A stretch of 35,629 nucleotides of DNA from Candidatus Omnitrophota bacterium (GTDB lineage Bacteria; Omnitrophota; Omnitrophia; Omnitrophales; Danuiimicrobiaceae). Position 1 is the stretch's first letter. Each line of letters begins with the position of its first letter. The notes beneath the pieces are model-generated. The model was given only the letters and a program-made list of their open reading frames with translations, searched no databases and was not told where the DNA came from. The DNA lies in contig JAHFHD010000002.1 in NCBI GenBank assembly GCA_023247075.1, positions 1 through 35,629 on the forward strand, read 5' to 3'. Of the stretch, positions 1 through 35,629 are shown piece by piece. The position numbers were made by a program, and so were the translations under genes.

Positions 1-676
1 CGCCTGACGCAAGACGAATCCAGCCTAAATAAATAGAAGTTGGAATCGCAACGTAACCAAGCGCAAGCGCAACGGCAAATACCTGACCCACAAAATTTGC
101 AGTTTTAAGCGACCCCTCTTTAACGAGTCCAAGCGTTTGAATCCAGCTTGAAGCGCCGTGCCCTAAATGCGCACTCAAAAGTGCCATTGCCGCCACATAA
201 ATAGCGGCAAGTAACTGGTCCTGAAAACTGAGGACGACCATTGAGTACACGTCATGGCGTCCAAGCGAATCTGTCAGATGAGAAATCTCTGGGTGTGTCA
301 CGCGAAATGTGAAATGAAGCAGATGAAAAATAATAAAAGCAAAAATAGCAAGACCTGAAAGCATCATGCTTTTGGCAGCAACGGTTGTTTGAATGGACCC
401 GCTTGCTTTGTAAGAAACAGGTCGCGCCGTGCGGTTTGTTATGGCAAGCTGGATAGCAAATACAATATGGATGAGCACTGAAAAAAACAAAACCCCTCGG
501 GCGACCCATAAAAGACATCCCAAGTGACGGAGTTTTTCAGCATAGGCGTTTAAAGCATTTTGACCTGCAAAAATAAGCAAATTTCCTGCTAAGTGGGCCA
601 TCACAAAGCCGAGCAGGACAAGACCGGTCACAGCCACAACTACTTTTTTTCCAATAGATGAGGATAAGAAGTTCAT
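1..676 (-). CDS. sdhC: succinate dehydrogenase cytochrome b subunit (b558 type), 3' end outside the window
   Basis: Manual reverse-strand translation from ATG at 676-674: MNFLSSSIGKKVVVAVTGLVLLGFVMAHLAGNLLIFAGQNALNAYAEKLRHLG... stays open to base 1. Multiple hydrophobic helices with conserved His; absent from the ORF track because it runs off the edge. Confidence 0.85.
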   Translation of the reverse strand, partial: MNFLSSSIGKKVVVAVTGLVLLGFVMAHLAGNLLIFAGQNALNAYAEKLRHLGCLLWVARGVLFFSVLIHIVFAIQLAITNRTARPVSYKASGSIQTTVAAKSMMLSGLAIFAFIIFHLLHFTFRVTHPEISHLTDSLGRHDVYSMVVLSFQDQLLAAIYVAAMALLSAHLGHGASSWIQTLGLVKEGSLKTANFVGQVFAVALALGYVAIPTSIYLGWIRLASG

Positions 677-755
677 TTGATTTCTCTATTTTCGGCGCAT
701 TCTACCACATTCTGAAAGAGGTCAAATCGCCAGACTTGAATACATTTCTCAAGAA

Positions 756-1934
756 TCAATCCAGCGAAGGTAAAACCTTAGAAAAAAAATCTTTGTAGGG
801 GAGAGCCATTTCCAACTTTGAGAACTTTTGGGGAGCATCTCCTGTAAAGATTACGTATTTTTCTGTTGGCTTTGAGACAAATTGGTCCAATGTCCTAAGC
901 CCGCCTAAATCATGCTCAGAAACATTTTTTCCTAATTTGCACTCAATCGCAACAAGTTTCGACCCAGTATCTAAAACCCAATCCACTTCGGCGCCCGAAT
1001 CTGTTCTAAAAGAGCTGATTTTCCACCCCTTCTTTTGGGCATGATTAAACGCTGCCATCTGGAGAAAAACCCATTGTTCGAAAAGACTTCCTTTTTCAAG
1101 TGGGCTCAGTTGACCTTTGTGAATCCCAAGAAGAGCATTACGCACACCCAAATCAAAAAAGACAAAACGTTCCCGTTGACTCACCCGCCGTTTTGAAATT
1201 TTCGGCCGAAATGCTTGAATGCGGTAGGCTACAAGCGTGTCTTCTAAAAGTGTAAAAAACCGGCGTAGCGTCTCCTTTGGAATTTCGCTGTCACTGGCAA
1301 GCTTGGAGTAGTTAATCCATTGGCCGCTTGCTTCTGCAGCCAAATCCAAAAATCGTGCGTAAGAACCCAAATTTCTTGTAAGCGCTTCAGCTTGAATTTC
1401 TTCCCGCAAATAAATTTGGCCGTAACTGTCAAGAAGCTCTTCGGCTATTTTCTTTTCTTCCAAATAAATCCCAGGAAGAGTCCCGATGCGCAATGCTTTT
1501 TCCAAATGAAACTGCGTTTCAAGCTCCCAAAAAGAAAGTGGGTCTAGATTCTCAATTAAGATTCTCCCGGGAAGTAGATTGGCATGTCCCCGTTTCAATT
1601 TCCGGGCGCTGGAACCAGTCAATAAAAATCGATGCTTGCATCCTCCATCAAGAAGCGCTTGAATGATGTTGAGTAACGCAGGAGCCCGCTGAATTTCATC
1701 AATTAAAATGAGAGATGGCTTAACGATGGCCATAATTTCACGCTTCAAACGCCCCGGATCTTTGACGTACGAAAGATACAGGCTTTCATCCATTAAGTTG
1801 ATTATTTTCTCCGGATGAATAGAACGCATGAGGGTAGACTTGCCAACTTGGCGGGGTCCCAAGAGCAAAACACTCTTGGGTGAAGCTTGTATTCGAGACC
1901 TGAGCGCTCTGTCCAACATGTAGGTCATTTTCAA
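756..1934 (-). CDS. AAA_14/DUF4143-type ATPase
   Basis: Walker A LLLGPRQVGKST, Walker B LILIDEIQ, C-terminal DUF4143-like nuclease-type motif (GAEVDWVLD...VAIECKLGK). Confidence 0.9.
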   Translation of the reverse strand: MKMTYMLDRALRSRIQASPKSVLLLGPRQVGKSTLMRSIHPEKIINLMDESLYLSYVKDPGRLKREIMAIVKPSLILIDEIQRAPALLNIIQALLDGGCKHRFLLTGSSARKLKRGHANLLPGRILIENLDPLSFWELETQFHLEKALRIGTLPGIYLEEKKIAEELLDSYGQIYLREEIQAEALTRNLGSYARFLDLAAEASGQWINYSKLASDSEIPKETLRRFFTLLEDTLVAYRIQAFRPKISKRRVSQRERFVFFDLGVRNALLGIHKGQLSPLEKGSLFEQWVFLQMAAFNHAQKKGWKISSFRTDSGAEVDWVLDTGSKLVAIECKLGKNVSEHDLGGLRTLDQFVSKPTEKYVIFTGDAPQKFSKLEMALPYKDFFSKVLPSLD

Positions 1935-2148
1935 TGAAATTGACCTAAAGTCAAGCTAAATTAGAACTGAATCTTTGCAAATTGGCTTGTTCTATTCTTT
2001 AACTCCTCCAGCCGCTCCTCAAAAAAAGGGCACCTTCTTGTTTCCCTAAATCGCTTTTCCTCCCTCTTTACCAAAGAGGGAATGAGAGGGGTTCTTCGTT
2101 TTGCAAAGGTCAGTTAGGAGACAAGGCGATTTTGTAAACCATGTTTCT

Positions 2149-2703
2149 TCAGAGCTTTTTAAAAATTAGTTCAATTGGAAGGCCGACGGCATTTGAGAAA
2201 AGTCCTTTTACTTCTTCAACAATACCGCCGTGGGAAGATTGAATGGCGTATGCACCCGCTTTGTCGAGTGGATTTACTTTCTTGAAATAATTCGTGATTC
2301 CTTTTGAGGTAAGCGGCTTGAGACGTACTTTTGTTTTTTCAGAGAAAACAATTTTTTTTGTGAGCCGACCGGAGACAATCCAAAACATAGCGACGCCTGT
2401 GTACACCAAATGCCACCGACCTTGAAGCTTGCCCAAAATAAAATGCGCGTCCTTCATGTCTTTTGGTTTGCCAATGATTTTACCCTGATGGTAAACAATG
2501 GTGTCAGCCGCGAGAATTGTTCCGGATTTTATTTTCTTCTGACACGACTCTACTTTTTTCACCGCATGAATTTGAACCACGCAAGATGGAGTGCCTTTTA
2601 AATTTGGATTCTCGTCATAATCCGGTTTTAAAATTCGGAAGCAGATTCCAGCCTCTTTGAGTAAAGATTTTCTTCTCGGTGAAGTAGAGGCAAGGTAAAT
2701 CAT
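2149..2703 (-). CDS. maf: Maf-like nucleoside triphosphate pyrophosphatase
   Basis: MIYLASTSPRRKSLLKEAGICF..., ILAADTIVYHQGKIIGKP. Start moved to the internal Met; TAATG overlap with the upstream gene's stop. Confidence 0.9.
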   Translation of the reverse strand: MIYLASTSPRRKSLLKEAGICFRILKPDYDENPNLKGTPSCVVQIHAVKKVESCQKKIKSGTILAADTIVYHQGKIIGKPKDMKDAHFILGKLQGRWHLVYTGVAMFWIVSGRLTKKIVFSEKTKVRLKPLTSKGITNYFKKVNPLDKAGAYAIQSSHGGIVEEVKGLFSNAVGLPIELIFKKL

Positions 2704-3959
2704 TAGGCGAGGCTCCGCGCAGCGCTTCGGCCTGCAATTGCACCTGTACTCCAAGCCCATTGAAAATTAAATCCACCGATTCGACCGTCCACATCCATCG
2801 CTTCGCCTGCAAAATAAAGTCCGTGAACTAGTTTTGATTCCATCGTAGAAACATTGATTTCTTTTAGATTCACTCCACCTGCCGTCACCTCCGCTTTTGC
2901 GTAACCAAAAACGCCCGTCACTTCAAGTGGGTAATGAAGCAGTGAGCGGGCAAGCTGTTTCCAATTTTCACCCGAACAGCTCCCAATCGGTTCATCTAAA
3001 CGAATGCTGGCTTTTCTGAGCAATATCTCCACAAAGCGCTCAGGCAATGGAAATTCATCCGCTAAAATATTTTTAATGAGTTTATTCGGATTTCGTTTCT
3101 GCATTGATTCAAACGCGCGTTTAATCGATTCATCATTGTGCTTAGGAAGAAAGCTCGCTGTGATTTGAGGATGCTCTTCCTCCTTTGCGCTTGCGAAGTG
3201 CCGACTCACATCAAGTGCCGCAGGCCCGCTAAAACCAAAATGGGTAAACAAAAACGAATCGCGGTATTCACACTCTTTCTTTCCATCCTTAAAAAAAGAA
3301 AGGTTCGCTTCAAGTGTAATGCCGCTTAAACTTTTCCAGTCACGGTCACTCGTCAGAAGGGGCGTGAGCGCGGGGTAAGTATTCACAATTGTGTGGCCAA
3401 AGTTTTTTGAAATCCGGTAGCCTGCTCCGTCGCTTCCAGTGGTGGGGTGAGAAAGTCCGCCTGTCGTTAAAATTACTTTTCGTGCGAGAATTTCTGAAAC
3501 GCCATTAGAATCTTTCAAACGAAAAAAATCTCCGGCTTGTTTAACTTCTTTAATCCGCACGCCTGTTCTTAAAGCAACCCCAACCTGCTTTGCCTCTTGA
3601 ATCAGTGCATCAAGAACTGTTTGCGCTGAATTGGTAACCGGAAAATATTTTCCGGTTGGCTCAAGCGTAAGCTCAACCCCAATTTCCTTAAAAAACTGAA
3701 TGGTTTCGTCTCCAGGCTTAAACGCCTCAAAAACATGTTTGATAAAATGACTTGGGCCGCCGTGAAAATCGGTTGATTTGACTTCTCGGTTCGTGACATT
3801 GCAGCGCGTTCCGCCTGACATTAAAATTTTTGCGCCTATTTTTTCTTTGGTGTCAAAAAGAACGACTTGCTTCGCTCCCATTCGTCCCGCCCAAATCGCA
3901 GCAGTAAGTCCTGCGGCGCCTGCGCCAATAATTGCAATGTCGCTTGGTTGGTCATTCAT
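2703..3959 (-). CDS. NAD(P)/FAD-dependent oxidoreductase, HI0933/YhiN family flavoprotein
   Basis: IAIIGAGAAGLTAAIWAGRMGA dinucleotide-binding motif; MSGGTRCNVTN; C-terminal GLYFAGEAMDVDGRIGGFNFQWAWSTG. Start chosen at MNDQPSD. Confidence 0.92.
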   Translation of the reverse strand: MNDQPSDIAIIGAGAAGLTAAIWAGRMGAKQVVLFDTKEKIGAKILMSGGTRCNVTNREVKSTDFHGGPSHFIKHVFEAFKPGDETIQFFKEIGVELTLEPTGKYFPVTNSAQTVLDALIQEAKQVGVALRTGVRIKEVKQAGDFFRLKDSNGVSEILARKVILTTGGLSHPTTGSDGAGYRISKNFGHTIVNTYPALTPLLTSDRDWKSLSGITLEANLSFFKDGKKECEYRDSFLFTHFGFSGPAALDVSRHFASAKEEEHPQITASFLPKHNDESIKRAFESMQKRNPNKLIKNILADEFPLPERFVEILLRKASIRLDEPIGSCSGENWKQLARSLLHYPLEVTGVFGYAKAEVTAGGVNLKEINVSTMESKLVHGLYFAGEAMDVDGRIGGFNFQWAWSTGAIAGRSAARSLA

Positions 3960-3994
3960 ATGCTTGCGAAATTGAATCAAAAAAATTTGCTTTT

Positions 3995-4297
3995 TTAAGG
4001 ATGGGGTGTGATGGCAATAATTGTAATTTGTTTCTTCTGAGGACCGTAACACCAAAAGATTCGGTAAGCAGAAGGTGTCTTGTTTTGAGCATATGCTTCA
4101 AATACCTTTTCGCCTGAAGCAAATGGATGTGGAATGGTTGTGTATTCATGCGTGTGAAGTGACGGGTGCTTTGGATTTGTTTGCAAAAACCCAATTGATT
4201 TTTTAATTTGTTTGACTAGGCCAGAATGAGCAGGATTTTTTTCGAGATTTTTTAACGCTGTCTTCGCTGTGACCGTGAAGAAAATTTCAAACATCAC
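3995..4297 (-). CDS. RelE/ParE-superfamily-like toxin
   Basis: Small basic protein (MMFEIFFTVTAKTALKNLEKNPAH...YRIFWCYGPQKKQITIIAITPHP) downstream of, and overlapping by 4 nt, a small antitoxin-like ORF. Confidence 0.6.
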   Translation of the reverse strand: MMFEIFFTVTAKTALKNLEKNPAHSGLVKQIKKSIGFLQTNPKHPSLHTHEYTTIPHPFASGEKVFEAYAQNKTPSAYRIFWCYGPQKKQITIIAITPHP

Positions 4298-4599
4298 GCA
4301 GATTCTTTCAAATATTGAGCATAATCTTCATCCCCTTTGACAAGCCGCTTATTCTTTGCATCCTTCAACCCTTTTTGGACTGCCTCTTTTGCTTCCTGAT
4401 TTTTGAACAGCCACGCTTCATGAGCAGGAACTGTTGCCTGAGGATCGAGAATATATTGCCCCAAAGAATTTTTGTAAACCCTGAAGCTAAAAACTTTCAC
4501 AGCGCCTGTTCGAGCCAGTGTAATTCGGTTTTTGGAATCCATCCTTGCTTCACTAACTTCTTCGAAATGATTGTCCTTTAAAAGGTCTTGTTTTGTCAT
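4294..4599 (-). CDS. antitoxin-like protein (AbrB-like N-terminus)
   Basis: MTKQDLLKDNHFEEVSEARMDSKNRITLARTG...GQYILDPQATVPAHEAWLFKNQEAKEAVQKGL; translationally coupled to the RelE-like ORF. Confidence 0.6.
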   Translation of the reverse strand: MTKQDLLKDNHFEEVSEARMDSKNRITLARTGAVKVFSFRVYKNSLGQYILDPQATVPAHEAWLFKNQEAKEAVQKGLKDAKNKRLVKGDEDYAQYLKESA

Positions 4600-4651
4600 T
4601 TGGACACCTCCCGGTTCAAAACAAAGGTAGCACAAAGTGGGAATAGAATCA

Positions 4652-4676
4652 AGTGGGATATTATGCTTTTCCCACT
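4652..4676. promoter_or_regulatory. inverted repeat AGTGGGA-N11-TCCCACT upstream of the TA pair (candidate autoregulatory operator)
   Basis: AGTGGGATATTATGCTTTTCCCACT; a further direct copy AGTGGGAA at 4636-4643. Confidence 0.45.
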
Positions 4677-4730
4677 ACCCCAAACAGGAAAGTGTTTATT
4701 TGGCTCTTTTGAAGTGATTTTTGACTTTTT

Positions 4731-4792
4731 GTCATTCCCGCGAAAGCGGGAATCCAGGTTCTGGATCCCCGATGAGAGATTTCGGGGATGAC
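4731..4792. repeat. palindromic intergenic repeat (GTCATTCCCGCGAAAGCGGGAAT type)
   Basis: Nested hairpins ATTCCCGC-gaaa-GCGGGAAT and ATCCCCGA...TCGGGGAT bounded by GTCAT...ATGAC. Confidence 0.8.
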
Positions 4793-4815
4793 AAACCTGT
4801 GTGAACTTCAATGGG

Positions 4816-5811
4816 CTAAACAATTACACAGGAAAAAGTCTTTTGAGCGGGAATGTAGCGGCTTAATTCCTTAAGGCAAAACTCGTAAACCTGATGTTCC
4901 AGTTCTTTTGGGTAACTACACATTCCGCTCCGCTCTTCAATCGGCCCTGCAAATAGCTTTTCATCCGGGTAAAGCCGATGCATGGTTTCATAAATCGGCT
5001 TGGGGAGGCGGAAGAGACCAAGACTCACGGAATGCAAGCGGTTGGCGTCCACCATTTCAAAGGCGCGCTTGAAAAGCTGCGCGTACTCTCCCGCATAATC
5101 TGCGCAGTAAATCACGGGGTCAAAGCGAAGGCCAATTTTCCACCCGCTCATTTGAAGCGCTTGGATCGATTGAAGCCGCGCTTCAATCGATGGTGTTTTG
5201 CTTTCAAGTGAACGGTTGATTTTTTCCGGCGCGAGACTAAACGCTGCAATGCAATTTTGAACAGGTTTGCGGCTCAAAAGCGAACTAACCTGCGCACTCT
5301 TTGTTCGAAGTTCCAAGTAGGTATTTGGATGACTTTCGAAAAACGGGAGGAACGATTCCAAAAAATTTGTCACGGATTCAAACGCAAGACTGTCGCAATC
5401 GTAGCCAGAAAAAAAATAAATTTCTTCCTCAGGAAATTCTGAAATTTTTTTGAGAATCGCATCCTGAAAATCCTCGTAATTCACAAATAAAACGTAGTGT
5501 GCTGAGCGGTACATTCCCTGCAAGAAACAGTACCGGCAATCGTAGGGACAGTTGAGCATGTGTGAAAAATAAAAATTGCGGGTGCCGCCAATGGCATATT
5601 CACTTGGAGCAGGAAGGACAAGCGAACCTGTTTTATTTGCAAGAATGAGCGCTGGATTTTCTTTCTGAAGACGGAAATTTTGGGCTTTTGGGTTGAATAC
5701 CTCGCCGTAGTAATCGCAAGCAACTCGGTGAGCATTTGGGAACCGCTTTAAAATTTCCTGAACGCGGAGGTTGGGTAAAAGATTTTCTTCAAAGTAAATG
5801 GTGTCAATCAT
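4816..5811 (-). CDS. spore photoproduct lyase-family radical SAM protein
   Basis: CX3CX2C motif (CPYDCRYCFLQG) in an SPL-like context (YAIGGTRNFYFSHMLNCPYDCRYCFLQGMY; FDPVIYC; ERSGMCSYPKELE). Confidence 0.85.
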   Translation of the reverse strand: MIDTIYFEENLLPNLRVQEILKRFPNAHRVACDYYGEVFNPKAQNFRLQKENPALILANKTGSLVLPAPSEYAIGGTRNFYFSHMLNCPYDCRYCFLQGMYRSAHYVLFVNYEDFQDAILKKISEFPEEEIYFFSGYDCDSLAFESVTNFLESFLPFFESHPNTYLELRTKSAQVSSLLSRKPVQNCIAAFSLAPEKINRSLESKTPSIEARLQSIQALQMSGWKIGLRFDPVIYCADYAGEYAQLFKRAFEMVDANRLHSVSLGLFRLPKPIYETMHRLYPDEKLFAGPIEERSGMCSYPKELEHQVYEFCLKELSRYIPAQKTFSCVIV

Positions 5812-5900
5812 AGGTCTTGTTTTCGTATTATTTTAGCTTTGTAAAGTTCATGTTATGCTTCCTGTGAAACAGCACCCTCTACGAGAGCTACCTTTCGCCA

Positions 5901-5999
5901 TGTCATCCTGAGCCCGGGCGAAGGATCTAGCGTTTGTTTTTGCTAGATCCTTCACTACGCCCCACAAATTTATTTTGCGGGGCTTCGTTCAGGATGACA
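5901..5999. repeat. class-1 palindromic element (TGTCATYCTGA...TCAGGATGACA)
   Basis: GAAGGATCTAGC (5920-5931) / GCTAGATCCTTC (5942-5953) perfect stem; outer TGTCATCCTGA / TCAGGATGACA. Confidence 0.9.
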
Positions 6000-6809
6000 C
6001 GCGAAGGGGGTGAAATTAATTTCCTTCTCAAGCGCAGTTAAAACATCTTGTGCCTTATTTAACTGTTTGAGCCGCTCGGTAATGTCACTCGCACGAAGCA
6101 ATCCAAGCGTTTCAATTCGCTTGAGCAGCCGATTTAAACGATGTTCTTCGGTTGCCGTAAAATGCCACTGTTTTACAAGTTGCTCAAATAGTTGAGCGGG
6201 TTGGCCAAGCGCTTCAAGTGTTCCTGAACGATTTGAAAGCGCTGCGCTTAATTTATCAATCGCATCTAAATTTTTATTGATGAGCGTTCGAGCGCTTTCT
6301 GGCGACACATTTGAAATGGGCGATTTTTGATTGTCCGAAATAATTTTGTAACATTGAATGAGTTCTGCTGTAGAAAATCGAATAGCTGCTTCATAAAAAC
6401 CGCTCGCTTCCATCTCGTACAAAAACCCCTCTGAATAAATTTCTTCTGGCTTCGTCACCGTCATCACAGGAAGTCGCATTTCCTGCCAATCGAAGGTAAG
6501 AGGTGGGTACCAGTTCTGCTTATGCTCAGCATCTGAGATTTTTGAAGCGAGCACTCCCGTGCCAAGCTCAAGCGTTTCGTGACCAGCAATTCCGACATTG
6601 AGCCAAGCCGTGCTCTTTTGCGCCTTAAGCCATCCAGCTAAATAAGCAACTGCTTGAGCAGCTCGATTTTTCCCAGGCCCGGAAACAATCAGCCGTTTTT
6701 CCTCTCCTGTAAAAAGTGAAAAGGCATTCACACCCGGAACCAACTTGAGACGGAAATGGTCAATGATGGGCCTTGCTTCCTCAGCAAATGCAACTACAAA
6801 GCAAAGCAT
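5970..6809 (-). CDS. nucleoside-phosphorylase-superfamily-like protein; C-terminus runs into a class-1 repeat
   Basis: LCFVVAFAEEARPIIDHF..., LIVSGPGKNRAAQAVAYLAGW, WLNVGIAGHETLELGTGVLASKI; last residues CHPERSPAK are repeat-encoded. Confidence 0.65.
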   Translation of the reverse strand: MLCFVVAFAEEARPIIDHFRLKLVPGVNAFSLFTGEEKRLIVSGPGKNRAAQAVAYLAGWLKAQKSTAWLNVGIAGHETLELGTGVLASKISDAEHKQNWYPPLTFDWQEMRLPVMTVTKPEEIYSEGFLYEMEASGFYEAAIRFSTAELIQCYKIISDNQKSPISNVSPESARTLINKNLDAIDKLSAALSNRSGTLEALGQPAQLFEQLVKQWHFTATEEHRLNRLLKRIETLGLLRASDITERLKQLNKAQDVLTALEKEINFTPFACHPERSPAK

Positions 6810-7226
6810 TTAAAGTTCCTGGACGTTTGTGCGACGGTCGACTACGCGGAATGTTTTCTGGCCAAAAACTCGGTCGTATGCAAAAACGCGGAATTCATAT
6901 TCTCCTGGATTTGGAAAACTGAGTCCGCGTAGACAAAATACCATTTCGTGGGCAAGAAGTGGGTCGTTCACTTTGATTTCACCTGGCGCTTCTGCGCGGG
7001 CAATCACCGCGTCGCTTGCGAGGTCAATAAGCTCAAGGCGCACTGAGTAACTTCCCATTGCGTCCGTAAACTTAATGTAAACCGAAAGCGTGTAATGAAC
7101 GCATGGAAATTTTGTGGCGTTGATGTTTTCAAAAATGCCAATTAGGCTTTTTTTATTGGTTCCATGCTCTGTAATCACGTAGTCACAAAGCAGCATCGCA
7201 TTGAGATGTGGAGTTCGGATATTCAC
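6810..7226 (-). CDS. DUF6941-like conserved protein
   Basis: MNIRTPHLNAMLLCDYVITEHGTNKKSLIGIFENINATKFPCVH... resembles this small conserved family. Confidence 0.55.
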   Translation of the reverse strand: MNIRTPHLNAMLLCDYVITEHGTNKKSLIGIFENINATKFPCVHYTLSVYIKFTDAMGSYSVRLELIDLASDAVIARAEAPGEIKVNDPLLAHEMVFCLRGLSFPNPGEYEFRVFAYDRVFGQKTFRVVDRRTNVQEL

Positions 7227-7304
7227 GTTCGAGTATCAATCCTTTTAAATATTCAAGCGGGATTGTAGCAAAAAGAGTGTGCTGGGAATAGCTTCGCTTG
7301 AATC

Positions 7305-7694
7305 TTAATTTTCGAGAGGGGAAGACAAAGCCACTTTGACCAGCTTCATGAGGTCGCTGCTTTCAATGGGTTTCGAGAGAAAGTAAACATCGCGCCCGGT
7401 GAGGCTAAGCGCCTGCATACGGGCTTCATGAAGTCCAGTGATGATGATGATTGGAATGTGTTTGGTGGAAGGATTGCTTCGAATAATGTCATAGACTTCA
7501 AAGCCGTTTAAGCCCGGCATATTAACGTCTGAGATTAAAAGATCTGGCGGCACGTCAGCAAGCTGTTTTACAGCTTGTCTGGAATCACAAAAGCTTTGGG
7601 TTTGATACCCCACACTCTTCAGTCGCTCAGACAAAACAAAGGCGAGATTTGGGTCGTCATCAATAATCATAATCGATTCGGTATTTTGAACCAT
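7305..7694 (-). CDS. single-domain response regulator (CheY-like receiver)
   Basis: MIIDDDPNLAFVLSERL, LLISDVNMPGLNGFEV phospho-acceptor Asp, FLSKPIE Lys. Confidence 0.92.
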   Translation of the reverse strand: MVQNTESIMIIDDDPNLAFVLSERLKSVGYQTQSFCDSRQAVKQLADVPPDLLISDVNMPGLNGFEVYDIIRSNPSTKHIPIIIITGLHEARMQALSLTGRDVYFLSKPIESSDLMKLVKVALSSPLEN

Positions 7695-7847
7695 GTTTTC
7701 ACCTGACAGAATTGTAGTTTAGGAGAGACTCAAAAACAAGAAAAAGTATTAATAAAGGCTTTAATTAACTAGACTTATTATTGCTTTTTAGGTGCTGTTT
7801 GGAATATAAAAAGGGTTGGATGGATTGGTGCTACGCCCTCTTTAAAA

Positions 7848-8585
7848 TCAAACTTGAAGCGGGCTTTGCCAGATGGCTTTCGCCACAAAAAAGGGGCCGA
7901 GTGACTCAATGTATTTAGCCGTTTGCTCCGTTTTCCTCATGTCCTGGATGACTCGGGAAAGCGGGTGCAAATCGCGGCTCACAAGCCCCAAAACAAATTC
8001 ATTGTCGCGCTTGTCCATGCCGTAGCAGGAAAGCCGAATGTCATGGACCAAATCGTGATTACCATATTCAATCCCGATTCTGGCATGCTCCATCAAAACT
8101 CGTCCCCGGTCGGCGGCAGGCAAAAGTTCAAATTCGGACTTCCGCCTCAAAGGGTACCAAATGGCCCATGGCCATTGGGGATTCAAAGCGCGCTTTAAGG
8201 GCTTGTAAAGAAGCCATTCTTCCAAATTTTCTTCGCGGCCAAGAGAATAGGTTCTCCCAAACATAGTCATTTCTGAATCACGCACAAGTGATGAGAACGC
8301 GGGTTGTAAAAATAAATCTCTTGCTGTGGTAACAAAGGTGTCTGGATTTTCACTCATCATCAGAACACCGATGCCCGTTGGATCAACTGCATCCTGGTAC
8401 AGCACACTTGGCAAAGCATATCCTTTAAGCGCTTGAATGATGGAAGCCGTTGATTTCGCGCCGCGAAATACCTGAAGCTGAATAAAAAGTCTCCGGTCAA
8501 GTGTTTGAGTCACGCCATTTTTAGGCGCTCCCTTTTCACGAATATCGAGAGCCTCTTTAACTGCATTGTCCTGCTGAGAATGCAT
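7848..8585 (-). CDS. hemQ: chlorite-dismutase-family coproheme decarboxylase (HemQ/ChdC)
   Basis: WAIWYPLRRKSEFELLPAADRGRVLMEHARIGIEYG...DNEFVLGLVSRDLHPLSRVIQDMRKTEQTAKYIESLGPFF; conserved Tyr (WYP) and His (MEHARIG). Start set at MHSQQ; upstream ORF extension is repeat sequence. Confidence 0.8.
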   Translation of the reverse strand: MHSQQDNAVKEALDIREKGAPKNGVTQTLDRRLFIQLQVFRGAKSTASIIQALKGYALPSVLYQDAVDPTGIGVLMMSENPDTFVTTARDLFLQPAFSSLVRDSEMTMFGRTYSLGREENLEEWLLYKPLKRALNPQWPWAIWYPLRRKSEFELLPAADRGRVLMEHARIGIEYGNHDLVHDIRLSCYGMDKRDNEFVLGLVSRDLHPLSRVIQDMRKTEQTAKYIESLGPFFVAKAIWQSPLQV

Positions 8586-8614
8586 ATTAACCTCTTCTTT
8601 AAATAATTCCAAAA

Positions 8615-8936
8615 TGTCATCCTGAGCGGCACATCTTGCGAGTGCGGACATCATCGTAGACGGACATCAAGTCCGTCACACTTTTGGAGAGAACCATCAA
8701 GTTTCTCCCAAAAAGTGCTCGCGCAACAAGCGCGCAGCGCGATGAGTACTGGCGCACATAATCGTAGGCAACGTCAAAGTTGCCTACGATTAGTGCTGGT
8801 GCATTGGCACCTGCATCAGGCGCCGGCAAAAGCGCGAGTGAAGGATCTAGCGATTGCCAGATTCTTCCGCCAAAATACTGGCGGACAAGTTAGTTCGCCC
8901 CGCAGAATAAATTTGCGGGGCTCCTTCAGAATGACA
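8615..8936. repeat. large (322 bp) compound class-1 palindromic element with nested inserts
   Basis: TGTCATCCTGAGC...CTTCAGAATGACA ends; internal hairpins ATCGTAGGCAACG..AAAGTTGCCTACGAT, TTCCGCCAaaatacTGGCGGA, GCCCCGCA-N9-TGCGGGGC. Confidence 0.85.
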
Positions 8937-9890
8937 TTCGGGGGTTAAACCTTCCCGAAAAGTTGGGTAGAGAAATTGAAACCCAAGCGATTTAATTTTC
9001 TGATTCGAACATCGCCTGCTTGAAAGCTTTCTCTCTCTGTCATTGCGCGACGACATTCCAAGAGTTGTCGAAGCAATCTCAGAACAGGGATTGCTTCGTC
9101 CCGGCTGCTTCGCAGCCAGTCCTCGCAATGACGGAACGCCGCGTGCGAGCCAGCTGTAAAACTCGGAGCGCAAAACTGGTTCATCATCCACGCCCAAATA
9201 AATTTGCCCTGACTTTCCGCATTCTAGCAAAAAGTACGCGAGCCTGCCAGCATCGGCAACATGAATGTGATTGGTGTAGCCTTGTGCATCAAGTGACACT
9301 AACCCCTTTTCAATTAAATGAAGGGGGTTGCGCCCCGGGCCATAAATCCCGCTCAGACGAAGCACAATGGATGGGAATGGTGATTTGAGCACAAGAGTTT
9401 CAGCTTCGAGTAAAATTTTTGCATTTTCAGAATCGGCTTTAGTCGGAGTTGATTCATCGACCCACGCACCATCAAAATCGCCGTAGACACTTGTACTTGA
9501 AACCCATAAAAATTTCTTGATTGGACGGTTGCCGAGCGCACAAATTAAATTCCGCGTGGCATCTAGGTAAACGCTTCTGTAATCTGACCGATTTTTTCCG
9601 GGAGCCTGACAAGCCACCACATAATCGTAGTCGGACATCAAGTCCGACTTGATTAGTGCTGGCGCAACCAGCGCCGGCACATAATCGAGTGGTGGAAGAG
9701 AATCAAAATTCTTAACTTTGAGCAAATCCAAAAACAGAGGTTTAATGCCTGCGCTTTTTATTTCGTCTTCATTTTCACGGCTTCTTCTGATTCCCCAAAC
9801 CGAGCAACCTTGGCGAGTGGCATAACGACCTAGTTCAAGCCCCAAGTAACCACATCCCGCGATTAAAAGATTCTTTTTCTTCACGAACAA
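8847..9890 (-). CDS. SDR-type NAD-dependent epimerase/dehydratase carrying three repeat-derived segments
   Basis: LLIAGCGYLGLELGRYATRQG, KKFLWVSSTSVYGDFDGAWVDE, RLSGIYGPGR. Repeat-encoded peptides interrupt it; native C-terminus is probably ...FLYPTFREGL. Confidence 0.8.
   Translation of the reverse strand: MFVKKKNLLIAGCGYLGLELGRYATRQGCSVWGIRRSRENEDEIKSAGIKPLFLDLLKVKNFDSLPPLDYVPALVAPALIKSDLMSDYDYVVACQAPGKNRSDYRSVYLDATRNLICALGNRPIKKFLWVSSTSVYGDFDGAWVDESTPTKADSENAKILLEAETLVLKSPFPSIVLRLSGIYGPGRNPLHLIEKGLVSLDAQGYTNHIHVADAGRLAYFLLECGKSGQIYLGVDDEPVLRSEFYSWLARGVPSLRGLAAKQPGRSNPCSEIASTTLGMSSRNDRERKLSSRRCSNQKIKSLGFQFLYPTFREGLTPECHSEGAPQIYSAGRTNLSASILAEESGNR
9039..9132. repeat. class-2 palindromic element (GTCATTGCG...CGCAATGAC) inside the SDR epimerase ORF
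   Basis: GTCATTGCGCGACGACATTCCAAGAGTTGTCGAAGCAATCTC...GGATTGCTTCGTCCCGG...CCTCGCAATGAC. Confidence 0.9.
9618..9687. repeat. class-3 palindromic insert (60-nt period) bounded by CACATAATCG direct repeats, inside the SDR epimerase ORF
   Basis: CACATAATCG at 9618-9627 and 9678-9687; inner GTCGGACaTCAAGTCCGAC and GCTGGCGCaaCCAGCGCC structures; similar sequence at 8755-8805. Confidence 0.8.
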
Positions 9891-10825
9891 ATCTCGTCAG
9901 CGCGAGAAATCGCGTCCTGGATTAATTCAAAAAACATAGCCACAATAGACTCGTGTTCAAGAACGGTTGGAACGCGCGCGTATTTCATGCCAGATTGTTC
10001 TGCTTTTGAGCGAAGCTCGATGTCCAAATCAAATAAAGTTTCCGCATTGTCACACAAAAAACCGATGGGCAGCGTCACGACTTGTGAAATACCCTTGGCG
10101 CGAAGCGTTTTAAGACACTCTTCTGCAGGCGGGCCAAGCCACGGCTCGCTTGGACTTCCACTTCTTGATTGGTAGCCAATGCTCCAAGGAAATGTGCTTC
10201 CAAGCAATTCCATTACTTTTGCGCTGGATGAATGAATTTCTTGGGCGTAAGAACTGGATGAAGCCATCTGAAGTGGAATTGAATGTGCTGTAAATAGAAT
10301 ATGTGTGCTCTGAGGTGTTAAGTCACCAAGTGTGGAAAGGGTTTTCTTGAGTTGGTCTGTGTGTGCTTCAATAAACAAGGGGTGTTCGTGCCAGGATTTT
10401 AAAAAATGGTATTCAAGATTCGTGGCGTCAGATTCTATTCTGGCTTGGTTCAAACTTTCAAGGTAACGCTCGTAACTTGCCTCGGACCTATGAGGTGCAA
10501 GTACAATTCCAATGCCGCGTTTGAGGCCACTTTTCTTAATTGAAAGAAGGGCATCCTTTAAAAATGGGTGCCAATTTCTCATTCCGGTGTAAATCGGAAT
10601 TGTCAAATGCGACAGAGCTGCGTGACGCTTCAAACGTTCCCAGAAATGAAATACCCGTGTATTGTAAGGAGAGCGTCCGCCAATTTCTTCGTAGTGGCGG
10701 CACACTTCCCGAAAGCGGCTTTCCGGAATGTTTCGGCCTGAAGTGACCTGTCTTAAAAAAATGGGGACTTCGTCAGGCGCTCTAGGGCCGCCAAAACCGA
10801 TTAACAGAATGTGGTCTAGATTCAT
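9881..10825 (-). CDS. hemH: ferrochelatase (coproporphyrin or protoporphyrin)
   Basis: LLIGFGGPRAPDEVPIFLRQVTSGRNIPESR, LFTAHSIPLQM, IGYQSRSGSPSEPWLGP, VTLPIGFLCDNAETLFDLD. Confidence 0.92.
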   Translation of the reverse strand: MNLDHILLIGFGGPRAPDEVPIFLRQVTSGRNIPESRFREVCRHYEEIGGRSPYNTRVFHFWERLKRHAALSHLTIPIYTGMRNWHPFLKDALLSIKKSGLKRGIGIVLAPHRSEASYERYLESLNQARIESDATNLEYHFLKSWHEHPLFIEAHTDQLKKTLSTLGDLTPQSTHILFTAHSIPLQMASSSSYAQEIHSSSAKVMELLGSTFPWSIGYQSRSGSPSEPWLGPPAEECLKTLRAKGISQVVTLPIGFLCDNAETLFDLDIELRSKAEQSGMKYARVPTVLEHESIVAMFFELIQDAISRADEICS

Positions 10826-10831
10826 TGTTTG

Positions 10832-12496
10832 TTATTTGTTCGTCATGATTTTGTGGGCGGGTTCAGAACCCGCCCCTATAGATATTTCCTTGAAAATTTT
10901 CTCTGCAACGGCCTCAGCTTGTGCGACGCAATCAGGAATTCCAATTCCCCTGTATGCATTTCCGGCGAGGCAAAGTTGAGGAATTGTTTTCAATTGTTCT
11001 TCAATCGCCATTACTCGCTCCAAATGACCCACGCGGTATTGCGGCATTGAATTTGGAAAGCGCTGAATCAAGCAATGTTCCGGCGATGTTTTAATCCCAA
11101 GCAGCTCACGAAGCTCGGCAAGCACGCTTAAGCGAAGCGACTCATCGTTTGAGCCCAAAATACTTTTTGCGCAAGCGCCGCCGAGAAATACCCGAAACAG
11201 TACAAAATTTTCTGGAGCCCGGTCAGCAAATTTAAAGCTTGAGAAGGTGCATCCGATGATTTTCCTCTTTTCAATTTCAGGTACCACAAAACCAAATCCT
11301 TTTTCCTTCATTTGGGTGAATCGACTTCCGCAGAGTTCATCACTGCGGTATGCAAGATTAACGGTCGCCGCCGATTCGTAAGGAATAGATTCAAGCAAAG
11401 AAGAAAGTGAAGGACTCTGCGCAGAAACAAGCTTTGCAGCTTCATAAGCTGGAAGCGCGAGGCATAGCCAATCACTTGTAATTACTTCCCTCTCTTGTAT
11501 GTCATTCTGAGGCGAAGCCGAAGAATCTAGCGAACTTAGATCCTTCGCGGAGTTTACCCTGAGCGCTAGATCCTTCACTCGCGCTTTTGCGCACTCGCAA
11601 GACGTGTCGTTCAGGATGACACGCGAAGGGCTCAGGATGACATTTTTTGGGGGGGATTTTACTTTCTGTAATTCGATTTTCCACTCGCCCCCCGAAAAAT
11701 GAATTTTTGAAACGCGCGTATTTTTCCTAATGGAATCGGGAGGCAGTTTGCGCTCAAGCGCGCGGACTAATGTTTCCATTCCATTTCGAAAAGATTGAAA
11801 GAGACTGTAACGGGGACCGCTCGCTTCCTTCTGTGCGCCATTTTCAGCATCTTTTTCCAAAAAAGATTTTAAAATACTTCCGTGCTCCTGCTCCATTTTT
11901 TGAAATTTTGGAAGTGTGGCGGCGACACTCAGTTCTTCAGTATTCCCTGCGTAAATTCCGCCAATCATCGGTTGGGCAATGCGGCGAAGTGCCTCGCTTC
12001 CAAATCTGCGCCGCACAAAACTTGCAACACTTTCATCTTCATTGCTTTTTCTTTTTGGGACAAAAGGTTCTAGCGCCATCCGCATTCTGCCTCCAAAACT
12101 CACAAGAGGCATTGAAATTAAAGATGAGGGACGCGTCGGAGCGAGCAAATAAAATCCCTTTGGCACCTGCGTCAGTTTTCCGTGACGAACAATAAAACTT
12201 CTTCTAAATTTTTCCTGAGTTGAGATTAGTTCGTCTTGAATGCCAAGTCTTTGGGCGAGACTCGCGACAAAATTTTTTTCTGTAAGAAAAGAATCTGGCC
12301 CGCCCTCAAAAATAAATCCATTTTGTCTTGTGGATTGAATAACGCCGCCCAAACGGTCGCTTGCTTCAAGAAGAGTGATGGAGAGAGGAAATTTTTGACG
12401 AGCGGAAAGTTCAATCAGTCGGTGGGCGGTAGCAAGTCCCGTAATTCCCCCGCCCACAATGACTACCTGAGTCCCAATGCTACGATTCGTAAACAC
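10832..12496 (-). CDS. hemY: protoporphyrinogen/coproporphyrinogen oxidase (HemY/CgoX type) with in-frame repeat insertion
   Basis: QVVIVGGGITGLATAHRLIE...LEASDRLGGVIQSTRQNGFIFEGGPDSF; PMIGGIYAGNTEELSVAATLPKF; GTG start at 12496-12494. Segment NVILSPSRVILNDTSCECAKARVKDLALRVNSAKDLSSLDSSASPQNDIQ is repeat-encoded. Confidence 0.92.
   Translation of the reverse strand: MFTNRSIGTQVVIVGGGITGLATAHRLIELSARQKFPLSITLLEASDRLGGVIQSTRQNGFIFEGGPDSFLTEKNFVASLAQRLGIQDELISTQEKFRRSFIVRHGKLTQVPKGFYLLAPTRPSSLISMPLVSFGGRMRMALEPFVPKRKSNEDESVASFVRRRFGSEALRRIAQPMIGGIYAGNTEELSVAATLPKFQKMEQEHGSILKSFLEKDAENGAQKEASGPRYSLFQSFRNGMETLVRALERKLPPDSIRKNTRVSKIHFSGGEWKIELQKVKSPPKNVILSPSRVILNDTSCECAKARVKDLALRVNSAKDLSSLDSSASPQNDIQEREVITSDWLCLALPAYEAAKLVSAQSPSLSSLLESIPYESAATVNLAYRSDELCGSRFTQMKEKGFGFVVPEIEKRKIIGCTFSSFKFADRAPENFVLFRVFLGGACAKSILGSNDESLRLSVLAELRELLGIKTSPEHCLIQRFPNSMPQYRVGHLERVMAIEEQLKTIPQLCLAGNAYRGIGIPDCVAQAEAVAEKIFKEISIGAGSEPAHKIMTNK
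10855..10875. repeat. perfect palindrome GGGCGGGTTC-a-GAACCCGCCC in the 3' end of hemY
   Basis: 10-bp arms, 1-nt centre; encodes the C-terminal tail IGAGSEPAHK. Confidence 0.85.
11500..11642. repeat. class-1 palindromic element inserted in frame in hemY
   Basis: TGTCATTCTGAGGCGAAGCCGAAGAATCTAGCG...TTCAGGATGACACGCGAAGGGCTCAGGATGACA. Confidence 0.95.
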
Positions 12497-14646
12497 TAAA
12501 CCCCCTCACCGCCCGCTTGCATCGCTTCCCTCTCCCCCTTAAGGGGGAGAGGGTAGGGTGAGGGGGAGAAGCGACTCATTTGATGAACATATTCGACCAG
12601 CGCAATCACGTGCTCAGGTGGCGTCATTGGAAGGACGCCGTGGCCCAAGTTAAAAATATGCCCCTTTCGTCCCGCAGCTTGGCACAGAATTTTTTTGGCG
12701 TGACTTTTGATTTCATCGAGTCCCGCACACAAAACGGCCGGGTCGAGATTTCCTTGAATTCCAACGTCGTGACCCATTTCATTCCAAGCTTGATCAAGCT
12801 CCACACGAAAATCAACTCCAATCACATCCCCTCCGGCTTCGCGCATTTCTTTTAAAAATGCAGCGGTTCCCGTTCCAAAATGAATGACGGGCGCGGCTTT
12901 TTTAAGCCCCTCGATGACAGATTTCGTGTGCGGCAGAACAAAAGTTTTGTAATCACCCGGACTCAAGCACCCCACCCAACTGTCAAAAATTTGAACTGCG
13001 TCTGCGCCCGCTTCAATCTGAAGCGCGAGAAATTGAGTTAGCCCGCGGCTTAACTTTTGCATCAACGCGTGCCACGCACCTGGGTCGCGGTACATTAATT
13101 GTTTTGTCCGGAGAAAATTTTTAGATCCTCCGCCTTCTAATAAGTAGGAGGCGAGCGTAAAAGGTGCGCCGCTAAAACCAAGAAGCGGAATTTTTGGACT
13201 CAGCGCGCGCCTTGTGAGCCGGATGGCTTCAAACACAAATGCGAGGGATTCCTTGGGATTGATTTCTCTGAGTGCATCAGCGTTGTTTGCGTTTAGGGTG
13301 TCACTAGAAATGACAGGCCCTTCTTCTCCCGAATAATCCAGCTCAAAACCGAGCGACTCGGCGGGAAGAAGTAAATCTGAAAAAATAATGGCTGCGTCTG
13401 CCTTAATTTTTTCCTGAGCGAGCACTGTCACCTCAGCGCAAAGTTCGCTATTTTTGCAAAGCTCAAGGAAAGAAACTTTGTTTCGAATGTCGCGGTACTC
13501 TTTTAAATAGCGGCCAGCTTGCCTCATAATCCAAATGGGCGTCACTTCTGTTTCTTCAAGCCGGCAAGCTTTTAGAAATAACATGTCATTCTGAGGCGAA
13601 GCCGACTTGTCCGCCAGCAATATGGCGGAAGAATCTAGTAAACTTAGATCCTTCGCGGAGTTTACCCTGAGCGCTAGATCCTTCACTTCGTTCAGGATGA
13701 CACGCGAAGGGTTCGGGATGACAACGCCTTTCTTAGCATCTTCGTTTTCTATTTTTTTTCGCACAGAAAAAATTGTGGTTTTAGCTAGTATTAATTCTTT
13801 AGAATGTGCCGCTGTTTCAGAAATCAGAGGTCCCATCTTGGGATGCGTGGGCTCAAAATCAACTGGAAGACCATTTTCCAGAATGGTTTCGCTCGTCGTT
13901 GGACCAACCGAAGAAATCACAATGCGGCCAAGAGCCGCACGAAGCGGCGTCTCAAGCCCTGCTTTTGAAGCAAATTGAATGAGATGGCGCACCTGGGCTG
14001 CATTAGTAAATAAAATAATTGAGATTTCTCCGCTAATTATTTTTTGAATTGCCTGAAGAAGCGGAGCTGTGTCATCTGGAAAAGTCCAGCGGTACACCGG
14101 AATTTGTTCCACTCGCGCACCGCGTTTCTTAAGCGCTGTTAAAAGCAAATCATTGGCAATTCCGTACTCCTGAATGGCTACTGTGCGGCCTTCGAGCGAA
14201 ACACTTCTTTCGCTTAAATCCAGAGCTTCAAGAATTTCGCGCCACGTATTGGGCTCCGGAACATGAATTGAAATTGGAATTTGATATTCCTTAAGCACTC
14301 GCGCGGGTTTTGGGCCGCGCGCAACGATGACCAGCGTGCTTAATTTTTGAATCAGCACTCCGGATGAATCTTGTTTAGAAAGAAAATCAAGCAACATTCG
14401 GGTGCCTACACCCGTCATTAAAATCAGAACATCTATTTTGCCTTCGGAGAGCTTTTTTTGAAAAGCGGATATTGCTGGATTACTTGTGAGTGGGACTTCC
14501 TTGAGTGAAGGCGCCTGAACTACTTTTCCTCCATAACGCTCAATACTTTGAGCCATTACCTCCGCCATCCGGCTCTCAAAACAAACGACGGAGACGCCAT
14601 TAAAATTCGCCCGGGCTTGTGTAGATTCCGCATTTTGGTTTGCCAT
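12496..14646 (-). CDS. hemDE: uroporphyrinogen-III synthase / uroporphyrinogen decarboxylase fusion, joined through a class-1 repeat
   Basis: N-terminal HemD (VSVVCFESRMAEVMAQSIERYGG...FTNAAQVRHLIQFA...ISSVGPTTSETILENG); C-terminal UroD (PIWIMRQAGRYLKEYRDIR...FSDLLLPAESLG...GFSGAPFTLASYLLEGGGSKNF...NLGHGVLPMTPPEHV). Confidence 0.9.
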   Translation of the reverse strand: MANQNAESTQARANFNGVSVVCFESRMAEVMAQSIERYGGKVVQAPSLKEVPLTSNPAISAFQKKLSEGKIDVLILMTGVGTRMLLDFLSKQDSSGVLIQKLSTLVIVARGPKPARVLKEYQIPISIHVPEPNTWREILEALDLSERSVSLEGRTVAIQEYGIANDLLLTALKKRGARVEQIPVYRWTFPDDTAPLLQAIQKIISGEISIILFTNAAQVRHLIQFASKAGLETPLRAALGRIVISSVGPTTSETILENGLPVDFEPTHPKMGPLISETAAHSKELILAKTTIFSVRKKIENEDAKKGVVIPNPSRVILNEVKDLALRVNSAKDLSLLDSSAILLADKSASPQNDMLFLKACRLEETEVTPIWIMRQAGRYLKEYRDIRNKVSFLELCKNSELCAEVTVLAQEKIKADAAIIFSDLLLPAESLGFELDYSGEEGPVISSDTLNANNADALREINPKESLAFVFEAIRLTRRALSPKIPLLGFSGAPFTLASYLLEGGGSKNFLRTKQLMYRDPGAWHALMQKLSRGLTQFLALQIEAGADAVQIFDSWVGCLSPGDYKTFVLPHTKSVIEGLKKAAPVIHFGTGTAAFLKEMREAGGDVIGVDFRVELDQAWNEMGHDVGIQGNLDPAVLCAGLDEIKSHAKKILCQAAGRKGHIFNLGHGVLPMTPPEHVIALVEYVHQMSRFSPSPYPLPLKGEREAMQAGGEGV
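12501..12566. repeat. palindromic element with 26-bp perfect core CCCTCTCCCCCTTAAGGGGGAGAGGG
   Basis: Core 12528-12553; outer arms CCCCCTCACC (12501-12510) / GGTGAGGGGG (12557-12566). Encodes the last residues of the HemE domain. Confidence 0.9.
13584..13723. repeat. class-1 palindromic element at the hemD/hemE junction
   Basis: TGTCATTCTGAGGCGAAGCCGACTTGTCCGCCAGCAATATGGCGGAAGAATCTAG...TTCAGGATGACACGCGAAGGGTTCGGGATGACA. Confidence 0.95.
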
Positions 14647-14763
14647 AAAGTTCTTTATTCTAACACAAGTTAGAAAGCCTGAATATGCACCCCTCTCTCA
14701 AAAAAATGATTGACCAGAGCGCTCAGATGGGGTAAAAACTGCGCGGGCAAAGTAAAAAATAAA

Positions 14764-16155
14764 ATGGCTAAAATTAAAACTCCAATTATTTACGCAAGCA
14801 TCATCATTGCCTCCGCAATTTCTCTGAGTACAATTGGTTTTACGCACGACCAAGTTGTCTCCGCTTGTATTTTTCTCATGATTGTCTGCGGAACGCTTTT
14901 TTATTGGAAGTTCAGGCTAACATTCGCATTCGCCGGAATCGCATCACTCCTCTTTTTTAATCTCCTTGACGTCCCGCATGTTATTGAGCACGCGGGGCTC
15001 GACATTATTCTGTTCCTAGTTGGAATGATGTGTGTCGTCGGCCACCTAGAAGAAAAACGCTTTTTTGAATACCTCATCGCCAAAGTGGTGGACCAAATCG
15101 GCCACCACGCTTATTTGTTAATCGGAGCGCTGATGGCATTTGCCACCCTTTCAGCGGCGCTTGTCGATGAGGTCACCTCCATTCTCTTTATGATGGCAAC
15201 TGTATTTCACCTAACCAAGCGTTACCGAGTAAATCCAATCCCTTTTTTGCTTATGATTGTCTTTGCAACCAATATTGGCTCAAGCGCAACGGCAGTAGGC
15301 AATCCAATTGGTGTGATGATTGCACTCAGAGGCGGTCTCAGTTTTTCTGATTTTCTCCGGTGGGCAACGCCAATTGCGCTTGTCGCGCTCGCCATTTGTA
15401 TTTTGCTCTGTTTTGTGATTTTCAAAAAAGCAATCGATGAACTCGGCAAGCACATGAAGGCGGAAGTCAAGGAAGAACGTGAACTCACTCACGTTCATTT
15501 TAAGAAAAGTGACATTGCCATTTGCTGGATTTATTTTCTCGCAACTGTTGCCTGCCTTGTGTCTCACCACGCGCTTGAAGAATTACTCGGGCTTCAAAAA
15601 AATACGCTTTTGCTTGGCGTAGCACTTGCCGCAGGTTCTGTTGCTGTTCTGTTAAATGCGGAAAATGCTCGTGAATTTTTTACGAAGCGCGTCGATTGGT
15701 GGACGCTCACTTTCTTTATGGCGCTTTTTGCCTCAGTAGGAACGCTTCGCTACACGGGAGTCACTGACCGCATTGCGCACGGAATGATTCAATCCGCGGG
15801 CGGGCAACCAATTGTTCTTTTTTCTGTTTTTAGCGCCGCCATTGGCTTGCTTACCGGCTTTATGGACAATGTGCTTGCCGTTGCCACGTTCATTCCAATC
15901 CTTGAGGACATTCAAAAGGCTGGAGTTTTTATTTTCCCATTCTGGTGGGCGATGCTCTTTAGTGGAACCATGTACGGAAATCTCACCGTCATTGGAAGCA
16001 CTGCCAACATTGTGGCGATGGGAATGCTTGAAAAAGATTACCAAAAAAACATTGGGTTTATGGAGTGGTTAAAGCCCGGCTTTATTGTTTCAACCGTTAC
16101 ACTCGTCGTCTCTCTTGTCCTGCTTTATCTCCAACTCCCCTTGATGCCGCATTAG
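14764..16155 (+). CDS. nhaD: NhaD-type Na+/H+ antiporter (ArsB/NhaD permease superfamily)
   Basis: Polytopic membrane protein; LVDEVTSILFMMATVFHL, NIGSSATAVGNPIGVMIALRGGLSF, GFMDNVLAVATFIPIL, NLTVIGSTANIVAMG. Confidence 0.85.
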   Translation: MAKIKTPIIYASIIIASAISLSTIGFTHDQVVSACIFLMIVCGTLFYWKFRLTFAFAGIASLLFFNLLDVPHVIEHAGLDIILFLVGMMCVVGHLEEKRFFEYLIAKVVDQIGHHAYLLIGALMAFATLSAALVDEVTSILFMMATVFHLTKRYRVNPIPFLLMIVFATNIGSSATAVGNPIGVMIALRGGLSFSDFLRWATPIALVALAICILLCFVIFKKAIDELGKHMKAEVKEERELTHVHFKKSDIAICWIYFLATVACLVSHHALEELLGLQKNTLLLGVALAAGSVAVLLNAENAREFFTKRVDWWTLTFFMALFASVGTLRYTGVTDRIAHGMIQSAGGQPIVLFSVFSAAIGLLTGFMDNVLAVATFIPILEDIQKAGVFIFPFWWAMLFSGTMYGNLTVIGSTANIVAMGMLEKDYQKNIGFMEWLKPGFIVSTVTLVVSLVLLYLQLPLMPH

Positions 16156-16277
16156 CGGCACAAACCTTCTTAACCCAATCTTTCTTTTAGAATTAGTTGC
16201 GATGCCTGGAGGGTATGTCCAAGCGTTTGAAGACAACGAACGCTTATTTCATAAAGCAACCTATTGCTTTTTTCTCT

Positions 16278-17261
16278 TCATAATTTTAGCCGCGCTCGTC
16301 TTTCGGCAAGCAAATCCAAATAGGATTTTTTCATTTCCTCGCTTAGAAAACTTTGGCGAATCAGGCGGTCCCATTCAGGAAATGCGTCTTGCAATTTTCT
16401 AAGACAAGTTTGGATGGCTTTTTCATCCAAACCCAAACGCTCATGACCAAAATAGTTCACCAAATGATTATGAGTCAGTTTGGATTTCTTCCCCATAAGC
16501 GGCACAGCAAGTTCTTCTTTTGATTTTCCTGAAGTCGCAATCGTGCTGTTTAAAAGATCATAAGCCGGAGCAAGTTTAAAAACCTGATTATCCTCTGAAA
16601 AAAGAGAAAAGTTTTTGGCGTGCATGTCTTCATTGCCCGTCAAAAAACAGAAAATGACTCTGAGGAAAAATTTGCGGCATTCGAGTGCGGGAAAAGTGGT
16701 GCGCATTTGAACCACATTGGCAAAGCTCTCCATTGAGGTATTGTATTTAACTTCCCTCGCCAAACCGAGAAGCTGTCCAAAATCTTCCAGATATAATTTT
16801 GCACTTTTTTTGCGGTCAAACCGTTTGATAAAATAAGTACGGGTCCCACCCTTTGCGTAAACTAATCCATGCACAGGCACTTCAATGCCCACCGCTGCTG
16901 CAAGTCGCATGGTCAAGTCTTCATTCTCCGGCACTTCACGATAACCTGCAGGCGCAGGTTTTAAAATATAAGTTCCTCCGCGATCCACAATTTTGAACCG
17001 GCCTGCCGAAACAGCAAGTTTGGCGCTCAGCTTAACCTGCACGCCCTGGATTGACATTTTTCCTGCACGAGCCGCAGCTTCTTCCCGTTGTTCTTCCACA
17101 GTCAGATTGAGTGGTTCAAGTTTTTTGAGCTGAGGAGAAAGAAGTTTCAAACCCTTCGGAGAATAATGCTCACCGGCCGGAATCTCACTGTAAGTAATGG
17201 CGCACAGTGAATTTTGTAGTCCCGTAGACGAAATACTGTGAGAAGTATTTTTATGATTCAC
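16278..17261 (-). CDS. hipT: HipT-like kinase toxin (HipA C-terminal kinase domain)
   Basis: CAITYSEIPAGEHYSPKGLKLLSPQLKKLEPL...GKMSIQGVQVKLSAKL Gly-rich loop region; FIKRFDRK; catalytic GNEDMHAKNFSLF; LAPAYDLLNS. Confidence 0.88.
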   Translation of the reverse strand: MNHKNTSHSISSTGLQNSLCAITYSEIPAGEHYSPKGLKLLSPQLKKLEPLNLTVEEQREEAAARAGKMSIQGVQVKLSAKLAVSAGRFKIVDRGGTYILKPAPAGYREVPENEDLTMRLAAAVGIEVPVHGLVYAKGGTRTYFIKRFDRKKSAKLYLEDFGQLLGLAREVKYNTSMESFANVVQMRTTFPALECRKFFLRVIFCFLTGNEDMHAKNFSLFSEDNQVFKLAPAYDLLNSTIATSGKSKEELAVPLMGKKSKLTHNHLVNYFGHERLGLDEKAIQTCLRKLQDAFPEWDRLIRQSFLSEEMKKSYLDLLAERRARLKL

Positions 17262-17562
17262 GCCACTTCTCCACAGTTACTGCCCCAACAAGATCACGTC
17301 CCACAGCTAAAAGTTGACTAAAATAATTGCGGCGGTCAATTTTAGTTCTTCTTAAAAACGCCTCAAGATTCACGCCTTCTGGAAGCAAGCCATCAAAAAA
17401 AGATGGAAATTCTTTAAATTCAAATCGTTCTTTTTCGCGCGGCATAGTCCGCGAGATTGAAGGGCCTTTGTAATCTTTGTTGTATTCAAAAACATAATGT
17501 TCACTCTCTTCGGTTAAAATACCTGCGGGACGGCTATTGAAAAAAACCTGAGCTTTTCTCAT
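17251..17562 (-). CDS. hipS: HipS-like small subunit (separate HipA N-terminal subdomain)
   Basis: MRKAQVFFNSRPAGILTEESEHYVFEYNKDYKGPSISRTMP...FPSFFDGLLPEGVNLEAFL; 103 aa, stands alone upstream of the kinase ORF. Confidence 0.85.
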   Translation of the reverse strand: MRKAQVFFNSRPAGILTEESEHYVFEYNKDYKGPSISRTMPREKERFEFKEFPSFFDGLLPEGVNLEAFLRRTKIDRRNYFSQLLAVGRDLVGAVTVEKWRES

Positions 17563-17804
17563 TCTTTAGTTTCCTTCATGGCTTGCAAAAGCGGACTGAG
17601 TAAACGAACTTCAATATTCAAAGCGTCGAGAATGTGCAGCAAGGTGTCCACTTGAATTGTCATTTTACCGTGCTCGAGGTCAAAGATAACGGTTTTCCCG
17701 ACACCCGCAAGTTCCGCAAGCGCTGTCTGGGATAATGAGCTTTTCTTGCGATGCGTGCGCACGAGCTCAGGAATTTCTTTTTTGAATTTATCGATATTTT
17801 TCAT
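17559..17804 (-). CDS. hipB: HipB-like HTH antitoxin/repressor
   Basis: 81 aa XRE-type HTH (SLSQTALAELAGVGKTVIFDLEHGK); 4-nt overlap with hipS. Confidence 0.88.
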   Translation of the reverse strand: MKNIDKFKKEIPELVRTHRKKSSLSQTALAELAGVGKTVIFDLEHGKMTIQVDTLLHILDALNIEVRLLSPLLQAMKETKE

Positions 17805-17828
17805 TATTCTTAGCCTTATTGAGTATAA

Positions 17829-17990
17829 TACTGCTTTAACAGTAAATTATATTAGTTTTATCCATATTTCAAGAAAAAATAGCGCAAAATGATAACTTTT
17901 TACTGTTTCAAAAGTAAATTTAGCTTATTTTAATCTGATTATTGGTTTGTAAGTTTTAAAAACTTAAATTATTACTGTCTAGGCAGTAAT
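17829..17990. promoter_or_regulatory. three operator-like palindromes (TTACTG-N6-CAGTAA type) upstream of hipB, centres exactly 72 bp apart
   Basis: TACTGctttaaCAGTA (17829-17844), TTTACTgtttcaaaAGTAAA (17899-17918), ATTACTGtctaggCAGTAAT (17971-17990); centres 17836.5, 17908.5, 17980.5. Confidence 0.75.
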
Positions 17991-18046
17991 TTATTGTCTT
18001 AAATCTAAAAACTGTCCACTATAATAAATTCTTCTTGGTTTTTTTA

Positions 18047-18688
18047 TTACCAAATCCACGGAATTAATTTTTTTACTTTCCGGCAATAAAGTTGATAATC
18101 CTCTCCTAAATTTCGCTTTAACAACCCTTCTTCCAATCGTATGCGGCGACGAAATGCCAGAGGCAGTGCAACAATCGCTACAAGAGTTGAGAACCAAGCA
18201 TGTAAAAAAAGAGGTCCAAAAAGATAAGTTAGCATGGCTCCTGCATAACTGGGGTGTCTCACAAAACGGTATGGTCCGGAGCAAATGATTTTTTGATGTG
18301 ATTCGACTTTGATGTGCCAAGTGAAAAATTTCCCCAACGTCGCTACGGCCCAGGTTCTAAGGACGAGTCCCGACAACATGAAAATTAGGGAAATCCAGGC
18401 GAGCCCATCCCACTCAAAACTTCGCGGGTACTGAAGATAAGCGGCCTCCATAATTGCTAGAACCTGCGTCAGGCTGCAAGACCAGAGGATTTGAGATGCT
18501 GTATTTCTGTCTTCCGTGGGAGCAGACCGGTCAAAGGGCTTGTAAGACGGTTGAAATAAATGAGCAAAGACCCCGATTGCAAACATCAGCCAAAGCTGCA
18601 AAGCAAACACCGCATCTGCATTTCCTAGAGCAGGAACAATTACAATGATGAATGAAAATAGGATTCCCTGGATCAATCTCTGAATCAT
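18047..18688 (-). CDS. isoprenylcysteine carboxyl methyltransferase / PEMT-family membrane methyltransferase
   Basis: Hydrophobic; GPYRFVRHPSYAGAMLTYLFGPL...RIRLEEGLLKRNLGEDYQLYCRKVKKLIPWIW. Confidence 0.85.
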   Translation of the reverse strand: MIQRLIQGILFSFIIVIVPALGNADAVFALQLWLMFAIGVFAHLFQPSYKPFDRSAPTEDRNTASQILWSCSLTQVLAIMEAAYLQYPRSFEWDGLAWISLIFMLSGLVLRTWAVATLGKFFTWHIKVESHQKIICSGPYRFVRHPSYAGAMLTYLFGPLFLHAWFSTLVAIVALPLAFRRRIRLEEGLLKRNLGEDYQLYCRKVKKLIPWIW

Positions 18689-20364
18689 TACGCTCTTTCT
18701 TTGATTTCTACAGTTTTAACAATTGCTTTCGTGTCTTCAACGCTCGCTTCTGGACAAAGAATACGCCACTTGTACTGGATGTCCCTTTTTCCTGACTCCA
18801 TAAACTTCCGGTATTCTGCCTCTGCCCATCCACAGCGCATCAGAAACAAGCAAGGCCATTCAAGACGTTTAGATTTGCGTTTCTCAGCATACTCCACATT
18901 CACTTTTGCAAGCATTTGATCAATGAAAGGGAGAATTTCATCCTTTAAAATTTTGTCGGTGGGGATGTTTGACCTTAATTCCATAAAAAGAATGTAGCGG
19001 CCTGTTTCAAAATCGGGCGTTGCCCGGAATTGTTCGATGCCAAGATTGAATCGCTGCCTCGTTTCATCAATCGCTAATAAAAAATGATTGGCGTGCATTT
19101 TCTCGCCTGTAATGTTTGTCATGTCCCGACCTTTACGCACAAAGGCCAGAAGTGGAGTCTTTTGATAAAAGCCGGTTACTTCTATAATGTCATTGATGTC
19201 GTAGCGGTAAAGGCCGCTGGAAGTGGTTAATACAATCGCATAACGCTTTCCTTGTTCAAGTTCGTGACAAGAAAGCACGGGTGGTTTTTGAGTTCCGTGG
19301 GCCTCTTCAGGGACAAATTCGTAATAATTTGTTTGAATTGTGAGAATGCCTGAAGACGTGTGGTCTTGATAAGGCATTGTGATATGCGCTTCGCTCGCCA
19401 TATAACCAATGTCGCGAACCGGGATGTCTCCATATTGAGCCGACAGCTTTTGCGCTTGAATTCCAACGCTTCCACCAAGCCAACAAGCGAGTAAACGAAG
19501 TTCTGGCCACACATCACGTGGCCGAAGAGTGCCGGTTTTTTCAAGAACTTGTTCCAAAAACTTTGCGCGGTGGGGATTGGGCGCAAGGTAACTGGATGGA
19601 ATTTCTAGCTTGATGTCTTTTCCGATTGCCCCATCATGAACCGAGCGAATCATTTCTTCTGCATGCTTGGCTACGACTTCTGCCAATCGAATAAAGGTGC
19701 TGGGGTTCGGCGTCAAAAGAAAAGAAATCTTTTTGGCGATGGCGAATCTTGCAATGAGAAAATAACGCGTTTCATAATCCTTGATTTCTGAAACGCTTTC
19801 GGGAATTGCGTAAAATTGCCGTATGAATTGCGGGATGCGATTAAAAATCATGCCGGAAGCACTGCCAAAAGGCACGCCTTGCTCAGTTTTTCCTTCGACT
19901 GGCGGACAAACAATCGCTGCCCTAAAGTGATCCAAAAATTGCGGGTGACCCTCTAATGCCCTGTAATACCATTGCCCAATGAGATTTATTTCTTGGTTTT
20001 GATTTTCGAGTGTTACAGGAATGTATTTCGGTTCTCCGGTAGTGCCGCTTGTGACATTGAATCTAATTGGGTCGTCAATCGTCAAAATTGATTTTTTGCC
20101 TGAGAGAATGTGATTGACATAAGGACGAAATGCTTCAAACTCCCGAATAGGAACTTGAGCTTTATATTCCCGCTCTGAACGAATACCTGAAAAGCCATGG
20201 GTTTTCCCAAATGCGCTGGCCGCATTTTTCCTTAACAGCCTAATTAAAAAATCAGACTGCGTCTTTTGAACGTTTCTTGCCGCTTGGTCAAAAGAAAATC
20301 GGCTGGATGATCCATATAATCGAATCAAACTATTGATCACGAGACTCATCAAACTTTTCCACAT
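18688..20364 (-). CDS. GH3 auxin-responsive-promoter-family acyl-acid amido synthetase (ANL superfamily)
   Basis: FNVTSGTTGEPKYIPVT; SSGLYRYDINDIIEVTGFYQKTPLLAFVRKGRDMTNITGEKM. Confidence 0.9.
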   Translation of the reverse strand: MWKSLMSLVINSLIRLYGSSSRFSFDQAARNVQKTQSDFLIRLLRKNAASAFGKTHGFSGIRSEREYKAQVPIREFEAFRPYVNHILSGKKSILTIDDPIRFNVTSGTTGEPKYIPVTLENQNQEINLIGQWYYRALEGHPQFLDHFRAAIVCPPVEGKTEQGVPFGSASGMIFNRIPQFIRQFYAIPESVSEIKDYETRYFLIARFAIAKKISFLLTPNPSTFIRLAEVVAKHAEEMIRSVHDGAIGKDIKLEIPSSYLAPNPHRAKFLEQVLEKTGTLRPRDVWPELRLLACWLGGSVGIQAQKLSAQYGDIPVRDIGYMASEAHITMPYQDHTSSGILTIQTNYYEFVPEEAHGTQKPPVLSCHELEQGKRYAIVLTTSSGLYRYDINDIIEVTGFYQKTPLLAFVRKGRDMTNITGEKMHANHFLLAIDETRQRFNLGIEQFRATPDFETGRYILFMELRSNIPTDKILKDEILPFIDQMLAKVNVEYAEKRKSKRLEWPCLFLMRCGWAEAEYRKFMESGKRDIQYKWRILCPEASVEDTKAIVKTVEIKERA

Positions 20365-21509
20365 TCGATTACTTTATCAACATACTTTCTTAAGATTTCT
20401 TCACGGACGCGAACCCCTAATCCCTCACCACGCAAGACAGGCGCCTTACCGCCGTGTCCAAAATTAATTTTTTCATCTCCAATATCTTCCGTAAGAAGCA
20501 TGGTTCCGTAAGACCCTTCGACAAAATCAACCCTGTCTAAATAAGCGGCTACATGACGCCCCGCCGCAGATAAAATGACGGTCTCGCCTACCTGCGCACC
20601 TAATTGTAATTTGATGCCGGCTTCTTGAGCCAATCGAGCGATTTGTAATGTCCTCAAGATTCCACCGCATTTTGAAATGCGGAGATTAAAAAAATCACAG
20701 GCCTTAGCAGAAATTAGTTGCTCAGCATCTTCAACTGTGACAAGAGATTCATCTGTCATAATCGGAATTTTTAATTCGGATTTTAATTTCGCAAGGTCGG
20801 ATGGATTTCCTCTTGGAATGGGTTGTTCGACGCAATCAATCCGGATATCTGAAAGCCCGTTTAAAATTTTTGCCGCTCCATTAAGTGAAAAAGCGCCGTT
20901 TGCATCTATTCTGATTGAAGCGTCCTTTCCCATTGTCTCGCGAACCGCCAAAAGTCGTTTGCGGTCGTTCTTTCCATCTATTTTAACTTTTACCTGAGTG
21001 ATTCCAAATAGTTTGAAATATTTGGCGACTTGAATCACTTTTTCTGTAGCGCTTGCTGTAATAACGCCGCTGTAAATTACGGTTGTCCTCCTCGGAGGAA
21101 GAATTTTTGAAAGAGAAAGTTTTTGATTCTTTAAAAGGCAATCGACCAAAGCCAATTCAAAAGCGGCGCGCGCTGCATTCCACGCAACTACTCCTTGAGC
21201 TCTTTTGTCAGGAAGTGACCGCTCCATACTAGCCAGAGATTGAATGGGATTAGAATTTTGAGAAATTTCGAAGTCATCTATTCGGGCAATGGCTGGCCAT
21301 AAAACCTTTTGCATATATTCCAAACTGCTTTCAACCGTCTCTCCGGTAACATAAGGACGGGCCAGACCTTCTCCGTAGCCGGTCACGCCATTTTCTGCAG
21401 TTAGGCGCACAACGATTGAATCTGAAAATGTCCTTGTCTTTGCAGTATGTCTAAAAGATTCGACGAAGGGGATTTTTAAAGCAAGGAGGGTGGCGCTTAC
21501 AATTCTCAT
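20349..21509 (-). CDS. enolase-superfamily enzyme, muconate-lactonizing/dipeptide-epimerase subgroup
   Basis: VKVKID (KxK), RIDANGAF, CVEQPIPRG, IMTDESL metal ligands, NLRISKCGG, GAQVGETVILSAAGRH. Confidence 0.88.
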   Translation of the reverse strand: MRIVSATLLALKIPFVESFRHTAKTRTFSDSIVVRLTAENGVTGYGEGLARPYVTGETVESSLEYMQKVLWPAIARIDDFEISQNSNPIQSLASMERSLPDKRAQGVVAWNAARAAFELALVDCLLKNQKLSLSKILPPRRTTVIYSGVITASATEKVIQVAKYFKLFGITQVKVKIDGKNDRKRLLAVRETMGKDASIRIDANGAFSLNGAAKILNGLSDIRIDCVEQPIPRGNPSDLAKLKSELKIPIMTDESLVTVEDAEQLISAKACDFFNLRISKCGGILRTLQIARLAQEAGIKLQLGAQVGETVILSAAGRHVAAYLDRVDFVEGSYGTMLLTEDIGDEKINFGHGGKAPVLRGEGLGVRVREEILRKYVDKVIECGKV

Positions 21510-21514
21510 TCGAC

Positions 21515-22225
21515 TTAATTGATCATTCCGGTCTGCCGCGCCAAAGCAATCTCACCGAAATATCGTTTGATGAAGACGTTTTCGCGGAAGGTGAGTTCAA
21601 GGATGGATTCAAAGTGGGATTGATCAAACTGATAATACTTCACATACTCCACGATGGAATCAAGCTGTTCTTCGGCATGCCGAATGTCCACTTCTGAATG
21701 ATGGGAGAACCATTCAAGACCCTCTTTTGAAATTCCTCGATGCTTTTCAAGGAACTTGGCCATTCGGTTTGAGAGATGAGATAACATCCATTCGAAGGAA
21801 GCCGTCTCAAGCAGGGCGCTCAATCCAATTTCTTTCATAGTGCCGTAGAGAATTTGTTCAGACGTCATTCTTTTTAATTCTTCTTGAGCCAGAATTTCTA
21901 ATTGCTTAATACCTTGATCATTAAAGCCTGCATGCTTGGCCAACTTGACGAGTAACTGCGGATGAGGCAAACCTTCTTCATCAAGACCAAGTTCTTCAAG
22001 CATATTGTGTTTTACTTCATCAACGCTTTCGGGAGGAGCAACAGAAAAAAGAAAAGCTAGAATTTGAGGACTCCGAAGATGAGTTTTACAAACATTGGCA
22101 ATAAAATCATCATGCGCCTTTTTATTGGCTCGGCCGCTCTCTAAGGCTTGAAACCCCTCAGAAGAAGTTAATGCCTCAGTTTGCTTTGCATATTCCGATT
22201 CTACTTGTGACCTAACCGACATCAT
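21515..22225 (-). CDS. heme-oxygenase-like (CADD/PqqC/UndA/BesC-type) diiron oxidase
   Basis: HNMLEELGLDEEGLPHPQLLVKLAKHAGFN and WFSHHSEVDIRHAEEQLDSI match the metal-ligand helices of this family. Confidence 0.75.
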   Translation of the reverse strand: MMSVRSQVESEYAKQTEALTSSEGFQALESGRANKKAHDDFIANVCKTHLRSPQILAFLFSVAPPESVDEVKHNMLEELGLDEEGLPHPQLLVKLAKHAGFNDQGIKQLEILAQEELKRMTSEQILYGTMKEIGLSALLETASFEWMLSHLSNRMAKFLEKHRGISKEGLEWFSHHSEVDIRHAEEQLDSIVEYVKYYQFDQSHFESILELTFRENVFIKRYFGEIALARQTGMIN

Positions 22226-22313
22226 TCCCTCCTTTTGGCGCTTGTGTATTATAAAGTTGTATCGGCCAAATCCTTAAAGCAAATTAGGGCTTGAGTTCTG
22301 CAAATTTTTGAAT

Positions 22314-22428
22314 CAATTCTCCTCTCCCCTTTCTTAAGGGAGAGGGGCAGCGCTTGCTTTCATTAAATGATTTATGCGTAGCAAGCACAGTCCTCACCTT
22401 CAACTTATTTTTCACAGAGGGTGAGGAC
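22314..22428. repeat. triple-hairpin intergenic repeat
   Basis: CCTCTCCC...GGGAGAGG; GCTTGC (22352-22357)/GCAAGC (22381-22386); GTCCTCACC (22390-22398)/GGTGAGGAC (22420-22428). Confidence 0.75.
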
Positions 22429-22531
22429 AGGGCGAGTGTTTGCCGCTGAATCGGAACTGCTTTTTTTTGGATGCGCCCCTTAGAAAATACCTGTCTTGTG
22501 AACAGCCCTAACTCCATGTAAAATTTAGCTT

Positions 22532-23596
22532 ATGAACATTCATGAAATCAGCCGTACAGGCTTCGAATCTATTTTTACCTGCGAAGACAAGGCCTCAAAA
22601 CTGCGAGCAGTCATTTCCATTCACAGCTCGCGGCTTGGTCCTGCGCTCGGTGGAATTCGAGTGCATTCCTATGCAAGTGAAGAGGAAGCCATTCAAGATG
22701 CCATGAGACTTTCAAAGGCAATGTCTTACAAATCGGCGGTGGCTCATTTAAAACTGGGGGGCGGAAAAGCCGTCATCATCGGCGACCCCGCGAAAGACAA
22801 AACCCCAGCGTTGCTCGGCGCGATGGGAAAATTTGTCAATGCGCTCAAGGGCCGTTATTATGCCGCAAAAGATGCGGGAATTAATACTGAAGATTTAGTC
22901 ATAATTCGCGGCGAGACAGAATTCGTAACCGGCCTCCCTGAGTCGCTTGGTGGAAGCGGAGACCCTTCACCATGGACTGCAAAAGGGATTCTCTATGGAA
23001 TGCGCGCCTGCATTGAGGAAGCGCTGTGTCAAAAAAGTTTCAAGGGTTTGCATGTGGCCATTCAAGGCGTTGGGCATGTGGGACACGGGCTTGCACAACT
23101 GCTCCGCAAAGAAGGAGTGGAGCTCACGATTTCTGATTTAAATTCTGATTCTCAAAAAGAAGTTGGTTCGGAATTAGAAGCGCGCGTAGCTGAGCCCGCA
23201 AAAATTCATTTGGTTAACTGCCACATCTTCGCTCCCTGCGCGCTTGGTCACGCAATCAACCCGGGCACCAGCGCAAAACTAAATTGCAAAATTGTGGCGG
23301 GTGCTGCCAACAATCAATTGAAGGATGAAAAACGCGAGGGAGAAACTCTTTTGCGCCGGAAAATTCTGTATGCTCCGGATTACATTCTAAATGCGGGAGG
23401 GGTTATTAATATTTACGTGCGCGATATTTTAAAGGAAAAAAACCCTGAGCCGTGGATTCAAAAAATCGAGGACTCGCTTAAAACAATTTTTTCAATTTCA
23501 AAGAAAGAATCAATTCCAACCGCGCTCGTGGCAAACCGACTCGCAGAACAAATTCTCACGACCGGAAGCAGCCGCGGCCACTCGCTGCGCAGTTAA
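22532..23596 (+). CDS. Glu/Leu/Phe/Val dehydrogenase (leucine dehydrogenase-like)
   Basis: GPALGGIRVHSYASEEEAIQDAMRLSKAMSYKSAVAHLKLGGGKAVIIGDP; AIQGVGHVGHGLAQLL; GAANNQL. Confidence 0.93.
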   Translation: MNIHEISRTGFESIFTCEDKASKLRAVISIHSSRLGPALGGIRVHSYASEEEAIQDAMRLSKAMSYKSAVAHLKLGGGKAVIIGDPAKDKTPALLGAMGKFVNALKGRYYAAKDAGINTEDLVIIRGETEFVTGLPESLGGSGDPSPWTAKGILYGMRACIEEALCQKSFKGLHVAIQGVGHVGHGLAQLLRKEGVELTISDLNSDSQKEVGSELEARVAEPAKIHLVNCHIFAPCALGHAINPGTSAKLNCKIVAGAANNQLKDEKREGETLLRRKILYAPDYILNAGGVINIYVRDILKEKNPEPWIQKIEDSLKTIFSISKKESIPTALVANRLAEQILTTGSSRGHSLRS

Positions 23597-24633
23597 TCCC
23601 ACTCGAGCGTGCCGCCAACCTGATATTCGGTGACACGTGTTTCAAAAAAGTTTTTTTCCTTTCTGAGGTCAATAATCTCGCTCATCCAAGGAAAAGGGTT
23701 GGGGGTGTTGAACTGCTTGGGAAGATTTAATTTTTCAAGGCGGCGATCTGCCACATGCTTGATGTAATCATCGAGCATGCCATGGGTCATACCCAAAAGA
23801 CCATTGGGCAGACAATCCTGTCCAAATCTGATTTCTAGCTCCACTCCGCGGCGGATTTTTTGAACCGCTTGATCTTGAAATTTTTGTGTCCAAATATCTG
23901 GATTTTCTTCCTTGATGGTGTTGATGAGATCAAGCCCAAAATTAAGATGCATGCTCTCGTCTCTCAAAATGTACTGTACCTGCTCGCATGCGCCTGGAAG
24001 CCGGTTTGTCCGTCCAAAAGACAAAAGCATGACAAAGGAAGCGTAAAAGAAAATACCTTCCATAATGGCGGAATAACCGATTAAATTGTCGAGCAGTTTT
24101 TGACGGCCGTGAAAAGATTCGGTTTCAAAACCCGGCTTAATGAGGTCGACGGTTAAACGCGCTTCAAATTCGTCTTTGTCATGAATCGAGGGAATTTCCC
24201 GGTACATGTTGTACATTTCCCCTTCATCCATGCCAAGCGATTGAGGAATGTATTGGTATGCATGTGTGTGAATAGCTTCTTCAAACGCCTGTCTTAAAAG
24301 ATATTGGCGGCATTCGGGAGCTGAAATATGGCGGTAAACAGCAAGCACAAGATTATTGGCAACAAGTGTGTCAGCCGTCGTAAAAAATCCGAGTGTGCGC
24401 TTAATGACACGCATCTCCTCTTCGCTAAAAGCACCACCTTTCCATTGTTCAATATCGCGCTGCATGGAAATTTCCTGTGGCATCCAGTGATTCGCGCAAG
24501 CATCCAAGTAATACTGCCACGCCCACGTGTATTTAATTGGAACGAGCTGATTGACGTCGACTGCTTTGTTGTTAATGATTCTTTTATCTTCGGCTCGGCA
24601 TCGTTTATCCGTCATTACAATTACATCTGACAT
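23593..24633 (-). CDS. nrdB: ribonucleotide reductase class I beta subunit
   Basis: GFFTTADTLVANNLVLAVYRH; RQAFEEAIHTHAYQYIPQSLG; EGIFFYASFVMLLSFGR; YILRDESMHLNFGLDLIN; ENFFETRV-like C-terminus. Confidence 0.95.
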   Translation of the reverse strand: MSDVIVMTDKRCRAEDKRIINNKAVDVNQLVPIKYTWAWQYYLDACANHWMPQEISMQRDIEQWKGGAFSEEEMRVIKRTLGFFTTADTLVANNLVLAVYRHISAPECRQYLLRQAFEEAIHTHAYQYIPQSLGMDEGEMYNMYREIPSIHDKDEFEARLTVDLIKPGFETESFHGRQKLLDNLIGYSAIMEGIFFYASFVMLLSFGRTNRLPGACEQVQYILRDESMHLNFGLDLINTIKEENPDIWTQKFQDQAVQKIRRGVELEIRFGQDCLPNGLLGMTHGMLDDYIKHVADRRLEKLNLPKQFNTPNPFPWMSEIIDLRKEKNFFETRVTEYQVGGTLEWD

Positions 24634-24654
24634 ATTGTTTTACCTTTCTTTCAA

Positions 24655-24753
24655 CTAGTACTCTGTAACATTAATTACTGTCTATGGAACAGAGTACTGT
24701 ACCTTGTTCCTTTAAAAAACGAGCCTTTAATTATTAATGTGACAAGGTACTAG
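24655..24753. repeat. 99-bp four-armed palindromic element between nrdA and nrdB
   Basis: AGTACTCTGT (24658-24667)/ACAGAGTACT (24689-24698) and GTACCTTGT (24699-24707)/ACAAGGTAC (24742-24750); outer CTAGTAC.../...GTACTAG. Confidence 0.85.
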
Positions 24754-24760
24754 CCTGGCC

Positions 24761-24876
24761 TGTCATTCTGAGGCGCCCCTACGAGGTCCCGTAGGGAAAG
24801 CCGACTTGTCCGCCAGCACTGTGGCGGAAGAATCTCGCGTTTGCTAGATCCTTCGCCCTATGGGCTCAGGATGACA
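24761..24876. repeat. class-1 palindromic element, intergenic, with an extra 22-nt CCCCTACGAGGTCCCGTAGGGA module
   Basis: TGTCATTCTGAGGCG...TCAGGATGACA. Confidence 0.92.
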
Positions 24877-24912
24877 AACTCTAAAGTGAACTTCATGAGG
24901 CTAAATAATGCT

Positions 24913-27900
24913 CTACTGACAAGCCTCGCACTCCCCATCTCCATTTAAGTTCAAGTCACAGGTTTCCCCCTGAACTGGTTCTTCCTCTTGAACAGCAGAA
25001 GCAAGCTCTGCCGGAGCGAGTCCCGAAGGAGCAAGTGAAATCCCAGCTTCCTTTTGAAGTCTCTGCTTGAGACCGAGCGGGTCGCCGTACCGATTAGCGT
25101 CCACAGTTGATTTTTCAACCCGCGTCGCGCCAAGAGAACGCAAATAATAAGTGGTTTTAAGCCCCTTTTCCCATGCCATGAGATACATGTTGTGAAGTTT
25201 TTTGCCGCTTGGCTCTGCAAGATAAAGATTGAGTGACTCGCCCATGTCAATCCACTTCTGGCGCCTGCTTGCGCATTCAATAATCCATTCGTACCCAATC
25301 TCAAACGCAGTGGCGTACCGGTCCTTGACCACCTGCGGAATACGGTCAATCTCCTGGAGATTGCCGTCAAAATACTTAAGGTCCTCTACCATTTTCTGGT
25401 CCCAAAGACCGTAGGCTTTAAGCTCGCCAACCAAATAAGGATTGATGACGGTAAATTCGCCTGAGAGATTGCTCTTCACAAATAAATTTTTGTACGTCGG
25501 TTCAATTGATTGAGTGACGCCGGTAATATTGGCAATGGTTGCAGTAGGAGCAATGGCCATTGTGTTGCTGTTGCGCATCCCGTGCTGTTTGATGGATTCA
25601 CGGACAGGCGTCCAGTCGAGCCGCTTGCTTCTGTCCATAGTCAAGTAACCAGACCGCTCTTGTTCCAGAATTGCAACTGTGTCGATGGGTAAAAGTCCTC
25701 TATCCCACTTGGAGCCGGGAAAACTTCGGTAGGAACCGCGCTCCCGCGCAAGTTCACTTGATGCCAAAATTGCGTGGTAGGAAATGAGCTCCATACTTTC
25801 ATCCGCGAACTCAATGGCCTCTCGCGAAGCATAGCTCATTCCCTGAATGTAAAGCGCGTCCTGAAAACCCATAAGCCCAAGCCCAACCGGCCGATGATTT
25901 TCATTTGAAGTTTTGGCTTCACGCGTTGGGTAATAATTGATGTCGATGACATTGTCGAGCATCCGAATTGCTGTTTTTACCGTCCGGGCAAGCAAATTGT
26001 GGTCAAGCCCAGCTGCAGTAACGTGAACGGCGAGATTGACTGAGCCCAAATTACAAACTGCTGTTTCATCTTTAGAAGTATTGAGTGTAATCTCGGTACA
26101 TAAATTCGAACTATGAACTACCCCAATATGATCTTGCGGGGACCGGACATTGCAAGGGTCTTTAAATGTAATCCATGGATGCCCTGTTTCAAAAAGCATG
26201 CTCAACATTTTTCTCCAAAGCGTGACGGCAGGAATCACTTTCGACTGCCGAAGAAGACCTTTGCGCGCTTTTTCTTCGTATTCCTGATACCGCTTCTCAA
26301 ACTCACTGCCGTATAAATCATGAAGGTCAGGAGCTTCATTTGGGCTTAAAAGCGTCCACTCGCCATTCTGAAGTACTCGTTTCATGAAGAGGTCTGGAAT
26401 CCAGTTTGCAGTGTGCATGTCATGGGTGCGTCTGCGGTCATCACCTGTATTTTTGCGGAGCTCAAGAAATTCTTCGACATCCAGGTGCCAGCATTCGAGG
26501 TAGCCGCATACCGCGCCCTGACGTTTTCCACCCTGATTGACAGCCACTGCGGTGTCATTGGCCACTTTCATAAATGGAATGACGCCCTGACTGTTTCCAT
26601 TTGTTCCTTTAATATGAGAGCCCATTGCACGAACAGGCGTCCAGTCATTACCAAGACCACCGCTCCATTTTGAAAGAAGTGCATTGTCCTTAACACATTT
26701 AAAAATGTGGTCTAGGTCATCTCCAACAGTTGTTAAAAAGCACGAGGAAAGCTGGGGGTGAAGTGTTCCTGCATTAAAAAGTGTTGGGGTTGAAGACACG
26801 AAGCGGAAGGTAGAAAGAATGTCATAAAATTCAATCGCTCGTTCATTTTTCTGGTCACCTTCGCGAATTGCAAGTCCCATCGCAACCCGCATCCAGAATG
26901 TTTGAGGCGCTTCAAGCCTGCGGCTATTTTCATGAATGAAGTAACGGTCATAAAGGGTTTGAAGGCCCATGTACGTGAACGCGAGGTCACGCTCTGGCCG
27001 TAGTGCTGCGCCAAGACGAATCAGGTCAAACTGAAGAAGTTCCGGCATCAACCGGCCGCACTCTACTGCAAACGCAATGTTACGGCTGAACACCTCTGGA
27101 TAAAGCTGTGTCATCTCTTTAAAAGAAATGATTTTGTCCGAAACATCTCGGTACACTTTGCGAAGCAGAATCCTGCCCGCCACGTAATTGTAGGTAGGCT
27201 CAAATTCAATCATCTGCCGCGCGGCAAGCAGCGCAGCTTCTGAAATATCACTCACTGACATGCCGTCGTAACAATTTACGAATGTTTTGACAAGCAATTC
27301 ATCAATAGACACGGAATCTTCAAGCCCATGACAAGCTTCGGCAATTAGGAATTTGATTCGTTCAATGTCGAGATGTTCTTTGGTTCCATCAGAATGTTTG
27401 ACTAAAATTTTCCTTTGCGGAATTGGAGTGGGTTCGGGAGGTTTTCCTTGAGCCTCTTCTTCCCGTTTGCGCTTGCGGTCTTCCCGGTAAATAATGTAGC
27501 GGCGCGCCACATCCAAATACCCTTTTTCCATCAGCGTAATCTCAACCAAATCCTGAATGTCTTCAATATGAACTGTTTTGACCTGAGGATCTCCTGATTT
27601 CAAAATTGCTACCACTTGGTCTGCTACTTCAAGCACCTTGCTTCGTGTCTCAGAAGAAAGTACGCTTTCGCCTTTCGTGACTGAAAATGCGTGCCCAATC
27701 GCAATTGCGATTCTTTCCGGTTTAAATGAGACCGCTCTGCCATCCCGTTTTTGAACCGTAATGCGCTCCGCCTCAAAACGTTTAAGTTCTTGCTCATACC
27801 GGTAGCGGGCATACCCTTCAGCAATTTCAGCTAATCCGCTGCGGCGCAATTCCTGAACCACGGCGTTTTGGATGTCCTCTATGAATAAGACAGGGCTTGC

Positions 27901-28113
27901 TTGGGCTTGCTCTTCGCACCACCCGGCCACACGGCTTGTCACTTCTTCCACCTTAGCTTTCCAATCAGACTCAAGCTCCGCCTCATGGGGAATACTTAAA
28001 TGGGCTTTGCATGCTGCTTCAATTGCTTTAAAAATCCGGACTTCAAAGAAAGGGACTTGCTGACCACTACGTTTTTTGACGGTTAGCGCGTGCGCACGAA
28101 CGGCGGATGACAT
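24913..28113 (-). CDS. nrdA: ribonucleoside-diphosphate reductase alpha subunit with an extended N-terminal ATP-cone region
   Basis: Three ATP-cone-like stretches (VKKRSGQQVPFFEVRIFKAI; VQKRDGRAVSFKPERIAIAI; VKHSDGTKEHLDIERIKFLI); catalytic core SSCFLTTVGDD, NLCTEITLN, AVCNLGSVNLAVHV, IAPTATIANITGVTQSIEP; C-terminal CEACQ. Confidence 0.95.
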   Translation of the reverse strand: MSSAVRAHALTVKKRSGQQVPFFEVRIFKAIEAACKAHLSIPHEAELESDWKAKVEEVTSRVAGWCEEQAQASPVLFIEDIQNAVVQELRRSGLAEIAEGYARYRYEQELKRFEAERITVQKRDGRAVSFKPERIAIAIGHAFSVTKGESVLSSETRSKVLEVADQVVAILKSGDPQVKTVHIEDIQDLVEITLMEKGYLDVARRYIIYREDRKRKREEEAQGKPPEPTPIPQRKILVKHSDGTKEHLDIERIKFLIAEACHGLEDSVSIDELLVKTFVNCYDGMSVSDISEAALLAARQMIEFEPTYNYVAGRILLRKVYRDVSDKIISFKEMTQLYPEVFSRNIAFAVECGRLMPELLQFDLIRLGAALRPERDLAFTYMGLQTLYDRYFIHENSRRLEAPQTFWMRVAMGLAIREGDQKNERAIEFYDILSTFRFVSSTPTLFNAGTLHPQLSSCFLTTVGDDLDHIFKCVKDNALLSKWSGGLGNDWTPVRAMGSHIKGTNGNSQGVIPFMKVANDTAVAVNQGGKRQGAVCGYLECWHLDVEEFLELRKNTGDDRRRTHDMHTANWIPDLFMKRVLQNGEWTLLSPNEAPDLHDLYGSEFEKRYQEYEEKARKGLLRQSKVIPAVTLWRKMLSMLFETGHPWITFKDPCNVRSPQDHIGVVHSSNLCTEITLNTSKDETAVCNLGSVNLAVHVTAAGLDHNLLARTVKTAIRMLDNVIDINYYPTREAKTSNENHRPVGLGLMGFQDALYIQGMSYASREAIEFADESMELISYHAILASSELARERGSYRSFPGSKWDRGLLPIDTVAILEQERSGYLTMDRSKRLDWTPVRESIKQHGMRNSNTMAIAPTATIANITGVTQSIEPTYKNLFVKSNLSGEFTVINPYLVGELKAYGLWDQKMVEDLKYFDGNLQEIDRIPQVVKDRYATAFEIGYEWIIECASRRQKWIDMGESLNLYLAEPSGKKLHNMYLMAWEKGLKTTYYLRSLGATRVEKSTVDANRYGDPLGLKQRLQKEAGISLAPSGLAPAELASAVQEEEPVQGETCDLNLNGDGECEACQ

Positions 28114-28813
28114 GCGAAAATCCTCCCTTTGGAGTTACTGATGACGCGAGCAAATTAAAGAATAAAAGTTTTTTCTAACTTTGATTAAACTTTGAATTAA
28201 CAGTGTGTGGTCTGCATATTCAAAAGCAGATGAAACTCTTTTGAGATGAGGAAACGAAAAAGCGCAAATTAAATGAAATGCGTTTTGCTTCACTTGCATC
28301 TCCTCGCCTTATTCAAAATAAATCCTTCCACTGCGAGGCTGCTACAAACAATAAAACCTTCTGATGCAACCTGTTGTATTCAACGGCAGAAACTTAGTAA
28401 GATGTAGAACAAAAATCGAAAACTTTACCGCGCACAAAAATCATTAATCATTTTCTTGGGTAATCACTTTTGGGTCGGATGTTGCAACTATGTTAATCGC
28501 GTGAACTGTCAAAGTACAAAACAAAAAACGTGGATGGGTTCTTTTAAACGCTGTGTGAGTTTTAAAATTTTTCGGCATAGGCACGTTCACGCGACAAACA
28601 TCCAAATGTGTTGCACATTATAATCTCCGTGATGCAAAAGAAAAGAATAATTTTTGATTTTTTTTATTTTTAAAATTTAAAAATCTCCATCGGAAGAAAA
28701 AAAATAAATTCTGCTTGACAAAATTCGGTGGAAGTACTCTTGACTGTTTTGTTTTTCATTTTTTGGTGGCTTCGTCCCTTCGCAAACTGTAAAATGCGCA
28801 GCATAGGTTGCGT

Positions 28814-28831
28814 GCTGCACCAGCGTGCAGC
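28814..28831 (+). promoter_or_regulatory. 5'UTR hairpin GCTGCAC-cagc-GTGCAGC upstream of ino1
   Basis: Perfect 7-bp stem, 4-nt loop; followed by SD-like GGGGAGG and ATG at 28863. Confidence 0.5.
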
Positions 28832-28862
28832 TGAACAATCAGTTTTGGGGAGGTTTTGAAAT

Positions 28863-29981
28863 ATGAAAAAAATAAAAATTGCAATTGTGGGCGTCGGCAA
28901 CTGCGCAAGTTCCCTCGTTCAAGGAATTTATTATTACAAAGATAAGCCAAGTCAAAATTCAATTGGGCTCATGCATTTTGAAATAGGTGGCTACACATCC
29001 GGCGACATTGAAGTGGTGTGTGCTTTTGACATCGATGAGCGGAAAGTAGGGCAGGATGTGTCGGAAGCAATTTTTGCTCTGCCCAATTGCACCGCTATTT
29101 TCTGCGACAGCGTGCCCAAAATGGGGACAGTTGTCAAAATGGGGAGAGTGCTTGATGGTTTTTCAGAACATATGTACGCTCAGGAAGAATCTCGCACATT
29201 TATTTTGAGTCAGGAAAAAGAAGCATCTGAAGAAGACGTGGTGAAGGAACTCAAACGCTCAGGCGCTGAAATGCTCCTCAACTACCTTCCGGTTGGCTCG
29301 CAAAAGGCAACTGAGTTTTATACCGAATGTGCGCTTCAAGCGGGCATCGGCTTCATTAATAATATGCCTGTCTTCATCGCAAGCAATCCAAAATGGGCAG
29401 CACGCTTTAAAGAAAAAAATCTTCCAATTATTGGAGACGACATCAAGGCTCAACTTGGTGCAACCATCGCCCACCGCACACTTTCAGACCTCTTTAAAAA
29501 ACGCGGGGTCAAGCTTGAGCGGACTTATCAACTCAATACAGGCGGCAACACTGATTTCCTCAACATGCTCAATCGAAACCGCCTTGCCTCTAAAAAAGAA
29601 TCGAAAACCGAGGCGGTGCAATCGGCACTCGCAGAGCGGCTTGACCCGGAAAACATTCACATTGGTCCAAGCGATTATGTTCCGTGGCAAAAAGACAATA
29701 AAGTTTGCTTCATCCGGATGGAGGGAAAACTCTTTGGTGATGTTCCGATGAATCTTGAGCTGCGCCTTTCAGTGGAAGATTCTCCAAATTCTGCGGGCGT
29801 TGCCATTGACGCGATTCGAATCTTAAAACTTGCGCTTGAAAAAAATATTGGCGGGCCGCTCATCGTCCCTTCTGCCTTTTTCATGAAACACCCTCCTCAG
29901 CAAATTCCAGATGATGAAGCGTACTTGCTCGTTGAAGAATTCATCAAGGAATTGAGTGAAGAATTGGTAGAAACGAAGTAG
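28863..29981 (+). CDS. ino1: inositol-3-phosphate synthase (myo-inositol-1-phosphate synthase)
   Basis: IAIVGVGNCASSLVQGIYYY; MLLNYLPVGSQKATEFY; IGDDIKAQLGATIAHRTLSDLF; LNTGGNTDFLNML. Confidence 0.93.
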   Translation: MKKIKIAIVGVGNCASSLVQGIYYYKDKPSQNSIGLMHFEIGGYTSGDIEVVCAFDIDERKVGQDVSEAIFALPNCTAIFCDSVPKMGTVVKMGRVLDGFSEHMYAQEESRTFILSQEKEASEEDVVKELKRSGAEMLLNYLPVGSQKATEFYTECALQAGIGFINNMPVFIASNPKWAARFKEKNLPIIGDDIKAQLGATIAHRTLSDLFKKRGVKLERTYQLNTGGNTDFLNMLNRNRLASKKESKTEAVQSALAERLDPENIHIGPSDYVPWQKDNKVCFIRMEGKLFGDVPMNLELRLSVEDSPNSAGVAIDAIRILKLALEKNIGGPLIVPSAFFMKHPPQQIPDDEAYLLVEEFIKELSEELVETK

Positions 29982-30008
29982 AGCGGGGAGAAGGGATTAA
30001 GTTTTTAT

Positions 30009-33000
30009 TTATGCAGCGGTTTGAAGTTTTTTGTTAGCAGCACCTTCCAAAAGAAGTCTGAATGCATAAGCCGCGTAATGAGCTTGCTCGACATTAACTG
30101 GTTGAAACACATTAGAAGCACTGCGACGCACACCTGCTATTTCGCTTGTCTTGCCAAGAAGTGACGCCGAAAGAAGAAGTGAATCAGCAAAAGACAATGT
30201 AGAAGCATGGTGCGGCACAGCGGGAGAATCTAGCGAATTTAGATCCTTCGCGGAGTTTACCCTGAGCGCTAGATCCTTCACTTCGTTCAGGATGACAAGC
30301 GAAGGGCTCAGGATAACAGGTGTGCGTGGATCAAAAAATAAAACTCCCAATTCACGCTTAGCTCTTCCGCCCTCAAGATTAATAGTAACGACCATGTTGG
30401 GGGTAGAATACGCCGGGTTGATTAGAATTTGGCCTGGCTTGATCTTACCCTTCAAAACCCCGGCTGTATTTCGCACTCGACCTAAACTCTTTGTGAAAAT
30501 TCCTTCGAGTGCTCTCGCGCCTGTTACTTCAATCTTCAAATCTGGATTTGCACTCGCAAGGTGAACTGCTGTTTCAAATAGTGCATTCAATTCACTCGCG
30601 CCACTTTCAGTAACCTCACCCCAAAACTCAAGTCGAATCGTGCCCTTTGCATGAAGCAGTGCTTGAAACACTCCTTCCAAAGATTTTTCTAGGTTTTCAA
30701 CTTGGGTGAAGTTAATGGAAAATTCGTCATTGCGAAGCAGCATCCCGGGCGATGCTGAAGCAATCTCCATACCTGGATTGCTTCGTCGTCCCCCAGGGAC
30801 TCCTCGCAATGACAAGAAAGATTGAGCAATGTCACCGGTTCTAATGCCTCGAAGCTCACTCAAACGCTCTTCCTCAACCCGATTAATCACTGCCAAAATA
30901 TTTTCAAGTGGAACTTCTGCTCCGCGCGCATCAGTGAGTGAAGCTGCGATCCCGGAAGCAGCTTCTGTTGTGGATTCGGATGCACTTGCAAGTGTTTGCA
31001 ACGTTAAATACTGGCTTAATTCATTTTGAAGAGATTGTGCTGCTGTGTTTCGAACTTCAGAGTGGGCAGAGTTAAAATGTTCTATTGCACTTAATGCCTT
31101 ATTTACTCCATAGTAAACACTTCCAGCCCGATGTTGATTTAAGTGATTCGCCATTACACCAAGGTTAGCTTTAAAGCTCTGCTCATTTGCACTGAGGTAT
31201 GCGCTTCTTAAATCAAAAAGTAACTTTCTCATTTCTTCATAAGCAGGATTGTAACCAAATATGCCAGGTTGCAATAATTCATCCAAAGAAGCTCCTATTG
31301 GTGCATTGAATTTCCATGTCTTGATGAGCTGATTTAAAACCGACTCTATTTTTTGTTTTGTTTCTGGATTAAATTTTAAATTACCTGTTTCAGGTTTCAA
31401 AACAGCAGTTGTGTATGTAAGATCGGGATTAGTGTTTGATTTAACTCTTTGAATATGAGTTCCGACTGGAAAATACTGTTCAGTAAATGGAATGGCGCCG
31501 TTCAACGGAAATAGATTAACGGATGCGTAAATCACTTTAGCGCCTTGATTTAATTGTTCGACCATTCGTTCAGCTAATTTTTCAGCAAAATGAGTATCCG
31601 AATACTCAAGCACCATGGGAAGTGTTCCATAAAAAACAACGTCGTATTTTTTTTCAGGCCGGAAATGAATTAAATCGTTTTGGATGAGGTTCAATTGATT
31701 TTGATTAATCTTTGTACGCAACTCCACCTCATGATGCTGAATAAATGAGTAGTAAAAGACGTGTGCGAGAAAAGAAACTTGTTTTGAGGAAGCATCGAGC
31801 GTTGAATTTTCAATTAATCCCCTGATTTCTTCAATTTTATCACGCACTTGCGATGTACGAATAGAGTCTGCCAATCCTTTTAAGAATTGGATTTGCAGCG
31901 GATTTACATCTACAACATCAACTTCTCCGGCAGCATTCAGAAAATGAAATGGGATCAATGCGCCGCCAATCATCATCACTTTTGAATCTGGGCGAACATC
32001 TGCGATATTTACAATTTCAGATGGATCTTCCATTTGAGGCAGAATTAAATACCCCAGTTGATCCATCAACTGACGAGAATGAGCGTAGATAACCCCGTTT
32101 AAATTGGGTATGGTTTTTTGCCCATCGTCATTTTGTGTTCGAATTTCCGAACGCCGATTCATTGGACTGCGCATTTCATGGCGCTGGTCGGGTTGATTTA
32201 AAAATTCACGGAGTTGGTTTAAATCGCTTGAAGATAATTTCCCTTCCGGGTTTTCAGAATTACCCAAAACACCATTTAAAAGTCGACGGGTTGCGGGGTC
32301 GCCATTTACTGACTTTAGAATACCTTTTGCTTCGCGTGGAGCAAAAAACCATCCACCAAGATTTTTGGTATTGTCTTTTAAATAATTAAAATTCTCTCCC
32401 AGCATTTCACCAAGAGCGGTGTTCACATATTCTCCTAAATTGAGATTGTTCCCAAGAGCTTGCGGCTTTGTTTGCACATGTTCCGCCAAAGCAGCCAGTA
32501 TTGGGTCGCGGCTGAAAATTTCATGCTGATTCTCTGGCAAAAGATTTCTCTTCACCCAATCCACTTGATCCAGCGCCTCAGCAATCGGTGTTGTGGGCGT
32601 CACTTGAAAATGCCATGTCTCGACGACTGACTCTTCTGTTTTATTTTTTTGACCGGGGCGGTCTTTAAAAAGACTTTCGGCTCCGGTTTTAATCTCACCC
32701 CAAGTTAACGCTTGGGACTCTTCAAGCAATTTCAATGTCCATTCCTCGGGAATGTCATTTTGACCAAGTAATTCGAGCGAATCTTTTGCATTTACACTGG
32801 TGCCGTTCACCATTGATTGTAAGAACCGAAGTTTCAAGGACTCTTGTTCAGATTGATTGTCTGGGTGTATTCCGTTTTGAGTAGCGTTGCTCAACATGTC
32901 ATTCTTCGCCAAAAGGACGAATCCGTCCTCTGGCGGATGAGGCGAAGCCGACTTGTCCGCCAGCACTGTGACGGAAGAATCTGGCGAACTTAGATCCTTC

Positions 33001-35333
33001 ACTCCGCGCAGCAGCCCTTTAGGGTCGTTCAGGATGACAAGCGAAGGATTCGGGATGACACTGCTTTTTCTGAAATGCGCCTGACTATTTAACTCCGAAA
33101 TTGCACTTTTTAAACTTTCTGACAAATTTTCTGCGCCGAGTTCGGCTGCCACATTCCACGCAATTTCCACATCCAGAGGATATTCTTGACCGAGTTGATT
33201 AAAAAATAAATCGTAAGCGGCAGCTGCATCATTTCCGTTTTCAGGATTTTGAAGTGCATCTAGAAAACTCTCGTGAGCCAAGCTCGCCAAAGAGTGCTTG
33301 ATGTTCGCTATTTCCTCATCAGAATAAGAAGGCTGCCAATTGGGATGTTGGCTCATCCTTTGTTTCCAAATTCGCGAGTGAAGTTCGGCCAAATCCAAGC
33401 GAAGCGGTGGAAGCGTAAGTGCTGAGCTTAAAAGTTCAAGGTCTGTAGATTCAGACCACAACTCGAACATTGCATTTCTTAAAATCGAACCGGTGTTTTC
33501 AGAGAGCCATATTTTCGCTAATGCATCTGCTTCAATTTTCTCCACCGCTTCCTTAAGTTTCTGCGACCATTCGGCGGGCACAAGTTGACTTGCCATTCCA
33601 ATTAAAATTTTAGGATTTAAAAAATCTGCTTCTGTGCGCTTCGAATCAGGAAGAGTGTCTTTGTACATTTCATTCATTATTTTTGCAATGAGCGCACGCT
33701 CTTCGCCGCTTCGCGCGGAGTCTAAAAGCGCCTTGGCAAAATCAGAAAATGCCACGTCCCAATTTTGGGTTTTACCTTCGTTGTATGCTGCAATTGCTTC
33801 ATCCACCGTTCGAGCAAAGTAGCGGCTGTCACTGAGTTGGGCTTTGTCGCGCTCTTTTTCAGGAACAACTGTCACCCCGCTTGTCGCTTCAACATAAAAC
33901 CACTCATTGCCAAATGAATTTTTACGGACAAATGGCGCTCCATGAAATGCTTTTTTTGTATGTTTCGTTTTTTCAGGGTCGCGCAATATGCCGCCAGCAA
34001 TAGCCACATCTTCAAGTGGATACCCATAATCGGTTAAACAAATCTGAACAACTCGGGCCAGCCAATCGCAATCCATTGGAACAAAACCATTCTTTCGATA
34101 AAGTCTTCGAGAATAACTCATTAGCGTCTCACCTTGATCAAATGGTGCCATCTCATGGTCATGAACATACCGGTAGTATTTTCGAACCAGCTCCATTACT
34201 TTTTTTGCTATGGCCAATCTTCCTCCTTGTAACTCAAAAACAAACCCATGCGCTTTTAATTGATTCATGTCTTCTTTTAACTCTGGGAACATGTCTAAAT
34301 GTTCGAGCACAAGTCTCAACCTCTGTTCTTTTGTAGGTATTGATGGATTCATAATTTTCAAAACATTTTCTGTTTCTCGAATTTGATAAGTAATCATTAC
34401 TTCCTCACCTGAGGGATTGTTTCCCACGTCAAGTTGTCCGTTTGAATTTAATGTGATTCCTTTGCTGTTTGTCCAACCAGAACCAACGCGCTCCTCATTT
34501 ACTTCAAACTGAATCACTTGAGAATTTGTTGCTATGGGTAAAGTGGTCTTTTTCGGAAGCGTGTTAGGTGTCACCAACACTGTTTCCTCAAGCACAGCTC
34601 CGCTTGGGATAATTGGTCCGCTCTCCATATCAATTGGACGAAAATCCATAGACCCATCTGCGTCAGGACCTGCTGTAATTCCCATTGGCAAAAACAAAGA
34701 AAACGAGTCTCGACCATTTGCATTTGATGAAATAAGTTTGGTCTTTAAAATTGTTTCGCCATCCTCCTGCGGTTCCAGACCAAGCGCAGGAAAACGGCCG
34801 CGCTCAAATCTAGATGACGGTTTTGGTAATTTGCTCAATTGATCTTCCGGTTCCAACATGTGGTCAAAATATGCCTGCACTTCCTGAAGAGGTATTCCCA
34901 AAAAGCTCAACACGTCATCAAGTGTGACAAGTTTCGATTCGACATTATTTAAGCTAAGACCTTTTGTGACAAGTTCCGAACCGCCTCGATGAAAAAGAAA
35001 ATATCTTTCGACATCATTTAAGCTAAAACCTTTCGAAATCAAAAATTCATCCATTTCCTTTAAGGAAAGACCATACTTAAAAAAGAATTCCTCTAAATCA
35101 AGCGGCGGGCGTTCACGTCTTAGAGAAAGTAGTGGATGAAGAATGGGGTGTTGAATGGCATTTGAATTAACCACATCACTTGTGATGTAGAAATTTTTGG
35201 GCTTTTGATTAAATGACACTACTCGATGTCTTGCTTCTAATGTCGAAATAGCTCCGGCGGCAAAGATCAAAGACACGAATGCTCCTACTACCAACCAAAA
35301 AAATAAATCAAACAATAAATCAAGCTCTTCCAT
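30009..35333 (-). CDS. giant membrane-anchored multidomain protein (~1774 aa from the proposed start): helical repeats, transglutaminase-like segment, SAM-methyltransferase-like segment; several repeat insertions
   Basis: Proposed ATG 35333-35331 (MEELDLLFDLFFWLVVGAFVSLIFAAGAIST TM segment); PMDCDWLARVVQICL...FHGAPFV...EWFYVEATSG; DSKVMMIGGALIPFHFLNAAGEVDVVDVNPLQIQFLK. The tracked start at 35597 lies in repeat DNA. Confidence 0.65.
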   Translation of the reverse strand: MEELDLLFDLFFWLVVGAFVSLIFAAGAISTLEARHRVVSFNQKPKNFYITSDVVNSNAIQHPILHPLLSLRRERPPLDLEEFFFKYGLSLKEMDEFLISKGFSLNDVERYFLFHRGGSELVTKGLSLNNVESKLVTLDDVLSFLGIPLQEVQAYFDHMLEPEDQLSKLPKPSSRFERGRFPALGLEPQEDGETILKTKLISSNANGRDSFSLFLPMGITAGPDADGSMDFRPIDMESGPIIPSGAVLEETVLVTPNTLPKKTTLPIATNSQVIQFEVNEERVGSGWTNSKGITLNSNGQLDVGNNPSGEEVMITYQIRETENVLKIMNPSIPTKEQRLRLVLEHLDMFPELKEDMNQLKAHGFVFELQGGRLAIAKKVMELVRKYYRYVHDHEMAPFDQGETLMSYSRRLYRKNGFVPMDCDWLARVVQICLTDYGYPLEDVAIAGGILRDPEKTKHTKKAFHGAPFVRKNSFGNEWFYVEATSGVTVVPEKERDKAQLSDSRYFARTVDEAIAAYNEGKTQNWDVAFSDFAKALLDSARSGEERALIAKIMNEMYKDTLPDSKRTEADFLNPKILIGMASQLVPAEWSQKLKEAVEKIEADALAKIWLSENTGSILRNAMFELWSESTDLELLSSALTLPPLRLDLAELHSRIWKQRMSQHPNWQPSYSDEEIANIKHSLASLAHESFLDALQNPENGNDAAAAYDLFFNQLGQEYPLDVEIAWNVAAELGAENLSESLKSAISELNSQAHFRKSSVIPNPSLVILNDPKGLLRGVKDLSSPDSSVTVLADKSASPHPPEDGFVLLAKNDMLSNATQNGIHPDNQSEQESLKLRFLQSMVNGTSVNAKDSLELLGQNDIPEEWTLKLLEESQALTWGEIKTGAESLFKDRPGQKNKTEESVVETWHFQVTPTTPIAEALDQVDWVKRNLLPENQHEIFSRDPILAALAEHVQTKPQALGNNLNLGEYVNTALGEMLGENFNYLKDNTKNLGGWFFAPREAKGILKSVNGDPATRRLLNGVLGNSENPEGKLSSSDLNQLREFLNQPDQRHEMRSPMNRRSEIRTQNDDGQKTIPNLNGVIYAHSRQLMDQLGYLILPQMEDPSEIVNIADVRPDSKVMMIGGALIPFHFLNAAGEVDVVDVNPLQIQFLKGLADSIRTSQVRDKIEEIRGLIENSTLDASSKQVSFLAHVFYYSFIQHHEVELRTKINQNQLNLIQNDLIHFRPEKKYDVVFYGTLPMVLEYSDTHFAEKLAERMVEQLNQGAKVIYASVNLFPLNGAIPFTEQYFPVGTHIQRVKSNTNPDLTYTTAVLKPETGNLKFNPETKQKIESVLNQLIKTWKFNAPIGASLDELLQPGIFGYNPAYEEMRKLLFDLRSAYLSANEQSFKANLGVMANHLNQHRAGSVYYGVNKALSAIEHFNSAHSEVRNTAAQSLQNELSQYLTLQTLASASESTTEAASGIAASLTDARGAEVPLENILAVINRVEEERLSELRGIRTGDIAQSFLSLRGVPGGRRSNPGMEIASASPGMLLRNDEFSINFTQVENLEKSLEGVFQALLHAKGTIRLEFWGEVTESGASELNALFETAVHLASANPDLKIEVTGARALEGIFTKSLGRVRNTAGVLKGKIKPGQILINPAYSTPNMVVTINLEGGRAKRELGVLFFDPRTPVILSPSLVILNEVKDLALRVNSAKDLNSLDSPAVPHHASTLSFADSLLLSASLLGKTSEIAGVRRSASNVFQPVNVEQAHYAAYAFRLLLEGAANKKLQTAA
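30222..30318. repeat. class-1 palindromic element (left-truncated), in frame inside the giant gene
   Basis: AGAATCTAGCGAATTTAGATCCTTCGCGGAGTTTACCCTGAGCGCTAGATCCTTCACTTCGTTCAGGATGACAAGCGAAGGGCTCAGGATAACA. Confidence 0.92.
30726..30813. repeat. class-2 palindromic element, in frame inside the giant gene
   Basis: GTCATTGCGAAGCAG...GAAGCAATCTCCATACCTGGATTGCTTCGTCG...CTCGCAATGAC. Confidence 0.92.
32897..33060. repeat. class-1 palindromic element with two extra modules, in frame inside the giant gene
   Basis: TGTCATTCTTCGCCAAAAGGACGAATCCGTCCTCTGGCGGATGAGGCGAAGCC...CACTCCGCGCAGCAGCCCTTTAGGGTCGTTCAGGATGACA...GGATGACA. Confidence 0.95.
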
Positions 35334-35338
35334 TTCTA

Positions 35339-35524
35339 TGTCATTCTGACCCTGCAGGGGGAAGAATCTAGTGGACATGAATTCTTTTATGGAATTCATC
35401 CTGAGCGCTAGATCCTTCGCGGAGCTTGCCCTCGAGGCGCCCAGATCCTTCACTTCGTTCAGGATGACACGCGCCGAAGGGCTCAGGATGACAAGCAAAG
35501 GACGTAGGATGACACGCGAGGGAT
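35339..35524. repeat. class-1 palindromic element with multiple ~21-nt tail units upstream of the giant gene
   Basis: TGTCATTCTGACC...TTCGTTCAGGATGACACGCGCCGAAGGGCTCAGGATGACAAGCAAAGGACGTAGGATGACACGCGAGGGATTC. Confidence 0.9.
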
Positions 35525-35537
35525 TCAAAGCGCGGCC

Positions 35538-35629
35538 GTCATTGCGAGACAGGTTCCCAGGTGTTGTCGAAGCCCCTACGGGATCCCGTAGGGACAATCT
35601 CGTATTCTTGGGATTGCTTCGTCCCGGCT
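35538..35629. repeat. class-2 palindromic element (right end off the window) with nested CCCTACGGGATCCCGTAGGG palindrome
   Basis: GTCATTGCGAGAC...GTTGTCGAAGCCCCTACGGGATCCCGTAGGGACAATCTC...GGATTGCTTCGTCCCGGCT. Confidence 0.9.

Follow-up and report, generated by a model that had tools for sequence, protein, structure and literature searches.

Small double-hairpin elements nested in one another and in other palindromic repeats at the SDR-hemQ junction of a bacterial genome

The stretch of DNA analyzed here (the window, 35,629 nucleotides) carries between two heme-pathway genes, an SDR/epimerase gene and hemQ, a compound element of 322 bases, from 8615 (TGTCATCC..) to 8936 (..GAATGACA). Three of its layers, A, A3, and A4 below, are members of a family of mobile hairpins of about 60 bases that had not been named before and recurs across related bacteria; the family belongs with the small palindromic mobile elements. 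The layers are separable, both they and the outer palindromes are also found without each other, and the insertion points are precise and lie mostly in single-stranded loops. The mobility of the elements is well supported, and we consider it probable that the compound consists of small, non-coding, palindromic mobile elements that were inserted into one another by the steps proposed below. Small palindromic repeats are common in bacteria. To our knowledge, the spread of those without coding capacity is mostly unsolved outside the REP/RAYT pairs, and nesting of such palindromes is otherwise known to us from Volvox organelles. A limited literature search found no open-access paper on nested palindromes in bacteria.

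A first-pass annotation, made from the letters of the DNA, had placed the outer ends of the element exactly where we found them and had described its interior as a module split by an insert. The two halves of this module are CACATCTTGCGAGTGCG at 8630-8646 and CAAAAGCGCGAGTGAAGG from 8827 onward. The insert between them measures 180 nt (8647-8826), as in the text of that annotation and not the ~190 bp of its title. The unsplit form, CACGTCTTGCGAGTGCG|CAAAAGCGCGAGTGAAGG, was recovered from the class-1 palindrome copy within hemY, as had been claimed (11564-11621, minus strand). By copy comparison this copy consists of the class-1 palindrome and one further hairpin, L1, and is an empty site for the next layer, A. 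The nesting itself was borne out, but comparison of copies resolves four levels (0-3) where three had been read.

All layers are given on the plus strand. Level 0 (L0) is the class-1 palindrome, with a 5' arm (TGTCATCCTGAGCG..) at 8615-8629 that pairs with the remainder of the palindrome at 8837-8936, the latter ending in GAATGACA and delimited by the fold and by copy comparison. Level 1 is L1, a hairpin of ~27 nt inserted at AACGA^AGTG of level 0; its left half (CACATCTTGCGAGTGCG, 8630-8646) is unsplit in hemY and in 14 other copies, and its right half (CAAAAGCGCG, 8827-8836), assigned by copy classification, has its CA in common with the end of A. An unrelated palindrome (L073) carries the same hairpin, at its site CCCGCGA^AAGCGGG. 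Level 2, element A (60 nt, two hairpins), sits in the L1 loop GCGCA^AAAGCGC and occurs there alone in three copies (L145, L156, L161). Its hairpin 1 is CATCATCGTAG-ACGGAC-ATCAA-GTCCGT-..CGATGAG and its hairpin 2 is TACTGGCGC-loop-GCGCCGGCA. In the window A is in three parts: the lead and hairpin 1 (GACGGAC-ATCAA-GTCCGTC) at 8647-8678, the 3' base of hairpin 1 with the 5' arm of hairpin 2 at 8740-8756, and the 3' arm of hairpin 2 with the terminal CA at 8816-8828, the middle part being placed by alignment of copies with and without inserts and the last part likewise by alignment. Level 3 comprises two further double hairpins, A3 within hairpin 1 of A (8679-8739; covariance model match 8677-8736) and A4 in the loop of hairpin 2 (8757-8815; match 8755-8815). 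The covariance model also matches a fragment of the hairpin-1 loop of A at 8660-8676. Elsewhere in the genome deeper nests were found: a fourth relative, A5, lies in the loop of A3 (L035, L043, L079), and A4 was found there too (L016, L034).

The full 322-base element occurs once in the 2.28-Mb genome, and its pieces give 84 matches. The motif GTCATYCTGA of the outer class-1 palindrome was found at 506 sites genome-wide, compared with 1 for the reversed control. Folded as RNA, a check that the first-pass annotation had proposed, the whole compound forms one multi-branched structure at -157.7 kcal/mol (shuffled sequences -101.5 +/- 5.1, z -11), and the opposite strand folds nearly as well.

A covariance model was built from 13 A-type units from several genomes, in which 93.3% of cells were paired over 23 pairs. 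Nine pairs were changed on both sides; there were 18 such cells, against 5.8 in shuffles (0/500) and at most 2 in slid controls. This model recognized A3 (E 1.1e-8 in the window, 7.3e-7 genome-wide) and A4 (E 1.2e-9 in the window), and the inner layers therefore belong to A's own family. A, A3, and A4 form one structural family with compensatory changes, nested in itself. The family model matches 67 places in the window's genome and up to 12 in other genomes, with matches in 23 of the 49 genomes of the class and in several families; A3 alone has 41 matches in the window's genome. The window had no match in Rfam, the window element none among plasmids or phages, and the A-type pattern none in viral contigs.

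Copies of L1 were located genome-wide by AAAAGYGCGAGYGAAG and all 32 were classified by composition; the raw counter enters two copies on contig C113 twice, as their loci overlap. L1 was bare in 15 (43 nt) and contained A alone in 3 (about 102 nt), A with A4 in 3 (about 162 nt), A with A3 in 4 (163 nt), and A with both A3 and A4 in 5, the window copy included (223 nt). The remaining 2 were more complex compounds: the one on C95 holds two A in tandem and one more inner element, its third, and the other is on C175. A4 was missing in L014, L015, L021, and L023. Because L1 copies vary in this way, the compound is not an invariant unit. The stepwise nesting proposed at first pass is upheld by this variation, since bare L1, L1 with A alone, and all four states of presence and absence of A3 and A4 exist, and also by the occurrence of each layer apart in unrelated hosts and by sister genomes that are without the compound at the orthologous gene junction. 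The reconstruction of an insertion order, which had likewise been proposed, does not tell which of A3 and A4 came first: with all four combinations in existence no single linear order accounts for the set, and elements must have entered repeatedly, been lost precisely, or been exchanged between copies by recombination. Some compounds have clearly moved or recombined as compounds (L016, L019, L021, L043). In two copies (L013, L033) the hairpin-1 loops are inverted relative to the other copies (TTGAT for ATCAA), which suggests strand switching at the hairpin.

The outer palindromes that house members of the A family are of at least six unrelated kinds, and members were also found in a MITE and in genes. 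Hosts in the window's genome and related ones were L0, L1, hairpin B, and the TCATTCCCGCG, TCATCCCCG, and TCATTGCG palindromes, and in the relatives the hosts include TCATCCTGAG, TCATTGCG, TCATCCCCG, and GATCCCCGA palindromes. Hairpin B (GTACCGYG..CRCGGTAC) carries the family in four genomes (G004, G007, G020, G038), and a terminator-like hairpin of G002 (L067) carries a copy. G038 has the ~190-bp MITE in its empty form (TTGCATCCAAAGTTTTG), and G004 has it with an insert at TCCA^AAGTTTT (TTGCGTCCA, an insert ending in GCCGGCA, AAGTTTTG). Since each layer is available in empty and filled form, within a single genome as well as among sister genera, the insertion sites are resolved to single bases. 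The inserts are mostly preceded by the nucleotide A, usually in CA or TA, and end in the same dinucleotide (CA..CA or TA..TA); one B site (L072) is an exception, without the expected YA.

To characterize the insertion points, the insert was removed in silico and the host was folded for 11 distinct host types. The insertion point lay outside stacked stem pairs in 10 of the 11, mostly in apical loops (chance product about 3e-4); the exception was A3 in A, at a paired position beside a bulge. Of 21 sites that lie in other sequence, among them B hairpins and genes, 3 had a flanking hairpin that stood out (p < 0.03), one being the SDR site, which when empty (CCACCACTCGATTATGTGGTGG) forms a hairpin. 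A loop is thus favored and not required, and a strict hairpin-loop requirement was rejected on these 3 of 21 sites. The loop preference is real and not absolute, and it may be inflated by detection bias because insertions that break a stem are harder to recognize. In two gene insertions the first 8-9 nt of the element recur directly after its 3' end, a pattern that suits homology-guided insertion better than a simple dinucleotide rule.

The compound adjoins one gene and forms part of another. The SDR/epimerase gene (8847-9890, minus strand; Pfam PF01370 and protein alignment) has its C-terminal ~29 codons and its stop within the class-1 element. The hemQ gene (chlorite-dismutase family; 7848-8585, minus strand; Pfam PF06778) had its start reassigned to 8585, where the likely start codon, an ATG, stands behind an AAGAGG ribosome-binding site. 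With this start the compound is upstream sequence for hemQ and ends about 29 nt before it. The earlier statement that the element contributes to both ORF ends therefore holds for the SDR gene, but at the hemQ end it reflected a mechanical extension of the ORF. In addition, a solitary A-family element lies in the SDR gene at 9618-9679 on the plus strand, antisense to the gene (covariance model E 6e-16), and adds 20 in-frame residues (aa 72-92) that six orthologues are without (L122, L124, L126, L127, L129, L130). The gene contains three in-frame palindromes in all: this A-type copy, a TCATTGCG palindrome (9036-9135; residues 253-286, about 34 residues), and the end of the compound. SDR orthologues in G004 and other genera lack all three, and in G004 and G002 hemQ directly follows the SDR gene at a junction without the compound. 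In the ferrochelatase of G002, a sister genus, an A-family copy likewise adds 20 in-frame residues (L211, G002:C70:4561-4622), and the first 9 nt of this element are repeated after its 3' end. Such whole-codon insertions in conserved enzymes (SDR, ferrochelatase) mean that the family changes proteins.

We propose that a class-1 palindrome inserted between the SDR gene and hemQ and received L1 in its first hairpin, that A entered the loop of L1, and that two members of A's own family then entered A, one per hairpin. The elements would move as folded single strands, probably of ssDNA exposed during replication, and the host would receive them immediately 3' to an exposed A, mostly that of a CA or TA and often in a hairpin loop. 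Every new copy could supply a fresh loop of the GCGCA^AAAGCGC type as the next landing site, so that nesting would be recursive and the outer fold would be kept intact. Copies in the same type of host may later swap inserts via recombination. The elements would be selfish or neutral, and in genes they would be retained when whole codons are added, as here. Loop preference together with a self-made landing site makes a testable rule for repeat nesting. Beyond this, and only tentatively, we raise the possibility that mobile double hairpins of ~60 nt make up a superfamily, so far undescribed, across a bacterial class; they would prefer exposed hairpin loops, their own included, and would use a route other than RAYT, DDE transposase, IS110, or reverse transcription, each copy would carry the next landing site, and compounds would grow by recursion. 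Neither reverse transcriptase (PF00078) nor the IS110 transposase (PF01548) had a match in the window's genome, which is 95% complete, and both were rejected as movers because they are absent from it.

The double hairpins might be REP-like substrates of a Y1 (HUH) TnpA-REP, the GTAG at the foot of hairpin 1 guiding cleavage at CA, a reading that we regard as doubtful. Of 31 A-type units, 24 have GTAG directly before the inner stem, A3 has GGAG there, the elements end in CA or TA, and the window's genome has two Y1 transposase genes; one TnpA-REP, the Marinomonas enzyme, cuts CA with GTAG as guide (PMC8266576). The link between Y1/RAYT genes and the family was however absent at the flanks in the 58 genomes in which it was looked for: none of 32 Y1 loci (the genome's own two and 30 copies in relatives) was flanked by an A, A3, A4, A5, or B-type element at meaningful score, and the Y1 gene on C82 is accompanied by a different REP of its own. 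G003, with 12 copies of the family, gave no Y1 match. In 7 of the 31 units GTAG is changed to GCAG with a compensating change opposite, so GTAG behaves as the base of a stem, which weakens its candidacy as a fixed guide; the GTAG/GGAG motif also lies inside a longer stem and not at a stem end. Inverted REP pairs (BIME/REPIN) were not found, the arrays being direct (C6, C95, C146, C152). Two related REP-like palindromes accompany a RAYT-like gene on C82, one (GGGCAGGTTTAGAACCTGCCC) inside the coding region and the other upstream of the gene's start (L082:2657-2677, 3015-3035).

Reduction and recombination offer another, in our judgment unlikely, account: an old, full compound would have given rise to the simpler copies through deletion of hairpins and through gene conversion among the dispersed palindromes, new insertion being rare and template switching accounting for the rest. 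This agrees with the existence of all four A3/A4 combinations, with chimeras and hybrid joints (L019, L021, L026, L043), with the inverted hairpin-1 loops of L013 and L033, with nested compounds in G002 and G003 as well, and with the 8-9-nt repeats of the element's 5' end that flank two gene insertions. Yet the inner layers are of A's family and also stand alone in unrelated hosts, orthologous genes of sister genomes are without the element, and the MITE lacks the insert in one genus and has it in another, all of which is beyond what deletion can create. The strong fold (z -11), the covariation, and the site just upstream of the hemQ start would also befit a functional structured RNA, with the compound as a regulatory leader or terminator of heme genes; we think this very improbable, given that copies occur in many gene contexts and within ORFs, that their composition varies freely, that the window has no Rfam match, and that sister genomes with the same genes are without the compound. 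Least credible of all is an assembly artefact, in which dispersed repeats were misjoined from short reads. The genome is a draft in 186 contigs, of which several terminate in these repeats, and Ns are present in some arrays, but the window copy lies in the interior of a 45-kb contig whose operon order is kept in G004 and G002, and the same nesting is seen in independent assemblies of other genera.

In fungal and other mitochondria, double-hairpin elements are found in which two tandem hairpins form the mobile unit. The A family resembles them in its two adjacent hairpins, both backed by covariation; it is bacterial, and the likeness is one of architecture. Palindromic repeats averaging 50 nt and often inserted within one another occur in the organelle DNA of Volvox carteri, where compounds reach 633 nt and some are repeated as compounds (PMC2670323). 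Those repeats are single hairpins of organelles and, except for one rRNA module, are intergenic or intronic, whereas the A family consists of two-hairpin units in bacterial chromosomes and enters coding genes too. REP or GTAG-tagged palindromes associated with RAYT transposases have GTAG or GGAG beside the hairpin, are small and dispersed, and have a conserved covarying stem (PMC3733652, PMC8266576). The A family is likewise small and dispersed and has a conserved covarying stem, and most of its A-type units have GTAG at a hairpin (GGAG in A3), inside a longer stem. It differs in having two dissimilar hairpins per unit, direct arrays, no linked RAYT, and nesting in the loops of other repeats. 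As with the Rickettsia palindromic elements (RPE), there is in-frame insertion in conserved protein genes, with 20 aa added to the SDR protein and 20 aa to the G002 ferrochelatase, and class-1 copies in hemY and in a HemD-HemE linker. RPEs are CGTC-tagged single palindromes, set apart by description from the two-hairpin units, and the accessible part of their literature does not describe the nesting seen in the A family. Like MITEs, the A family is non-autonomous, dispersed, and non-coding. Unlike them it is without terminal inverted repeats, its ends CATNATCG.. and ..GCGCCGGYA not being inverted repeats of each other, and its flanking duplication is 2 nt or none, compared with 7 bp (CTAGTCC) for the MITE of G038.

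Flanked by 7-bp repeats (CTAGTCC), this ~190-bp MITE of G038 interrupts hairpin 1 of an A element at L084:1990-2180 and in L083 and L085. The 190-bp insert of L084 had been a candidate for another nested palindrome and was rejected as such, because the 7-bp flanking repeats identify a MITE. Relatives of the MITE in G004 (L192-L200) in turn carry a double-hairpin element, and the two kinds thus nest mutually.

Several further observations concern reading frames. The G002 orthologue of the SDR gene (L123) has about 20 extra residues (RQPRGTVRTSARPALNQTAP) near the site of the A element in the window's SDR gene. At 13570-13702 of the window a class-1 palindrome occupies the linker of a HemD-HemE fusion (HEM4 aa 30-275, URO-D aa 356-689). 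Several class-1 palindromes (VILNEVKDLALRVNSAKDL..), a number of which share one reading frame, are translated within an ORF of 1862 aa without a Pfam match (30009-35597). On contig C6, a PNPOx-type gene reads in frame through a direct array of five A-type units that includes a stretch of Ns (L071:2327-2646).
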